The notes below the pieces were generated by a model. That model was not told where the DNA came from and searched no databases. It saw only the letters and a program-made list of their open reading frames with translations. From an uncultured Jannaschia sp. (GTDB lineage Bacteria; Pseudomonadota; Alphaproteobacteria; Rhodobacterales; Rhodobacteraceae), in the NCBI RefSeq assembly GCF_947494055.1, contig NZ_CANLTR010000005.1, forward strand, positions 124,001-188,000: a stretch of 64,000 bases of DNA, written 5' to 3'. A program made the position numbers and the translations under genes. How positions within the stretch are numbered: the first letter of the stretch is position 1; the number at the start of each line of letters is the position of its first letter. Positions 1-64,000 of this stretch are shown piece by piece.

Positions 1-477
1 AAGCTCTACGACACGAAGCAGGGCCAGTCCCTGCCCGAGGGCATCGGGCCGATGAAGACCCTGACCGAGGCGGAGCTGGATGACTACCCGGAGCCCACGG
101 CGAAGGAAGTCGTGCCGAACCACGTCGCGCGCTACTGGGACATGATGAGCCTCGCCGACAAGACGCCCGCGCTGGTGATCGGCGAGACGGGTATGCTGCG
201 CGACCGGCCGGGCTTCGAGGTCGGCCTGCTCAACCACAACTCGGCGACGACCGAGATGCACCGGCACGACCGTCCGTCGGTCCTGATGCCGATGCGGGGT
301 CACTGGAAGGTGACGTGGGAGAACGGCGGCACGCACGAAGCCGTCCTGGCCCCCGGCGACACGATGAGCGTGCCGGAGAACCTGAAGCACACTGCCGTCC
401 CCTCGATGACCGGCGAAGCGTCGCTGTTCCACGTCGTCGCGACCGACGACCCGGCAGGCCCGACCTGGCGCGGATGA
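1..477 (+). CDS. Cupin-domain protein, 5' end outside window
   Basis: The frame is open from base 1, so the true start is probably upstream; the ATG at 52 is internal or an alternative start. About 158 codons are visible. The second half is a single cupin barrel: the HRHDRPSVLMPMRG stretch supplies the first metal-binding histidines and PENLKHTAV the second-motif histidine. Substrate is unknown; small cupins of this type are often sugar-acid or amino-acid metabolism enzymes. The TGA overlaps the ATG of the methyltransferase by 4 nt (ATGA), so it is the first visible gene of a coupled five-gene run. Confidence 0.75.
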   Translation, partial: KLYDTKQGQSLPEGIGPMKTLTEAELDDYPEPTAKEVVPNHVARYWDMMSLADKTPALVIGETGMLRDRPGFEVGLLNHNSATTEMHRHDRPSVLMPMRGHWKVTWENGGTHEAVLAPGDTMSVPENLKHTAVPSMTGEASLFHVVATDDPAGPTWRG

Positions 478-1088
478 CGGCCGATCCCGACGCCATCGCC
501 GGGATCTACGAGCGGCAGGCCCGGGCTTGGGACGCGGCGCGGACCCGCGCGCTGTTCGAGGCGGCTTGGCTCGAACGCTTCGCTACGATCCTCCCCCCGG
601 GCGGCCGTGTCCTCGACCTCGGATGTGGCGCGGGCGAACCGATCGCCCGATGGCTGATCGAGGCCGGGTTCCGCGTCACCGGCGTCGACATCTCTGAGGC
701 CATGCTCGCCCTTGCCCGCGGCCGCTGGCCCGACGGCGACTGGCGCCGCGCCGACATGCGCCACCTCGATCTCGCTGAAAGGTTCGACGGGATCGTGGCC
801 TGGGACAGCTTCTTCCACCTGACCCCCGACGCGCAGCGCGCCTGTCTTCCCGCGATGGCCCGGCATCTATCGCCCGGCGGCGCGATCCTCGTCACGGTCG
901 GCCCCGACGCGAACGAGGTCACGGGCACCGTCGGAGACGAGCCCGTCTACCACGCGAGCCTCTCGCCCGCCGATTACGCCCGCATCCTCGAGGAGGCAGG
1001 CCTGCGGCTCACCGCCTTCATCGCCGAGGACCCGGATTGCGACCGTCATTCCGTCCTGATGGCGAGATCACGAGGACCCGACCGATGA
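474..1088 (+). CDS. Class I SAM-dependent methyltransferase
   Basis: A 204-residue protein. Motif I (VLDLGCGAGEP) sits near residue 44 and is followed by the acidic loop GVDISEAM that binds the SAM ribose, as in the small-molecule methyltransferase family (Methyltransf_11/25). The middle holds DSFFHLTPD, typical of the catalytic face of this family. The start is the ATG overlapping the cupin stop; a longer open frame reaching back to 315 would overlap the cupin and is rejected. It overlaps the next gene by 4 nt. The acceptor substrate cannot be told from sequence. Confidence 0.85.
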   Translation: MTADPDAIAGIYERQARAWDAARTRALFEAAWLERFATILPPGGRVLDLGCGAGEPIARWLIEAGFRVTGVDISEAMLALARGRWPDGDWRRADMRHLDLAERFDGIVAWDSFFHLTPDAQRACLPAMARHLSPGGAILVTVGPDANEVTGTVGDEPVYHASLSPADYARILEEAGLRLTAFIAEDPDCDRHSVLMARSRGPDR

Positions 1089-2206
1089 CCATCCTGACCA
1101 CCCATGCCGGATCCCTGCCCCGCACGCAGACGGTCGTGGACTACATCTTCGCGCGCGAGCGGGGCGAGGCCTACGACCGCGCGGCCTTCGACGCCGCGAT
1201 GACGGAAGCGGTGGACGAGACCGTCCGCCGTCAGGTCGCCGCCGGCGTGGGCATCGTCTCCGACGGTGAGACGTCGAAGATCAGCTACGCCACCTACGTC
1301 AAGGACCGCTACACCGGCTTCGACGGCGACAGTCCGCGCAACGCGCCCGCCGACCTGAAGCTCTTCCCCTCGTTTCTCGAACGCATCGCGAAGGAAGGTG
1401 GAACGCCGAAATACGCGCGCCCGATGTGCGTGGGCGAGGTTCGTTCCAAGGGTCAGGGCGAACTCGAGACCGACATCGCCAACCTGAAGGCGGCGATGTC
1501 GGCGCACGGGGCAACGCGCGGTTTCATGAACGCGGCCTCGCCCGGCGTCATCTCCCTCTTCCTGCAGAACGACTTCTACCCCAGCCGCGACGCGTATCTC
1601 GCCGCCCTCGCCGACGCGATGAAGGCCGAATACGAGACCATCGTGGCCGCCGGGCTCGACCTGCAACTCGACTGCCCGGATCTCGCGCTGTCGCGGCACA
1701 TGCTTTTCGCGGACCTCTCGGACGAGGAGTTCGTAAGGATCGCCGGCGCCCATGTCGAAGCGTTGAACCACGCGCTCGCCGACGTGCCGGAGGAGCGCAT
1801 CCGGGTCCACATCTGCTGGGGGAACTACGAGGGGCCGCATGTCTGCGACATCCCGATGGCGAAGATGTTCGACACGCTGATGTCCACGAAGTCGCGCTAT
1901 GTCCTGTTCGAGACGTCGAACCCGCGGCACGGGCACGAATGGGCGGCGTTCCGCGACCGGGCCGCCGACATTCCCGAGGGCAAGGTGCTGGTCCCCGGCG
2001 TGGTCGACACGACGACGAACTTCGTGGAGAATCCCGACCTCGTGGCCGAGCGCCTGCGCCGCTTCGTCGACATCGTGGGGGCCGAGCGCGTCGTCGCGGG
2101 CTCCGATTGCGGCTTCGGAACCTTCGCGGGGTTCGGTGCCGTCGATCCGGAGATTTGCTGGGCAAAGCTCGCGGCAATGGCCGAAGGGGCGTCCCGCGCC
2201 GCATGA
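1085..2206 (+). CDS. MetE C-terminal-domain-like zinc methyltransferase
   Basis: A 373-residue single-domain relative of the catalytic half of cobalamin-independent methionine synthase. The four zinc ligands of MetE appear to be present: H242 and C244 (VHICWGNYEGPH), E276 (LFETSNPRHGHE) and C342 (GSDCGFGT). The N-terminal half of true MetE is missing, so this belongs to the stand-alone group that includes methylcobalamin:CoM and epoxyalkane:CoM transferases and many uncharacterised catabolic enzymes. It probably moves an alkyl group to or from a thiol. It sits in a run where every junction is a 4-nt overlap, with a methyltransferase before it and a hydrolase after it. Confidence 0.85.
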   Translation: MTILTTHAGSLPRTQTVVDYIFARERGEAYDRAAFDAAMTEAVDETVRRQVAAGVGIVSDGETSKISYATYVKDRYTGFDGDSPRNAPADLKLFPSFLERIAKEGGTPKYARPMCVGEVRSKGQGELETDIANLKAAMSAHGATRGFMNAASPGVISLFLQNDFYPSRDAYLAALADAMKAEYETIVAAGLDLQLDCPDLALSRHMLFADLSDEEFVRIAGAHVEALNHALADVPEERIRVHICWGNYEGPHVCDIPMAKMFDTLMSTKSRYVLFETSNPRHGHEWAAFRDRAADIPEGKVLVPGVVDTTTNFVENPDLVAERLRRFVDIVGAERVVAGSDCGFGTFAGFGAVDPEICWAKLAAMAEGASRAA

Positions 2207-2895
2207 CGCCGCTTCTCCTCCTGCCCGGCATGATGTGCGACGCCCGCCTCTTCGCACCGCAGATCGCACGGTTCTCGGCGGAGCGTGCCGTGCAGGTCGC
2301 GCCCGTGGGTGGCCACGACACGATGGCCGCGCTCGCGGCGGAAGTTCTGGCCCATGCGCCGCCGCGCTTCGCGCTGGCCGGCCTGTCGATGGGCGGGATC
2401 GTGGCGATGGAGATACTGCGACAGGCGCCGGAGCGGGTGAAGCGGATCGCGCTTCTCGACAGCAATCCGAAGGCCGAGGCGCCCCAGGTCGCGACCGCGC
2501 GCGGCCCGCAGATGGCCCGCGTCCAAAGCGGCGGCCTCGTGGCCGTGATACGCGACGAGATGAAGCCGCGCTACCTTGCCGAGGGACCGGATCGCGGGCC
2601 GATCCTCGACCTCTGCATGGCGATGGCGACGGCGCTCGGGCCGGACGTCTTTCTGCGCCAGTCCCGCGCCCTGCGGGACCGTCCCGACCAGCAGGAGACG
2701 CTGCGGACGGTGCAGGTGCCGGCGCTCGTGCTTTGCGGACGGGAGGACACGCTCTGCCCTCTCGATCGGCACGAGCTCATGCACGCCCTGATGCCCGGCA
2801 GCACGCTCACGGTGATCGACGGCGCGGGCCATCTGCCGACGATCGAGCAACCGGAGACGACGAGTACCGCGCTTGCACGCTGGCTCGACGCGTGA
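2203..2895 (+). CDS. Alpha/beta hydrolase
   Basis: A 230-residue alpha/beta-hydrolase fold enzyme. The nucleophile elbow is GLSMGG with Ser62; the acid is likely the Asp in GREDTLCP and the base the His in GAGHLPTIE near the C-terminus. The oxyanion region near the N-terminus reads LLPGMMCD. No signal peptide is seen, so it should be cytoplasmic. It starts at an ATG overlapping the previous stop and overlaps the following GTG start. It probably hydrolyses an ester or related bond in the same unknown pathway. Confidence 0.85.
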   Translation: MTPLLLLPGMMCDARLFAPQIARFSAERAVQVAPVGGHDTMAALAAEVLAHAPPRFALAGLSMGGIVAMEILRQAPERVKRIALLDSNPKAEAPQVATARGPQMARVQSGGLVAVIRDEMKPRYLAEGPDRGPILDLCMAMATALGPDVFLRQSRALRDRPDQQETLRTVQVPALVLCGREDTLCPLDRHELMHALMPGSTLTVIDGAGHLPTIEQPETTSTALARWLDA

Positions 2896-4205
2896 CGCAT
2901 CCCGCCGACGTTCCGCTGAGCGAGATCGCCCATGACCTGCGGGCCGGGCGGCTCTCCGCCGTCGAGCTGACGCGCGCGCATCTCGACCGGATCGCCATAC
3001 GCGACGGGGCGATCCGGGCCTTCGTTCACCTCGCCGCGGAGGACGCCCTGTCCGCCGCCGCGCGGGCCGATACCGCCTTCGCGGACGGCCGCGATCTGGG
3101 ACCGCTTCACGGCATTCCCTTCGCGGTGAAGGACCTGATCGACGTCGGTGGCTGGCCTGTCCGCGGCGGGTCGCGGCTCTATGCGGACCGGATCGCCGCC
3201 CGCACGGCGCCCGTCGTGGCGCGCCTTCTCGCCGGCGGCGCGGTTCCGCTGGGCCTCGTCGCGACCTACGAGCTGGCGACGGTCGGTCCCGACCCGGGCG
3301 CGCTCTACCCGCAGCCGCGCAACCCCCGCGCGACGGACCGCATCACGGGCGGCTCCTCCTCCGGCTCGGCAGCGGCCGTCGCGGCGGGAATGGTGCGACT
3401 GGCGCTCGGTACCGACACCGGCGGCTCCGTCCGCAGCCCGTCTGCCTATTGCGGCGTGACCGGGCTCAAGCCGACCTTCGGCGCGCTCTCGACCGAGGGC
3501 GTCCTGCCGCTGTCGCCGAGCCTCGACCATGTCGGCATCCTCGCGGCCACGGCTGCGGACGCCGTCCATGCCTGGCGCGCCCTCGGCGGGTCAGCCACGG
3601 GGACGATCCAAGGGCGGATCGGCTACGTGCGAGGTTGGGCGGGGGACGCGACCGATCTGCTCGCCCTGCTCGACGACGCGGCGCGCGGTCTTGCGAAGGC
3701 GGGGCATCCGGTCGATGTCGTCGCCCTGCCGGATTACGCGGCCATCGAGGAAGCGGGCCTCGTCCTGATCCAGACGGAGCAGCTCGCCATCCACGGCGCG
3801 GCGCTGCGTGATCATCCGGAGCGGTTCGGCCCGATGTCGCGGGAAACCCTCGGGTCCGGGTACGCGCTCGACGCGAACGCACTAGCCGCTGCCCGGGCTT
3901 GCGCCGCAGAAACGCGCCGCGCCGTCGACGCCGCGCTGGACGGACACGTCGCGCTGATCCTGCCGACGACGATGGCCCCGGCCCCGCGCTTCGCGGACTT
4001 CGCGGACTTCGCCGCGAGCGGCGTGGTCTGGACGGCGATGCGGACCATCCCGTTCAACATGACGGGCCATCCGGCCATCACCGTCCCGATGGGCAAGATC
4101 GACGGCATGCCGATGGGGTTGCAGATCGTCGGCCGCCACGGGGACGAGGCCACGATCCTCGCGCTCGCCTCCGCCTTCGAGACGGCGGGCCGCGCGGCTG
4201 GGTAG
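2892..4205 (+). CDS. Amidase, amidase-signature family
   Basis: A 437-residue amidase-signature enzyme starting at a GTG that overlaps the hydrolase stop. The Ser-cisSer-Lys triad is visible: Lys80 (IPFAVKDLID), Ser155 (GGSSSGSA) and Ser179 (GTDTGGSVRSP), with the 24-residue serine spacing of GatA and related enzymes. It is somewhat shorter than GatA, and no gatB or gatC is nearby, so a catabolic amide, urea or carbamate hydrolase is more likely than tRNA amidation. It ends 2 bp before the convergent dehydrogenase gene. Confidence 0.88.
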   Translation: MTHPADVPLSEIAHDLRAGRLSAVELTRAHLDRIAIRDGAIRAFVHLAAEDALSAAARADTAFADGRDLGPLHGIPFAVKDLIDVGGWPVRGGSRLYADRIAARTAPVVARLLAGGAVPLGLVATYELATVGPDPGALYPQPRNPRATDRITGGSSSGSAAAVAAGMVRLALGTDTGGSVRSPSAYCGVTGLKPTFGALSTEGVLPLSPSLDHVGILAATAADAVHAWRALGGSATGTIQGRIGYVRGWAGDATDLLALLDDAARGLAKAGHPVDVVALPDYAAIEEAGLVLIQTEQLAIHGAALRDHPERFGPMSRETLGSGYALDANALAAARACAAETRRAVDAALDGHVALILPTTMAPAPRFADFADFAASGVVWTAMRTIPFNMTGHPAITVPMGKIDGMPMGLQIVGRHGDEATILALASAFETAGRAAG

Positions 4206-4207
4206 CC

Positions 4208-5497
4208 CTACCCGATCTGCAAGCGATCGAGCCGGAGCTGCGCCGCGCGGCGGTGCCCGTCCAGCCCCTCGCTCCGACTTTGACGCACGGCCGGGGGGGC
4301 GACCGCCGCGACGCCCTCGGGCTCCAGCCATTGATGCGTCGCGACCTTGAGGAAGGCCCCGACCCAGAGCCCGCCGGTATAGCGCCCGGCCGCCATCGTC
4401 GGCAGCGTGTGGTTCGTGCCGCAGCACTTGTCGGAATAGACCACGCTGGCCAGCGGACCGATGAAGAGCGAGCCGTAGTTCCGCAGCCGCCCGGCAAGCG
4501 CGTGCGGGTCGACCGTATGGATATGCAGATGCTCCGCCGCGATGTGATCGGAATAGGCGATCATCGCCGCCTCGTCCTCGCAGACGGCGATCTCGCCGTA
4601 ATCGTCCCAGGCCGCCGCGGCCACATCGGCGGTGGCGAGTTTGTTCAGCTGTCGGGCGACCTCGTCCTCGGCGGCGCGGGCCAAGGTCTCGTCGGTGGTG
4701 ATGAGCCCGACCCGCGTGCGGACGTCGTGCTCCGCCTGCGCGAGCAGGTCGGTCGCGATCATCTCCGGGTCGCCGCTCTCGTCGGCGAGAATATAGATCT
4801 CGGACGGTCCGGCCAGCTGGTCGATGCCAACGGTGCCGAAGACCTGTCGCTTGGCCTCGTTGACGAAGGCGTTGCCGGGGCCGACGATCTTGTCGACCGC
4901 GGGCACCGTCTCCGTCCCGTAGGCCATCGCCGCGATCGCCTGCGCCCCGCCGATCCGGAAGATACGGTCCGCCCCGGCGAGGTGGCAGCCCGCGATCATT
5001 GCGGGATGCGCGTTGGGCGGCAGGCAGGCGATCACCTCGTCCACGCCCGCGACCCTGGCCGGCACGATCGTCATGATCGGCGCGGACAGGAGCGGATAAC
5101 GCCCGCCCGGCACGTAGGCCCCGGCCCGCGCGATCGGAATGACACGGTGGCCGAGATGGACGCCGGGCCGGATCTCCATGTCGAGCGGTGCGATCGTTGC
5201 ACGCTGCGCCTCTGCGAAGGCGCGCACGTTGTCGATGGCGAACTCGGTATCCGCGCGCGTCTGCGGGTCGAGCGCATCGAGGGCGGCCTCCCGGTCCGTC
5301 GGTCCGACCTCGAACTCGGTCGCGTCGCTGCGGTCGAACTTCCGCGCGTAACGGGCAACCGCTGCGTCCCCCGCGGTGCGCACGTCTTCCAGGACACCGC
5401 TCACGATCCCCTCGATCTCGCCCATGTTCAACCCGATGTCCTGCCGCGGAGCGCGAATTTGGCGAACGCCCGGAAAGCGGGAAGTCAACGAAAGCAT
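4208..5497 (-). CDS. HisD-family zinc alcohol dehydrogenase (HpsN-like)
   Basis: A 429-residue histidinol-dehydrogenase-family protein. Catalytic and zinc residues of HisD are recognisable: Gln/His in LLAQAEHD, the Glu-His pair in AAEHLHIH, the Asp in [12 protein letters not shown] and the late His in [11 protein letters not shown]. No other his genes are nearby, and the [22 protein letters not shown] region resembles sulfopropanediol 3-dehydrogenase (HpsN) and related catabolic paralogues rather than biosynthetic HisD. I chose the ATG at 5497 because AGGA lies 7 nt upstream; an upstream in-frame start at 5563 lacks this. It is divergent from tctC. The substrate is an inference only. Confidence 0.82.
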
Positions 5498-5608
5498 ACG
5501 AGAATCCTGTCGGGGAAAAGTTTTGGCAAGCGAAACGTTACGCACGCCTGCCATTCTCTGCAATCGTATTCATTCCGGTCGGCCTGATGCGCTCGCAGCA
5601 GCATCCCC

Positions 5609-5649
5609 TTGACAGAAGCCGATCGCACAGGCTTCCTACCGACTGGTAG
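5609..5649 (+). promoter_or_regulatory. tctCBA promoter with palindromic operator
   Basis: A perfect TTGACA (-35) occupies 5609-5614. The palindrome CTACC-GACT-GGTAG occupies 5636-5649, covering the expected -10/start region, followed by GGGAGG ahead of tctC. The same palindrome appears at 8812-8825 in the next operon. The placement fits repression by steric block. The divergent dehydrogenase gene could share the control. Confidence 0.6.
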
Positions 5650-5666
5650 AAACGGGAGGATATACC

Positions 5667-6683
5667 ATGAGGGCATCGTATTGCGCCGTGTCGCTCGCAG
5701 CCGCGCTGATCGCCGCGCCAGCCGTCGCGCAGGAATACAGCTGGCAGCCGGACCGTCCGATCAACATCATCGTGCCGTGGGCCGCCGGGGGCTCGACCGA
5801 TCAGGTCACGCGGGTCGTCGCGCCGATCATCGAGGAGGCGCTCGGCACGGAAGTCGTGGTGGTCAACCAGCCCGGGGCCTCCGGCTCGACGGGCACGCAG
5901 GCCGCGCTCAATGCGCCGCGCGACGGATACACCTGGACCGCGAACGCGATCGCCAACAACGCGACCTATTCGATTACCGGCCTCGTCGAAGATACCTCGA
6001 TCGAGGACTATCACATCTATCTGCATGTCGCGAACGTGCCGCTTGTCAGCGTCAACGCCGACACGGCGTACCAATCCTTCGACGAGCTGCTCGCCGCGAT
6101 GGAGGACGGGTCCGTCACCGTCGGCACCGCGGGCATAAACAGCTCGGGCGGCATGGCGCTCGCGGCGCTCAAGGAAGGCGCGGACGGGGAGCTGGGCGGT
6201 GCCCGGATGATCACCTACGACGGGGGCAACCCGGCCGTGATCGCCGCCGCGAGCGGCGAGGTCGACATGACCACGCAGCTCGCCGTAGAACAGACCGAAA
6301 TGATCCGGGGCGGCCGGCTGCGCCCTCTCACCGTTCTCTCGGACAGCGCGCTCGAAGTGGAGGGGATCGACCCCGTCCCGCCGATCACGGACTTCCTCCC
6401 CGAGTTCGAGGTGGCGGCCGATTACTTCGGCGTGTTCATCCCCGTGGGCGCGCCCGACGAGGTCTACGAGACGATGGACCAGATCTGGCAGGATCACGTG
6501 ATGAACAGCGAGGAACTCAGGACCTACGCCAACAACAACGGCGCGGTCTTCTCTCCGGATTACGGCGAGGCCGCGCTGGAAAAGGCGATGCCGGTCGTGA
6601 TCTCCGAAGCCTGTTCGCGCGTCACCCGGGGCGAGGCGGTCATCGAACCGTCCGAGATCGGGATCGACTGCTCGTCGGAATAG
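5667..6683 (+). CDS. tctC: TctC-type periplasmic solute-binding protein
   Basis: A 338-residue substrate-binding subunit of a tripartite tricarboxylate transporter. A Sec signal peptide ends at about residue 22 (PAVAQ). The mature protein has the family landmarks PINIIVPWAAGGSTDQVTR near the N-terminus and a VNQPGASGSTG loop, which in Bug proteins holds carboxylate through ordered waters. A good ribosome site (GGGAGG) precedes the ATG. tctB and tctA follow, completing the transporter. The ligand is probably a carboxylated compound, but tctC specificity is not readable from sequence. Confidence 0.93.
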   Translation: MRASYCAVSLAAALIAAPAVAQEYSWQPDRPINIIVPWAAGGSTDQVTRVVAPIIEEALGTEVVVVNQPGASGSTGTQAALNAPRDGYTWTANAIANNATYSITGLVEDTSIEDYHIYLHVANVPLVSVNADTAYQSFDELLAAMEDGSVTVGTAGINSSGGMALAALKEGADGELGGARMITYDGGNPAVIAAASGEVDMTTQLAVEQTEMIRGGRLRPLTVLSDSALEVEGIDPVPPITDFLPEFEVAADYFGVFIPVGAPDEVYETMDQIWQDHVMNSEELRTYANNNGAVFSPDYGEAALEKAMPVVISEACSRVTRGEAVIEPSEIGIDCSSE

Positions 6684-6749
6684 CGACATGGCCGGCGGGG
6701 TCGCAGAGCTACCCCACCGAGCTCACTTTGCGGCAACCTGGGTGACGTC

Positions 6750-7235
6750 ATGCTGATGGCCAAGGCCGACCGATATACGGCGGCCGCACTTCTCGCGCTC
6801 GCGGTGGCGATGTTCGTGGGGGGCTGGACGATGAGCCGGCTGGAAATCCGGCAGATCCATCCCGCCTCGATCCCCGGCCTCGTCCCGATGATCCTGGGCG
6901 TATTGCTCGCGATCTGCGCGGGGCTGCTGTTCCGGGCGTCGTTCGACGATACGGCGCGCGGGGTGGAACCGATCATGGTGGGCGGCTCTTGGTGGCGGCT
7001 GGGGATCACGGGGGCGATCTGCGTGATCTACGCGCTCGTGCTGATCGGCTGGGCCAGCTACTTCTGGGCCACCGCGATCTTCACCTTCGCCTTCGCGCTG
7101 ATCTTCTCCTATCCGACCGAGGGCACGACGCGGAGCCGCCTGACCGCGGTCGCAGGGTCGGTGGCCCTGGGGCTTGGCATCGCCTACGGCTCGGCGCTGC
7201 TCTTCGAGCAGCTCTTCCTGGTGCGTCTGCCATGA
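6750..7235 (+). CDS. tctB: TctB small membrane subunit
   Basis: A 161-residue protein with about four hydrophobic segments, the size and layout of TctB/DUF1468 subunits. The N-terminal helix (AALLALAVAMFVGGW) is followed by a PGLVPMILGVLLA helix typical of the family. An alternative ATG lies two codons downstream at 6756. It overlaps the tctA start by 4 nt. It supports TctA in the inner membrane of the secondary, sodium- or proton-driven importer. Confidence 0.9.
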   Translation: MLMAKADRYTAAALLALAVAMFVGGWTMSRLEIRQIHPASIPGLVPMILGVLLAICAGLLFRASFDDTARGVEPIMVGGSWWRLGITGAICVIYALVLIGWASYFWATAIFTFAFALIFSYPTEGTTRSRLTAVAGSVALGLGIAYGSALLFEQLFLVRLP

Positions 7236-8755
7236 GCGGATTGCAGGATCTCGTCGCCGGACTCGCGCTGCTCATGACGCCGATGATGCTGTTCCACGCG
7301 GCGTGGTCGACCCTGCTCGGCATCGTCGTCGGCAGCCTGCCGGGCCTGACGGCGACGATGGGCGTCGCGCTGATGACGACGCTGACCTACTCGCTCGACA
7401 GCAACGCCGCGATCCTCGTGCTGATCTGCATGTATGTGGGCGCGATCTACGGCGGCTCGCGCAGCGCGATCCTGCTCAACATCCCCGGCACGCCGGCCAG
7501 CGCCGCGACCTCGCTCGACGGCTACCCGCTCGCCAAGGCCGGACGGGCCGGCTACGCGATGGGGCTGGCGACCGCCGGGTCGGCGCTCGGAACGCTGGCC
7601 GGGATCGTCATGCTGGTGATGATCGCGCCGCCGCTCGCCGAGGCAGCGCTGAATTTCGGCAGCTTCGAGTTCTTCTGGCTCGCGGTCTTCGGCATCCTCA
7701 TCTCGGGGCAGCTCACCGCCGACACGACGCCGCTAAAGGGCTACATCGCCGGCATCCTCGGACTGATGGTCGCGATGGTCGGGTCGGAGGGCATCCACGC
7801 GCATGTCCGGTTCACCTTCGGCGTTTCCGACCTGAACGCGGGCATCGCGCTGATCCCGGCGATGGTCGGCGCCTTCGGCTTCGCCGAGGTTCTGACCGCG
7901 ATGTGGAACAAGGCCGGCGTCCTGGCCATCGCGAAGGACAAGAGCGACAAGACCATCCCGGACCTCATCGACCTGTGGCGCTACAAGGTGACGATCCTGC
8001 GGTCGGGCGTCATCGGTACGCTCGTGGGCATCATTCCGGGCGTGGGTGAGGATATCGGCGCCTGGGGCAGCTATGCCGCGGCCAAGCGCACGTCGAAGGA
8101 GGCCGACAAGTTCGGCTCCGGCAGCTACGAGGGCCTGATCGCCGCGGAGACGGGTAATTCCGCGGTCGTGCCCGGCTCCCTCATCCCCGCAATCACGCTC
8201 GCCGTGCCGGGTTCGGCAAGTTCCGCCGTGCTGATCGCCGCGCTCTTCATTCACGGCATCCGCCCCGGTCCGCTCATCATGATCGAGCAGCCGCATTTCG
8301 TCGGCCTGATCGGCGCAATGCTCATCGTCGCGACCCTGTTCATGGCGATCTACGGCCTGTCGATGACGCGCCTGTTCATCCAGGTCCTGCGCGTCCCCTA
8401 CGCCTACCTGATGCCGGTGGTCTTCGTGCTCTGCGTGATCGGCACCTACGCGCTCAGCCAACGGCTTTTCGACGTCTGGATCATGGTCGCCTTCGGACTG
8501 ATCGGCTTCGTGCTGCGGCAAATGAAGTATCCGATGGCGCCGCTCGTCCTCGGAATTATCCTGGGGGATCTCCTGGACAAGAGCCTGCGCCGCGGTTTGA
8601 CACTCACCGACGGGGAAATCCTGCCGTTCTTCACGCGTCCCGTCTCGGCTGTGTTCGTCGCGCTTATCGTGCTTTCGATCCTGTTCAACATCCCTGCCGT
8701 CCGGAGGCTCGCCATGGCGCCGCTGCGCCGGATCGGGCGGTGGCGCGATGTCTGA
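7232..8755 (+). CDS. tctA: TctA large membrane subunit
   Basis: A 507-residue polytopic protein with roughly 11-12 membrane segments. It carries the duplicated TctA signatures: GSLPGLTATMGVALM near residue 35 and the later GIIPGVGEDIGAWGSY with ETGNSAVVPGSLIPA. It forms the permease of the tripartite transporter. The real start is the ATG overlapping tctB; an upstream extension to 6989 runs through tctB in another frame and is rejected. It is the last gene of this operon; a promoter and operator follow before the oxidoreductase gene. Confidence 0.94.
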   Translation: MSGLQDLVAGLALLMTPMMLFHAAWSTLLGIVVGSLPGLTATMGVALMTTLTYSLDSNAAILVLICMYVGAIYGGSRSAILLNIPGTPASAATSLDGYPLAKAGRAGYAMGLATAGSALGTLAGIVMLVMIAPPLAEAALNFGSFEFFWLAVFGILISGQLTADTTPLKGYIAGILGLMVAMVGSEGIHAHVRFTFGVSDLNAGIALIPAMVGAFGFAEVLTAMWNKAGVLAIAKDKSDKTIPDLIDLWRYKVTILRSGVIGTLVGIIPGVGEDIGAWGSYAAAKRTSKEADKFGSGSYEGLIAAETGNSAVVPGSLIPAITLAVPGSASSAVLIAALFIHGIRPGPLIMIEQPHFVGLIGAMLIVATLFMAIYGLSMTRLFIQVLRVPYAYLMPVVFVLCVIGTYALSQRLFDVWIMVAFGLIGFVLRQMKYPMAPLVLGIILGDLLDKSLRRGLTLTDGEILPFFTRPVSAVFVALIVLSILFNIPAVRRLAMAPLRRIGRWRDV

Positions 8756-8789
8756 ACGAACGCGTCGCACCGTCCGGCCGGCCGCGGCG

Positions 8790-8825
8790 TTGACAGGATC
8801 CGCCGAATTAACTACCGGATGGTAG
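8790..8825 (+). promoter_or_regulatory. Promoter and operator of oxidoreductase operon
   Basis: TTGACA occupies 8790-8795 and the palindrome CTACC-GGAT-GGTAG occupies 8812-8825, sixteen bases downstream. It matches the tctC operator in both 5-bp arms and in the 4-nt spacer length. A GTG start with an upstream GAGGAGA follows at 8856. The shared site implies co-regulation with tctCBA. Confidence 0.6.
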
Positions 8826-8855
8826 CTTACGGAACCGTATTCGAGGAGAAACAGA

Positions 8856-10016
8856 GTGAGACAGGAACGCATCGGGATCATCATGCATGGCGTGACCGGG
8901 CGGATGGGGATGAACCAGCACCTCATCCGCTCGGTCCTCGCCATCCGCGATCAGGGCGGTGTGGTCCTCTCCGACGGCACGCGGCTCGTCCCGGACCCGA
9001 TCATTGTGGGCCGCAACGCCGACAAGATCGAGGCGCTGGCCAAGGCGCATGGCGTGGAGCGGTTCACCACCGATCTCGACGGCGCACTCGCCAATGCGGA
9101 CGATACGATCTTCTTCGACGCGGCCAGCACGCAGATGCGGCCGGGGCTCCTGCGTCAAGCGATCGACGCGGGGAAGCACGTCTATTCTGAGAAGCCGGTG
9201 AGCGAGAGCCTCGAGGATGCCGTCGCCATCGCCCGGCACGCCAAGGCCAAGGGCGTGAAGAACGGCATCGTCCACGACAAGCTGGACCTGCCCGGCCTGA
9301 TCAAGCTGAAGCGTCTGCGCGACCTCGGGTTCTTCGGCCGCATCCTGAGCGTGAAGGGCGAATTCGGCTACTGGGTCTTCACCGGCGACGACCTGACCCC
9401 GCAGCGGCCGAGCTGGAACTACCGGGCCGAGGACGGGGGCGGCATGGTCAGCGACATGCTCTGCCACTGGCGCTACGTCCTCGACAACGTGATCGCGCCG
9501 GTGAAGTCGGTGAGCTGCCACGCCGCCACCCACATCCCCGAACGTCTCGACGAGACGGGCAACAGGTTCCGGGCGACCGCCGACGACGCCGCCTACGCGA
9601 CCTTCCTGCTCGACGGGTTGGAGGGCGAGATCGTGGCCCATATCAACTCGAGCTGGTGCACCCGCGTGCGCCGCGACGACCTCGTGACCTTCCAGGTCGA
9701 CGGCACGCACGGCTCCGCCGTCGCGGGCCTGCACAAGTGCCTGAGCCAGCACCGTGTGAACACGCCGAAACCCGTCTGGAACCCCGACCAGCCGCAAGTC
9801 CTCGACTTCTTCGACGACTGGGAGGAGGTGCCGGACAACACCGTCTTCGACAACGGCTTCAAGGTTCAGTGGGAGCAGTTCCTGCGCCACGTCGCGGACG
9901 ACGCGCCGTTCTCCTACACGCTCGAGGAGGGCGCGAAGGGCGTACAGCTCGCGCAGGCCGGCTACCAGAGCTCCAAGGAGCGGCGGTGGGTCGATCTCGA
10001 GGATCTGGGCATATGA
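8856..10016 (+). CDS. Gfo/Idh/MocA-family oxidoreductase
   Basis: A 386-residue NAD(P)-dependent dehydrogenase starting at GTG with a strong GAGGAGA ribosome site. The N-terminal Rossmann segment (IGIIMHGVTGRMG) has a modified glycine motif. The catalytic EKP motif, whose Lys is the usual proton-relay residue, is at residues 112-114. The C-terminal alpha/beta domain is complete. Members oxidise a hydroxyl of sugars, inositols or sugar acids. It is coupled by a 4-nt overlap to the DUF993 gene. Substrate unknown; its partner genes suggest ring oxidation followed by cleavage. Confidence 0.88.
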   Translation: MRQERIGIIMHGVTGRMGMNQHLIRSVLAIRDQGGVVLSDGTRLVPDPIIVGRNADKIEALAKAHGVERFTTDLDGALANADDTIFFDAASTQMRPGLLRQAIDAGKHVYSEKPVSESLEDAVAIARHAKAKGVKNGIVHDKLDLPGLIKLKRLRDLGFFGRILSVKGEFGYWVFTGDDLTPQRPSWNYRAEDGGGMVSDMLCHWRYVLDNVIAPVKSVSCHAATHIPERLDETGNRFRATADDAAYATFLLDGLEGEIVAHINSSWCTRVRRDDLVTFQVDGTHGSAVAGLHKCLSQHRVNTPKPVWNPDQPQVLDFFDDWEEVPDNTVFDNGFKVQWEQFLRHVADDAPFSYTLEEGAKGVQLAQAGYQSSKERRWVDLEDLGI

Positions 10017-11158
10017 GCGCGACGCTGAACCTGCCCGGCGGCGCCGTCACGCTGCGCGCCGGGCCCGCGCCGGAGGCGACGGGCGACTGGACGCGCACGG
10101 CCTATGCCGCCGCGCATGTCGTCGCAGATCCGCTGGCCGACATCGATCCCTGGCTCGACGTGGCCGTGGACTGGGACCGCACCCTCGCCTTCCGCGAGCA
10201 TCTCTGGAGCCTCGGCTTCGGCGTGGCCGAGGCGATGGATACGGCGCAGCGCGGCATGGGGCTGGACTGGCCGACCTCGCTGGAGCTGATCCGCCGCTCG
10301 ACGGAGATGGCGCGCGCCGGCGGGCACCTGATCGCGAGCGGGGCCGGAACCGATCACCTGACGCCCGGGCCGGACGTGACGGTCGACGACGTTATCCGCG
10401 CCTACGAGGAGCAGTGCGAGGCGGTCGAAGCCACCGGCAGCCGCGTGATCCTGATGGCGAGCCGCGCGCTCGCCCGCGCCGCCACCGGGCCGGAGGATTA
10501 CGCCCGCGTCTACGGCCGGGTTCTGTCGGGCCTGCAGCAGCCGGCGATCCTGCACTGGCTGGGCGAGATGTTCGACCCAGCGCTCGAGGGTTACTGGGGC
10601 TCCGGCGACCACATGGAAGCGATGGACACCGCCGTCTCGGTGATCTCGGAGAACGCGGCCAAGGTCGACGGGATCAAGATCAGCCTGCTGTCGGCTGAGA
10701 AGGAAATCGACATGCGGCGGCGCCTGCCCGACGGCGTGCTGATGTATACGGGCGACGATTTCAACTATCCGGACCTGATCGCCGGCGACGCGGAAGGCCA
10801 TTCCCACGCATTGCTGGGCATCTTCGACCCGATCGCCGGCGCGGCCTCCCGGGCGCTGTCGCAACTCGCGGCGGGCGACACGGATGCCTACCACGAGACC
10901 TTCGCGCCGACCGTCCCGCTCTCGCGGCACATCTTCAAGGCGCCGACGCGGTTCTACAAGACGGGCGTCGTGTTCCTGGCCTACCTCAGCGGACATCAGG
11001 ACCATTTCACCATGATCGGCGGGCAGGAGAGCACACGCTCCACCCTGCATCTCGCGGAGATCGTGCGGCTGGCCAACGCGGCGGGGCTCTTCACCGATCC
11101 CGCCCGCGCCGCGGCACGGGCGCGCATCGTCCTGTCGGCCCGGGGGATGGACGCATGA
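10013..11158 (+). CDS. DUF993 protein, dihydrodipicolinate-synthase-like
   Basis: A 381-residue protein resembling the DUF993 group of the class I aldolase (DapA/NAL) superfamily. A conserved-looking lysine in DGIKISLLS (about residue 222) is the candidate Schiff-base residue, and MYTGDDFNYPDLI follows as in the family. It starts at the ATG overlapping the oxidoreductase stop and overlaps the next start. Its usual company is a Gfo/Idh enzyme and a TIM-barrel isomerase, as here, which suggests retro-aldol cleavage of an oxidised sugar. No member's activity is assumed. Confidence 0.8.
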   Translation: MSATLNLPGGAVTLRAGPAPEATGDWTRTAYAAAHVVADPLADIDPWLDVAVDWDRTLAFREHLWSLGFGVAEAMDTAQRGMGLDWPTSLELIRRSTEMARAGGHLIASGAGTDHLTPGPDVTVDDVIRAYEEQCEAVEATGSRVILMASRALARAATGPEDYARVYGRVLSGLQQPAILHWLGEMFDPALEGYWGSGDHMEAMDTAVSVISENAAKVDGIKISLLSAEKEIDMRRRLPDGVLMYTGDDFNYPDLIAGDAEGHSHALLGIFDPIAGAASRALSQLAAGDTDAYHETFAPTVPLSRHIFKAPTRFYKTGVVFLAYLSGHQDHFTMIGGQESTRSTLHLAEIVRLANAAGLFTDPARAAARARIVLSARGMDA

Positions 11159-11982
11159 GTGGGCTCGGGCCCGAGCGGCTGTCACTCAATACGGCAACGG
11201 TGCGGGAGCAGTGGAGCCTCGCCGAATGTATCGAGGGCTGTGCCCGGCACGGGTTCGGCGGCATCTCCCCCTGGCGGGACAAGCTGCACGAGATGGGTTT
11301 AGAGGCTGCCGCAAAGGCGATCCGCGATGCCGGGCTGCGCGTTTCGGGCCTTTGCCGTGGCGGCTGGTTCACCGAGAGCGGGTCGCTCGACGCCGCGGTG
11401 ATCGACGACAATCGGCGCGCGGTGGACGAGGCAGCGACGCTCGGCGCGGACTGCCTCGTTATGGTCGTGGGCGGGCTGGCGAAGGGCAGCCGAGACCTGC
11501 CCGCCGCATGGTCGCTCGTCGAGGAGGGGTTGGCCCGGACGCTCGAGCACGCGCGCGACGCGGGCGTGCGGATCGCGATCGAGCCGCTGCATCCGATGTA
11601 TGCCGCCGACCGCGCCTGCGTGAACACGATGGGCCACGCGCTCGACATCTGCGACCGGCTGGGTGACGGGATCGGCTGCGCCGTGGACGTCTACCACGTC
11701 TGGTGGGACCCGGAGCTCGAGGCGCAGCTGGAGCGCGCGGGCCGCAACCGGATCATGGCGTTCCATATCTGCGACTGGCTCGTGCCGACGCGGGATCTGC
11801 TGACGGATCGGGGCATGATGGGCGACGGGGTGATCGACATTCCCCGCCTGCGCGGGCTGGCGGAGGCCAATGGCTTCGACGGGCTGAACGAGGTGGAGAT
11901 CTTCTCCGCGCTGGACTGGTGGACGCGCGACCCCGACGAGGTGCTCGCCGAGATCGTGGAACGCGGGCGCTCGGCCTGCTGA
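11155..11982 (+). CDS. TIM-barrel sugar phosphate isomerase/epimerase family
   Basis: A 275-residue AP-endonuclease-2 fold (xylose-isomerase-like) TIM barrel. Metal-site acids and histidines appear in the usual places: IAIEPLHPMYA, GCAVDVYHVWWD, FHICDWLVP and the C-terminal EVEIFS. It lacks any DNA-binding extension, so a sugar isomerase, epimerase or dehydratase role is expected. It is the last gene of the coupled three-gene operon. Confidence 0.85.
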   Translation: MSGLGPERLSLNTATVREQWSLAECIEGCARHGFGGISPWRDKLHEMGLEAAAKAIRDAGLRVSGLCRGGWFTESGSLDAAVIDDNRRAVDEAATLGADCLVMVVGGLAKGSRDLPAAWSLVEEGLARTLEHARDAGVRIAIEPLHPMYAADRACVNTMGHALDICDRLGDGIGCAVDVYHVWWDPELEAQLERAGRNRIMAFHICDWLVPTRDLLTDRGMMGDGVIDIPRLRGLAEANGFDGLNEVEIFSALDWWTRDPDEVLAEIVERGRSAC

Positions 11983-12003
11983 CGGGCCCGGCGCAGCGAA
12001 ACT

Positions 12004-12033
12004 GGCGTATCGCGGGCTGAAATGCGATAGGCC
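12004..12033. repeat. Inverted repeat after isomerase, before TetR
   Basis: GGCGTATCGC (12004-12013) and GCGATAGGCC (12024-12033) pair over 10 bp with one mismatch around a 10-nt loop. No T-tract follows, so it may be a weak terminator or an operator for the TetR gene 30 bp downstream. It does not match the CTACC-N4-GGTAG operator. Confidence 0.4.
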
Positions 12034-12063
12034 CGGATGCGGCGCAACGGGACGAGAGGGTCG

Positions 12064-12711
12064 ATGACGATCGAGGCGGGACCAATCCGGAAGGGCAGGA
12101 AGCGCAACCCCGAGGTCACGCGTGCCGCGATCCTCAAGGCCGCACTCGAGGAGTTCGGCGAGGTCGGCCATTCCGGGGCCCGCGTCGACCGCATCTCCGA
12201 GCGGGCGGGCGTCAGCAAGCCGATGATCTACGACTATTTCGGCGACAAGGACGCGATCTACGCCGCCGCCCTGCGCGAGGCCTACGTTCAGATCCGGGAG
12301 GGGGAAGCCGCGCTCGAACTCGACATGCTGGATCCGGAGGCGGCGATCCGGACGCTTGTACGCTTCACGATGAACCACTTCCGGGAGAAGCCGTGGTTCA
12401 TCCGCATGCTCAACACCGAGAACCTGCGTGGCGGCGAGACGATCCGGAACATGGAGGACAGGGTCGAGATCCAGTCCGTCCTCCTGACGCGGCTTCGCGC
12501 GATCCTGCGGCACGGGGCGGAACGGGGATTGTTCCGCGAGGATGTCGATCCGGTCGAACTCTACATCTTCGTCGCGTCGCTGTGCTACTTCCCGATCTCG
12601 AACATCCATACGCTCAGCACCGTGTTCGAGGTGCCGATCTCACCTGGTTGGCTCGAGAGCCACGCGGACCGGGCGAGCGACATGATCGTGGCCTACCTGT
12701 CGGTCACGTGA
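12064..12711 (+). CDS. TetR-family transcriptional regulator
   Basis: A 215-residue regulator. The N-terminal helix-turn-helix is ISERAGVSKPMIYDYFGDK (about residues 44-62), preceded by the usual TRAAILKAALEEFGE helix. The C-terminal ligand domain begins around residue 75 and resembles the TetR_C group seen in catabolic regulators. I prefer the ATG at 12064, which has GAGAGG just upstream, over the longer frame from 12037. It follows the isomerase gene and is the best candidate for binding the palindromes at 5636 and 8812. Confidence 0.88.
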   Translation: MTIEAGPIRKGRKRNPEVTRAAILKAALEEFGEVGHSGARVDRISERAGVSKPMIYDYFGDKDAIYAAALREAYVQIREGEAALELDMLDPEAAIRTLVRFTMNHFREKPWFIRMLNTENLRGGETIRNMEDRVEIQSVLLTRLRAILRHGAERGLFREDVDPVELYIFVASLCYFPISNIHTLSTVFEVPISPGWLESHADRASDMIVAYLSVT

Positions 12712-12805
12712 TGGATCATCGTTTGCCTTCACGGGATCGCGCGGTCTAAACGCCGGGCACCCGGCCCCTCGGCCGACCGACACGCGCGCGCCCCGGAGGT
12801 CGAAG

Positions 12806-13420
12806 ATGAGCGTCACCTTGCACCGGAACGACCTGCCCGATGACCTCGATCTCGGGGCCTCCGTCGCCATCGATTGCGAGACGATGGGCCTGAACCCGCA
12901 TCGCGACCGGCTCTGCCTCGTGCAGCTCTCGGCGGGGGACGGCGACGCGCATCTCGTGCAGATCGGCATTGGCCAGACGTCCGCCCCCAATCTCGAGCGT
13001 CTCCTGACCGATACCTCGGTGCTGAAGTTTTTCCATTACGGCCGTTTCGACATCGCCGCGATGTTCCACGCCTTCGGCGCGCTCGCCCAACCGGTCTGGT
13101 GCTCCAAGATCGCGAGCCGTCTGGTGCGGACCTATACCGACCGGCACGGATTGAAGGCGCTTCTGAGCGAGTTGCTGGGCGAGGACATCTCCAAGCTGCA
13201 GCAGACCTCCGACTGGGGCGCGCCGGATCTGACCGAGGCGCAGCTGGCCTATGCCGCCTCCGACGTGCTCTACCTCCACCGTCTGAAGGTGGAGCTCGAC
13301 GCACGGCTGGAACGCGAAGGGCGCATTGAGATTGCGCAGGCCTGCTTCGATTTCCTGCCGACGCGGGCGAAGCTCGACCTGATCGGCTATCCGGAGACGG
13401 ACATCTTCGCCCATTCGTGA
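12806..13420 (+). CDS. nrnC: NrnC-type 3'-5' exonuclease (RNase D-like)
   Basis: A 204-residue DEDDy exonuclease. Residues visible: Asp and Glu in AIDCETMGL, Asp in FHYGRFDIA, and the Tyr-x3-Asp pair in LAYAASDVLYL. It has no HRDC domains, unlike RNase D, and its length matches alphaproteobacterial NrnC, which degrades dinucleotides and is often annotated as rnd. GGAGG lies 6 nt ahead of the ATG. The next gene, lptC, starts 13 bp downstream, so both may be cotranscribed. Confidence 0.88.
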   Translation: MSVTLHRNDLPDDLDLGASVAIDCETMGLNPHRDRLCLVQLSAGDGDAHLVQIGIGQTSAPNLERLLTDTSVLKFFHYGRFDIAAMFHAFGALAQPVWCSKIASRLVRTYTDRHGLKALLSELLGEDISKLQQTSDWGAPDLTEAQLAYAASDVLYLHRLKVELDARLEREGRIEIAQACFDFLPTRAKLDLIGYPETDIFAHS

Positions 13421-13433
13421 CAGGAGGGCCGGA

Positions 13434-14048
13434 ATGGCCCGGATCCCGCATCGCGCCGACAACCTGCACAGCCGGATCGTCCGGCTGATCCGCATCCTGC
13501 TGCCGATCAGCGCGCTCGCCCTGCTTTCGACGACGTTCCTGCTGGCGCGCCGCGTCAACCCGGAGGACGCGATCCCCATCGCCGAAGTGGACGTCTCGGA
13601 GCGCGCGCGCGAGCGGCAGCTTACCATGCCGCGTTTCACCGGGGTCAGCCGGGAGGGAACGAGCTTCGATCTCTCCGCCCGGGTGGCCCGGCCAGATGCA
13701 GGAGATCCCCGGCGGATGAGCGCCGACGCCATGGAGCTCGTCCTGTCGGACCCGGCGGGCGGTCGGGCGCAGGTCCGGTCGGATCACGGGCATGTCGATA
13801 CCGCCACGCGGCAAGTCGAGCTCGACGGCGCCGTCCGCATCGAAACCTCGACCGGCTACCGCATGGATACCGACCGGATCGAGGGCACGCTCGGCCGGCT
13901 CGACGTGGTCGCGCCGGGTGAGGTGACCGGCGACGGCCCGCTCGGCACGTTTCGCGCCGGCGCGCTCCGCATCGACGAGGACGCGACGGGCGCGGTACGC
14001 ATGGTCTTCACCGATGGCGTGAACCTGCTATACCGCCCTCCAACCTGA
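13434..14048 (+). CDS. lptC: LPS export protein LptC
   Basis: A 204-residue bitopic protein: one membrane helix (LIRILLPISALALLSTTFLLA, about 16-36), then a periplasmic beta-jellyroll. It bridges the inner-membrane LptBFG complex to LptA. AGGAGG precedes the ATG by six bases. Sequence similarity to LptC is low as usual, but position directly before lptA and lptB supports the call. Confidence 0.87.
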   Translation: MARIPHRADNLHSRIVRLIRILLPISALALLSTTFLLARRVNPEDAIPIAEVDVSERARERQLTMPRFTGVSREGTSFDLSARVARPDAGDPRRMSADAMELVLSDPAGGRAQVRSDHGHVDTATRQVELDGAVRIETSTGYRMDTDRIEGTLGRLDVVAPGEVTGDGPLGTFRAGALRIDEDATGAVRMVFTDGVNLLYRPPT

Positions 14049-14061
14049 TCGGACCCGCCGC

Positions 14062-14538
14062 ATGCTCCTCCGCGCCCTCGCCTTCGTCCTCCTCGCCTTG
14101 CCGGCCGTCGCGCAGGAGACGGCCGTGGGTTTCGGCCGCGGGGAGTTCGACCGCTCCGCGCCGGTGGACGTGGCGGCCGACAACCTCGAGGTGGATCAGG
14201 CTTCCGGCCGCGCGGTGCTTCAGGGCAACGTCGTCATCGCGCAGGGCGAGCTTCGCCTCACCGCCGACACCGTCACCGTCGACTACGCAACCGACGAAGC
14301 CGGAGACCGCCGGATCGACCGCCTGAACGCCTCGGGCGACGTGCTGATCGTCGCGGGCGAGGACGCCGCCGAGGGGCAAGAGGCCGTCTACACGCTGGGG
14401 ACCTCCGAGATCCTGTTGACGGGCGACGTGCTGGTCACGCAGGCCGGCAACACGCTCGCGGGCGACCGGCTGGCCATAAACCTCGCATCGGGGGCCGGAA
14501 CGGTCACGGGACGGGTACGGACGACGCTGCAGCCGTGA
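14062..14538 (+). CDS. lptA: Periplasmic LPS-binding protein LptA
   Basis: A 158-residue protein with a signal peptide (cleavage after about residue 18, LPAVAQ) and one OstA/LptA jellyroll: [21 protein letters not shown] is the typical first strand pair. It forms the periplasmic bridge for lipopolysaccharide transport. It overlaps the lptB GTG start by 4 nt. Confidence 0.9.
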
Positions 14539-15281
14539 CGCTCTCGGTGACCGAGGGCGACGGCGGGCTGTCGATCCGCAACCTGCGGAAATCCTACCGC
14601 AAGCGTCCGGTGATCCGCGACGTCTCGATGGATCTGGCGCGCGGCGAGGTCGTCGCCCTTCTCGGGCCGAACGGATCGGGGAAGACGACGACGTTCTACT
14701 GCATCGCCGGGCTGGTCACGCCGGACGAAGGCCGCGTCACGCTCGACGGGCAGGACGTGACCTGGCTGCCGATGTATCGCCGCGCCAAGGCGGGGATCGG
14801 CTACCTGCCACAGGAGATGTCGATCTTCCGCGGCCTGACCGTCGAGCAGAACATCATGGCGATCCTCGAGATCTCCGAGCCGAGGCGCCACCGGCGGCGC
14901 GAGCGGCTGGAGACGCTACTGGCCGAGTTCCATATCGGCCATCTGCGCCGGGCCTCGGCCCTCGCCTTGTCGGGGGGCGAGCGGCGGCGGGTGGAGATTG
15001 CCCGCTGCCTCGCCGCCAACCCCCGCTACCTCCTTCTCGACGAGCCCTTCGCGGGCGTCGACCCGATCGCGGTCGGCGACATCCGATCGCTGGTCGTGGA
15101 TCTCCGCTCGCGGGGCATCGGCGTGCTCATCACCGACCACAACGTGCGCGAGACGCTGCAGATCGTCGATCGCGCCTACATCCTTCACGACGGCGGCGTG
15201 CTGATGTCGGGCTCCCCCGAGGAGGTCGTGGCCAACGATGACGTGCGGCGCGTCTATCTCGGCGAAACGTTCTCGCGCTGA
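14535..15281 (+). CDS. lptB: LPS export ABC transporter ATPase LptB
   Basis: A 248-residue ABC ATPase starting at GTG. Walker A is [10 protein letters not shown], the signature LSGGERRR, and Walker [14 protein letters not shown], followed by the switch His in [10 protein letters not shown], the LptB hallmark. It powers LPS extraction with LptF/LptG, which are not in the window. In many proteobacteria rpoN follows; here a 113-bp gap leads straight to hpf. Confidence 0.95.
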
Positions 15282-15319
15282 CCGGCGTTCATCCGTGCCG
15301 GGTCTCCACCATTGACTCA

Positions 15320-15338
15320 AGGCGACGTTACATCGCCT
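15320..15338. repeat. Perfect 6-7-6 inverted repeat upstream of hpf
   Basis: AGGCGA (15320-15325) and TCGCCT (15333-15338) are exact inverted copies. A TTGACT box lies just upstream (15312-15317), so the repeat sits where a -10 region would be. It could be an operator of hpf or a weak terminator of lptB; there is no T-tract. Confidence 0.4.
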
Positions 15339-15394
15339 CATGGGAGGTCCGAGCAGACCCGCGGGGTCGTCGTCCCGTCATTCCAGGAGGAACC

Positions 15395-15973
15395 ATGCGC
15401 TATCAGATCACCGGCAAGCAGATCGACATCGGCGAAGCGTTACAGACGCATGTACGGACGGAACTTGAGCAAGTAATCGCAAAGTACTCGCAAAGACCGA
15501 CCGACGCCCAGGTCGTGTTCTCCAAGTCGGCGCACGAGCATGTCTGCGAGGCGACGGTCCATCTCTCGACCGGCCTGACGTCGACGGCCAAGGCCAAGGC
15601 GGTCGAAATCTACGCCGCTTTCGACGCCTGCGCCGAGAAGATGGACAAGCAGCTCCGGCGCTACAAACGCCGCCTGAAGAACCACCATCAGGAGCGGACG
15701 ACGCCGGTTGAACTTTTCGGTGCGGCCTCGTATATCCTCGCCGCCGAAGCGGGGCAGGACGATGACGAGGAGCCCGAAAGCCTCGCACCGGTGATCGTGG
15801 CCGAGATGGAAACGCGGATTCAGTCCCTCTCTGTCGGGGAAGCGGTCATGCAGATGGAGATTGCCGGTGCGCCGGTGCTGGTGTTCAAGAACGAGAAGGG
15901 CGGCGGCCTGAACGTGGTCTACCGGCGCGATGATGGAAACGTTGGCTGGATCGACCCTGCCGCAAGCGGCTGA
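15395..15973 (+). CDS. hpf: Long-form ribosome hibernation promoting factor
   Basis: A 192-residue protein with the RaiA/HPF domain (about residues 1-100, beginning MRYQITGKQIDIGEALQTHV) and a C-terminal dimerisation domain (about 135-190, ending FKNEKGGGLNVVYRRDDGN). The second domain marks the long form that dimerises 70S ribosomes into 100S particles. AGGAGG lies 4 nt before the ATG. It precedes ptsN, the standard alphaproteobacterial pairing. Confidence 0.93.
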   Translation: MRYQITGKQIDIGEALQTHVRTELEQVIAKYSQRPTDAQVVFSKSAHEHVCEATVHLSTGLTSTAKAKAVEIYAAFDACAEKMDKQLRRYKRRLKNHHQERTTPVELFGAASYILAAEAGQDDDEEPESLAPVIVAEMETRIQSLSVGEAVMQMEIAGAPVLVFKNEKGGGLNVVYRRDDGNVGWIDPAASG

Positions 15974-16009
15974 GACCCCCGGAACGGGGCGCGAGCAAGG
16001 ACAGTGCAG

Positions 16010-16474
16010 ATGCAGGTAAGCGAAATCCTGGCCCCCGGGTCCGTGAAGGTATTGCCGAAGGCCTCGAGCAAGAAGCGCCTGTTCTGCGATCTGGCGGACG
16101 TGTCGCGCGAACGGCTCGCCATCGACTATGCCACCGCCTTCTCGGCCCTGCAGGACCGGGAAGCGCTCGGCACGACAGCCGTGGGGCGCGGCGTCGCCCT
16201 GCCCCACGCGCGGATCGGCGGGCTCGACAGGGTTCATGGCGTGTTCGTTCGCCTCGAGGTGCCGCTCGATTTCGACGCGACGGACCGCAAGCCGGTGGAC
16301 CTGATCTTCGCGCTGTTCGCACCCGACGGCGCCGGGGTCGCGCATCTGAAGGCGCTGGCGCTCGTGTCCCGGACGCTCCGCGATCCGGGTCTCTGCGCGA
16401 AGCTGCGGGCCAATTCCGACCCGTCGCTGCTCTACACGCTCCTGACCGAGGGCACGGCGTCCGAGGCCGCCTGA
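16010..16474 (+). CDS. ptsN: PTS IIA-like nitrogen regulatory protein PtsN
   Basis: A 154-residue EIIA-Ntr protein. The phosphorylated histidine is in VALPHARI (about residue 66). An in-frame GTG at 16004 lies too close to AAGGA; the ATG at 16010 has correct spacing. It belongs to the nitrogen phosphotransferase relay that tunes potassium uptake and sigma-factor-linked functions. rpoN, the usual neighbour, is absent. It is convergent with the sulfotransferase gene 7 bp away. Confidence 0.92.
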   Translation: MQVSEILAPGSVKVLPKASSKKRLFCDLADVSRERLAIDYATAFSALQDREALGTTAVGRGVALPHARIGGLDRVHGVFVRLEVPLDFDATDRKPVDLIFALFAPDGAGVAHLKALALVSRTLRDPGLCAKLRANSDPSLLYTLLTEGTASEAA

Positions 16475-16481
16475 GCCGGAC

Positions 16482-17855
16482 TCAGCCCGCAATCCATTTC
16501 GGGAAGCCGAAGGCCAGGTAGTCTCGCCGATAGGCCGCGAGGCAGGCCGCCTCGACCTCGTCGTCGACCAGACCGTCGGGAACCGATCCGCCGGCCGCGA
16601 ACCGCGCGGGTGGCCGACCGACCGACGCGGCAATCGCGTCGAGTTCGGCCTGCGCCGCCTCTTCCCGCAGGATCCGGTGCGGCGGGACGACCTGCGCCAT
16701 GCCGGCGAGGATGGCGCTCTGGCTGGCCCAGCGCGGCGCCACCGGAAGCACGGATTGCCCGCCCAGATTGGCGGCGAGGAACCGCAGGAAACCGAGGAAC
16801 GCCGCCCGCAGATCGCCGTCGGGTTCCACGCCGTGCTGATTGACGAGCACGCGCCGGATTCTGTCCGCCTGTGGATCCGTGCCCGTGCGCATTTGCTGAA
16901 AGGCATGGCATGCCCGTGCGACCGGATGCCGGACGACGGCCAGGCTCGTGAACCCCGCATGCCGCCGCATCCAGGGCCGCAACGTCTTCTGGGTCATCCC
17001 CTCGACCGGTGGCGCGCCGTCCAGCGCGGTGAGCCAGTCGCGCAGCGCGGCGTTCGGCCCACCGGGCACGGGCAGGGCCAGGATCGCGCTCTCGGCGGCG
17101 GTCATCATCGTCGGCACGGCGGGACCGCGCGGCGGCTCGGTCTGAACGGGACGCGCGAGCAGGAACGGATCGAGCGTCGCCAGATGCGCGCGCATGATCT
17201 CGGGATTGGCGATCTTGTCCTCGATCGGCCCGGGGTTCTGCCGCTTCAAGCGTCCGGGCACCGCATCGAGCCGGTCCGGCACACCGAGCCAGGCCGCGAG
17301 TCCGTTCAATACGGCCAAGTCTCCGATCTCCTCGTAGGCGATCCAGTACGCGCTCTGTCCCGTCTCCTGCAGGCGGCGGTGGATCCGCTCGCGGAAGACG
17401 CGCTGCCGGGCGACGAGATCGTCGAAGTCCCGGGGATCGAAGATGGCCTCTGCCCGGCGCGCCATCTTCGGATTGGTCAGGCGCCATTGTCCCGTCTTCT
17501 CCGCGATGCAGAGCGAGACATAGCTATCGAGCGGATTGCGCGACAGCATGACCTTGGCGATGCGGGTGTCGTCGAGGATCGCGTCGAGGACGCGCGGATC
17601 GTGATCGTGGAAGAAGCGGAGCCCGGTCAGACCCTCCGCCGCGATCACCGCGCGCAGCATTGGCATCGGATCCGCCGTTCGGGCGGCGATGTCGATCCCG
17701 AACAGCTCGGTCCGGTTCTGCTCGCCGACGAAGACCGGATTGAACACCTCCCCGAAACCCTGCACGCCCGGCAGGGCATTGAGCGAATCCTCGAGCTGGT
17801 TCGACCCTGTCCGCATTTCCGCGAAAAGCACGAAGGCGTCGTATCGCGACGTCAC
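16482..17855 (-). CDS. Sulfotransferase, possibly two-domain
   Basis: A 457-residue protein with a GTG start overlapping the preceding stop. The N-terminus LFAEMRTGSNQLEDSLNALP matches the 5'-phosphosulfate loop of PAPS-dependent sulfotransferases (Stf0/Sulfotransfer_3 type), and VMLSRNPLDSYVS the 3'-phosphate site. The C-terminal half has a second such site, SLAVVRHPVARACHAF, as in Sulfotransfer_2 proteins, so the protein looks like two sulfotransferase modules in tandem. The second P-loop is not obvious, so that half may be degenerate. It ends the minus-strand glycosyltransferase run; cysQ to clear PAP is nearby. Confidence 0.82.
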   Translation of the reverse strand: MTSRYDAFVLFAEMRTGSNQLEDSLNALPGVQGFGEVFNPVFVGEQNRTELFGIDIAARTADPMPMLRAVIAAEGLTGLRFFHDHDPRVLDAILDDTRIAKVMLSRNPLDSYVSLCIAEKTGQWRLTNPKMARRAEAIFDPRDFDDLVARQRVFRERIHRRLQETGQSAYWIAYEEIGDLAVLNGLAAWLGVPDRLDAVPGRLKRQNPGPIEDKIANPEIMRAHLATLDPFLLARPVQTEPPRGPAVPTMMTAAESAILALPVPGGPNAALRDWLTALDGAPPVEGMTQKTLRPWMRRHAGFTSLAVVRHPVARACHAFQQMRTGTDPQADRIRRVLVNQHGVEPDGDLRAAFLGFLRFLAANLGGQSVLPVAPRWASQSAILAGMAQVVPPHRILREEAAQAELDAIAASVGRPPARFAAGGSVPDGLVDDEVEAACLAAYRRDYLAFGFPKWIAG

Positions 17856-19531
17856 GGCGCTTTCCGCCCGGCGTCTGCGAAATCGGGGAACAGGGCGACG
17901 TCGCCGATCACCTTGGGCTGCACGCCGCCATTGCGGAGCCGCTGGAGAAAGTCGGTGAACCCCCGCAGGTCGCGCATCTGCGGCAGGTCGGTCAGGCGAC
18001 GTGGACCGGCCCCGTTGATCTCGTCGACGACGTTCTGCAGCTTCTCGACCGGCTGGGCGACGAAATCCGCAAGCGGCCAGTGATGGATGCGCGCCGCCAC
18101 GCCGGGATTGCGGAACGTTCGGAGGAAGTCGAGCTCGATCCGCTGCAACCGCGCCACCTCGACCTTGATCTCCTCGATCGGCTGACCGGACAGGAACATC
18201 GGGACGGCCCAGGCCCCCGACACGACGACGAGCGTCGCGTTCGGATCGTGAACCAGCAGGCCTGCCACTTCCTGGTTGTCGCGGGGGCCGAAGAAGAAGC
18301 TCTGCCGCTGGCCCCGGGTCGACCACAGCAGGTTGGTGAGGAACTGCGTCGGCCGGTAATCCCTCAGGGTCGCCGAATCCGACAGGCAGCCGGCCGCGAT
18401 CCGCGCCCCATCCGCGAATTCGGCCCGCTCCGGCGCGTAGAGATGCCCGTGGACGGAACCGCCGAGATGCCGGTCGAGCCAGCCGTCGAACTCCTCGTAG
18501 AGATCGTCGAGCCCGCAGAACACGTTGTAGCGGGCGCAGGTGAGGACGCTCCCGTGCGGCGCCAGCGGGAAGCGGGCCTGCGAGTAGAGCCCGGCCCGGC
18601 CCGAGGCCCGCCGTTCGTTCGCCTTGGAGAAGACGCGGTCGATCCGTCCCGGGTTGGGCTCCGTCCGCTTCGCGACGGGGCGGTTGTCATCGAGGAAGGT
18701 CCGGTAGAGCGCATCCGCCCGCGGCCAGACCTTGCGCGCCACGAAGCAGTCCGAGCGTTGCAGCAGCGGGAGGTGGTCGTCGTAGAAGACGTGCGGCTTG
18801 CCGTGGATGTCGAACTTCGACAGCGTCAGCGACCGGCTCTCGATCGTCGTGGAATAGCGCCGTGCGAGCGACTGGAAGTAGCTCTCGTCCGGAATCCAGA
18901 CCCCGGCGAAATAAGCGTCCGTCGCCTTGCGGTCCGGTGCATTCAGGATCGAGTGCAGCGTCCGCCGCGTCAGGCACCACCACTGGCTGCCGAGATGCGG
19001 GACGATGCCGTCCGGGATCCGGCGCGTCAGGCCGAGCCGCCGTTGCAGTTTAACACAGGCATTGAACATCCGCCGCTGACGGCGCCACGAAAAGGGGAAC
19101 CGGAGCGTGAACCGCTCCTCTTCGAGACCGTCAATCGTCCATGTGACGTGATCGGTCGTGACGCTCTCGATGAAGTCGGTTTCCGGGTTCGCGTCGAGAT
19201 AGGCCACGAGTTCGCCCACCGGACGCAGCGGCAGGCAGGAGCCGGAGGCCAGGAAGACGTGGCGAAGGTCGGGAAAGCCCTCGACAAGACGTTCCGACGC
19301 GGCCTGCGTGGCCTGCACGATCGACCAGGTCCCCCATTCGACGCGGGTCCGCGACGCGAAGACGATCCGGGGCTCCGTCCGGAAGCGGTCGCGGAACGCA
19401 CGGAAACGGCGTGGGGGAACCTTGCCGTCGACATGGATGGCCACCGGGCAACCATGCGACGCGAAGTAGCGCGCGACCTGCTCGGCCCGGTCGAACGCGG
19501 TGTGGACCAGCATGACGAAGCCCAGCGTCAT
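17852..19531 (-). CDS. GT14-like (Core-2/I-branching) glycosyltransferase with C-terminal extension
   Basis: A 559-residue protein. Residues 1 to about 290 match the branching beta-1,6-N-acetylglucosaminyltransferase family: GFVMLVHTAFDRAEQ at the start, HVFLASGSCLPLRP, and GSQWWCLTRRTL. The remaining 270 residues (from about CARYNVFCGLDDLYEEFDGWL) form a separate domain seen, as I recall, with such transferases in Rhodobacteraceae (DUF5927/5928 type); its role is unknown. No membrane segment is seen. The start ATG overlaps the previous gene's stop; a 5' extension to 20173 lies inside that gene and is rejected. Confidence 0.8.
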   Translation of the reverse strand: MTLGFVMLVHTAFDRAEQVARYFASHGCPVAIHVDGKVPPRRFRAFRDRFRTEPRIVFASRTRVEWGTWSIVQATQAASERLVEGFPDLRHVFLASGSCLPLRPVGELVAYLDANPETDFIESVTTDHVTWTIDGLEEERFTLRFPFSWRRQRRMFNACVKLQRRLGLTRRIPDGIVPHLGSQWWCLTRRTLHSILNAPDRKATDAYFAGVWIPDESYFQSLARRYSTTIESRSLTLSKFDIHGKPHVFYDDHLPLLQRSDCFVARKVWPRADALYRTFLDDNRPVAKRTEPNPGRIDRVFSKANERRASGRAGLYSQARFPLAPHGSVLTCARYNVFCGLDDLYEEFDGWLDRHLGGSVHGHLYAPERAEFADGARIAAGCLSDSATLRDYRPTQFLTNLLWSTRGQRQSFFFGPRDNQEVAGLLVHDPNATLVVVSGAWAVPMFLSGQPIEEIKVEVARLQRIELDFLRTFRNPGVAARIHHWPLADFVAQPVEKLQNVVDEINGAGPRRLTDLPQMRDLRGFTDFLQRLRNGGVQPKVIGDVALFPDFADAGRKAP

Positions 19532-20538
19532 GCCCAGTTCCCCTTCGACATCAGCCCCATCAGTTCGAGCTGTTTCCAGTTCACGAACCGCTCGGAGGCG
19601 CGGCACCACAGGTCGGTCTCCGCGTCGAGACCCTCGGCATAGGCTTCGTATTCTGCGGCGTTGCGGTAATGCTCCGCCCGGCCCGCCTCTTCCTGAGCCC
19701 GGTCGAGGAAGGTGCTGACGAACTTCGCGTGCAGCAGCAATCCGGTCGTCTTCTCCCCCCCGGCCGGATCGTAGGTGAAGTTCAATCCTCGTGGCAGGAG
19801 CGCGTGGGTCGAACTGACGTAGACATAATCGCGGTGCCACCGCACCAGCGGAACCTTGTTGAGCGCGGGCGCCTTCCAGGGATCGTTGCCGAAGAAGCGA
19901 CGCGCCCGCACGCCGCCCTGTATCCACAGGTTCCCGTAGAGCGGGTTGCGCTCGATCATGTAGTTCCCGGCGTCGAACCAACTCGCGATCCCGATCGGAT
20001 CCTCTCCCTCGCGGTAGGCGCGCCGGCCGATCGGGCCCTTGGGATACATGTCGAGAAGCATCGCGCCAAAGCTGCGCACCTGCCCGGCATCGAGCCAGTC
20101 GGTGAGCGCGCGGAGCGGACGGGTGTCGCAGAACGGGTAGACCAGGAACTCGTCGACATCGACGGTCAGGCACCAGTGCCGGTGCGCGTTCTGACGCAGA
20201 ACCCAGTTCAGCCAGTCCACCCCGTAGGCAGAACCAGCATAGCTGGCCTTCGTCGTCCAGAGCGAGACGTCCGGCTGCGCTTGGAGGTAGTCCGGCGTCC
20301 CGTCCTGACTGTCGTTATCGATGATGAGAAAATGCTCCGCGCCCAGGCGCCGATAATAGTCGAGAAAGTAGGGTAGTCGCATGCGTTCGTTGCGCATCGT
20401 GGAGGCCACGAGGATCGCGCCGGGCGCGATCGTGCGCGTGCGGTCGCGGACCGTCGTCAGCTGCCGTTGGCGCCGGAGCGCGCGCAGACGCCAATACCTG
20501 CGGCGCAAGCGCATCCGGTAGGACGAGATCAGTCCCAT
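19528..20538 (-). CDS. Glycosyltransferase family 2-like (GT-A fold), copy A
   Basis: A 336-residue protein of the Glyco_tranf_2_4/GT92 type. ILVASTMRNERMRLPYFLDY opens the nucleotide-binding fold, LIIDNDSQDGT follows, and the metal-binding DxD is in LTVDVDEFLVYP. An Arg-rich stretch at residues 9-35 may give membrane or LPS association. It closely resembles the neighbour at 20672-21688 along its whole length, so the two arose by tandem duplication. It couples to the GT14 gene by a 4-nt overlap. Confidence 0.85.
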   Translation of the reverse strand: MGLISSYRMRLRRRYWRLRALRRQRQLTTVRDRTRTIAPGAILVASTMRNERMRLPYFLDYYRRLGAEHFLIIDNDSQDGTPDYLQAQPDVSLWTTKASYAGSAYGVDWLNWVLRQNAHRHWCLTVDVDEFLVYPFCDTRPLRALTDWLDAGQVRSFGAMLLDMYPKGPIGRRAYREGEDPIGIASWFDAGNYMIERNPLYGNLWIQGGVRARRFFGNDPWKAPALNKVPLVRWHRDYVYVSSTHALLPRGLNFTYDPAGGEKTTGLLLHAKFVSTFLDRAQEEAGRAEHYRNAAEYEAYAEGLDAETDLWCRASERFVNWKQLELMGLMSKGNWA

Positions 20539-20671
20539 TGCCCTGGCCGTGCCGAACCCGTCATGCCGCCCCTTGCCGTCACGACGGATCTTTGACCATT
20601 CTTATGACGTTGCGTGAAGCACGATCCGCGTCGACACCGGGCGATGCACCCATTTCGCAACGGTCCGGTCC

Positions 20672-21688
20672 TCATTCCCAACCGCCGCGCGACAACAGCC
20701 CCAGCGCCTCGAGCTGCTGCCACCCCTCGTAGCGTGTGGAGGCCCGGCACCAGAGCGTCGGTCCGTCGCGCAGAGCGTGGTAGTAGTCGTCGTAGAGGTC
20801 GGCGCCTGTCCGCATCTGCCGACGCGTGAGCTCCTCGACGGAACGGTCGCCGATATCGGGCGAGAACTTGCTGTGGAGCAGCACTCCGGTCGGAGCCTCG
20901 CCGCCATCCACGGCATAGGCCTGATTCAGACGCGATGGCAGGAGCGCGTGCGTCGAGGCGATGTAGGCGTAGCGCCGGTTCCAGCGGACGAGCGGCACCT
21001 TGGACAGCGTGGGGGCCCGACGCGGCGTGTCCGCGAAGAACGCCCGCGCGCGCGGTCCGCCCTGAATGCGGAGATCCCGACGGTCCGGGTGGCGCGTCAT
21101 GACGTAGTTCCCGGCATCGAACCAGATGAGGTGATCGAGCGGGTCCGCGCCCTGCATCGGCGCGTTCACGGACCCGCGCGGATAGAGGTCGAGCATCAAC
21201 GCGCCCATCGCGGGACGGCCGGTGAGGTCCAGCCAGTCGGTCAGGGCGCGGAGGTCGCGGCAAGTATGGTGCGCGTAGACCAGCCTCTCGTCGGCATCGA
21301 GCGTCAGACACCAATGGCCGTGTCCGTAGCGCGCCAGCAGGCAGGTCAGCCAGTCGACGCCGAACCGCGCACCGCGATAGGTGTCCGCCGTCGTCCAGAG
21401 CGACACGTCCGACTGATCCGCGAGAAAGGCGGCACCACCATCGTCGCTGGCATTGTCGACGATCAGGAAGTGCTCGACGCCCAGAGCACGGTGATGCGCA
21501 AGAAATCCCGGCAGGCGCGCAAGCTCGTTGCGGGTCACCGCGAAGGCGAGGATCGCGCCCGCGGCGATCCCGCCCGTCCGGTCGGAACGGGGGACGAGGC
21601 GCGTGCAACGTGCAAAGGATCGGGCCAGAAGGTACCGCCGACGCCAGCGCAGCCTGTAAGCCGCCCAGAGCGCCGCGGCGCCAGCCAT
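20672..21688 (-). CDS. Glycosyltransferase family 2-like (GT-A fold), copy B
   Basis: A 338-residue paralogue of copy A, with the same block order: ILAFAVTRNELARLPGFLAH, LIVDNASDDGG, LTLDADERLVY, WFDAGNYVM, STHALLPSRLN. The motif after the DxD differs (DADER versus DVDEF), which may mean a different donor or acceptor. The ATG at 21688 lies 5 bp after galU ends. A 133-bp gap separates it from copy A. Confidence 0.85.
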   Translation of the reverse strand: MAGAAALWAAYRLRWRRRYLLARSFARCTRLVPRSDRTGGIAAGAILAFAVTRNELARLPGFLAHHRALGVEHFLIVDNASDDGGAAFLADQSDVSLWTTADTYRGARFGVDWLTCLLARYGHGHWCLTLDADERLVYAHHTCRDLRALTDWLDLTGRPAMGALMLDLYPRGSVNAPMQGADPLDHLIWFDAGNYVMTRHPDRRDLRIQGGPRARAFFADTPRRAPTLSKVPLVRWNRRYAYIASTHALLPSRLNQAYAVDGGEAPTGVLLHSKFSPDIGDRSVEELTRRQMRTGADLYDDYYHALRDGPTLWCRASTRYEGWQQLEALGLLSRGGWE

Positions 21689-21693
21689 TCCTG

Positions 21694-22581
21694 TCAGTCT
21701 TGTTCCCTGCTCAGGTTCAGCGCGGCGATGAACTCGCCCAGCTCCTCGCGCAGATCGTCCCGCGCAAGGCCGAAGGCCACGGTCGCTTGGAGGAACCCGG
21801 CCTTGGAGCCGCAATCGTAGCGCTGACCCTCGAAGCGGTAGGCATGAACCCCCTCGCCGTCGATCTCGCGGGCGATCGCGTCGGTCAACTGGATCTCGCC
21901 CCCGGCCCCGGCCCCGAGGCCGGACAGGCTGTTCATGATGTTCGGGCTCAGGATGTAGCGACCGATCACGGCGAGGTTCGACGGCGCATCCTCGCTCTTC
22001 GGCTTCTCGACCATGCCGCGGACCTTCATCGCCTGGCTCGTCGTGTCCTCGACCTCGAGGATGCCATAGGACGACGTCTCCTCCGGGCGGACCTCCATCG
22101 CGGCGACCATGCTGCCACCCGTCTCGGCATGCGCCTCCATCATCTGGGCGAGGCAGGGCTTGTCCGACATGATCACGTCGTCGGGCAGGATGACGGCGAA
22201 ACATTCGTCGTGGATCAGGCGACGGGCGCAGGCCACCGCGTGCCCGAGCCCCTTCGCGCCGGCCTGCCGGACATAGGCGATCTGCCCGCTCTCCATGTTC
22301 GTCGCGTGCAGCACTTCGAGCAGATCCGTCTTGTTCTTCCGCTTCAGCTCGGCCTCGAGAACGGGGCTGTCGTCGAAATAGTCGCTGAGCGCGGACTTGC
22401 CGCGCGAGGTCACGAAGATGAATTCCTCGATCCCGGCATCGCGCGCCTCGTCGATGGCGTACTGGATGAGCGGCCGGTCCACGAGGGTCATGATCTCCTT
22501 CGGGATCGACTTGGTCGCGGGTAGGAAACGGGTGCCGAGACCGGCCACGGGGAAGATGGCCTTCGTCACTTTTCTGGTCAT
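21694..22581 (-). CDS. galU: UTP-glucose-1-phosphate uridylyltransferase
   Basis: A 295-residue nucleotidyltransferase. The N-terminal FPVAGLGTRFLPATKSIPKE is the GalU nucleotide-binding signature, and VEKPKSEDAPSNLAVIGRYI follows as usual. It makes UDP-glucose for surface polysaccharide and lipid A sugars. It lies between cysQ and the glycosyltransferases, all in one orientation, and probably feeds them. Confidence 0.95.
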   Translation of the reverse strand: MTRKVTKAIFPVAGLGTRFLPATKSIPKEIMTLVDRPLIQYAIDEARDAGIEEFIFVTSRGKSALSDYFDDSPVLEAELKRKNKTDLLEVLHATNMESGQIAYVRQAGAKGLGHAVACARRLIHDECFAVILPDDVIMSDKPCLAQMMEAHAETGGSMVAAMEVRPEETSSYGILEVEDTTSQAMKVRGMVEKPKSEDAPSNLAVIGRYILSPNIMNSLSGLGAGAGGEIQLTDAIAREIDGEGVHAYRFEGQRYDCGSKAGFLQATVAFGLARDDLREELGEFIAALNLSREQD

Positions 22582-22602
22582 GAGAGATCTATCCTGTGCA
22601 GG

Positions 22603-23400
22603 TCATTCATCCATGAGCTGCACGCCCGGGGCGTGCGCGATGAAGAACGGGTTTTCGAAACCGGCTTTCCCATAGGTCAGGGTTTCGTGATTGTCGAACC
22701 GCACGACCGACCCGCCGGCCCCGCGCAAGACGGCGTCGCCGGCGGCCGTATCCCATTCCATCGTCCGTCCGAGCCGCGGATAGAGATCCGCCTCTCCGGT
22801 CGCGACGAGGCAGAACTTGAGCGAGGAGCCCGCCGATTTCATGTCGGCCACCTGATATTTGCCGATGTAGTCGTCGGTGGCCTGATCCCGGTGGGACTTG
22901 CTGGCCACGACCATCAGAGCGCGTGCGTCGGGCGTGGCGACGCGGATCGGCCGGCATTCGCCCGGTCGCGTCTTGTCGAACGGGCCGACCTCCTCGACCG
23001 AGGTGCCGTCGTCGCGGGTCCAGAACAGTCGCGCCCTTGCAGGCGCGTAGACCACGCCACGGATCGGAACGCCGTTCTCGACCCAAGCAATGTTGACGGT
23101 GAAATCGCCACGTCGCTGCACGAACTCCTTGGTGCCGTCGAGCGGATCGACGATGAAGAAGTCGCGCGCCTCAAGGTCGTGGGTCGCGGATTGCTCCTCC
23201 GTCACGATCGCCGCCCCCGGGAACGCATCCGCAAGCCCGGCAGAGATCAGCGCATCCGCAGCCTCGTCGGCTTCCGTGACCGGACTTTCGTCCGACTTCG
23301 TACGGACCTCGAAATCCTCGGCCTGATAGACCTCCATGATACGGTCCCCCGCTTCCAGGGCCAATCGGCGCAGCGCGGGCATCATTTCATTAACGTTCAT
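22603..23400 (-). CDS. cysQ: 3'(2'),5'-bisphosphate nucleotidase
   Basis: A 265-residue inositol-monophosphatase-fold enzyme. Metal site residues: E in VTEEQS, then VDPLDGTKEF (the family signature with Asp, Asp and Thr), and the late EWDTAAGDAVLRGAGG. Specificity for PAP/PAPS follows from CysQ-type similarity. It removes the PAP left after sulfotransfer, matching the sulfotransferase 5 kb downstream in the same minus-strand run. Confidence 0.92.
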   Translation of the reverse strand: MNVNEMMPALRRLALEAGDRIMEVYQAEDFEVRTKSDESPVTEADEAADALISAGLADAFPGAAIVTEEQSATHDLEARDFFIVDPLDGTKEFVQRRGDFTVNIAWVENGVPIRGVVYAPARARLFWTRDDGTSVEEVGPFDKTRPGECRPIRVATPDARALMVVASKSHRDQATDDYIGKYQVADMKSAGSSLKFCLVATGEADLYPRLGRTMEWDTAAGDAVLRGAGGSVVRFDNHETLTYGKAGFENPFFIAHAPGVQLMDE

Positions 23401-23489
23401 CGCGTTAGGTACCTCGAGCGAAGACTTTCGACGCCGCGAAGGCTTATGATATCCATCCGCGCAGGGAAAGGCGTCACGACGGAGTAAAC

Positions 23490-24305
23490 ATGTTCAGGAT
23501 CGAACGCCGCGACAACGCCGCGACCCGGACCTTCAAGCTGATGGAACTCGTGTTCCACGCGACCGTTCGCAACATCCGCAAGGGTCAGAGCAGCGGCGGG
23601 GTGGCGCTGTTCATGAACGTGCTGCAGACGCTGATCTTCATCAGTGCCTTCGCGCTGATGCTCCTCGCGGTGAAGACCACAACGATCCGCGGCGACTTCA
23701 TCCTCTACATCATGACCGGCGTCTTCCTGTTCATGACGCACGTCAAGGCCATGGGCGCTGTGGTCGGCAGCGAGGGACCCGCCTCGCCGATGATGAAGCA
23801 CGCGCCGATGAACACGGCCATCGCCATCGCGGCGGCGGCGCTGTCCTCGCTCTACCTGCAGACGCTGTCGATGTTCATCGTGCTCTGCGGGGTCCATGTC
23901 GCCTGGCATCCGATCGAGATCTCCCAGCCCGGCGGCGCGGCGGTGATGTTCCTGCTCGCCTGGTTCACCGGGGTGGCGATCGGGACGGTCCTGCTGGCGA
24001 TCAAGCCCTGGGCGCCGAATTTCGTGCAGATCGCCAATACGATCTACAGCCGCCTCAACATGGTCGCGTCCGGCAAGATGTTCGTCGCGAACACGCTGCC
24101 GACGGCGTTTCTGCCGTTCTTCGACTGGAACCCCCTTTTCCACGCGATCGATCAGGCCCGCGGCTTCACCTTCATCAACTACAACCCGCATTACACGACC
24201 TGGACCTACCCGGTCATCTGCGGCCTCGCCCTGCTGACGATTGGGATGATGGGCGAATTCTACACCCGGCGTCAAACTTCGCTGTCGTGGTTCGCGGCGC
24301 GCTGA
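23490..24305 (+). CDS. Capsule/polysaccharide ABC-2 export permease (KpsM-like)
   Basis: A 271-residue membrane protein with about six predicted helices, of the ABC-2 polysaccharide exporter type (KpsM/Wzm). The amphipathic N-terminal stretch, the first helix FMNVLQTLIFISAFALMLL and the C-terminal WNPLFHAIDQARGFTFIN fit the family. GGAG precedes the ATG. No KpsT-type ATPase is next to it, so the energising subunit must be elsewhere. It diverges from cysQ across an 89-bp gap. Confidence 0.85.
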   Translation: MFRIERRDNAATRTFKLMELVFHATVRNIRKGQSSGGVALFMNVLQTLIFISAFALMLLAVKTTTIRGDFILYIMTGVFLFMTHVKAMGAVVGSEGPASPMMKHAPMNTAIAIAAAALSSLYLQTLSMFIVLCGVHVAWHPIEISQPGGAAVMFLLAWFTGVAIGTVLLAIKPWAPNFVQIANTIYSRLNMVASGKMFVANTLPTAFLPFFDWNPLFHAIDQARGFTFINYNPHYTTWTYPVICGLALLTIGMMGEFYTRRQTSLSWFAAR

Positions 24306-24314
24306 CCGGTTCGT

Positions 24315-24926
24315 TCAGGTCACGACCCGAAGCGTCAGGTTGATCCGGCCCGGAGCGTCGAGCAGGTCCGACGTCCCGGGCTTGATCCGGTCGATGCCGT
24401 GGTGGCGCCGCCGGGCCGTCCCGCCCATCACCACCACGTCGCCGGAATGAAGCCAGACGCTTTCCGTCCGACCGCCACGCTCCTCGTTGCCGATCCGGAA
24501 CAGTGCGTCGTCTCCGAGCGAGACCGAGACGACCGGCTGGGTCATGTCGGCCTCGTCCCGATCCTGATGCATGCCCATCCGCGCCTCGGGTCGATACCAG
24601 TTCACCAGACAGCTCTCCGGCATGCGCGCCTCGGGCACGAGGTCGCGCCAGATATCCAGTACGCGGGCCGGAATGGGCGGCCAGTCCACGCCGGACGGAT
24701 GCTTCGGCTCATAGCGATAGCCGCGCCGGTCGGTGATCCAGCCGAAGGCGCCGGCGCTCGTCATGCGGACGGACATCTCGGTCCCCCGCCGTGTCACGGG
24801 CACGAGGAACGGCGCGGCCCGGGCGATCCCGCGGACACCCTCGACCAGCGCGAGCTGGGCGGCGCGGTCCAGATGGCGCTCCTGGATGCGAAATCCCCGG
24901 ATTTCCTTTGCGGCCCAATCCGCCAA
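24315..24926 (-). CDS. alkB: AlkB-like 2-oxoglutarate/Fe(II) dioxygenase
   Basis: A 203-residue protein with the AlkB pattern: NWYRPEARMGMHQDRDEAD supplies the iron ligands His and Asp (HxD), a distal His is likely in RRRHHGID, and the C-terminal RINLTLRVV carries the 2-oxoglutarate-binding Arg. It repairs methylated bases by oxidative demethylation. The start is TTG at 24926 with GAGGGG 7 nt upstream. It diverges from dnaK. Confidence 0.92.
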   Translation of the reverse strand: MADWAAKEIRGFRIQERHLDRAAQLALVEGVRGIARAAPFLVPVTRRGTEMSVRMTSAGAFGWITDRRGYRYEPKHPSGVDWPPIPARVLDIWRDLVPEARMPESCLVNWYRPEARMGMHQDRDEADMTQPVVSVSLGDDALFRIGNEERGGRTESVWLHSGDVVVMGGTARRRHHGIDRIKPGTSDLLDAPGRINLTLRVVT

Positions 24927-24945
24927 TTTTGTGCCCCCTCACGTT

Positions 24946-24974
24946 CTTGCGACCCCAAAACCCGCCCCCTATAT
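24946..24974 (+). promoter_or_regulatory. Sigma32 (RpoH)-type promoter of dnaK
   Basis: CTTG at 24946-24949 and CCTATAT at 24968-24974 are separated by 18 bp, close to the alphaproteobacterial RpoH pattern CTTG-N17/18-CYTATNT. The C-run ahead of TATAT is typical of heat-shock -10 boxes. It lies 120 bp before dnaK. Confidence 0.65.
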
Positions 24975-25094
24975 ACCCTCCGAACCGCGGGCCGGGACCT
25001 ATCGGGGCACCGACCGCAACTCACCATGGGATGAGGACCGGAGTGCCTGAGAGGGCTTCGGGACGAACCAATCGCCAAGAGAGGACCATTCGCA

Positions 25095-27011
25095 ATGGCA
25101 AAAGTCATCGGTATCGACCTCGGGACCACGAACTCCTGTGTCGCGATCATGGACGGCTCGCAGCCCCGTGTGATCGAGAACGCCGAGGGCGCGCGGACGA
25201 CGCCGTCGATCGTGGGCTACACCGAATCCGAACGTCTCGTCGGCCAGCCCGCCAAGCGGCAGGCCGTGACGAACCCCGAGAACACCGTCTTCGGCGTGAA
25301 GCGCCTGATCGGCCGCCGCGCCAATGACGAGGATCTCGCCAAGGACAAGAAGAACCTGCCCTACGCCGTGATCAACGGCGGCAACGGCGATGCCTGGGTC
25401 GAGGTGCGCGGCGAGAAATATTCGCCGGCGCAGGTCTCCGCCCTGATCCTTCAGAAAATGAAGGAGACCGCCGAAAGCTACCTGGGCGAGGAAGTCACGC
25501 AGGCCGTCATCACCGTGCCCGCCTACTTCAACGACGCCCAGCGTCAGGCGACCAAGGACGCCGGCAAGATCGCCGGTCTGGAAGTGCTGCGCATCATCAA
25601 CGAGCCGACGGCCGCCGCGCTGGCCTATGGGCTCGACAAGAAGGAAGCGAAGACGATTGCCGTCTATGACCTCGGCGGGGGCACGTTCGACGTGACCATC
25701 CTCGAGATCGACGACGGCCTGTTCGAAGTGAAGTCGACCAACGGGGACACGTTCCTCGGCGGCGAGGACTTCGACATGCGGATCGTCAACTACCTTGCGG
25801 ATGAGTTCAAGAAAGAGCACGGCGCCGACCTGACGCAGGACAAGATGGCCCTGCAGCGTCTCAAGGAAGCGGCCGAAAAGGCCAAGATCGAGCTCTCCTC
25901 CTCCAGCCAGACCGAGATCAACCAGCCGTTCATCTCGATGGGCTCCAACGGCCAGCCGTTGCACCTCGTGATGAAGCTGACCCGCGCCAAGCTGGAATCG
26001 CTCGTCGGCGACCTCATCAAGGCGTCGATCAAGCCCTGCCAGGCCGCGCTGAAGGATGCGGGCCTCACGAAGGACGCCATCGACGAGGTGGTCCTCGTCG
26101 GCGGCATGACCCGCATGCCCAGGGTCGTCGAGGAAGTGACCAAGTTCTTCGGCAAGGAGCCGCACAAGGGCGTGAACCCCGACGAGGTCGTCGCTCTCGG
26201 CGCCGCCATCCAGGCCGGCGTTCTGCAAGGTGACGTGAAGGACGTGGTTCTTCTCGACGTGACGCCGCTGTCGCTCGGCATCGAGACACTGGGCGGCGTG
26301 TTCACCCGCCTGATCGACCGCAACACGACGATCCCGACGAAGAAGTCCCAGGTCTTCTCGACGGCCGAGGATCATCAGAACGCGGTCACGATCCGGGTAT
26401 TCCAGGGCGAGCGCGAGATGGCGGCCGACAACAAGATGCTGGGCCAGTTCAATTTGGAAGACATCCCGCCGGCGCCCCGCGGCATGCCGCAGATCGAGGT
26501 GACGTTCGACATCGACGCCAACGGTATCGTGTCGGTCAGCGCCAAGGACAAGGGCACCGGCAAGGAGCAGGCGATCACGATCCAGGCCTCCGGTGGCCTC
26601 ACCGACGAGGACATCGACAAGATGGTCAAGGACGCGGAGGCCAATGCCGATGCGGACAAGAAGCGCCGGGAACTGGTCGAGGCCCGCAACCAGGCCGAGA
26701 GCCTTATCCATGCGACCCGTAAGTCGGTCGAGGAGCACGGCGACAAGGTCGACCCGTCTACCGTCGAGGCGATCGAGCTCGCGGTCAGCGCGCTCGAGGA
26801 ATCGATGGACAGCGACGACCCCGAGAAGATCCGCTCCGGCATCCAGAACGTCACCGAGGCGTCGATGCGGTTGGGCGAGGCCATCTACAAGGCGCAGGCC
26901 GCCTCCGAGGATGGCGAGTCGACCGGGACAGCCGAGGGACCGAAGGGTGACGACGACGAGATCCTCGACGCCGATTTCGAAGATCTCGACGACGACCAGA
27001 AGCGGGCCTGA
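25095..27011 (+). CDS. dnaK: Molecular chaperone DnaK (Hsp70)
   Basis: A 638-residue Hsp70. The ATPase domain starts with [12 protein letters not shown], has [16 protein letters not shown] and [12 protein letters not shown]; the substrate domain follows from about residue 390 and the C-terminal lid ends in the acidic, EEVD-free tail [21 protein letters not shown] common in bacteria. It works with DnaJ (next gene) and GrpE (6 kb away). GAGGA precedes the ATG, and a sigma32-type promoter lies upstream. Confidence 0.98.
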
Positions 27012-27034
27012 TCGCACGGGCCTTTGACGACACG

Positions 27035-27069
27035 AGGCCGGCCCGTCTCACCGGGCCGGCCTTCTTGTT
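27035..27069 (+). terminator. Hairpin with T-rich tail between dnaK and dnaJ
   Basis: AGGCCGGCCCG (27035-27045) and CGGGCCGGCCT (27052-27062) form a perfect 11-bp stem with a 6-nt loop, followed by TCTTGTT. It lies 12 bp before dnaJ, so it probably attenuates read-through and lowers the DnaJ:DnaK ratio. Confidence 0.75.
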
Positions 27070-27081
27070 GGAGAGTGTAAC

Positions 27082-28245
27082 ATGGCGAAACGTGACTACT
27101 ACGAGACGCTGGGCGTCTCGAAGGGTGCCAGCGCCGACGAGATCAAGAAGGCCTATCGCAAGAAGGCCAAGGAGCTACATCCTGATCGCAACTCGGACAA
27201 CCCGAACGCCGAGGCGCAGTTCAAGGAAGCGAACGAGGCCTACGATGTCCTGAAGGACGCCGAAAAGAAGGCGGCCTACGACCGGTTCGGCCATGCTGCC
27301 TTCGAAGGCGGCATGGGCGGCGGTGCGCGACGCCCCGGCGGACCCGGAGCCGGTCCGGGCCAGGGCGACTTCGCTTCGGCCTTTTCGGACGTGTTCGAGG
27401 ATCTGTTCGGCGATTTCATGGGCGGCCAGCAGGGTCGCGGCGGCGGACGCGCGCGGGCGACCCGCGGGGCGGATCTGCGCTACAATATGCGCATCACGCT
27501 GGAGGAAGCCTATTCCGGCCAGCAGAGATCGATCTCCGTGCCGACCGCCGTGCAATGCGGCAAGTGCAACGGCAAGGGCACGGAAGGGGCGAGCGAGCCC
27601 GCGACCTGCCCGACCTGCTCCGGCATGGGCAAGGTCCGCGCGCAGCAGGGCTTCTTCACGGTCGAGCGCACCTGCCCGACCTGTTCCGGCGCGGGGCAGA
27701 TCATCAAGAACCCGTGCAGCGTCTGCGGCGGCGTCGGGCGCGTCGAAAAGGAACGACAGCTTTCGGTCAACATCCCCGCGGGGGTTGAGACCGGCACGCG
27801 CATCCGTCTCTCGGGCGAGGGCGAGGCCGGGCTTCGCGGCGGGCCGACCGGGGATCTCTACATCTTCATCGAGGTGGCGGATCACCCGATCTTCCAGCGC
27901 GACGGGGTGAACCTCTATTGCTCCGTGCCCGTGTCGATGACGTCGGCCGCGCTCGGCGGCGAGGTCGAGGTGCCGACGATCGACGGCGGCCGCTCCCGCG
28001 TGAAGGTGCCCGCCGGCTCCCAGACCGGGCGGCAGATGCGGCTTCGCGGCAAGGGCATGCCGGCGCTGCGTGGCGGCGGAAGCGGTGACATGATGATCGA
28101 GCTTGCGATCGAGACGCCGGTCAACCTGACGTCCCGCCAAAAGGAGCTTCTGCGGGAGTTCGAGCGGGTCGATGCGGACAACAATCCGCAAGGCGACAGC
28201 TTCTTCCGCAAGGTGAAGGGCTTCTGGGACGGGATGACCCAGTGA
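27082..28245 (+). CDS. dnaJ: Co-chaperone DnaJ (Hsp40)
   Basis: A 387-residue type I Hsp40. The J domain carries HPD at residues 33-35; a Gly-rich linker with [13 protein letters not shown] follows; then four zinc motifs [24 protein letters not shown] and CSVCGGVG; then the C-terminal peptide-binding domains. It stimulates DnaK ATP hydrolysis. Its TGA overlaps the GTG of the serine hydrolase. Confidence 0.97.
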
Positions 28246-29210
28246 AGCGCCGGGCCGCGCTGACCCTGATCGGTGCGGCCATGGCGGCCCCTTCGGTCCT
28301 TCGGGCCCAGGGATTCGACGCCGTCCGCGATGCGGCCGCGCGATACGGTCAACTTCATTCGCTCATCGTCTACCGCGACGGGGAAGAGCGCATTGCCGAA
28401 GCGTTCCGAGGCCCGGGCCTCGACCAGATCACCAACGTCAAGTCGGCCTCGAAGACCATCCTGTCCCTGCTCGTGGGCATCGCCGTCGATCGCGGCACCC
28501 TGACCACCGACGATCGCCTGCTTCCGTTGCTCGGCCGCGGGCCCACGAACGACGCGCGGGACGACATCACGATCGGCGATCTCCTCAGCCTGCGCGCCGG
28601 GCTGGGAAGCACGTCGGGTCCGAATTACGGGGCTTGGGTATCGAGCGGCAATTGGGTGCGGTTCGCGCTCGACCGTCCGCTCGAGGGCGAGCCGGGCGGG
28701 CGCTTCATCTACTCGACCGGTACGACCCACCTTCTCGGCGTGGCCCTGTCGCGGGCGGCGGGACGTGACCTGCTCGGTCTTGCGCGAGACTGGCTCGGCG
28801 CGCCGCTGGGGATCGACTTCGCCCCCTGGGTGGCCGATCCGCAGGGCAATTATCTTGGTGGCAACGACATGGGCGTCACGCCGCGCGGCCTCGCCCGGAT
28901 CGGACGGATGTGCCTTGCCGGAGGCACTTGGAACGGCACGCAAGTCGTCAGCGAGGACTGGCTCGACCGTGCCTGGACCCCGCGGGCACGATCGCCGTTC
29001 TCGGGCGATCTCTACGGCTATGGCTGGTTCCTGACCGAGTTCGCCGGCACGCCGGCCGCCTATGCGCGCGGCTATGGGGGGCAGGTGCTTGCGGTCCTGC
29101 CCAAGCAGGAGACGGTTATCGCGATCACGTCCGATCCGAACCGTCCTGCCCGCTCGGGCGGATATTTCGGCGATCTCAGGGACCTGATGGTCGAGATCGC
29201 CGCTACCTGA
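28242..29210 (+). CDS. Periplasmic serine hydrolase, beta-lactamase family
   Basis: A 322-residue protein starting at a GTG overlapping the dnaJ stop. The N-terminus [17 protein letters not shown] is an export signal with a twin Arg, possibly Tat. The nucleophile is in SASKT (SxxK), the tyrosine of the second motif in [11 protein letters not shown] (YxT where class C enzymes have YxN), and the third motif is degenerate (RGYGGQVLA). It resembles beta-lactamase-class C/esterase EstB-type proteins, so it may be a D-aminopeptidase, esterase or peptidoglycan carboxypeptidase. Coupling to dnaJ suggests heat-shock induction. Confidence 0.82.
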
Positions 29211-29213
29211 TCC

Positions 29214-30272
29214 TCACCGACCGGAGAAGAAGCGCATCATCTCCGCGGTGGCATCCGGGCCCACGGGGTCGGCATAGCTGCCGGCGGCATCGCCACCCGA
29301 CCAAGCGTGGCCCAGATCCGCAACTTCCCAGAGTTCCGAAGGATGCGACTGGCCCGGGATCGTCACCGTCGCCACGCTGACCTGCCGTCCGCCGATCCGG
29401 TCCCGGCGTTGAGGCGCATCAGGCGGAAGCTTGCCGCCGGGCAGGAGCGCCGCGGCGTTGGCGAAGGCGACGGTGCGATCCGCCGTGCCGTGAAAGACGA
29501 TCGCCGGAACGGCCAGCGCGACGCCGGCACGGCCGCCCGAGCCCATCGCCGCGAAGGCCGAGCCGACGTCCTGCGCCGAGCCGGCGGGAAGGCCGGAATG
29601 GATGCCGACCGAGGTAAAGACGTCCGGATATTGCGCGCCGAGGATCGCGGCCATCGCGCCGCCTGCCGACAGACCCGCCGCGTGGACCGTTCGCCGGTCG
29701 CCGATTTCATCGAGCACCTTCGCGACGATCGCGACGATCCGAGCCGCCTCACCCGAGCGTCCCTGGTGTGCGGGCTCGAACCAGTTCCAGCAGCGGTTCA
29801 TGTTCGCACGGTTCGACTGCTCGGGCCAGATCACGTACGCCCCGGCCGCCTCCGCCGCCGCCTGCATGGCGGTTCCGGTCGCGAAATCCTCGGGTGTCTG
29901 GGTGCATCCGTGCAACATCACGATCAGAGGCGCATCGGCTTTCGGCGTCGAGGGAACGAACAGCCGATAGGGCAGGTCGCCCCCACGGGCCAGCCACTGC
30001 GATCCTGCCGGCAGCGGCGGCTCCGTCGCGGGGCGACGCGGTTTGCCGCTCCAGGCATCGCGCTTCGGTCGAACGGACTTGCCACGCGTCTTCTTCACGG
30101 TCGCGGGACCCGGTTCCGGCAGGACGCGCGCCTTGGGCGTCACGTCCTTCATTGGACCCGTTCCCGTAGGGGTGGATGCATCATCGCCCGACAGGCGGCG
30201 CTGGATCGAGGACGTGGCCTCGCTCAACCGACCTTCGCGCACCATGTTCAGGATTTCGGACATATCGACCAT
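29214..30272 (-). CDS. PHB depolymerase-family esterase
   Basis: A 352-residue protein. The catalytic domain begins near residue 90: LIVMLHGCTQTPEDFATGT supplies the oxyanion region, GLSAGGAMA the nucleophile Ser, FHGTADRTV the acid region and DLGHAWSGG the His. It resembles the PhaZ/LpqC feruloyl-esterase-like group. The first 85 residues are low complexity and carry no signal peptide, so the enzyme is likely intracellular. GGAGAG lies 6 nt before the ATG at 30272. The upstream CTGC-N3-GCAG palindrome fits polyester control. It is tail to tail with the serine hydrolase. Confidence 0.82.
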   Translation of the reverse strand: MVDMSEILNMVREGRLSEATSSIQRRLSGDDASTPTGTGPMKDVTPKARVLPEPGPATVKKTRGKSVRPKRDAWSGKPRRPATEPPLPAGSQWLARGGDLPYRLFVPSTPKADAPLIVMLHGCTQTPEDFATGTAMQAAAEAAGAYVIWPEQSNRANMNRCWNWFEPAHQGRSGEAARIVAIVAKVLDEIGDRRTVHAAGLSAGGAMAAILGAQYPDVFTSVGIHSGLPAGSAQDVGSAFAAMGSGGRAGVALAVPAIVFHGTADRTVAFANAAALLPGGKLPPDAPQRRDRIGGRQVSVATVTIPGQSHPSELWEVADLGHAWSGGDAAGSYADPVGPDATAEMMRFFSGR

Positions 30273-30324
30273 GAGAAGCTCTCCAATCGAGCCTCCGGAA
30301 TGAAGGCCTTCCAAGGATATTATG

Positions 30325-30335
30325 CTGCACCGCAG
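30325..30335. promoter_or_regulatory. CTGC-N3-GCAG palindrome (candidate PhaR site)
   Basis: CTGC-ACC-GCAG occurs 53 bp upstream of the esterase start, inside TGCTGCACCGCAGCA; a further GCAGCA lies at 30352. PhaR, the polyhydroxybutyrate repressor of Rhodobacter and Paracoccus, is reported to bind CTGC-N3/4-GCAG. The site fits an esterase of the PHB-depolymerase family. The mutS gene is on the other side. Confidence 0.5.
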
Positions 30336-30455
30336 CAGGAACAAGTGCGACTGCAGCATTTGTTCGCGAGCCGCGGGTTCGCGCTTGCGCAAGCCTTTCG
30401 CCCCATCCGAGCGATTGGTATGCCCTCGGGACGTCATCAGCACATGGGAGGGGCC

Positions 30456-33074
30456 ATGAACACGAGCGTCACGCCCATGATGGCGCAGTATCTCGACATC
30501 AAGGCCGAGGCGCCGGACGCGCTCCTGTTCTACCGGATGGGCGATTTCTACGAGCTCTTCTTCGAGGACGCCGTGGCGGCCGCGGCAGCCCTCGACATCG
30601 CGCTGACCAGGCGGGGCAAGCATCTGGGCGAGGATATCGCCATGTGCGGGGTGCCGGTCCATTCGGCCGAGAGCTATCTGATGACGCTCATCCGCAAGGG
30701 CTTCCGCGTGGCCGTGGCCGAGCAGCTGGAAAGCCAGGATGCGGCGAAGAAGCGTGGGTCGAAAGCCGTGGTGCGGCGCGGCATCGTCCGGCTCGTCACG
30801 CCCGGAACATTGACCGAGGATACGCTTCTCGACGCGCGCGCGCACAACTATCTTGCCGCATGGGCCGAGGTACGGGGCGACGGCGCGCTGGCCTGGGCGG
30901 ATATCTCGACCGGGGCGTTCCACGTGGCGCCCTGCCCGCGTGTCCGGCTTGGACCGGACATCGCCCGGCTCGGCGTACGGGAACTCGTTCTAGCAGAGGA
31001 TTCCGAGGTCGCCGTCGTCGCGGAGGAACTGGGCACCGCCGTCACCCCGCTCGGGCGGAGCGCTTTCGATTCCGGATCGGCGGAGGGGCGGCTCACCGGG
31101 TTGTTCGCCGTCGGCGCGCTGGAGGCGTTCGGCTCGTTCTCCCGCGCGGAGCTCGGCGCAATGGGGGCGCTCGTCGAATACGTGGAGATCACGCAGCGCG
31201 GCAAGCTGCCCTTCCTGCGCCCGCCCCGGCGGGAGGCTGCGAACCGGCTGATGACGATCGACGCCGCCACGCGGCGCAACCTCGAGCTCGTTCGGGGCGT
31301 GTCGGGCGGACGGGAAGGCTCGCTACTTTGGGCCATCGACCGCACCGTGACGGCGGGAGGCGGCCGCCTGCTGGAGCGGCGGGTGGCGGCACCCTCGACC
31401 GACTTGCCCACGATCCGGGACCGGCTCGACGCCGTGGACTGGGCGGTGGAGAATGCAGCACTGGCCGAGACGATCCGCGCCGAATTGCGCCGCGCGCCGG
31501 ACATGGACCGCGCGCTGTCGCGTTTGTCGCTGAACCGGGGCGGCCCGCGCGACGCGACGGCGATCCGGGGCGGGCTGGCGGCGGCCGAGGTGCTGTTCGC
31601 ACAACTCACGGACACGGATCTGCCGCTCGACGTGAGCGGGCTGGTCGGTCTGGAAGAACTCCGCACGCTGCTCGACGAGGCGCTGGTGTCTGAACCGCCG
31701 CTGCTGCTTCGCGACGGCGGGGTGATCGCGCAGGGCTTCGACAGGGAGCTGGACGAGGCGCGGCAGCTGCGCGACGAGGGTCGCGGCGTGATTGCGGGGA
31801 TGCAGACGGAGTTCGTCTCCGCGACGGGGATCGCCTCGCTCAAGATCAAGCACAACAACGTGCTCGGCTACTTCATCGAGACGACGGCGACCCACGCAGG
31901 GAAGATGCATGGCGATGACCGATTCATCCACCGCCAGACCACGGCCAACCAGGTACGGTTCACGACCGTCGAGTTGTCCGAGCTGGAGACGCGCATCCTG
32001 AACGCCCGCGGGCTCGCGCAGGAGATCGAGGAGCGGATCTTCGCCCGCCTGCGCGACGCGATGCTGGCGGCCTCCGACGAGATATGTGCCGCCGCTCGCA
32101 CGCTGGCCGAGCTCGACGTGATGACCGCACTGGCCGACCTCGCACGGCAGGAGAATTGGGCGCGACCCCGCGTCGACGACAGCCGCGCCTTCGAGATCGA
32201 GGCAGGCCGTCATCCGGTGGTCGACCGGGCGCTGAAGCGCGACGGCGCGCCCTTCGTCGCCAACGATACGCGGCTCTCGGCCGGGACCGGCGCGGCGATC
32301 CGGCTGCTGACCGGGCCGAACATGGCGGGGAAATCGACCTGGCTGCGCCAGAACGCCCTGATCGCCGTGCTGGCGCAAATGGGGTCCTTCGTACCGGCCG
32401 ACGCGGCGCATGTCGGCATCGTCAGTCAGCTCTTCTCCCGTGTGGGCGCCTCCGACGACCTCGCGCGAGGGCGGTCGACCTTCATGGTCGAGATGGTCGA
32501 GACCGCGGCGATCCTCAACCAGGCCGACGAGCGCGCGCTGGTGATCCTCGACGAGATCGGGCGCGGCACGGCGACCTACGATGGCCTGTCGATCGCTTGG
32601 GCGACGCTGGAGCATCTGCACGACGTCAACCGCTGTCGCGCGCTCTTCGCCACGCATTACCACGAGATGACGGCGCTGGCCGGCAAGCTCGACGGGGTAG
32701 AGAACGCGACGGTCGCGGTGCGCGAATGGGAGGGGGACGTGATCTTCCTGCACGAGGTTCGCGAGGGCGCCGCCGACAGGTCCTACGGCGTGCAGGTGGG
32801 GCGGCTCGCCGGTCTGCCGGAGGCCGTGGTCGCGCGGGCCCGGGAGGTGCTGCAGGCGCTGGAGGAAGGCGAGCGTGCCGGGGGTGGAAAGCCGAAGGCG
32901 CTGATCGACGATCTGCCGCTCTTCAGCGTGACACCGACTCCGGCGCCCCTGCGGAAAACGCAAAGCGCAGCCGACGAACGGCTGCGCGAGATACTTCCAG
33001 ACGAGCTCACCCCGAAGGATGCGCTCGCGCTGGTCTATGAGTTGAAGGCCCTAGCTGGCGGCGGGGGTGCTTGA
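30456..33074 (+). CDS. mutS: DNA mismatch repair protein MutS
   Basis: An 872-residue MutS. The N-terminal mismatch-binding domain holds the Phe-x-Glu motif in MGDFYELFFED (about residue 30). The ATPase domain near residue 622 has TGPNMAGKSTWLRQ (Walker A) and LVILDEIGRGTATYDG (Walker B/signature). The start MNTSVTPMMAQYL aligns with known MutS N-termini; GGGAGGGG precedes it. A longer frame to 29307 is not coding. The 3' end overlaps grpE by 24 bp on the other strand. Confidence 0.97.
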   Translation: MNTSVTPMMAQYLDIKAEAPDALLFYRMGDFYELFFEDAVAAAAALDIALTRRGKHLGEDIAMCGVPVHSAESYLMTLIRKGFRVAVAEQLESQDAAKKRGSKAVVRRGIVRLVTPGTLTEDTLLDARAHNYLAAWAEVRGDGALAWADISTGAFHVAPCPRVRLGPDIARLGVRELVLAEDSEVAVVAEELGTAVTPLGRSAFDSGSAEGRLTGLFAVGALEAFGSFSRAELGAMGALVEYVEITQRGKLPFLRPPRREAANRLMTIDAATRRNLELVRGVSGGREGSLLWAIDRTVTAGGGRLLERRVAAPSTDLPTIRDRLDAVDWAVENAALAETIRAELRRAPDMDRALSRLSLNRGGPRDATAIRGGLAAAEVLFAQLTDTDLPLDVSGLVGLEELRTLLDEALVSEPPLLLRDGGVIAQGFDRELDEARQLRDEGRGVIAGMQTEFVSATGIASLKIKHNNVLGYFIETTATHAGKMHGDDRFIHRQTTANQVRFTTVELSELETRILNARGLAQEIEERIFARLRDAMLAASDEICAAARTLAELDVMTALADLARQENWARPRVDDSRAFEIEAGRHPVVDRALKRDGAPFVANDTRLSAGTGAAIRLLTGPNMAGKSTWLRQNALIAVLAQMGSFVPADAAHVGIVSQLFSRVGASDDLARGRSTFMVEMVETAAILNQADERALVILDEIGRGTATYDGLSIAWATLEHLHDVNRCRALFATHYHEMTALAGKLDGVENATVAVREWEGDVIFLHEVREGAADRSYGVQVGRLAGLPEAVVARAREVLQALEEGERAGGGKPKALIDDLPLFSVTPTPAPLRKTQSAADERLREILPDELTPKDALALVYELKALAGGGGA

Positions 33075-33623
33075 AACGCCGACCTGAGCGGGCCGCAGAA
33101 GCCGGTCGTGCAGCTTGAAGCCCTCGGCGGCGACCTGGATGATGTCGCCGGCCTTCGTGTCCGGCACCGGCGCTTCGAACATCGCCTGGTGCACCTGCGG
33201 GTCGAACTTCTCGCCCACCTCGGGCGAAACGAGGGTCACGCCGTGCTTGCCCAGCACGCTGAGCAAATCCTTCAGCGTCAACTGGATGCCCTCGATCACC
33301 GCATCGTTCGCGTCGCCGGCCGCGTCGAGCGCACGGCGGAGGTTGTCGTAGACCGATAGCATGTCGCGCGTGAGCTTGGTGCCGGCATATTGCTCGGCCT
33401 CCATCCGGTCCCGCTGGGCACGCTTGCGGATGTTCTCCGTCTCGGCCAGCGCGCGCATCAGGCGGTCCTTGAGCTCATCGCGCTCGGTCACGATGGCTTC
33501 GAAGCTGGCACGGGCGCGGTCGGGGCCGGCATCCGGATCCTCGTCGATCGCGGCGTCGAGGTCGAACTCCTCGTCCATCGTCTCGGGGTCGTCGAGGAAA
33601 GGGTTTTCCTTCGGCTCTGCCAT
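33051..33623 (-). CDS. grpE: GrpE nucleotide exchange factor
   Basis: A 190-residue protein. The acidic N-terminus and long coiled coil (about 40-110, RDELKDRLMRALAETENIRK) precede the C-terminal beta wing (GEKFDPQVHQAMF). It exchanges ADP on DnaK. It follows hrcA by 9 bp and ends inside the mutS 3' end. Confidence 0.95.
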   Translation of the reverse strand: MAEPKENPFLDDPETMDEEFDLDAAIDEDPDAGPDRARASFEAIVTERDELKDRLMRALAETENIRKRAQRDRMEAEQYAGTKLTRDMLSVYDNLRRALDAAGDANDAVIEGIQLTLKDLLSVLGKHGVTLVSPEVGEKFDPQVHQAMFEAPVPDTKAGDIIQVAAEGFKLHDRLLRPAQVGVSSTPAAS

Positions 33624-33632
33624 GCTCGTCCT

Positions 33633-34697
33633 CTATCTTCCGGGGCCGGACAGCATCCGTCCGACCAGTTGAGCGGTGTAGTCGACGATCGGAACGATCC
33701 GACCGTAGTTCAGGCGGGTCGGGCCGATCACGCCGACCGCGCCCACGATTTTGCGATCCGCGTTCATATAGGGGGAAACCACCAGAGATGAACCGGAAAG
33801 TGAGAAAAGCTTGTTCTCCGAACCGATGAAGATGCGCACCCCCTCCCCCGTTTCGGTCAGCTGCAGGAACTCGGTGATGTCGCGCTTTCGCTCGAGATCG
33901 TCGAACAGGCTCCGGATGCGCCCGAGCTGCTCGGCATCCGCACCCTCGTCGAGAAGATGTGCCCGGCCCCGCACGATCAACCGCTCGGCCCGCTCGCCCT
34001 CGTTCTCCCACGCGGCGAGGCCCTTCGAGATAAGGTCGTGCGCGAGCTTGTCGATCTCCTGCCGGCGAGCAGTCACTTCTTCCGCCATCACCTCGCGCAG
34101 ATCCGAGATGGTGCGCCCGTCCATCAGCGCGTTGAGCAGGTTCGCCGCCTCCCGCATCGAACTCGGCGTCTGACCGGGCGGCGGAACGAAGACGCGGTTC
34201 TCGACGGTACCGTCCGCGAACACGAGCACCACCAACGCCCGGTCGGCGGCAAGCGAGACGAACTCGATGTGCTTGATCGGCGCCTCGCGCTTGGGGGCCA
34301 GGACCAGCGATGCGCCCTGCGTGATGCCAGACAACGCGTTGCCCACACGGTCCATCATCGCGGTGACGTCGTCCTCCGACGCGCCGACGCTCGCCTCGAT
34401 CCGCACGCGATCCTCGTCGCCGAGCTTGGCCTCGAGCAATCCGTCGACGAACATCCGCAACCCCGCCTGGGTCGGAATGCGACCGGCGCTGATATGCGGG
34501 GCCTCCAGCAAGCCCAGGAATTCCAGGTCCTGCATCACGTTGCGGATCGTCGCGGCCGAGACCTTCTCCGACATGCTGCGGCTGAGCGTCCGGCTGCCGA
34601 CCGGATCGCCCGTGCCGAGGTATCCCTCCACCACGCGGCGGAAGACCTCGCGCGAGCGATCGTTCATCTCGGCCAGCATTTCGGCGTTGTCGGGCAT
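33633..34697 (-). CDS. hrcA: Heat-inducible repressor HrcA
   Basis: A 354-residue protein with the N-terminal winged helix ([20 protein letters not shown], then [16 protein letters not shown]) and the GAF-like HrcA domain. It normally represses at CIRCE boxes; none was seen upstream of hrcA-grpE or of dnaK, so its targets (often groESL) are probably elsewhere. The start at 34697 is the best fit but has a weak ribosome site; 34679 is an alternative. Confidence 0.92.
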
Positions 34698-34722
34698 CGG
34701 CACTCGGCTACGGGGCGTAAGG

Positions 34723-34751
34723 CATGTATGAACCGTGGCTGCCCGGGTCAA
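34723..34751 (-). promoter_or_regulatory. Sigma70-type promoter of hrcA-grpE
   Basis: On the minus strand TTGACC (34751-34746) and TACATG (34728-34723) are separated by exactly 17 bp, ending 25 bp before the hrcA start. The -10 box matches only 3 of 6 consensus bases. rph lies divergently at 34827. Confidence 0.45.
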
Positions 34752-34826
34752 TCGCGGGGTTGCGCCGGCAAGGGTCGAAAGGCATGTGACCTCGATACCA
34801 GAGCGCAGACGAGCAGGAGAAGACAG

Positions 34827-35540
34827 ATGCGACCTTCGGGCCGAGCCCTCGACCAGATGCGTGACATTTCAATCGAGATCGACGTGACGCGCCACGCCGA
34901 AGGGTCCTGCATGATCCGCTGCGGCGATACGCATGTCCTCTGCACGGCCACGCTGGAAGAGAGGGTGCCGCCGTTCCTGCGCAATTCCGGTCAGGGTTGG
35001 GTGACTGCCGAATACGGGATGCTGCCGCGCGCCACGAACACGCGGATGCGACGCGAGGCCGCGGCCGGGAAGCAATCCGGTCGCACCCAGGAAATCCAGC
35101 GCCTGATCGGGCGGTCCCTTCGCGCCGGTGTCGATCGAAATGCCTTGGGGGAGCGGCAGATCACGGTCGATTGCGACGTGATCCAGGCCGACGGGGGCAC
35201 GCGTTGCGCCTCGATCACCGGCGGTTGGGTTGCGCTTCGTCTGGCGGTGAACAGGCTGATGAAGGCCGGCGACATCGTGAGCGATCCGCTGACCGATCAC
35301 GTCGCCGCCGTGAGCTGCGGCATCTATGCCGGCCAGCCGGTTCTCGACCTCGATTATCCCGAGGACAGCGAGGCCGGAACGGATGGTAACTTCGTCATGA
35401 CGGGCGCCGGTCGTGTCATCGAATTGCAGGCCAGCGCCGAGGGCTCGACCTTCTCGCAGGACCAGTTCCTCGAACTGATGGGGCTGGCGCAGAAAGGCGT
35501 CGGCGAGCTCGTCGCCGCGCAGAAGGCCGTCACGTCTTGA
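34827..35540 (+). CDS. rph: Ribonuclease PH
   Basis: A 237-residue 3'-5' exoribonuclease that trims tRNA 3' ends by phosphorolysis. The start [19 protein letters not shown] and the phosphate-binding [12 protein letters not shown] are characteristic; [11 protein letters not shown] and [14 protein letters not shown] complete the active-site region. AGGAGA precedes the ATG by 6-7 nt. Its TGA overlaps the TTG of rdgB. Confidence 0.97.
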
Positions 35541-36157
35541 GACGGTTCGAAGGCTCCGAGCTCCTGATCGCGACGCACAATCGCGGCAAGCTCGAGGAGT
35601 TCCGCGCGTTGCTCGCGCCCTACGGCGTAACCTGTCGATCGAACGCCGATTTCGGCCTGCCGGAGCCGGAGGAGACGGAAGAGACGTTCGTCGGCAACGC
35701 GCGCATCAAGGCGCGCGCCGCCGTCGCGGCGACGGGCCTCCCTGCCCTCGCCGACGATTCAGGCCTGGAGATCGATGGGCTCGACGGCGCGCCAGGTGTT
35801 CATACGGCCGACTGGGCCGAGACGCCCGCCGGGCGCGACTTCCGCGTCGCCATGACCCGGGCCTGGTCCGAGCTGGAGGCGCGGAACGCCCCGGAACCGC
35901 GCACCGCTCGATTTCGGGCCACGCTTCTCCTGCTCTGGCCCGACGGGCACGAGGCGGTGTTCGAAGGCGACGTTCCCGGGCGGATCGTCTGGCCGATGCG
36001 TGGCGCGACGGGACACGGCTTCGATCCGATCTTCCTGCCGGACGGTCACGATCTCACCTTCGGCGAGATGTCGGCGGAAACGAAGAATGCCATGAGCCAC
36101 CGCGCCGTCGCGTTGCGCCGGATGCGCGCCTGCCTCGAGCCGCAACGTGGCGCGTAG
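35537..36157 (+). CDS. rdgB: dITP/XTP pyrophosphatase (HAM1-like)
   Basis: A 206-residue house-cleaning nucleotidase starting at TTG overlapping rph. [18 protein letters not shown] is the family N-terminus (substrate loop THN), [12 protein letters not shown] the catalytic Asp pair, GHGFDPIF and MSHRAVAL the C-terminal signatures. It removes non-canonical purine nucleotides. rph-rdgB-hemW is the usual order. Confidence 0.95.
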
Positions 36158-36316
36158 ATCGATCTCGACCCGCTCACCGTTCACGGCGTTCCCGCTGATC
36201 TCGGTCTTCTGCGAGAAATTGTGCCGAGTCCGTCTTGCGGCGATGATGTTCATGGCCAGCCTGACGCCACTGGAGTCGCTCTACAAGGTCGAAGGCACGG
36301 CCAGTCGGAGTGGGTG

Positions 36317-37468
36317 ATGGAGAACTGGCAGCGCGGGGGGTTCGGCCTCTACGTCCACTGGCCCTTCTGCGCCGCGAAATGCCCCTACTGCGATTTCAAC
36401 TCGCATGTCGTTCCGGCGGTCGACCAGGCGCGATGGCGTACCGCCCTGCTCCGCGATCTCGCTGCATGGGCCGAGCGAACCCCCGGCCGCGTCCTTGGAT
36501 CGATCTTCTTCGGAGGAGGTACGCCGTCGTTGATGGCGCCGGAGACCGTCGCAGCGATGGTGGCGGCGGCTCGAGGATATTGGATACCGGCCAACGATCT
36601 CGAAGTCACGCTCGAGGCGAACCCGACATCCGTCGAGGCGGACCGTTTCGCAGCATTCGTCGCAGCCGGGGTCAACCGCTTTTCGGTCGGCCTGCAGGCC
36701 TTGGATGATACGGATCTGCGCCGGCTCGGACGGCTGCATACGGCCGCGGAGGGCCGTAGGGCCTTCGAAGTGGCGCGCGATCTGACAGAGCGGGTCTCCT
36801 TCGACCTCATCTATGCGCGTCAGGATCAGAGCGTCGCGGCTTGGGAGGTCGAACTCACCAAAGCGCTCGACTTCGCTGGCGAGCATCTTTCACTCTATCA
36901 GTTGACCATCGAGGACGGGACCGCATTCGGCGCTCGCCATTCCGCAGGTCGTCTGCCCGGCCTACCGGACGAGGACCGTGCCGTGGATCTCTGGGCCGTC
37001 ACCCAAGATGCCACGCAGAATTCTGGCTTCATACGCTATGAGACGTCAAACCACGCCCGTACCGGCGCAGAGGCTCGTCACAACCTGATCTACTGGCGTG
37101 GGGGCGACTGGGTCGGTATCGGACCCGGGGCACATGGACGTCTTACACTTCCAGAGGGCAGGTTCGCCACGGAGGCCCTTAGAATGCCGCAAGACTGGCT
37201 CCAGGCGGCGGACCGACCTATGGCGACGACGCGGATGGATCGGCTCCGCGGAGCAGACGCCGCCGAGGAATACCTCCTCATGAGCCTGCGTATGGTCGAG
37301 GGCACCGATCTTCGGCACTTCCGCTCGCTCGGCGGATCGCTGAACGAGCAGGAAGTCTTACAGCTGACGACTGACGGATTTCTATCTTTCGAACAAGATC
37401 GCCTGCGGACAACGGAAGCGGGTGCGCTGCTGCTCGATACGATCTTGGCTCGCCTCGTATCAGGCTGA
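36317..37468 (+). CDS. hemW: Radical SAM heme chaperone HemW (HemN-like)
   Basis: A 383-residue radical SAM protein. The 4Fe-4S motif CxxxCxxC lies at C18, C22 and C25 (FCAAKCPYCDFN). GGGTPSLM is the SAM-binding GGxP-type loop. True HemN has an extra cysteine (CxxxCxxCxC) and a longer N-terminus, so HemW is preferred. GGAG precedes the ATG at 36317; a longer frame to 36221 is unsupported. Its last 9 bp overlap parB. Confidence 0.92.
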   Translation: MENWQRGGFGLYVHWPFCAAKCPYCDFNSHVVPAVDQARWRTALLRDLAAWAERTPGRVLGSIFFGGGTPSLMAPETVAAMVAAARGYWIPANDLEVTLEANPTSVEADRFAAFVAAGVNRFSVGLQALDDTDLRRLGRLHTAAEGRRAFEVARDLTERVSFDLIYARQDQSVAAWEVELTKALDFAGEHLSLYQLTIEDGTAFGARHSAGRLPGLPDEDRAVDLWAVTQDATQNSGFIRYETSNHARTGAEARHNLIYWRGGDWVGIGPGAHGRLTLPEGRFATEALRMPQDWLQAADRPMATTRMDRLRGADAAEEYLLMSLRMVEGTDLRHFRSLGGSLNEQEVLQLTTDGFLSFEQDRLRTTEAGALLLDTILARLVSG

Positions 37469-38365
37469 CACAGTCGACAAACGCGAACAGAGCTTGTCCA
37501 ACTCGTCCAGCGACGCATAGCGGATCGTCACGACACCGGCCTGCGTTTTCGAATCGTGCCGTATATCGACTGTAAGACCGAGCGCAGCCGCCAAATCTCC
37601 CTCGAGCGCTCGTGTGTCGGCATCTTTTTCCACGACCTTCGACGTCCGGGACGGCTGCGCATCCGATTCCGACGTTGCGCGAGACTTGACGAGGCGTTCC
37701 GTCTCGCGAACCGAAAGTCCGCGCGCGATAACCTGCCGCGCCAGTTCCTGAGGGTTATTCGTGCCGATCAAAGCGCGAGCATGCCCAGCCGACAATGCGC
37801 CCTCGCGAAGATGGTCCTGCACCGCATCCGGGAGTTTCAGAAGGCGCATTACATTTGCGATGTGACTCCGGGACTTGCCAAGGACATTCGACAATTGCTC
37901 TTGGGTATGGCCAAACCGATCCATGAGCTGGCGAAAGCCCTGCGCCTCCTCCATCGCGTTCAAGTCGGATCTTTGGATGTTCTCGACGATCGCGATCTCT
38001 AAGACTTCCGTATCGTCGAGTTCCCGGACGATCACCGGGAGCTCATGCAATCCGGCTCGCTGTGCTGCACGCCAGCGTCGTTCGCCCGCGACGATCTGAT
38101 AGGACGCATGGCGGACAGGATCGGGCCGCACGATCAGTGGTTGGAGTATCCCCTTTTGCGCAATCGACGAGGCCAGATCGGACAGGTCCTCCTCGCCGAA
38201 AGTCCGCCTGGGCTGATCAGGATTCGGGTGAATTGCCTCAATCGGAATGAGACGGTCGGGATTGACTGCAGGGGCGTCCGCCATTTCAGTCGCCGATACG
38301 CCGACATCTGCCATAAGCGCAGATAAGCCTCGCCGCATAGGTCGTTTCTGTACGCTATCAGGCAT
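37460..38365 (-). CDS. parB: Chromosome partitioning protein ParB
   Basis: A 301-residue ParB. The CTP-binding N-domain carries GERRWRAAQRAG (arginine patch); the helix-turn-helix lies around VLGKSRSHIANVMRLLKLP; the C-terminus dimerises. It loads at parS; two perfect sites lie at 39709 and 41598, only 1-3 kb away. It overlaps parA by 8 bp. Confidence 0.97.
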   Translation of the reverse strand: MPDSVQKRPMRRGLSALMADVGVSATEMADAPAVNPDRLIPIEAIHPNPDQPRRTFGEEDLSDLASSIAQKGILQPLIVRPDPVRHASYQIVAGERRWRAAQRAGLHELPVIVRELDDTEVLEIAIVENIQRSDLNAMEEAQGFRQLMDRFGHTQEQLSNVLGKSRSHIANVMRLLKLPDAVQDHLREGALSAGHARALIGTNNPQELARQVIARGLSVRETERLVKSRATSESDAQPSRTSKVVEKDADTRALEGDLAAALGLTVDIRHDSKTQAGVVTIRYASLDELDKLCSRLSTVSA

Positions 38366-39146
38366 GGGTCGGCTCCTTTACCCGATTTCGTTGGAGGAAC
38401 TCGCCTGCAAGCGTTCGGTAGGCGATGGCGCCCCGCGAGGTCGGATCGTAGTTCATCACCGGCATTGCGTAGCTCGGAGCTTCGCTCAACCGTACATTAC
38501 GTGGGATCTTCGTATGAAGAACCAAATCTCCAAGGTTTTGACGCGCGTCATCCTCGACTTGTTGACACAAATTGTTCCTCCGATCGAACATCGTTAAAAG
38601 GACACCTTCAATTCGCAAACCCGTATTTGCAGAACCGCGAACTTCACGAACGGTCAGCAGGAGTTGCGACAGTCCTTCGAGCGCAAAAAATTCGGCCTGC
38701 AACGGGACCAGAATCGTGTCGGATGCTACAAAAGCATTGATAGTCGTGAGATTAAGGGATGGGGGGCAATCGATCAGAACATAGTCGTACGTCGTGTCTC
38801 GGCTTCGAAGAGCGTTTCTGAGATGGACGACTCGCTTGGCGGTCGCCATTAACTCTCCGTCTGCCGAGCTGAGGTCCATATTTGCCGGGATGATACTGAG
38901 TCCCTCAATCGCTGTACTTTGTGAAGCAGCATCTGCGGAAACATCACCTAGGAGTAGGTCGTAAGTGCTTAAGAGCCGGGTGTCCCGATCCACCCCCAAG
39001 CCGGTTGATGCGTTGCCTTGTGGATCGAGATCGATAATCAAGGTTCGGTAGCCCCTCATCGCAAGAGCGGCTCCGAGATTAATGGCTGTCGTCGTTTTGC
39101 CGACCCCGCCCTTCTGGTTTGCGACTGCGACAATCTTAGCTCGCAT
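38358..39146 (-). CDS. parA: Chromosome partitioning ATPase ParA
   Basis: A 262-residue Walker-type ATPase. The deviant Walker A KGGVGKTT starts at residue 12 with the signature Lys; DLDPQGNASTGLG and LIDCPPSL follow. It moves ParB-parS complexes along the nucleoid. It overlaps rsmG by 11 bp. Confidence 0.97.
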   Translation of the reverse strand: MRAKIVAVANQKGGVGKTTTAINLGAALAMRGYRTLIIDLDPQGNASTGLGVDRDTRLLSTYDLLLGDVSADAASQSTAIEGLSIIPANMDLSSADGELMATAKRVVHLRNALRSRDTTYDYVLIDCPPSLNLTTINAFVASDTILVPLQAEFFALEGLSQLLLTVREVRGSANTGLRIEGVLLTMFDRRNNLCQQVEDDARQNLGDLVLHTKIPRNVRLSEAPSYAMPVMNYDPTSRGAIAYRTLAGEFLQRNRVKEPTHA

Positions 39147-39750
39147 CTCGTTTTTGCCTCACGTTTGTCAATCGTAGTATTGCGGCGCCTTCTTCTGTTA
39201 GGCTCGGTTCCGGCTCCAACGAGAAATCCCAGTCGATACGAGCTTCATTAACCTCATTAAGCCAGTTTCTGCCTTTCGGAAATACATGCTCCGTATCCAA
39301 CGTTCTAAACGACGCGGTGAGGGAGAGTAGGTCCCTGAGGGGCGCAAGGGCACGGGCGCTGATGGTATCCGCTGTATACCCCCTCAAGCATTCTGCGCGA
39401 GCGTTTATGACTTCAATATTCAGGTCCAACTCCCGACGAACACTCCGCAGAAAGGAACACTTCCGTGAATCACTTTCGATCAGGATTACTTTCCTTGTAC
39501 TACCCCCGATGATCGACACGACAATCCCAGGAAATCCAGCACCGGATCCGACATCATACCAATCGCCGTTCTTGCGTGATAGTCCTGACGTGTGAACTCC
39601 TTCGTAAACATGACGCTGCCAGACGTCCTCGATCGCACTTGATCCAACCAAGTTTATCGCTTCGTTCCACTTGAATAGAATTTTTACGTACTGAGCAATT
39701 TTTATAGTTGTTTCACGTGAAACATTCAAGCAGGACATATCATGCGGCAT
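39136..39750 (-). CDS. rsmG: 16S rRNA G527 N7-methyltransferase
   Basis: A 204-residue SAM methyltransferase (GidB). [15 protein letters not shown] is motif I, and [11 protein letters not shown] is the usual N-terminal block. A perfect parS site encodes its residues NVSRETT. The gene is visibly AT-richer than the distal genes. It overlaps mnmG by 11 bp. Confidence 0.95.
39709..39724. other. parS: parS site 1, inside rsmG
   Basis: TGTTTCACGTGAAACA is a perfect 16-bp palindrome identical to the consensus ParB-binding site. It lies at the 5' end of rsmG, 1.3 kb from the parB gene and 5 kb from the candidate origin. Confidence 0.95.
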
Positions 39751-41620
39751 GGCTAGACGATCGTCGGACCACTGACAGGAGCAGTAGCAATGCGGCCGGT
39801 GTCATACCTTCTAATCTAGAAGCCTGCCCAAGCGTCCTAGGTTTCGTGAGGTTAAGCTTCTGCTTTATTTCGTTGGAAAGACCATCAACGGCATCGAAGT
39901 CCATCCAGTCTGGTATCAAGATACTTTCGTTCTGCCTGAATCCCGCAATGTCCCTTTGCTGTCGTTCGAGATAAGGCTCATATTGCGCGTCAGCCGAGAT
40001 TTCCCGACGGACGTCCAACGAATATCCCTTCGCCTTCGGTATAGCGCTCTCTATGGTTTCGGGTGCAACATTGTATCGCGACATAAGAGCATACGCCGTT
40101 TTGGTAGCTGAGACCCCAAGGGATTTGGTTGATCCAAGTCGAACTTCGGCAACTTCGACGGATTCCGTCTGTAGCATCGCTCGATACGCCTCGAGTTCTT
40201 CCTGCCGTTTGGAGAAGGCATGCGCGCGCGACTCCGATACACAACCGAGTTTTATGCCTAGGGGTGTTAAACGCGTATCGGCATTATCCGCACGTAGAGA
40301 CAAACGATACTCAGCACGTGAGGTGAACATTCGATATGGTTCAGTAACACCTCGCGTCGTGAGGTCATCTGCCAAGACCCCGAAATACGACGTCGCTCGA
40401 CTGAATAGAACAGGATCCTGTAACTGAACGTATCTCGCTGCGTTTAGACCAGCCATGAGACCTTGTGCAGCGGCTTCCTCATAGCCTGTCGTCCCGTTGA
40501 TCTGTCCAGCTAAATATAGACCTGGTAACTCTGGAACATTGAATGTGACATCCAAAGAACGAGGATCAATATAGCTATACTCAATGGCATAGCCAGGCTG
40601 GACGATTTCCGCAGTCTCTAAGCCCACTATCGTACGGATATACCTCTCTTGAACCTCAACGGGTAGAGATGTCGATACCCCATTAGGATACACCCAATCG
40701 GTGCTCAGTCCTTCGGGCTCAAGAAAGACCTGATGCGAATTCTTATCCGCGAACCGCGTAACTTTGTCTTCAATAGACGGACAGTATCGCGGACCAACAC
40801 CGTCGATACTCCCGCCGAACATAGCCGAGGCTTGGATGTTCTCTCTGATTATAGCGTGGGTATCCGTATTTGTATGCGTGATGTGGCATGGAACTTGCCG
40901 CGCCGTCGGTCGCCTACAGCCGAACGAGAACATCGTCGGTTCCTCGTCACCGGGCTGAGCCAGGAGGGAGTCGAAGTCTATCGTTTGGCGCTTCAAACGT
41001 GGCGGCGTGCCTGTTTTCAGGCGCCCTATGCGAAGGCCGAAATCGCCGATCCGAGCGGCTAGGCGATTAGATGCGACACCACCGATCCGCCCACCCTCGC
41101 GGGATTCCTTTCCAATATGGATAACTCCACCTAGAAAAGTTCCAGTCGTTAGTATCACTGCCCGACCGGAAATCTCCGTACCGTCCGCCAGTTCCACACC
41201 AGAAACGACGTTATGGTGTACAGATAGATCAACAACCTCCCCCTCTACGATGTTCAGACGAGGGCACTTTTCCATCGTTGCGCGCATCGCTTGAGCATAC
41301 AGCTTCCGATCCATTTGCGCCCTCGGTCCCTGAACGGCTGGACCTTTCCTGCGATTCAGAAGACGGAATTGTATGCCTGCTCGATCAGCAATCTTCCCCA
41401 TGATCCCGTCAAAAGCGTCAATCTCCCGAACGAGATGACCTTTGCCAAGCCCGCCAATTGCAGGATTACATGACATCGCACCCAGGTCCATCTTCCGAAA
41501 GGTTATGAGACACGTCTTTGAACCAGACCGCGCTGCTGCATGCGCAGCTTCACAGCCTGCATGCCCCCCACCCACAACGATGACGTCATGATCCAATTGT
41601 TTCACGTGAAACATCGTCAC
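39740..41620 (-). CDS. mnmG: tRNA uridine-34 modification FAD protein MnmG
   Basis: A 626-residue Gid[15 protein letters not shown] is the FAD motif near residue 15; the central GTPPRLKR and C-terminal [10 protein letters not shown] blocks are characteristic. With MnmE it makes 5-carboxymethylaminomethyluridine at wobble position 34. The first codons (MTMFHVKQ) are spelled by a parS site. It overlaps mnmE by 4 bp. Confidence 0.97.
41598..41613. other. parS: parS site 2, at the 5' end of mnmG
   Basis: A second exact copy of TGTTTCACGTGAAACA, encoding FHVKQ of MnmG. The two copies are 1.9 kb apart and 3.2 kb from the candidate origin. Confidence 0.95.
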
Positions 41621-42903
41621 TTTCCTAAACAGAACGACGAGAATATCTCGTCTAAAATCCCTTCGACATCAACCCCCCCGATTATACCAGCTAACCGATC
41701 CGTGACGAACCCTACATCACTCGCAAGGAGTTCCGCCTCGTCGTCAGAGACACAACGTTCTATTCGATTGAGTTCAACGATTGCAGCGTCGACGGTCTGT
41801 AGATCGCGCGATCTTGTTACCAAGCCTGCTTCTCGGGAGAGGGACGAAGCCCGTTCAGATATCAAATTAAGAAGTTCCGGGATACCCTGACCCGTTAGCG
41901 CGGAAATTCCGCTATTCCCATCAGCGAGATCAACTTTGGATCGAAGCCGGACATCGCAATCGCGCAATGCCAGAGTAGGATCGCTGTCGCCGTCAGAGGT
42001 GTATAGAAAGACACGGAGGTCCGCCTTCTCCGCTCGGTTGCGTGCCTTCTCGACCCCGATCCTCTCTACTGGGTCGTCTGTTTTCCTCAGTCCTGCGGTG
42101 TCAATTAAGTTAATCTGGCACCCGTCAATGTCGAGTCTGACTTCGATCAAATCGCGGGTTGTCCCGGCAACTTCCGAAACAATTGCTGCGTCACTTCTCG
42201 TCAGCGCATTCAGTAGCGTGCTCTTCCCGACGTTTGGTGCTCCGATGATTGCAACATCAAATCCGTTCCGTATTTGTTCTGCAGCGCCGGAGGCGAGTAC
42301 CTGGTTCTTTAAAGACTCCTTGACGCCGCGTATCAGCTCTTTGACCTCCGGTCGGACATCCTCGGAAACATCTTCATCCGCAAAGTCAATCGTTGCCTCG
42401 AGAAGAGCGCGTGCGCGAATGAGATCGCGGCGCCATCCTTGAACCGTGCGAGTCAGTTCGCCGTCAAAAACGCGCATTGCGTGACGCCGCTGCGCTTCTG
42501 TATCTGAGTCGATCAGGTCAGCCAGACCTCGAACCTGCGTCAAGTCGAGCTGATCATTGAGTAGGGCCCGACGCGTGAACTCGCCTGGTTCTGCAAGGCG
42601 TGCTAGGCCTGTCTGTCCAATGGCGGTCAGGATCGCCTTCACGACAGCCATGCTGCCATGACACTGCAATTCCACGACGTCTTCACCTGTGAAACTTGCC
42701 CGTTCAGCGAAGTACAGGACAAGCGCTTGGTCCAACACCTCACCGTCTGAGCCGTGAAGACGACAGAGCCGCGACATCCTCGGCTCGGGGGGTTGGCCTC
42801 CTAGAGCCTTGAGGACATCAATGCTCGCCGGCCCGGATATCCGTACAATTGCGACGCCCGATTTCCCCGGCGCGGTGGCAGGTGCGTAGATCGTCTCCGA
42901 CAC
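41617..42903 (-). CDS. mnmE: tRNA modification GTPase MnmE
   Basis: A 428-residue protein. The N-terminal folate-binding domain starts [21 protein letters not shown]; the G domain has GAPNVGKST and [10 protein letters not shown]; the C-terminal CLGK box ends with FCLGK. It partners with MnmG. It follows rho by 10 bp on the same strand. Confidence 0.97.
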
Positions 42904-42913
42904 GACCGTGCCG

Positions 42914-44230
42914 TCAGGAATTCATGGATTCGAAGAAGTCCGAATTCGTCTTCGTCTGCTTCAACTTGCCGATCAGGAACTCGATCGCGTCCGTCGTTCC
43001 CATCGGGTTCAAAATACGACGTAGGACAAAAGTCTTCTGGAGGTTCTTGGGATTGACCAGAAGATCCTCCTTTCGCGTACCGGACTTCAGAATATCCATC
43101 GCGGGGAAGACACGCTTGTCCGCCACCTTGCGATCAAGCACGATCTCGCTGTTACCAGTACCCTTGAACTCTTCGAAGATCACCTCGTCCATACGGCTCC
43201 CGGTATCGATCAGGGCCGTCGCGATAATCGTCAAAGAGCCACCCTCCTCGATATTACGGGCAGCGCCGAAGAAGCGCTTCGGCCGCTGGAGGGCGTTTGC
43301 ATCGACGCCGCCGGTAAGAACCTTGCCAGAGGAGGGCACCACGGTATTGAAGGCACGACCGAGGCGCGTGATCGAATCGAGCAAGATGACGACATCGCGT
43401 TTGTGCTCGACGAGACGCTTGGCCTTCTCGATCACCATCTCGCTGACAGCGACGTGGCGGGTAGCCGGCTCATCGAAGGTCGAGGAAATGACCTCGCCTT
43501 TCACGGATCGTTGCATATCCGTGACTTCTTCTGGACGTTCGTCAATCAACAGAACCATGAGGTAACACTCGGGATGGTTCGTTTCGATAGACTTGGCTAT
43601 ATTCTGCAGGAGGACGGTCTTGCCTGTCCGAGGCGGGGCAACGATCAAAGATCGCTGACCTTTCCCGATGGGTGCGACAAGATCGATGATCCGGGCGGAG
43701 CGATCCTTGATGGTCGGATCCTCGATCTCCATGCTGAAACGCTCGTCGGGATAGAGCGGCGTCAGGTTATCAAAGCTAACCTTGTGCTTCGCCATTTCCG
43801 GATCGGCGAAGTTGATCTGGGTCACCTTGACGATTGCGAAGTACCGTTCGTTATCGTCCGGCGCCTGGATGACACCCTCGACGGTATCGCCGGTGCGCAA
43901 CGAATGGGCACGAATAACGTCGGGGGAAAGATAGATGTCGTCGGGGCCAGGCAGGTAGTTCGCCTCAGGCGCCCGCAGGAACCCGAACCCGTCCTGCAGG
44001 ACCTCGAGCACGCCTTCGCCCGAGATCTCCCAACCCTCATCGGCCCGCTCGCGCAGGATGGAGAACATCATCTCGCCCTTGCGCATGGTCGAGGCGTTCT
44101 CGATCTCCAGTTCCTCGGCCATGTCCACCAGCGCCTTCGGCGACATCGCCTTGAGGTCGCGGAGGTTCAACGTTTCGGCAGGGCCGGCTTCCGGAGACGT
44201 CGGTTCGGTGGGATACTCGTCATCGCGCAT
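42914..44230 (-). CDS. rho: Transcription termination factor Rho
   Basis: A 438-residue hexameric RNA helicase. The RNA-binding domain (about 60-140) precedes the ATPase domain with [12 protein letters not shown] and [13 protein letters not shown]. The N-terminal 25 residues are longer than E. coli Rho and acidic. The ATG at 44230 has GAGG 7 nt upstream and is preferred over the 44266 start. Confidence 0.97.
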
Positions 44231-44279
44231 GTCATTGCCTCGCAGCGGCATGGCCCCGCTCCCCAAATGGTATAGCGAC

Positions 44280-44336
44280 GCCTCAATTGTGTTTTGGAGA
44301 TCGGCATTCCGGGCCAGGACGGCCCACCGTTGAGGC
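44280..44336. repeat. Nested hairpin in rho leader
   Basis: GCCTCAA (44280-44286) pairs with TTGAGGC (44330-44336). Inside, GGGCC (44311-44315) pairs with GGCCC (44321-44325). The stem-loop lies between hemJ and rho on the minus strand transcript, so it may regulate rho or end hemJ; no T-tract is present. Confidence 0.4.
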
Positions 44337-44366
44337 TCAGCTATGCGCTGAGATCCGGGAAGTCAA

Positions 44367-44804
44367 TCAGAACGGTCGAGCGATCACTGAAATCACGATG
44401 ACCACCATCAGCACCGTCGGCACCTCGTTCATCATCCGGTAGCGCCGCCCATCGAGCTTGGCCGTACCGGCTACCAGCCGCTTCCGCTCGCTTGCGCACC
44501 AGATATGAAATGCCGTCATCGCAAGAACGCTGGCGGCCTTCACCCAAGGCCAACCCTCGTTCCAGTCGACCACGCCGAGGGCGATCAGGGAAAGCCCGAA
44601 AGTCCATGCCGCGATCATTGCCGGCAGCATGATCGCCCGCAGGAGCCGACGTTCCATGACCTCGAGAACGGGGATCATGTCCGGGACGAGGGCGCTCTGC
44701 TCCGCGTGGTACACGAACAGACGCGGCAGATAGAAGATGCCTGCCATCCACGCGATGACTGAGATCACGTGTCCAGCTTTCAACCAGAGATAGAGATCTG
44801 CCAA
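44367..44804 (-). CDS. hemJ: Protoporphyrinogen oxidase HemJ
   Basis: A 145-residue protein with four membrane helices. Conserved histidines: KAGHVISVIAWMAG near residue 12 and FHIWCASERKR near 100, likely heme ligands. HemJ catalyses the oxidation of protoporphyrinogen IX. The start is TTG at 44804 with AGGAGG 7 nt upstream. Confidence 0.9.
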   Translation of the reverse strand: MADLYLWLKAGHVISVIAWMAGIFYLPRLFVYHAEQSALVPDMIPVLEVMERRLLRAIMLPAMIAAWTFGLSLIALGVVDWNEGWPWVKAASVLAMTAFHIWCASERKRLVAGTAKLDGRRYRMMNEVPTVLMVVIVISVIARPF

Positions 44805-45194
44805 CTGCGCTCCTCCTGCGCCGTCTCCTACCAGTCAAAAAGAAAGAAAGAAGATGAAGTTGTTTGTAGGGCCTGTGAGAGTCGGGGATTAAAGGTTTTC
44901 AACAGGAAATGCATAGCTGGGGAGAACGTCGATGCGCGGGATCCCGAGGTCGGGGATAAAGCGAGAATAGCACGGCTTTCATGGGCTGACTGCTTGTGGA
45001 GAATGTTGGGGACGATGCGAGCCACGCCATGTACGGATCCGTTCCTGCACATCCCGGTATCAAACGTTCCACCGGCGGAGAACACGTCGGTGAGGCGGGG
45101 AGAACGCCCGACTTGTCCTCGACCACGCGTCCGGTCATTCCTCCCACATGGTTTCCGACAAGCTTCTCCCGCCGGTTCCTCACAGGGTTGTCCC
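44805..45194. other. oriC: Candidate chromosomal replication origin (oriC), no gene
   Basis: This 390-bp gap separates leftward hemJ-rho-mnmE-mnmG from rightward maf-aroE-coaE-dnaQ. It holds an A-rich purine tract (44835-44870) and iterated 9-mers related to the DnaA box TGTGGATAA: 44883, 44918, 44951, 44995 (TGTGGAGAA, one mismatch), 45007, 45074 and 45096, all in one orientation. Spacings are 35, 33, 44, 12, 67 and 22 bp, close to multiples of 11. The parS sites, parAB and gene polarity support an origin. No perfect DnaA box was seen. Confidence 0.6.
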
Positions 45195-45776
45195 ATGCTG
45201 ATCCTCGCCTCGACGTCGGAGACGCGTCGCATGTTGCTGGCCAATGCCGCGATCCCGTTCGAGGCGCGCCCGTCGCGCGTGGACGAGGCACTGGTGCGGG
45301 ATGCGCTGTTGGCCGAAGGGCACGGGCCGCGGGAGATCGCCGACGCGCTGGCCGAGATGAAGGCGCTCCGGGTACGAGCCCCGGGTCTCGTCCTCGGCTG
45401 CGACCAGACTGCGGACCATGACGGCACGCTCCTGTCGAAGCCGGGCACACAGGAAGAAGCCGTCGCGCAACTCCGTCGCCTGTCCGGCGGAACGCATCGC
45501 CTCCATTCCGCTGCGGTCGTTGCGGAAGCCGGCCGGCCGGTCTGGCGTCACGTTGCGACCGTGCGCATGGACATGCGGTTGGCGTCAGAGGCCTATCTAC
45601 AGGAATACGTGAGCCGGAACTGGGACGAGATCCGTCACTCTGCCGGAAGCTACACGCTCGAGGGGGAGGGCGCGCGTCTGTTCCATCGGGTGGAAGGCGA
45701 TTACTTCGCCGTGCTCGGCTTGCCGCTCCTGCCGCTCATCGATTTCCTGATCACCCGCGGGGAGATCGCGGCATGA
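45195..45776 (+). CDS. maf: Maf nucleotide pyrophosphatase
   Basis: A 193-residue house-cleaning enzyme of the Maf family. LILASTSETRRMLL is the S-x-x-R-R-type substrate loop, VLGCDQTADHDG the catalytic Asp loop, and SKPGTQEEAVAQLRRLSGGTH follows as usual. The ATG at 45195 lies in the longer frame from 44769, whose first part is non-coding. It is the first gene of the plus-strand coupled operon. Confidence 0.92.
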   Translation: MLILASTSETRRMLLANAAIPFEARPSRVDEALVRDALLAEGHGPREIADALAEMKALRVRAPGLVLGCDQTADHDGTLLSKPGTQEEAVAQLRRLSGGTHRLHSAAVVAEAGRPVWRHVATVRMDMRLASEAYLQEYVSRNWDEIRHSAGSYTLEGEGARLFHRVEGDYFAVLGLPLLPLIDFLITRGEIAA

Positions 45777-46588
45777 GCGTCCTGGCCGGCGTCATCGGCG
45801 ACCCGATCGGGCACAGCCGGTCGCCCCGCCTGCACGGGCACTGGCTCGCGCGCTACGGCATCGACGGGCATTACGTCCCGCTCCGCGTGCCGGCGGCCGA
45901 TCTCGACGAGACGCTCCGCTTGTTGCCGCGGCTCGGCTTCGCCGGCATCAACGTGACCATCCCGCACAAGGAGGCCGTCTTCGATCGTGCCGACGAGGTG
46001 ACGGACCGGGCGCGCGCCGTCGGGGCGGCGAACACGCTGGTCTTCCGCGACGGCCGCATCCACGCCGACAACACCGACGGGATCGGCTTTCTCGCGAACC
46101 TGCGACAGGGCGCACCGAACTGGCAAAGCGACCGTCCGGCTATGGTTCTCGGCGCGGGCGGCGCGGCGCGGGGGATCGTGGATGCGCTACTGACGGCGGG
46201 CGTGCCCGGGGTGACGCTCGCCAACCGGACCACCGCGCGGGCGGAAGCGCTCGCGGACATCTTCGGTGACTGGACACAGGTCGTTCCCTGGACGGAAGTT
46301 TCGGACGCACTGGCGGGGCAGGGGCTCCTGGTCAACACGACCAGCCTCGGCATGACGGAGCAGCCGCCCCTGACACTCGACCTGCATGCATTGCCGGAGG
46401 AGGCCGTGGTGACCGACATCGTCTATACGCCGCTCGCGACGCCGCTCCTGCGCGCGGCCGCCGCGCGGGGCAACCCGGTCGTGGACGGTCTCGGCATGCT
46501 GCTGCATCAGGCCGTCCCTGGCTTCGCGGCATGGTTCGGCACGACGCCCGAGGTCGATGACGACCTTCGCCGGGCGGTGCTTGCGTGA
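45773..46588 (+). CDS. aroE: Shikimate 5-dehydrogenase
   Basis: A 271-residue NADP-dependent enzyme. [16 protein letters not shown] carries the shikimate-binding S-x-S, NVTIPHKE the catalytic Lys, and [15 protein letters not shown] the NADP motif. It converts 3-dehydroshikimate to shikimate. It overlaps maf and coaE by 4 bp. Confidence 0.96.
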
Positions 46589-47151
46589 TCCTCGGACTGA
46601 CCGGGTCGATCGGCATGGGGAAGTCTACGACCGCCGAAATGTTCCGCGAACTCGGCGTGCCGGTCTGGGATGCGGATGCCACCGTACACCAACTCTACGC
46701 CGCAGGGGGCGCAGCGGTCGCGCCGATGGCAACGGCATTCCCAAAGGCGGTGCGAAACGGCGCCGTGGACCGCGAAGTCCTGCGCCGCATCGTCGCCGCT
46801 GACCCCGACGTGCTTCCGAAGATCGAAGCCATCGTGCATCCCCTCGTGGCGGCGCACCGCATGACCTTCCTCGAGGCCGATGCTCCTCTCGTCGTGCTCG
46901 ATATTCCGCTCCTCTTCGAGACCGGCGCGAACGCGCAGGTCGATCGCGTCGCCGTCGTCAGCGCCCCGCCGGAGGTGCAGAAGTCCCGCGTCCTCGGCCG
47001 TGGCACGATGACGGAGGCGGAGTTCGAAACCATCCTGTCGCGGCAGGTGCCGGATGCTGACAAGCGGGCACAAGCCGACTACATCATCGAGACGACCGAC
47101 ATGGGGACGGCGCGCGCCACCGTCGCGACCATCGTGAAGGAGCTGACGTGA
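46585..47151 (+). CDS. coaE: Dephospho-CoA kinase
   Basis: A 188-residue P-loop kinase with a GTG start. [16 protein letters not shown] is Walker [14 protein letters not shown] is the conserved CoA-binding block. It performs the last step of CoA synthesis. It overlaps both neighbours by 4 bp. Confidence 0.95.
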
Positions 47152-47828
47152 GAGAGATCGTCCTCGATACCGAGACGACCGGGTTCGAGCCGGAGACCGG
47201 CGACCGGATCGTGGAGATCGGCGCGGTCGAACTCGTCAACCACGTCGCCACGGGCGAGATCTATCACCAGTACATCAACCCCGAACGGAGCATGCCGCAG
47301 GGTGCGTTCGAGGTGCACGGGTTGGGCGACGACTTCCTGAAGGACTATCCGGTCTTTCGGCAGGTCGGGCAGGCGTTCCTCGACTTCATCGGCGACTCGA
47401 AGCTCGTGATCCACAATGCCGCCTTCGACATGAAGTTCCTGAATGCGGAACTCGAATGGATGGGCTTGCCGCGCCTGCCGATGGACCGGGCGATCGACAC
47501 GCTGGGCATCGCGCGGGCCAAGTTCCCCGGCGCGCCGGCCTCGCTCGATGCGCTCTGCCGCCGGTTCGGTGTCGACAACTCGTCGCGTACCAAGCACGGC
47601 GCGCTTCTCGACAGCGAGATCCTGGCGGAAGTCTATCTGGAGCTGATCGGCGGGCGGCAGCCGACCATGTCGCTGGTCGCGCAGGGCACGAGTCGGCAGA
47701 CGGGGCAGGGCAACTGGACGCCCGGCCCGCGACCCGTGCCCCTGCCGCCGCGCATTTCGGAGGCAGAACGCGTCGCCCATGCCGCCTTCGTCGACGGCCT
47801 GGGCGACGGGGCGCTCTGGCGGCGCTAG
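47148..47828 (+). CDS. dnaQ: DNA polymerase III epsilon (proofreading) subunit
   Basis: A 226-residue DEDDh exonuclease starting at [13 protein letters not shown] gives Asp and Glu, [10 protein letters not shown] the second Asp, and [10 protein letters not shown] the His and last Asp. It is the last gene of the maf-aroE-coaE-dnaQ run and ends 1 bp from convergent secB. Confidence 0.95.
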
Positions 47829-47829
47829 C

Positions 47830-48375
47830 TCAGGACGGCTTCTGCTGGCCGCTCTCGGCCTGCATGCGGCGCGTGACCTCGTTGCGATAAAGCGCGACGA
47901 AGTCGATGTTCTCGAGGTTGAGCGGCGGGAAACCTCCATCGCGCGACACGTCGGAGACGATGCGGCGCAGATACGGGAACAGCATCCGCGGGCATTCGAT
48001 CATCAGATAGGGGTGCATCTGGTTCTCGGGCACGTTCGAGATCGCGAAGACGCCGGCATAGTCCAGCTCCATCGCGAAGATCGGTTCGTCCGCGCCCTTC
48101 ACCTTGCCGGTGACGTTGAGCTTCACGGCGACCTCGTACTGACCCTCCGCACTGCGCTTCTTCGCTTCGAGCCCGACCTTCACGCTGATGTCGGGCTGTC
48201 CTTCCATCGCGCGGCCCTTCTGGACGGCCACGTTCTCGAAGGAGAGGTCACGGATGAACTGGCCCAGCACCTGCATTTGCGGCATCTGCTGCGGCTGGGC
48301 CGCGCCGTTGGTGGCGCCTTCGGGCTTGGTCTCTTCGGGATTCGGAGCGTCGGTTGTCTGGTCTTCGTCGGCCAT
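47830..48375 (-). CDS. secB: Protein export chaperone SecB
   Basis: A 181-residue chaperone. FIRDLSFENVA is the first strand; LNVTGKVKGADEPIFAMELDYAGVF and LFPYLRRIVSDVSRDGGFPPLNLENIDF are the family core. A 34-residue acidic, proline-rich N-terminal tail precedes it. It keeps preproteins unfolded for SecA. Confidence 0.95.
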   Translation of the reverse strand: MADEDQTTDAPNPEETKPEGATNGAAQPQQMPQMQVLGQFIRDLSFENVAVQKGRAMEGQPDISVKVGLEAKKRSAEGQYEVAVKLNVTGKVKGADEPIFAMELDYAGVFAISNVPENQMHPYLMIECPRMLFPYLRRIVSDVSRDGGFPPLNLENIDFVALYRNEVTRRMQAESGQQKPS

Positions 48376-48456
48376 CTGGCGTCATCCTCGGGTCAGAAAA
48401 AGGTTGCGCCCCGATACCAGAGGGGCCGGGACGTCACAACCGAGGCGGCGCAAGGG

Positions 48457-48927
48457 TCAGTCGCGGGTCCAGCCCGAGGGGCCTCCACGACGCGGAACTT
48501 CCACATATTCGCCCTCGACCACGTCGTCGCGAGCAGGTGGCTGCTCCCGCATGGGTTGTCCGCCGACGGTAAAGGATTTGACCTCGATGCGCTGCCGTAC
48601 GTGACGCATCACCGCATCCCGCACGCCTGGCACCAAGAGCGCGAACCCAATGGCGTCGGTGAAAAAGCCGGGCGTTAGCAGCAGGAGCCCCGAGGCGAGG
48701 ATCATCGCGCCATGTGCGAGCGGGCGTGTCGGATTGCTCAGCCGATCCAGCGACTGCTGAATGCGACGCAGCTCCGCCAATCCCTGCTTGCGCACCAAAT
48801 ATGTCCCGAGCGCCGCCGTGACGACGACGATGGCGAGCGTCGGAAAGAGACCGATCAGGCCACCCACCTGGATGAACAACGCGATCTCGATGATCGGGAC
48901 GGCGACGAAAATCGCGAACAACCACAT
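48457..48927 (-). CDS. fxsA: FxsA-family membrane protein
   Basis: A 156-residue protein with three to four membrane helices: IPIIEIALFIQVGG at the start, LAIVVVTAALGTYLVRKQG and a later GAMILASGLLLLTPGFFTD. These are the FxsA signatures. FxsA overproduction suppresses F-exclusion of phage T7 in E. coli; its normal role is unknown. It precedes secB in the same direction. Confidence 0.92.
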   Translation of the reverse strand: MWLFAIFVAVPIIEIALFIQVGGLIGLFPTLAIVVVTAALGTYLVRKQGLAELRRIQQSLDRLSNPTRPLAHGAMILASGLLLLTPGFFTDAIGFALLVPGVRDAVMRHVRQRIEVKSFTVGGQPMREQPPARDDVVEGEYVEVPRRGGPSGWTRD

Positions 48928-49028
48928 GGTATGGGCCTCCTTCGGTCGGGATCGCTTCCCTTGATCCCCATACCGTCTTACTTATGTGCGGGGTTCGGGA
49001 TACCAAGCCCACGCGCCCGGAGAGAAGG

Positions 49029-49688
49029 ATGAACCATCCCGTGATACAGCTTCTGGTCCTCGCCGCGATCGCTCTGTTCCTCGTGATCCGGCTGAAGAAC
49101 GTGCTCGGCACGCGCACGGGGTTCGAGAAGCCGCCGGCGGTGGACAATCCGCGTTCGGATACCGTGCGCCGCGACTTCGAGGTGATCGAGGGCGGGCCGG
49201 ACCGCGACATTATCGACCATGTTCCCGATGGCAGCGAGAGCGCCAAGGCGCTTGCCGTGATGAAGCAGACCGAGCCGGGGTTCAGCGTGGACGAATTCGT
49301 TGGGGGTGCCCGGCAGGCCTACGAGATGATCCTGATGGCCTTCGAGAACGGCGACCTGTCGTCGGTGCAGGATTTCCTGGCGGAAGATGTCTACGACGCT
49401 TTCCTGTCGGTCATCTCCGACCGGGAAGACAGGGGGCTCCGGGTTCACGCAAACTTCGTCGGCGTGCGCGAGACGGCTCTGACGGACGCGGAGTTCGACC
49501 CGACAACATCGGAAGCTGAGATCACGCTGCGTTTTGTCGGCGAGATGACGAGCGTCGTGCGCGATGCCGAGGGCAAGATCGTCGAGGGCGATCCGAACGA
49601 GATCAAGAAGAGCCGCGACGTCTGGACCTTCGCGCGCGTGATGGGCACCGGCGATCCGAACTGGAAGCTCGTCGCCACCGGGGGCTGA
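49029..49688 (+). CDS. timA: Tim44-domain membrane-anchored protein TimA
   Basis: A 219-residue protein: one N-terminal membrane helix (VIQLLVLAAIALFLVIRL), a linker, then a Tim44-like domain from about residue 80 (FSVDEFVGGARQAYEMILMAFENGDL). It belongs to the bacterial relatives of mitochondrial Tim44, found next to secB and mltA in alphaproteobacteria. GGAG lies upstream of the ATG at 49029; the 48984 start is too long. Confidence 0.85.
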   Translation: MNHPVIQLLVLAAIALFLVIRLKNVLGTRTGFEKPPAVDNPRSDTVRRDFEVIEGGPDRDIIDHVPDGSESAKALAVMKQTEPGFSVDEFVGGARQAYEMILMAFENGDLSSVQDFLAEDVYDAFLSVISDREDRGLRVHANFVGVRETALTDAEFDPTTSEAEITLRFVGEMTSVVRDAEGKIVEGDPNEIKKSRDVWTFARVMGTGDPNWKLVATGG

Positions 49689-49689
49689 G

Positions 49690-50580
49690 ATGGCCCCCCT
49701 CGAGGCCCCGCCAGCCGCCCCCGAAACGGGGCGGCCTTCGTTTGCCGGTCTGCTCGGGTGGATGCAGGACGACTTGGCCGCGGCGCTCGATGCGTATCTC
49801 AGGAACCCGCCGGGCCCCCTGTCGGAGATCGCCCGGGCGGCATCCGACCCGCGGGCCTTCTTCGAGGCGCGCTTCCAGTTGGGCCCGACGATGACCGGGC
49901 ATTTCACCGGCTATTACGAGCCTGAACTTCCGGGCGCCCTCGAGCCGAGCGATGCCTTTCCCGTCCCGATTCATGCTATGCCGTCCGGCCTCGTCACCGC
50001 GCCCCGCGCGGAGATCGAGCCGCTGCTGGCGGGCCACGAGATCGCGTGGCTCCGCGACGAGGTGGATCGCTTCTTCCTTCAGGTTCAGGGGTCGGGGCGC
50101 ATCCGGCTTGAGGATGGCGGGACGTTGAGGGTCCGCTTCGCCGGTCGGAATGGTCATTCCTACCGCTCGATCGGCAAGCTTCTCGTCGAGCGTGGCGTGT
50201 TCGACGCGGATATCGACGCCGAGACGCTGAAGACCTGGCTCCGGGCCGATCCCGTGCGCGGCCGGGCCGTGATGGCGGAGAACCCGAGCTACGTCATGTT
50301 CGTCGCCCTCGATCTGCCCCTCGAGTCCGGCCCGATGGGTACGCTCTGTCCGCTGAGCGGCGGACGCTCGCTCGCGGTCGATCCCGAGCAGACGCCGCTC
50401 GGTACGCCGGTCTGGGTCGAGACGGACGGGATCTCGCGCCTCTGCATCGCGCAGGATACCGGTGCGGCGATCCGCGGCTCGGGCCGGGCGGATCTGTTTT
50501 TCGGCACGGGCGATGCCGCGGGTCGCGCGGCGGGGCGGTTCAACCATCCGGGACGGTTCACTCCGCTCCTGCCGCGATGA
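49690..50580 (+). CDS. mltA: MltA-type lytic murein transglycosylase without signal peptide
   Basis: A 296-residue protein with the MltA domain (GHFTGYYEPELPG at about residue 70) and the C-terminal 3D domain (Asp residues in IAQDTGAAIRGSGRADLFFG). These cleave glycan strands to 1,6-anhydro products. Unusually, the N-terminus MAPLEAPPAAPETGR has no signal or lipobox, and no upstream in-frame start gives one. It begins 1 bp after timA and overlaps smr by 4 bp. Confidence 0.88.
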   Translation: MAPLEAPPAAPETGRPSFAGLLGWMQDDLAAALDAYLRNPPGPLSEIARAASDPRAFFEARFQLGPTMTGHFTGYYEPELPGALEPSDAFPVPIHAMPSGLVTAPRAEIEPLLAGHEIAWLRDEVDRFFLQVQGSGRIRLEDGGTLRVRFAGRNGHSYRSIGKLLVERGVFDADIDAETLKTWLRADPVRGRAVMAENPSYVMFVALDLPLESGPMGTLCPLSGGRSLAVDPEQTPLGTPVWVETDGISRLCIAQDTGAAIRGSGRADLFFGTGDAAGRAAGRFNHPGRFTPLLPR

Positions 50581-51152
50581 GGCGGCGCAGGCTGACGCCC
50601 GAGGATCAGGATATCTGGTCCCGCTATACCCGCACGGCGGAGGCGTTGGACCCGCCGCGGCAGGAGCCGCTGGACGCATCTCCGCCCGTGCCCAACCCGG
50701 ACCCGCCCGCACCGCAGGTTCGGCCGTTCCGGCTCGGTGAACGCGCGAAGATGCGCAACAGCTCGCACGCCCTCGCGCCCTCGATCGCCGAAGAGGTCCG
50801 CGCCGCGCCGCTTCGGATGGACGCCAAAGCGCACAAGCGGATGACGTCCGGCAAACTCCGCCCGGAAGGCAAGCTCGACCTGCACGGCATGACGCTGGAG
50901 CAGGCGCACCCGGAGCTGACGCACTTCGTCCTGATGTCCCACGCGGCGGGCAAGCGGCTGGTGATCGTCGTCACCGGCAAGGGCAAGTCCCGCCCCGCCG
51001 AGGGGCCGATCCCGGCCCGGCTGGGCGTGCTGAAGCATCAGGTGCCGCAATGGCTCCGCATGGCGCCGCTTGCCCCCGTCGTCCTGCAGGTCTCCGAGGC
51101 GCATAGGCGCCACGGGGGCTCAGGCGCGTACTACGTCTATCTGCGACGGTAG
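50577..51152 (+). CDS. Smr-domain endonuclease-like protein
   Basis: A 191-residue protein. The C-terminal Smr domain (about 98-190) has LDLHGMTLEQA and VVTGKGKS, and ends in a short YYVYLRR. The first 90 residues are charged and proline-rich. Smr domains nick DNA or cleave RNA. Its last 33 bp overlap the convergent MFS gene. Confidence 0.88.
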   Translation: MRRRRLTPEDQDIWSRYTRTAEALDPPRQEPLDASPPVPNPDPPAPQVRPFRLGERAKMRNSSHALAPSIAEEVRAAPLRMDAKAHKRMTSGKLRPEGKLDLHGMTLEQAHPELTHFVLMSHAAGKRLVIVVTGKGKSRPAEGPIPARLGVLKHQVPQWLRMAPLAPVVLQVSEAHRRHGGSGAYYVYLRR

Positions 51153-52370
51153 ATCCGCTTTCGCACGCTGCACCGCGTACGCCGCGATCAGGCCGGCGCA
51201 GGCGAAGTAGGCGGCGATGGCGATGGCCTGGTGCGGCAGGTCGATGCCGTGGTCGATCACGACGCCCGTCAGGCCGGGTCCGATGGCCGTGCCGAGCACC
51301 ATGATCGACGCGCCGAGCGCCTTGATCGCACCGATGTGGCGCGTGCCATAGAACTCCGCCCAGAAGGCCGTGGGCACGGTCGCCTGTGCCCCGGACCCGA
51401 TCCCCATGATCACGAGAGCGACCGCCCCGGCCCAGAGGGTGTCCGCCCCCGCGAGCAGGTAGAAGGCCACGACGAACGGGACCATGTAGAACTGGATCAG
51501 CCGCCCGGACCCGATCCGGTCGAGCACCGCGCCGGAGAGTAGCGTCACGCTGACGACGGAGACCGTGTAGATCGGCAGGAGCGCGACGAAGGACGCGTGG
51601 GTCCAGCCCTTGGCCATCGCGAAATGCACCTGATGGAAGAACAGCGCCGTGCCGAAGGCGGGCGGGCCGAGCAGGAGCGGGATCATCGCCCAGAAGAGCG
51701 GGTGTCGCAGCACCTCCATACGGACCCAGTGCCGGTTGCCCATGCCCGTCGAGGCGGACTCGCCCGCTAGCGAGGCCGGCGTGCGCTCGGCTCGCAGCAA
51801 CCGTAGCAGGATAGGGATCGACAGGAGCGTGAGGCCCGCACAGCCAACCCAGAGGAACCGCCAGTCCGTTACCGACATCAGGTAGACGAACAGGATCGGC
51901 AGGGTCGCCTGTCCGATCGCGAAGCCGAGCGAGGCGATGGAGAGCGCCTTGCCGCGGGAGGCCACGAACCACCGTGCCATCGCCACGTTGGCCAGATGCG
52001 TCATCATGCCCTGGCCCATGAACCGCAGCGCGAAGATCGCCAGCACCAGCATCACGAGGCCGTTCGTCGCGGCCATCAGCAGGCACGCCCCTGCCAGTCC
52101 GCCGCAGACGAGCGTCGCGAGCCGTCGGATACGCAGCCGGTCCGCGATGCCGCCGGCGAAGACCATGGCCAGCGCCGATGCGCAGGTCGCGAAGGTATAG
52201 ATCAGGCCCCAGGTCCCGTCGGTCAGGCCGAACGCGCCCATCACCTCGACGGCGAAGATCGCGATGAACACCGTCTGCCCGAACGACGAGGTGAACGCGA
52301 TCAGCGCCCCCGCAGACAGGAAGGCGGCGTTGTCGTGCAGGAACCGGGCGAAGCCGGTTTCCCGGCTCAA
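51120..52370 (-). CDS. Major facilitator superfamily transporter
   Basis: A 416-residue protein with 12 predicted helices and the loop-2/3 signature [13 protein letters not shown]. No substrate can be assigned; it resembles monocarboxylate/oxalate-type MFS members. It starts at TTG overlapping the hslU stop, so it is coupled to hslVU. Its 3' end overlaps smr by 33 bp. Confidence 0.85.
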
Positions 52371-53668
52371 AGCACGTAGCGGGAGAGGTCCGCGGACCGG
52401 GACAATTCGCCGAGCTGGGCCTCCACGAAGTCTGCGTCGATCACCACATCGCTGCCGCCTCTATCCGGCGCCTCGAAGGACAGTTCCTCGAACACACGCT
52501 CGAGCACGGTGTAGAGCCGCCGCGCGCCGATGTTCTCGACGCTCTCGTTCACCTGCGCGGCGATCCGGGCCAGCGCGGCGATCCCCTCGTCGGTGAAGCT
52601 GACCGTGACCTGCTCCGTCGCCATCAGCGCGGTGTATTGCCGGGTCAGCGCGTTGTCCGTCTCCGTCAGGATGCGGACGAAGTCGTCCTCGGTCAGCGCG
52701 CGCAGCTCCACGCGGATCGGCAGGCGCCCTTGCAGTTCGGGCAGAAGGTCCGAGGGCTTGGCGATGTGGAACGCGCCCGACGCGATGAAGAGGATATGGT
52801 CGGTCTTGACCGTGCCGTGCTTGGTGGAGACGGTCGTGCCCTCGATCAGTGGCAGCAGGTCGCGCTGCACGCCTTCGCGGCTCACGTCGGCACCCCGGGC
52901 ATCGGCATTGCGGCAGACCTTGTCGATCTCGTCGATGAAGACGATGCCGTTCTGCTCGACCGCGCGGATCGCCTCGCGGGTGACGGTCTCCGCGTCGAGC
53001 AGCTTGTCCGCTTCCTCGTCGATCAGCAGGTCGTAGCTCGCCGCGACCGTCAGGCGCTTCTTGACGTTTCGCTGGAACGCCTTGCCGAACATCTCGCCTA
53101 GCGAGGCCATCTGGTCGCTGCCCGGCTGGCCGGGGATGGCGAAGCCGCCCATCGGGTTGGAATTGTCGGTCACCTCGAGCTCGATCACCTTGTCATCGAG
53201 CTCGCCCGCGCGAAGCTTGCGGCGGAACGACTCGCGCGTGCCTTCCCGCGACTGGTCGCCGGCCAGCGCCGAGATCACCCGCTCCTCGGCAGCAGCATGG
53301 GCCTTGTCCTTGACGTCCTCGCGCATCTGCTCGCGGATCATGATCTGCGCCGCATCGACCAGATCGCGGACGATCTGCTCCACGTCGCGGCCGACATAGC
53401 CGACCTCGGTGAACTTCGTCGCCTCGATCTTGAGGAACGGCGCGCGGGCGAGCTTGGCGAGCCGGCGGCTGATCTCGGTCTTGCCGACCCCGGTCGGGCC
53501 GATCATCAGGATGTTCTTCGGATAGACCTCGTCGCGCAGGTCGTCGCCGAGCTGCTTGCGCCGCCAACGGTTGCGCAACGCCACGGCGACGGCGCGCTTG
53601 GCGTCCTTTTGGCCGATGATGAAGCGGTCCAGTTCGGACACGATCTCGCGCGGGGTCAGGTCGGTCAT
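52367..53668 (-). CDS. hslU: ATP-dependent protease ATPase subunit HslU
   Basis: A 433-residue AAA+ unfoldase. [16 protein letters not shown] is Walker [13 protein letters not shown] is Walker B. The C-terminal SADLSRYVL tail docks into HslV. AAGGAG precedes the ATG. Confidence 0.97.
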
Positions 53669-53735
53669 TCTCGGTCTCCTTCCCGCGCCTACCTAAGCGG
53701 CCTGCGCGCGAACGCAATGTCGCGGCAGCGGGCTG

Positions 53736-54284
53736 TCAGCCGAGCGTCTCGACCGTCAGGTTGCCGTTGGTGAAGACGCAGATATCGGCGGCGATCTGCA
53801 TCGCCCGGCGGGCGACCGTCTCGGCGTCGAGGTCGGTGTCGATCATCGCACGGGCCGCGGCCAGCGCGTAGTTCCCGCCGGACCCGATCGCGGCCACGTC
53901 GTGCTCGGGCTCGAGCACGTCGCCCGCGCCGGTGATGACGTACATGTCCTTGCCGTCGGTGACGATCAACATCGCCTCCAGCTTCTGGAGGTACTTGTCG
54001 GTCCGCCAATCCTTGGCGAGCTCGACGCTCGCACGCGCGAGTTGCCCCGGCGTCGCCTCGAGCTTTTTCTCCAGCCGTTCGAGCAGGGTGAACGCATCCG
54101 CGGTGGAGCCGGCGAAGCCCGCCACGACGTCGTGGCCGCCCGGCGACAGGCGGCGCACCTTGCGCGCGGTGCCCTTCATCACGGTGTTTCCAACGCTGAC
54201 CTGGCCGTCGCCCGCGATCACGACGCGCCCATTCTTGCGGACGCCGATGATGGTCGTGCCGTGCCAGCCGGGAAATTCGCTCAT
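53736..54284 (-). CDS. hslV: ATP-dependent protease peptidase subunit HslV
   Basis: A 182-residue threonine protease. The mature catalytic Thr is in [13 protein letters not shown], so about nine residues are removed as a propeptide, as in other alphaproteobacteria. [13 protein letters not shown] and [11 protein letters not shown] are conserved. The ATG at 54284 has AGGAGG upstream. Confidence 0.96.
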
Positions 54285-54297
54285 GTCGTCCTCCTGC

Positions 54298-54864
54298 TCA
54301 CCCGTCGCCATATGTGACGGGATCGGCCGTCTTGCCACCCCCGGGCCGGATGCGATCCCGATGATCGGCCATGTAGATCCGCAGCCAGGGGGTGAAACGC
54401 GACGGTTCGGCGGCGATCTCCGCGGCCAGCGCATCCAGCCCGATCCAGCGGTGGTCGCGCACTTCCTCGGGATCGGGCACAAGCGCTAGGTCCGGTCCGG
54501 CGAGCCCGACGAACAGGTCGACGACCTCGTGCTCGATCAGGCCGCCACCCACCTCGGCACGGTATTCGAGCGTGCCACGTGCCTCGAGCGGCAGGCCGGT
54601 GATCCCCAGTTCCTCCCGCAGGCGACGGGTAGCGCAACGAGCGGACGGCTCGTTCCAGTGCGGGTGGGTGCAGCAGGTATTCGCCCAGAGGTTCGGCGTG
54701 TGGTACTTGCACGCCGCCCTTCGCTGCAGGAGCACGGCGTCGCCGCGCAGCACGAAGACCGAGATCGCCTTGTGCCGCAGCCCCCGTTCGTGGGTCTCGA
54801 GCTTCGGCATCGGGCGCAGCGTCCCGTCCACCCAGGCGGGAATCATCGTGTCGTCGGCTCGCAT
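54298..54864 (-). CDS. idi: Isopentenyl-diphosphate delta-isomerase, type 1
   Basis: A 188-residue Nudix-fold isomerase. [14 protein letters not shown] holds the catalytic Cys and metal His; the second catalytic Glu lies in [16 protein letters not shown] precedes the ATG at 54864. A TTGACA lies on the minus strand at 54946-54941. It makes dimethylallyl diphosphate for isoprenoids and sits beside a CrtI-like gene. Confidence 0.92.
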
Positions 54865-55092
54865 TCGAACTCCCTGTCGGCCCGGAGGCACCGCGCCCGT
54901 CTAGAGGCGCCGTGCCGTGAAGTGAAGCTCGGCCGAGACGTGTCAACCGATGTCGGCCGGAGAGCGCGAGCGAACGGGTTCTTGCAGGATCACGTTGGGT
55001 AAACGACACGCCCTCAGGTTGCGGCGATCGGTCTTGTTGCAAGTATGGTCGGGCGAACGCTACGTATCGGCCTTGATCCGCGAAAGTACCAA

Positions 55093-56442
55093 ATGACGTT
55101 GCTTCCATCCGCAACCGGCAGGACCGGACCGCATGCCGTTGTCATCGGCGCCGGCTTCGGCGGGCTTGCCGTCGCGATGCGGCTCGGGGCTGCGGGCTGG
55201 CGCGTCACGGTTCTCGACCGCCAGGATAGGCCCGGCGGGCGGACGATCTCGGTCGAATCCGAGGGACACCGCTTCGACCTCGGGCCGACGCTGATGAGCC
55301 ATCCGGACGCGCTCCGGCGACTGTTCCTCGAATGCGGTCACGATCCCGACGTGCTCGACCTGATCGCGCCCGATCCGCTGTGGTCGTTCCACTGGGACGA
55401 CGGCACCCGGGTCGAGGCGCGGGCCGAGGGGATGGAGGACGCGGTGCGACGGATTTCGCCCGGCGACCTCGAAGGATGGAACGCGCTCTGGAGCGAGGCG
55501 CGCGCGCGACCCTGGGGCGGGTTTCGCGGCCTGTTCGAGCGGTTCCGTCCGCGGGCTTGGGGCGGCGTGATGCGGCGCGTCGCCACCCATCTGAGCGACG
55601 AGAAGTTGCGGACCATGATGGCCTGCCCGCCGATCCTCGTCGGTCAGAACCCGCTGACCGCCGATCCGGAGCTGTGCTTCCCGGCGATGACCCGCCACGG
55701 CCTCGTCGCGGCGAATGGCGGGCTCGGCGACGTCACGCATGCGATGGCCGAGGCGGTGGAGGCGCAGGGTGGCGAAGTGCGGCTCGGCGTCGAGGTGATC
55801 GCCGCCTCCGCCCGGCATGTCGAGCTGACGAGCGGCGAGCGGCTCGAGGCCGATGTCGTCGTCGCCGGGACTGTGCCGCCCTCGCGCCGTGCCCCGGCGG
55901 AGGCAATCGGTCTGTTCGTTTGGCATTTCGGCACGCGCGACACGGCGGATCTCTGGCCCGAGGCCGGGGTCAGCACCATGGTCGCCGGGCACAACATCGC
56001 GGCGAACCTCCGGACCGTGGCGCGGGGCCGCATCCCGGAGGATCCGCTCATCCACCTGCGCCGCACCACGCTCGACGATTGCACGGCCGCACCCGAAGGC
56101 GGCGACACGTTCTACGCGCTCGTTCCCGTGCCGCATCTGGGCCATCGGGCCGGTCCCCGGTGGTCGGAGGAGGCGGGGCCGCTTCGCGATCGCCTGATGG
56201 CCCGGATCGAGGCGAGCGTCCTCCCGGGGCTGTCACGGCATCTCGCGACCGAGATGGTTTTCACCCCCGAGGACGTGCGCGACCGCTTCGGAACACCCCA
56301 CGGCCTTCCGGCCGGCGGGCATTCGGCGGTGTCGGGAACCGGTTTCCTGCATCTCGTGCCCGGGCCGGAAGGCGGTGTCGCCGGGGCCATCTCGGGGGCG
56401 GAGGCGCTGGTGCGGAACCTGCCCTTGCCGGCCGCGCTCTGA
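55093..56442 (+). CDS. CrtI-family FAD desaturase, divergent
   Basis: A 449-residue protein with the FAD motif VVIGAGFGGLAVAMRL and GRTISVESEGHRFDLGPT, as in CrtI/CrtD. It is shorter than CrtI (about 500), and the C-terminal FAD block GAGTHPGAG is replaced by HLVPGPEGGVAGA. No phytoene synthase is adjacent. It may desaturate a carotenoid precursor, or be decaying. The start at 55093 fits the fold; 55045 is possible. Confidence 0.75.
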   Translation: MTLLPSATGRTGPHAVVIGAGFGGLAVAMRLGAAGWRVTVLDRQDRPGGRTISVESEGHRFDLGPTLMSHPDALRRLFLECGHDPDVLDLIAPDPLWSFHWDDGTRVEARAEGMEDAVRRISPGDLEGWNALWSEARARPWGGFRGLFERFRPRAWGGVMRRVATHLSDEKLRTMMACPPILVGQNPLTADPELCFPAMTRHGLVAANGGLGDVTHAMAEAVEAQGGEVRLGVEVIAASARHVELTSGERLEADVVVAGTVPPSRRAPAEAIGLFVWHFGTRDTADLWPEAGVSTMVAGHNIAANLRTVARGRIPEDPLIHLRRTTLDDCTAAPEGGDTFYALVPVPHLGHRAGPRWSEEAGPLRDRLMARIEASVLPGLSRHLATEMVFTPEDVRDRFGTPHGLPAGGHSAVSGTGFLHLVPGPEGGVAGAISGAEALVRNLPLPAAL

Positions 56443-56444
56443 CG

Positions 56445-56903
56445 ATGGACTGGCCGCTCTTCGCGATCTTCCTGGCCGCCTGCTGCGCGGCCGCGTCGAC
56501 CGGCGTGCTGTTCCGGCCGGGCGAGTGGTATGCGCGGCTCGAGAAGCCTGTCTGGACGCCGCCGAACCGGCTCTTCCCGGTGGCCTGGGGCATCCTGTAC
56601 GTCCTGCTTGCCTTCGCGGCGGCGCGCGTGGCGGGGCGCGAGGGTGCGGCGCTTCCGCTTGCGCTCTGGGCCGTGCAGATCGCGCTCAACACGCTCTGGA
56701 CGCCGGTCTTCTTCGGCCTGCACCGGATGCGGGCGGCGCTCGTGGTGATCTCCTGCCTGCTGGTCGCGTCGATCGCGCTGGCCGCCTCGCTCCGTGCTGT
56801 CGACCCGATCGCATGCTATGCGGTCCTGCCCTATGTCGGGTGGATCGCCTATGCGACGGCGTTGAATGCGTCGGTGCTGCGCCGGAACGCTCAGCCGAGA
56901 TAA
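56445..56903 (+). CDS. tspO: TspO/MBR family protein
   Basis: A 152-residue protein with five helices. KPVWTPPNRLFPVAWGILY and ALNTLWTPVFFGLHR are the family signatures. TspO (CrtK) binds tetrapyrroles and tunes pigment genes in Rhodobacter. It follows the CrtI-like gene by 2 bp. Its 3' end overlaps thiQ by 13 bp. Confidence 0.93.
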   Translation: MDWPLFAIFLAACCAAASTGVLFRPGEWYARLEKPVWTPPNRLFPVAWGILYVLLAFAAARVAGREGAALPLALWAVQIALNTLWTPVFFGLHRMRAALVVISCLLVASIALAASLRAVDPIACYAVLPYVGWIAYATALNASVLRRNAQPR

Positions 56904-57583
56904 GCGCGCAATTCCGGTGGCGGATCGGCGAAGAGCGGTGCCGTCGGTTTCGGCGGATGCAACACGCCGCCCGCGATCAACGCGGTATGATCGGCGATGG
57001 CGCGGGCATCCGCTGGGTCGTGCGTGACCATCAGGACCGACAACCCTTCCGCCTGTGCCGTCTCCCGCAGAAGCGTCAGCATTTCTTGCCGGAGCGCAGG
57101 TCCGAGGGCGGAGAACGGCTCGTCGAGCAGGAGCCACGGCCGCCGGCGCAGGAGCGCACGGGCCAGGGCGGCGCGGCTCTGCTGTCCACCCGACAGGTCG
57201 CGGGGCAGGCGGTCGCCCATGCCTGCGAGACCGACGCGGGCCAGCACCGCATCCCGGTCCTTTTTCTGTTCCGCGTCGAGGCGCAGATCGGAGCGCAGGC
57301 CCAGCCCGACATTCTTCGCGACCGAGAGATGCGGGAACAGGTTCTGGTCCTGGAACAGGATCGAGAGCGGCCGGTCCCCGGGGGGCAGGGCGGTGATGTC
57401 CGCGCCGTCCACCCGGACTTGGCCGTCCTCCGGCGCGAGGAAGCCGGCGATGGCGGCGAGGAGCGTCGATTTGCCCGACCCGCTCGCGCCCATCAGCGCG
57501 GTGATGCCGCCCGCCTCTAATCGCGCATCGGCCTCGAGTGTAAAAGCGCCCAGCATCAGCCGCAGATGATCGAGCTCAAGCAC
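56891..57583 (-). CDS. thiQ: Thiamine ABC transporter ATPase ThiQ
   Basis: A 230-residue ABC ATPase. GASGSGKSTLL is Walker A, LSGGQQSRAALA the signature and LLLDEPFSALGP Walker B. The GTG at 57583 overlaps thiP by 8 bp and has GGAGG upstream; the longer frame to 57658 is rejected. Confidence 0.92.
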   Translation of the reverse strand: MLELDHLRLMLGAFTLEADARLEAGGITALMGASGSGKSTLLAAIAGFLAPEDGQVRVDGADITALPPGDRPLSILFQDQNLFPHLSVAKNVGLGLRSDLRLDAEQKKDRDAVLARVGLAGMGDRLPRDLSGGQQSRAALARALLRRRPWLLLDEPFSALGPALRQEMLTLLRETAQAEGLSVLMVTHDPADARAIADHTALIAGGVLHPPKPTAPLFADPPPELRAYLG

Positions 57584-59135
57584 GGCGCCCTCCGCGTTCG
57601 AAGAGCCAGAACAGGCCAAGCGACAGCACGACGAGGAGGAGCGCGGCGGCGCGGGCATCCTCCATCCGGTAGGCGCCCATGAGCTGATACAGGACGAGGG
57701 GAAGCGTCGCCTGATCGGGCGAGGCGAAGAGCGCGATGACGCCGAGATCTCCCGCCGCCAGCGCCGCCGTCAGTCCGGCCGCGAAGCCCGCGGGACGGCG
57801 CAGGCGCGGCAGGGCGACAAGGCGGAGCCAGGACCAGCCGGACAGGCCGAGCGACGCGGAGAGCCGGCCGTAATCCCGGTCGAGGTTGCGCATCGCAGGG
57901 ATCAGGGCGCGGAGCGCGAAGGGCAGGGCAAGGATAACGTTGACGAAGGCCGTCACCGGCAGGGCCATCGCGATCGGGTTCACTACCGGCAGGAGCAGGA
58001 TGTAGAGCCCGGTGCCCAGCACCAGCGGCGAGGCGGCGATGGAGAGCGTGCCCACCACCTCGATCCACCCGTTCCGGCCGCGCGCGATTGTCGCGACGGC
58101 CATGGCCATCGCCAGCGCCGTGGTCAGGAGGGCGGCGGACAGCGCGATGCCGAGCGACCGTCCGGCGGCGGTCCAGACCGAGACGGGCAGGTCGATCAGG
58201 TGACGGATTCCATCGCCCAGGACGAGGATCATCGGCAGGAGCAGAAACGTGCAGGCGAGCAGGATCGCCACCGCGTCCTGCATCCGCAAGGCCGGGCCCG
58301 CGCTGTCCCATCGCGGCACCGCCCGGTCGAGCCCCGCGCCGAAACCCGAGGGCAGGGCGAGACGCAGCGACAGGAACGCCGCTGCACCGCCGAGGGCCAT
58401 CTGCATCGCGCCGAGCAGGGCCGCCCGGGACAGGTCGAAGTCGAAACGGAACGCTTGATAGATCGCCAGCTCCACAGTGGTGGAGCGCGGCCCGCCGCCG
58501 AGCGCCAGCGCGACGGCGAAGGAGGTCGTGCAAATCAGGAAGATCACCACGAAGATGCCCGGCACGACGGCCCGCAGCATCGGCAGCTCCAGCAGGCGGA
58601 ACGTGTCGCGGGCGGTAAAGCCGAGGGAGGCGGCGAGACGGAGGCGCTCGCCCGGCACGCCGAGCCAGGCTTGAAGGATGAGCCGCGTGGCGAGCGGCAT
58701 GTTGAAGAACACATGCGCGAGGATCACCCCTTGCCAACCGTAGATCGAGACGGGGGCGACGCCGATCCAGCCGAGTGCCGTGTTGACGACACCGCTGCGG
58801 CCGAACATGGCGACGAGTCCGAGCACCGCGACGATGACCGGCAGGATGAACGGCGCGCCGAGCAACAGCACGACCACACCGCGACCCGGGAATGTGCGGC
58901 GAGCCAGCGCGCGCGCCACCGGGATCGCGAGCAGGACCGAGAGCGCCGCCGAAAGCGCCGCCTGCCAGAGCGTGAAGCGGAGCGCCGCCCAGTCGGATCC
59001 GGCGAGCCCGCCCCAACCCTCGGCCCGCCACGCCACCGCGACCAGCGGCAGGACCAACGCAACCGCGACGAGGATCGCCGCCGCGCGGCCGATCCGCGCG
59101 CCCGGGCCGTCGCGTCTGCCGCCAATCGCCGTCAC
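57576..59135 (-). CDS. thiP: Thiamine ABC transporter permease ThiP
   Basis: A 519-residue permease with about 12 helices and two homologous ABC-permease halves, each with its EAA-type loop (AASLGFTARDTFRLLELP and SASLGLSGWSWLRLVALP). The GTG start directly follows the thiB stop. Confidence 0.93.
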   Translation of the reverse strand: MTAIGGRRDGPGARIGRAAAILVAVALVLPLVAVAWRAEGWGGLAGSDWAALRFTLWQAALSAALSVLLAIPVARALARRTFPGRGVVVLLLGAPFILPVIVAVLGLVAMFGRSGVVNTALGWIGVAPVSIYGWQGVILAHVFFNMPLATRLILQAWLGVPGERLRLAASLGFTARDTFRLLELPMLRAVVPGIFVVIFLICTTSFAVALALGGGPRSTTVELAIYQAFRFDFDLSRAALLGAMQMALGGAAAFLSLRLALPSGFGAGLDRAVPRWDSAGPALRMQDAVAILLACTFLLLPMILVLGDGIRHLIDLPVSVWTAAGRSLGIALSAALLTTALAMAMAVATIARGRNGWIEVVGTLSIAASPLVLGTGLYILLLPVVNPIAMALPVTAFVNVILALPFALRALIPAMRNLDRDYGRLSASLGLSGWSWLRLVALPRLRRPAGFAAGLTAALAAGDLGVIALFASPDQATLPLVLYQLMGAYRMEDARAAALLLVVLSLGLFWLFERGGRRA

Positions 59136-60113
59136 CTAGCGGCCGAGACCGGCCTCGAACTCGGCGACCACCGTGTCGCGCAGCGCCTCCGCCTCCTCGG
59201 ACGGGTAGATGAGCGCGGTCTCGGGCATCTCGAGGGCGGCGAAGCCCTCGGGCAACTTCGACGGGTCGAGCCTGGCGGGCAGGGACCAGTTCCCCTCGGG
59301 AATGATCGACTGGAAGTCCTCGGTCAGGATGAAGTCGAGGAAGGCCTGCGCCAGCCCTGGCTGATCGGTGCCGGCGATCTGCCCGGCGGTCTCCACCATG
59401 ACGTAGTGGCCCTCGGGGAAGATCGCCGCCTTCTTGGTGTCGTCGCCCTCGGCGATGATGTGATAGGCGGGGGAGGTCGTGTAGCTCAGCACCATGTCCA
59501 CCTCGCCCTCGGTGAACATGCCGTAGGACTCGGACCAGCCCTTGGTGACGGTCACGATCTTCGGCGCGAGCCCTTCCCATGCGGACTCCGCCTCCTCGCC
59601 GAAGACCCGGTGGATCCAGAGCGCGAGCGCCAGGCCGGAGACGCTGGTCCGCGGATCCTGAATGGCGATGCGCAGATCGTCCGGCGCATCGACGAGGGCC
59701 TGGAAGCTTGCGGGCGGCTCGATCTTCGTCGCTTCGTAGACGAAGGCGGTATGGCCCCAGTTGAAGGGCACGAAGGTCTCGTCTGTCCATTCGACCGGCA
59801 TGGTCAGGTCGGACGTGTCGACGTTCGAGGGCGCGAAGAGGCCGGTCTGTCGCGCCGCTTCGGCGTCGTCGGTGTTCAGGCCGATCACCACGTCCGCCTG
59901 CGTGCGCTCCCCCTCGAGGCGCAAGCGCGGCAGCACGTCGCCGGTCACGTACTCGATCTCGCAATCGTCGCAGGACGCCTCGAACGCTTCCTTGATCGCG
60001 GGTCCGGGGCCCCATTCGGAGGCGAAGTAGTCCGGGGCGTAGATCGTGAGCGGCTCGGCCGTGGCGGCCGTTGTCATCAGGGTCAACCCCATTGCGATCG
60101 TGGCAGGTCTCAT
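59136..60113 (-). CDS. thiB: Thiamine-binding periplasmic protein ThiB
   Basis: A 325-residue binding protein. A signal peptide ends near residue 19 (AATAEPL). YAPDYFASEWGPG and the conserved GWSESYGMFTEGEVDMVLSYTTSPAYH match ThiB/TbpA. The TPP riboswitch upstream confirms the thiamine role. The stop codon abuts the thiP GTG. Confidence 0.93.
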   Translation of the reverse strand: MRPATIAMGLTLMTTAATAEPLTIYAPDYFASEWGPGPAIKEAFEASCDDCEIEYVTGDVLPRLRLEGERTQADVVIGLNTDDAEAARQTGLFAPSNVDTSDLTMPVEWTDETFVPFNWGHTAFVYEATKIEPPASFQALVDAPDDLRIAIQDPRTSVSGLALALWIHRVFGEEAESAWEGLAPKIVTVTKGWSESYGMFTEGEVDMVLSYTTSPAYHIIAEGDDTKKAAIFPEGHYVMVETAGQIAGTDQPGLAQAFLDFILTEDFQSIIPEGNWSLPARLDPSKLPEGFAALEMPETALIYPSEEAEALRDTVVAEFEAGLGR

Positions 60114-60152
60114 CTCGCGCTCTCCCTCGACGGGCGGGTTTGGCGAGACGCT

Positions 60153-60235
60153 CGCACCTTCCCTCCGCCGGTCCTAACCGGTTCAGGTTCAACGGGTCCG
60201 CTTGCGCATCTCAGCCCGTGAAGGCTCCCCGAGGT
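60153..60235 (-). promoter_or_regulatory. TPP riboswitch (THI element)
   Basis: On the minus strand CGGGGAGCC, GGCTGAGATG (60216-60207), ACCCGTTGAACCTGAAC (60197-60181) and GGAGGGAAGGT follow in the order of the thi-box. It ends about 40 nt before thiB. TPP binding should lower thiBPQ expression. Confidence 0.95.
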
Positions 60236-60281
60236 AAGAGATGATGTAGCCCCAGCCGCAAGTAGCGGCAAGGGCGATCGC

Positions 60282-61613
60282 CTATTCCGCCGGTTGGGCG
60301 TGGGCCGGAATGTCGGTCACGTCTTCGGCGATGACGCCCGCCTCCGGATCGTCGAAGACGCCGACATCCACCTTGCCCTCGGACTTGGCGATGATCGTGG
60401 TCACGACCGCGTCGCCGGTGATGTTCACCGCGGTGCGGATCATGTCCATCAGCCGGTCGACGCCGAGGATGATCGCCACGCCCTCGATCGGCAGGCCGAC
60501 CTGCGTGAGCACCATCGTCAGCATCACCAGACCCACGCCCGGCACGCCCGCCGTCCCGATCGAGGCGAGGATCGCCATGCCGATGACGGTGATGTAGCCG
60601 GTCAGCCCGAGGTCGATGCCGTAGACGTTGGCGAGGAACACCGTCGCCACGCCCTGCATGATCGCGGTGCCGTCCATGTTGATGGTGGCCCCGAACGGGA
60701 CGCAGAACGACGCGACGCCCTTGTCCACGCCGATCCGCTCGGTGACGGAGCGGTAGGTGACCGGGATCGTGGCGTTCGAGCTCGCCGTCGAGAAGGCGAA
60801 GATCTGGGCCGGCCGCATCTTCTGCATGAATGTGATCGGGTTCAGGCCCGACAGCAGTTTCAGCAACAGCGACAGGGTTCCGAAGAGGTGCAGGAAGAGC
60901 GCCAGCACCAGCGTCACGACATAGGCCATGACCGGGATGAAAAGCCCGATCCCCTGTTCGGCAAAGGTCTTGGCGATCAGGGCGAAGACGCCGTAGGGCG
61001 CGAAGACCATGACGATGCCGACGACCTTCATCACAAGCTCGTTCATGAAGCCGCAGGCCTCGGTGAAGGGTTTGGCCGTATCGCCCATCATCAGGACCGC
61101 GACCCCGAGGATCACGGTGTAGAAGATGACCTGCAGCATCTCGCCCGACGCGAAGGCCTGGATTGGATTGGTCGGGACGATGGCTGCGAAAGTGGCCCAG
61201 ACCGAGGGCGCTTCCGCCCCGGTGACGCCGGACGTGTTGATACCTTCCATGTCGAAGCCCGCGCCCGGCCCGATCAGCAGCGCGAGGACGATGGCCATGC
61301 CGATCGCGCAGGCCGTCGTGAACATGTAGAGAGCGAAGGACTTGCCTCCGACCCGGCCGAGGACGCGAATGTCGCCGATCCCGGTCACGCCCGTTATCAG
61401 CGAGAAGAAGACCAGCGGAACCACCAGCATCTTCAGCGCGTTGACGAACATCGTGCCGATCATGCCGAAGAAACCGGCGACGATATTCGTGTCGATGAAC
61501 TCGGAATCGATGACGTCGAACAGGACGCCGACGACGATGCCGAGCCCCATCGCGATCATGATCTTGACTGTCAGGGATAGTTTCCCCGTATCGTGTACGT
61601 GTGCATCTGCCAT
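60282..61613 (-). CDS. Dicarboxylate/amino acid:cation symporter (DctA/GltP type)
   Basis: A 443-residue DAACS carrier with about eight helices and two re-entrant loops. The substrate motifs STASSNATIPVT and NMDGTAIMQG are intact. It imports C4-dicarboxylates or glutamate/aspartate with cations. The ATG at 61613 has GGGAG upstream. A small hairpin (60255-60269) follows the stop. Confidence 0.92.
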   Translation of the reverse strand: MADAHVHDTGKLSLTVKIMIAMGLGIVVGVLFDVIDSEFIDTNIVAGFFGMIGTMFVNALKMLVVPLVFFSLITGVTGIGDIRVLGRVGGKSFALYMFTTACAIGMAIVLALLIGPGAGFDMEGINTSGVTGAEAPSVWATFAAIVPTNPIQAFASGEMLQVIFYTVILGVAVLMMGDTAKPFTEACGFMNELVMKVVGIVMVFAPYGVFALIAKTFAEQGIGLFIPVMAYVVTLVLALFLHLFGTLSLLLKLLSGLNPITFMQKMRPAQIFAFSTASSNATIPVTYRSVTERIGVDKGVASFCVPFGATINMDGTAIMQGVATVFLANVYGIDLGLTGYITVIGMAILASIGTAGVPGVGLVMLTMVLTQVGLPIEGVAIILGVDRLMDMIRTAVNITGDAVVTTIIAKSEGKVDVGVFDDPEAGVIAEDVTDIPAHAQPAE

Positions 61614-61758
61614 GTCCGGCACTCCCGCTAACGCTACGGCACCACCTTTACATAAGTTTAACATTTGACCAAACGCTGATGCCGAGCGCCCGTTGCGACG
61701 TGGTCCATCGGCCCGAGATCGCCTAGCCAACAGGCGAACGCGCATTTATGAGGCCGCC

Positions 61759-62862
61759 ATGTCTCTGAACTCCTTCGGCCACATGTTCCGCGTCACGACC
61801 TGGGGGGAAAGCCACGGCCCCGCGCTCGGTGCGACGGTGGATGGCTGCCCGCCGGGCGTGCCGATCGAGGCGGAGGCGCTGCAAGTCTGGCTCGACCGCC
61901 GTAAGCCCGGTCAATCCAAGCACACGACGCAGCGAAAGGAGCCGGATACGGTCGAGATCCTGTCGGGGGTGTTCGAGGGCCGTTCGACCGGCACGCCGAT
62001 ACAGCTGATGATCCGCAACACCGACCAGCGATCCAGGGATTACGGCGACATCGCCGAGAAGTTCCGTCCCGGTCACGCCGACATCACCTACTGGCAGAAA
62101 TACGGCATCCGGGATTACCGCGGCGGCGGCCGGTCCAGCGCGCGGGAGACGGCGGCCCGTGTCGCGGCGGGCGGCGTGGCGCGAGCGGCGCTGAGCGCGC
62201 TGCTGCCGCAGGTGCGGATCACCGGCTACATGGTGGCGATGGGGCCGCTCGACATCGACCGCGCGCGCTTCGACTGGAACGAGATCGGACGTAACGACTT
62301 CTGGTGTCCCGACCCCATTGCTGCCGAGGCCTTTGCCGAGCATCTCGACTGGCTGCGGCGCGACGATCACAATTCGGTCGGCGCCATCATCGAATGCGTG
62401 GCGCGGGGCCTGCCCGCGGGGCTCGGCGCCCCGGTCTACGGCAAGCTCGACACCGATCTGGCCGCCGCGATGATGTCGATCAACGCGGTCAAGGGCGTCG
62501 AGATCGGGGAGGGAATGCATGCTGCGCGCCTGACCGGGCGCGACAACGCGGACGAGATCGCGATGGGACCGGACGGACCGGTCTATTCGTCCAACCACGC
62601 AGGCGGCATCCTCGGTGGGATCAGCACCGGACAGGACGTGGTGGTGCGCTTCGCGGTGAAGCCCACCTCCTCGATCCTGTCGGAGCGGAGGACGATCACC
62701 CGGTCGGGCGAGGCGACGACGATCGTCACCAAGGGCCGCCACGACCCCTGTGTCGGTATCCGCGCCGTCCCGGTGGCGGAGGCGATGATGGCTTGCGTCG
62801 TGCTGGACCATTACCTGCTGCATCGCGGACAGGTCGGGGATGCCGGCGGACGGATCGGCTGA
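61759..62862 (+). CDS. aroC: Chorismate synthase
   Basis: A 367-residue FMN enzyme. [27 protein letters not shown] and [17 protein letters not shown] are the three classical signatures, with the catalytic His residues. It makes chorismate from EPSP. GAGG lies 5 nt before the ATG at 61759. Confidence 0.97.
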
Positions 62863-62940
62863 GGTCCGTCGGCATCGACGCTCCAAGCAAGATTCGATTT
62901 CGAGCGGTATCCGGATCTGACGGACGCGTCCGGACGATGG

Positions 62941-63813
62941 TCAGGCGCGGTTCAAGCGCGAGATCTGGACCGCAAGGATGCCGAGCGTGATGACGATCAC
63001 GCCGACCACGTCGAGCGGACCCAGCCGCTCGCCGAGCAGCAGCCACGCGATCAGCACGCCGAAGAACGGGTTGAGGAAGTGGAACGTCGCGGCCGGGGTC
63101 GCGCCGATCCGTCCAACCAGAAGGAACCAGACGAAGGTGGCCGTCAGGCCCGGCACCAGCGTCGTGTAGGTGAAGGCGAGCGCCAGCCGCGGCGTCCATG
63201 TCACGTCCCAGGTCTCGAGCGCCAGCCCGGCAGGCAGGAGCGCAACCGAGCCCACGAGCATCTGCAGGCCCACGATCATCAGCAGGTTGCCGCCCCCTGC
63301 CGACGCCCCGCGCACCGCTAGCGTCGCCACGGTCAACGCGATCATTCCGACGAGGCAGAGTACGATTCCAAGAAGGTCTGCCCCGCCCTGCAGCCGCGTG
63401 CCCATGATGAGGATCACGCCGACTGCGCCTGCAATCAGTCCCACGACTCCCAGCAAGCGTGTGCGCTCCGAGAACAGGACCCAGCTCGCCAGCGCGACGG
63501 TGAGTGGCAAGCAGGAGGCGATGATCGCGGCGAGCGACGCCTCGATCCACTGCATCGCGACGAAGTTGAGACCGAGGTAGAGCGCGTTCTGGCAAAGTCC
63601 GAAGACGACGACCGCACGCCATTGCGTCTTCGTCAGACGGATCCGCTGCCCCATCAGCAGGGCCGCTCCGACCCCGATGATGCCCGCGATCCCGAAACGC
63701 AGGACGAGGGCGAGGATCGGTGGCGCCTCCGACACGATGATCCGGGCGAAGCTAAACGCCGAGGACCACATCAGCGCGAAGAGCAATCCGTAGAGAAGGG
63801 CGCGAAGGTCCAT
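62941..63813 (-). CDS. EamA/DMT-family exporter
   Basis: A 290-residue protein with ten helices in two EamA repeats (first MWSSAFSFARIIVS, second ATPAATFHFLNPFFGVLIAW). Substrate is unknown; many export amino acids or metabolites. It is convergent with aroC. Confidence 0.88.
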   Translation of the reverse strand: MDLRALLYGLLFALMWSSAFSFARIIVSEAPPILALVLRFGIAGIIGVGAALLMGQRIRLTKTQWRAVVVFGLCQNALYLGLNFVAMQWIEASLAAIIASCLPLTVALASWVLFSERTRLLGVVGLIAGAVGVILIMGTRLQGGADLLGIVLCLVGMIALTVATLAVRGASAGGGNLLMIVGLQMLVGSVALLPAGLALETWDVTWTPRLALAFTYTTLVPGLTATFVWFLLVGRIGATPAATFHFLNPFFGVLIAWLLLGERLGPLDVVGVIVITLGILAVQISRLNRA

Positions 63814-63837
63814 GCGAAGCTCGATGTTGCGGGCACG

Positions 63838-63863
63838 AAAAAGGGCCGCCTGATCGGCGACCC
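63838..63863 (-). terminator. Rho-independent terminator downstream of HU gene
   Basis: On the minus strand GGGTCGCC and GGCGGCCC form an 8-bp stem (one G-U) with a 5-nt loop, followed by TTTTT. It is 28 bp after the HU stop. Confidence 0.8.
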
Positions 63864-63890
63864 CCGGTGGATCGATCGGTGGCGGGCGGC

Positions 63891-64000
63891 TTAGCCGTTC
63901 ACGGATTCCTTGAGCGCCTTCGCAATGGTCATTTTCACGACCTTGTCGGCATCCTTCTTGAACTGCTCGCCGGTGGCCGGGTTGCGAACCATCCGCTCGG
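63891..64000 (-). CDS. HU/IHF-family DNA-binding protein, 3' end only
   Basis: The last 35 codons are visible, ending KALKESVNG. RMVRNPATGEQF matches the beta-arm/RNPATG region of HU proteins, and the following helix fits the C-terminal helix. The 5' end is outside the window. Confidence 0.85.
   Translation of the reverse strand, partial: ERMVRNPATGEQFKKDADKVVKMTIAKALKESVNG

Follow-up and report, generated by a model that had tools for sequence, protein, structure and literature searches.

In the Alphaproteobacteria, the chromosomal origin of replication (oriC) of Caulobacter and Rickettsia is described as lying within the hemE gene cluster (PMC4741004, citing Brassinga 2001), and the gap in this cluster serves as a landmark when origins are sought in this class (PMC4741004). 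The origin of Caulobacter crescentus (Cori) is reported to carry weak W-boxes (TCCCCA) and G-boxes (TGATCCACA) (PMC4285127, PMC4468827), and a basal origin unwinding system with DnaA-trios is described for Bacillus subtilis (PMC8287927). GC skew served to place Rhodobacter sphaeroides oriC1 and the Dinoroseobacter shibae ori, aided by partition loci in the first case and by a database entry in the second (PMC6315104, PMC6473078). A survey that covered 179 closed genomes states that the proximity of dnaA to ori is conserved in Rhodobacterales; the same source suggests parAB as an anchor for origin curation, with some exceptions in Rhodobacterales (PMC8116508). A limited literature search combining Jannaschia and oriC returned titles on taxonomy and hopanoids.

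Here, we analysed a 64-kb stretch of DNA (the window) from a 4.75-Mb assembly of 276 contigs, which by Maf comes closest to Jannaschia species among named genomes. A first-pass annotation of the window had proposed a candidate chromosomal origin in the gap between hemJ and maf (Table 1), and we consider it very probable from the sequence that this gap is the oriC of a Jannaschia species. Like the hemE-cluster origins, it lies in a conserved gene cluster, is noncoding and holds DnaA boxes together with a putative unwinding element (PMC4741004). In contrast to them, it is bordered by hemJ, not hemE, and maf follows directly.

Table 1 Coordinates of the candidate origin and its neighbours in the window
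Feature	Position	Strand	Remark
Candidate oriC: hemJ/maf intergenic region	44805-45194	.	390 bp, 57% G+C vs 66% G+C in the window
hemJ (UPF0093), left border	44367-44804	-	PF03653, E 2.6e-55
maf, right border	45195-45776	+	PF02545, E 1.1e-41
parA	38358-39146	-	PF13614, E 1.9e-59
parB	37460-38365	-	PF02195 + PF17762
parS site TGTTTCACGTGAAACA	39709-39724	.	perfect 14-mer core, one of the genome's two
parS site TGTTTCACGTGAAACA	41598-41613	.	perfect 14-mer core, the other of the genome's two
A-rich purine tract, then GATGAAG...TTTGTAGGG	44837-44871	+	candidate unwinding element / DnaA-trio-like tract
DnaA-box-like 9-mer CGGGGATTA (box 2), adjoins tract	44883-44891	+	CGGGGA in register in 21/21 Jannaschia origins
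W-box-like 9-mer TGGGGAGAA	44918-44926	+	in register in 2/21: window and closest relative (L005)
DnaA-box-like 9-mer CGGGGATAA	44951-44959	+	NG[GT]GGA in register in 16/21
Candidate DnaA box TGTGGAGAA, one mismatch from TGTGGATAA	44995-45003	+	in register in 12/21
W-box-like 9-mer TGGGGACGA, 12 bp after box 44995	45007-45015	+	in register in 10/21
GGCGGAGAA, first-pass site, probably not a box	45074-45082	+	two mismatches; NG[GT]GGA in register in 2/21, window not among them
CGGGGAGAA, exact to first-pass consensus, not conserved	45096-45104	+	in register in 1/21, the window itself

As the first-pass annotation had stated, the flanking genes diverge from the gap, and parA, parB and two parS sites lie nearby. 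Further genes on the left are rho, mnmE, mnmG and rsmG, and those on the right are aroE, coaE and dnaQ. Pfam searches covered hemJ, maf, rho, aroE, parB, parA and mnmE; hemJ is the name that we assume for the UPF0093 gene, the names mnmG, rsmG, coaE and dnaQ are our assignments from the translations, and the parS palindromes were matched to the parS consensus. The 14-bp parS core occurs twice in the whole genome, 3.2 and 5.1 kb from the gap. Among six genomes scanned, five carried exactly two copies, each time ~3.6 and ~5.5 kb from maf, and the sixth (G083, another family) carried none. Both marks of an alphaproteobacterial origin cluster were found, namely conserved neighbours and parAB/parS near the gap. 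An Rfam search of the gap gave no match, nor did IHF-like patterns in the region; strand folding was not unusual (z 1.5 toward the less stable side). We also observed that third-codon-position G+C is 0.51-0.56 in parA, rsmG, mnmG and mnmE, 0.75-0.77 in rho and hemJ and 0.81-0.89 from maf to dnaQ, a one-sided drop beside the origin (38358-44804 vs 45195-47828). A drop on the same side appears in 1-kb G+C at the named Jannaschia loci L034-L036, L039 and L041, and less so at L037.

The position of the gap was read in 110 maf loci, made up of the best 30 from the 97 of 120 genomes with Maf (own genome included) and the best 80 of 334 candidates from a search of named genomes. As these were chosen as the best Maf matches, the sample is biased toward close relatives. 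Two gaps were cut by contig ends. In all 108 complete loci, window included, a gap of 372-541 bp lies upstream of maf, and 103 of these gaps measure 372-456 bp; the left neighbour is hemJ in 101 loci and rho in seven. The complete gaps amount to 100 distinct sequences, 21 from Jannaschia (20 genus genomes plus J. formosa) and 79 from others. We additionally read 38 more distant family members (34 + 4). In four of these Rhodobacteraceae (G020, G023, G034 and G230; loci L274, L276, L284 and L315), a coding gene stands directly upstream of maf, and the origin gap is therefore not adjacent to maf there; these genomes were left out of the GGGGA and GTGGA counts by DnaA residue below. The gene is a Kinase-PPPase by Pfam in both cases tested (G034 and G230). 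By eye, a gene also directly precedes maf in five of six non-family alphaproteobacteria.

Within the gap, the order from the hemJ side begins with an A-rich purine tract, followed by GATGA or a similar motif, then TAGGG and finally box 2. The tract, which had been placed at one end of the gap, is indeed found at 44837-44854, and together with the adjoining box CGGGGA (21/21) it makes up the best conserved parts in Jannaschia. The 30 bp from 44835 are 73% A+T in a window of 66% G+C, a candidate AT-rich unwinding element. A regular expression for the tract matched 19 of the 21 origins from Jannaschia and 53 of the 79 from others, whereas resampling gave a mean of 6.3 matches (max 12) per 100 origins. 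The combined pattern of tract and CGGGGAT, which was drawn from this site, occurs once in its own genome, at the gap (control 0).

Box-like hexamers are likewise enriched. In the 21 Jannaschia origins, YGKGGA occurs 71 times on the plus strand, fourfold over a Markov mean of 17.5 (max 30 of 200), and 38 times on the minus strand, twofold over 17.5 (max 29). The 79 other origins hold 164 copies on the plus and 186 on the minus strand, ~4-fold over ~42 on both (max 63 and 59); the plus-strand copies fall mainly into the second and fifth eighths of the gap and the minus-strand copies mainly into the last eighth, next to maf. The gap of the window retains no YGKGGA on the minus strand. The box beside the tract was called by regular expression in 49 of the 79 others (TGTGGAT or CGTGGAT in 42, other GTGGA in seven). 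The expression is incomplete outside Jannaschia, with 30 of 79 uncalled (26 without tract, four without box), and by eye some of these carry TGGGGAT beside the tract (L097, L102). In the Jannaschia origins L013, L015 and L019, CTGTGGA was seen by eye to face CTCCACAG at a distance of ~50 bp, which resembles a pair of DnaA boxes in opposite orientation.

The first-pass annotation had described seven 9-mers of the form (T/C)GGGGA(T/G)AA, all in one orientation and on one helix face. All seven are present on the plus strand (Table 1), but the form is exact only at 44918, 44951 and 45096; the sites at 44883 and 44995 have one mismatch and those at 45007 and 45074 have two. Three exact matches within 390 bp were found nowhere else in the window and in none of 2000 Markov resamples, and no other 390 bp of the 64 kb hold five GGGGA on one strand. 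The count of seven loose matches (≤2 mismatches, one strand) is weaker, as 18 of 2000 resamples attained it and three loose matches also lie on the minus strand of the gap. Another 390-bp stretch, starting at 6217, also reaches seven loose matches to YGGGGAKAA on one strand. The claim that the best site lies one mismatch from the DnaA box is correct (TGTGGAGAA vs TGTGGATAA). The exact box is absent from the 64-kb window, and the genome holds eight perfect DnaA boxes, no more than the ten in the reversed control.

The case for a common helix face is weak: the resultant reaches 0.76 with a period of 11 bp and falls to 0.17 with one of 10.5 bp (P ~0.02 for whichever period fits better), and three of the seven sites lack conservation. 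Scoring NG[GT]GGA in the alignment of the 21 Jannaschia origins, we found one site invariant in the genus, one common, two in about half of the origins and three not conserved. The cluster of boxes is real, but with sites so unequal in fit and conservation the listed set is not one family. The seven 9-mers as a single iteron family on one helix face are thus unsupported by phasing and conservation.

Compared to Cori, the commonest box form in the gap is also a GGGGA-type putative weak DnaA site (PMC4285127, PMC4468827). TGGGGA, the W-box on the other strand, is exact at 44918 and 45007, and CGGGGA, one base off, stands at 44883, 44951 and 45096. Different from Cori, a GGGGA site holds the tract-proximal position in Jannaschia, and unlike in a Caulobacter-type, CtrA-controlled origin, there are no CtrA sites (TTAAN7TTAA) in the 64-kb window. 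With the DnaA-trio system, the locus shares the order of tract, spacer and box on the matching strand (PMC8287927). The unwinding rule given for that system requires a box with ≤2 mismatches and, 0-16 bp away from it, at least three NAN trinucleotides (PMC8287927). With the E. coli box, this rule picked out 15 of 21 Jannaschia origins (resample mean 1.0, max 2 of 30) and 41 of the 79 others (resamples 13.2, max 20); the box falls within the hemJ-proximal 45% in 14 of the former and 22 of the latter. In the window, the rule returned only a candidate with box 44918 and none at the conserved tract. When CGGGGATTA was set as the standard box instead, the rule returned 3 of 21, no more than the resamples (2.2, max 6), which counts against CGGGGA being the box of this rule.

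Because the source assembly is in 276 contigs, replichore polarity was read in two relatives, G014 (same genus, a single contig of 3.32 Mb; 100 stretches of 20 kb, ~60% sampled) and QY30 (40 stretches, ~23% of the genome sampled). GC skew with partition loci or a database entry was also the locator for R. sphaeroides oriC1 and the D. shibae ori (PMC6315104, PMC6473078). In G014, where maf lies at 1.632 Mb, the interpolated cumulative GC skew reaches its minimum at 1.65 Mb, and among two-arm splits the one at 1.66 Mb scores best (t 7.73; 7.65 at 1.64 and 7.51 at 1.62). A sparser sample of 40 stretches had given a misleading minimum at 2.335 Mb. The octamer GGGNAGGG, which we take to be a polar sequence of the FtsK-orienting type, favours 1.66-1.70 Mb in G014, 30-70 kb off maf, with the best split at 1.70 (t 13.6 vs 12.1-13.3 at 1.62-1.66). 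In QY30, its switch at 20-80 kb brackets maf at 50 kb, and plain GC skew favours 100-180 kb, 50-130 kb off maf. The octamer counts in the two arms are 205:55 and 63:234 in G014 and 84:14 and 14:104 in QY30; the window itself has one plus and seven minus copies left of 45000 and eight plus and one minus copies right of it. The first-pass annotation had named a GC-skew minimum elsewhere as a refutation; by GC skew, the switch is near maf in G014 (1.65-1.66 Mb) and 50-130 kb away in QY30. In these two sampled relatives, three of four measures place the switch within ~70 kb of the gap; polarity resolves poorly, not below tens of kb.

This resolution bears on the first alternative, that the gap is a mere divergent promoter or regulatory region of hemJ and maf, with the origin elsewhere within ~100 kb. 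The divergence of the two genes fits such a region, and polarity cannot separate sites that are less than tens of kb apart. However, the gap keeps a near-constant length in the 108 loci and persists where rho replaces hemJ, and boxes are enriched on both strands. A scan of the gap for a sigma-70-like promoter and a terminator found neither, a weak argument as such scans miss other promoters. We thus regard a mere promoter region as quite unlikely.

Even less probable, to the point of being nearly negligible, is an origin at dnaA with the hemJ/maf gap as a secondary DnaA-binding or titration locus. In its favour, the contigs of G004, G008, G022 and G068 start ~1 kb before the dnaA match, and the published survey puts dnaA generally close to ori in Rhodobacterales (PMC8116508). 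However, dnaA of G014, at 2.092 Mb, is 0.46 Mb away from maf and 0.4 Mb away from the split that skew favours, and the parS cores lie at maf in five of six genomes. The own dnaA is on a different contig, and the 3.5 kb around it hold three loose box matches and no cluster. That the gap encodes an N-terminal extension of Maf can practically be dismissed: in the frame of maf, an ORF runs from 44769 to 45776, but gap lengths are not kept to multiples of three, the conserved blocks are box-like DNA and not codons, and Maf homology starts at residue 1-3 in all but one among the matches listed.

Since the position is conserved, boxes cluster, parS sites are close by and polarity in the two relatives switches near the gap, the reading of the gap as a chromosomal origin is well supported, and it is in these features, read from genome sequence, that the first-pass proposal appears justified. 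Counted against it are the poor polarity resolution, the four family genomes without the gap, the lack of a perfect DnaA box in the window and the failure of the unwinding rule to pick out the window's own tract. We infer DnaA binding, the start site of unwinding and the order of assembly as follows. DnaA would bind the sites at 44883, 44951, 44995 and 45007, most of them weak and W-box-like, and an oligomer may then extend from box 44883, by way of TAGGG, to the A-rich purine/GATGA tract (44837-44871). The duplex would open at the tract for helicase loading, with forks departing both ways. The copied origins would then be segregated by ParB bound to the two parS sites, which lie 3-5 kb left of the gap.

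The spelling of box 2 raises the question of its reader. In E. coli DnaA, residues 399, 423, 432-435 and 438-439 are reported to contact bases specifically, and 439 is mostly His (PMC5043019). All 20 Jannaschia-genus genomes (G000-G019) have Tyr at this position, while 52 other family members comprise 32 with His, two with Tyr and 18 unmatched by the pattern. A family-wide draw of 394 genomes matched Tyr439 in two Jannaschia and six others. A pattern for residue 439, applied to 15 of the 18 unmatched family genomes and G083, matched in 7 of these 16, and the matches were not DnaA-like. The ratio of GGGGA to GTGGA is 96:59 in Jannaschia (20 origins; GGGGA share 0.62) and 57:99 in His439 genera (27; 0.37). 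It is 10:14 in other Tyr439 genera (5; 0.42), which resemble the His group, and 28:62 where the residue was unread (12; 0.31). G+C is a confounder, as gaps average 58% in Jannaschia and 47% in the His group; five His-group gaps at ≥54% G+C gave 15:25. By eye, the other Tyr439 genera G030 and G368 have CCGGGGAT and TGGGGATTA, but G411 has TGTGGATTG. TGGGGAT beside the tract was also seen by eye with His439 (G039, G054 and G066) and with the residue unread (G045, G065, L097 and L102); GGGGA at this place is therefore not confined to Jannaschia. CGGGGA, with both changes, was seen outside Jannaschia only in G030.

Tyr439 was rejected as a general cause of GGGGA boxes, as the five other Tyr genera as a group lack the box shift; their resemblance to the His group also means that the association of Tyr439 with GGGGA rests on one clade. 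The link between Tyr439 and CGGGGA is a lead, not a result. It is unlikely that Jannaschia rewrote its initiation code, with CGGGGA at box 2, a change from His439 to Tyr in the recognition helix and a DnaA that reads GGGGA-type sites weak in relatives. If true, domain IV of Tyr439 DnaA would prefer CGGGGATTA (CGGGGA) over TGTGGATTA, compared to the His439 form.

Together, the locus appears as an ordinary alphaproteobacterial origin in which the box nearest the tract is spelled in a genus-specific way. The wider survey gave no support for initiator-origin co-evolution as a general rule. Within Jannaschia, the CGGGGA shift at one fixed box and the genus-wide change at a DnaA residue that contacts DNA may offer a testable case of such co-evolution, and the tract with CGGGGA upstream of maf would be a practical origin landmark for fragmentary assemblies.
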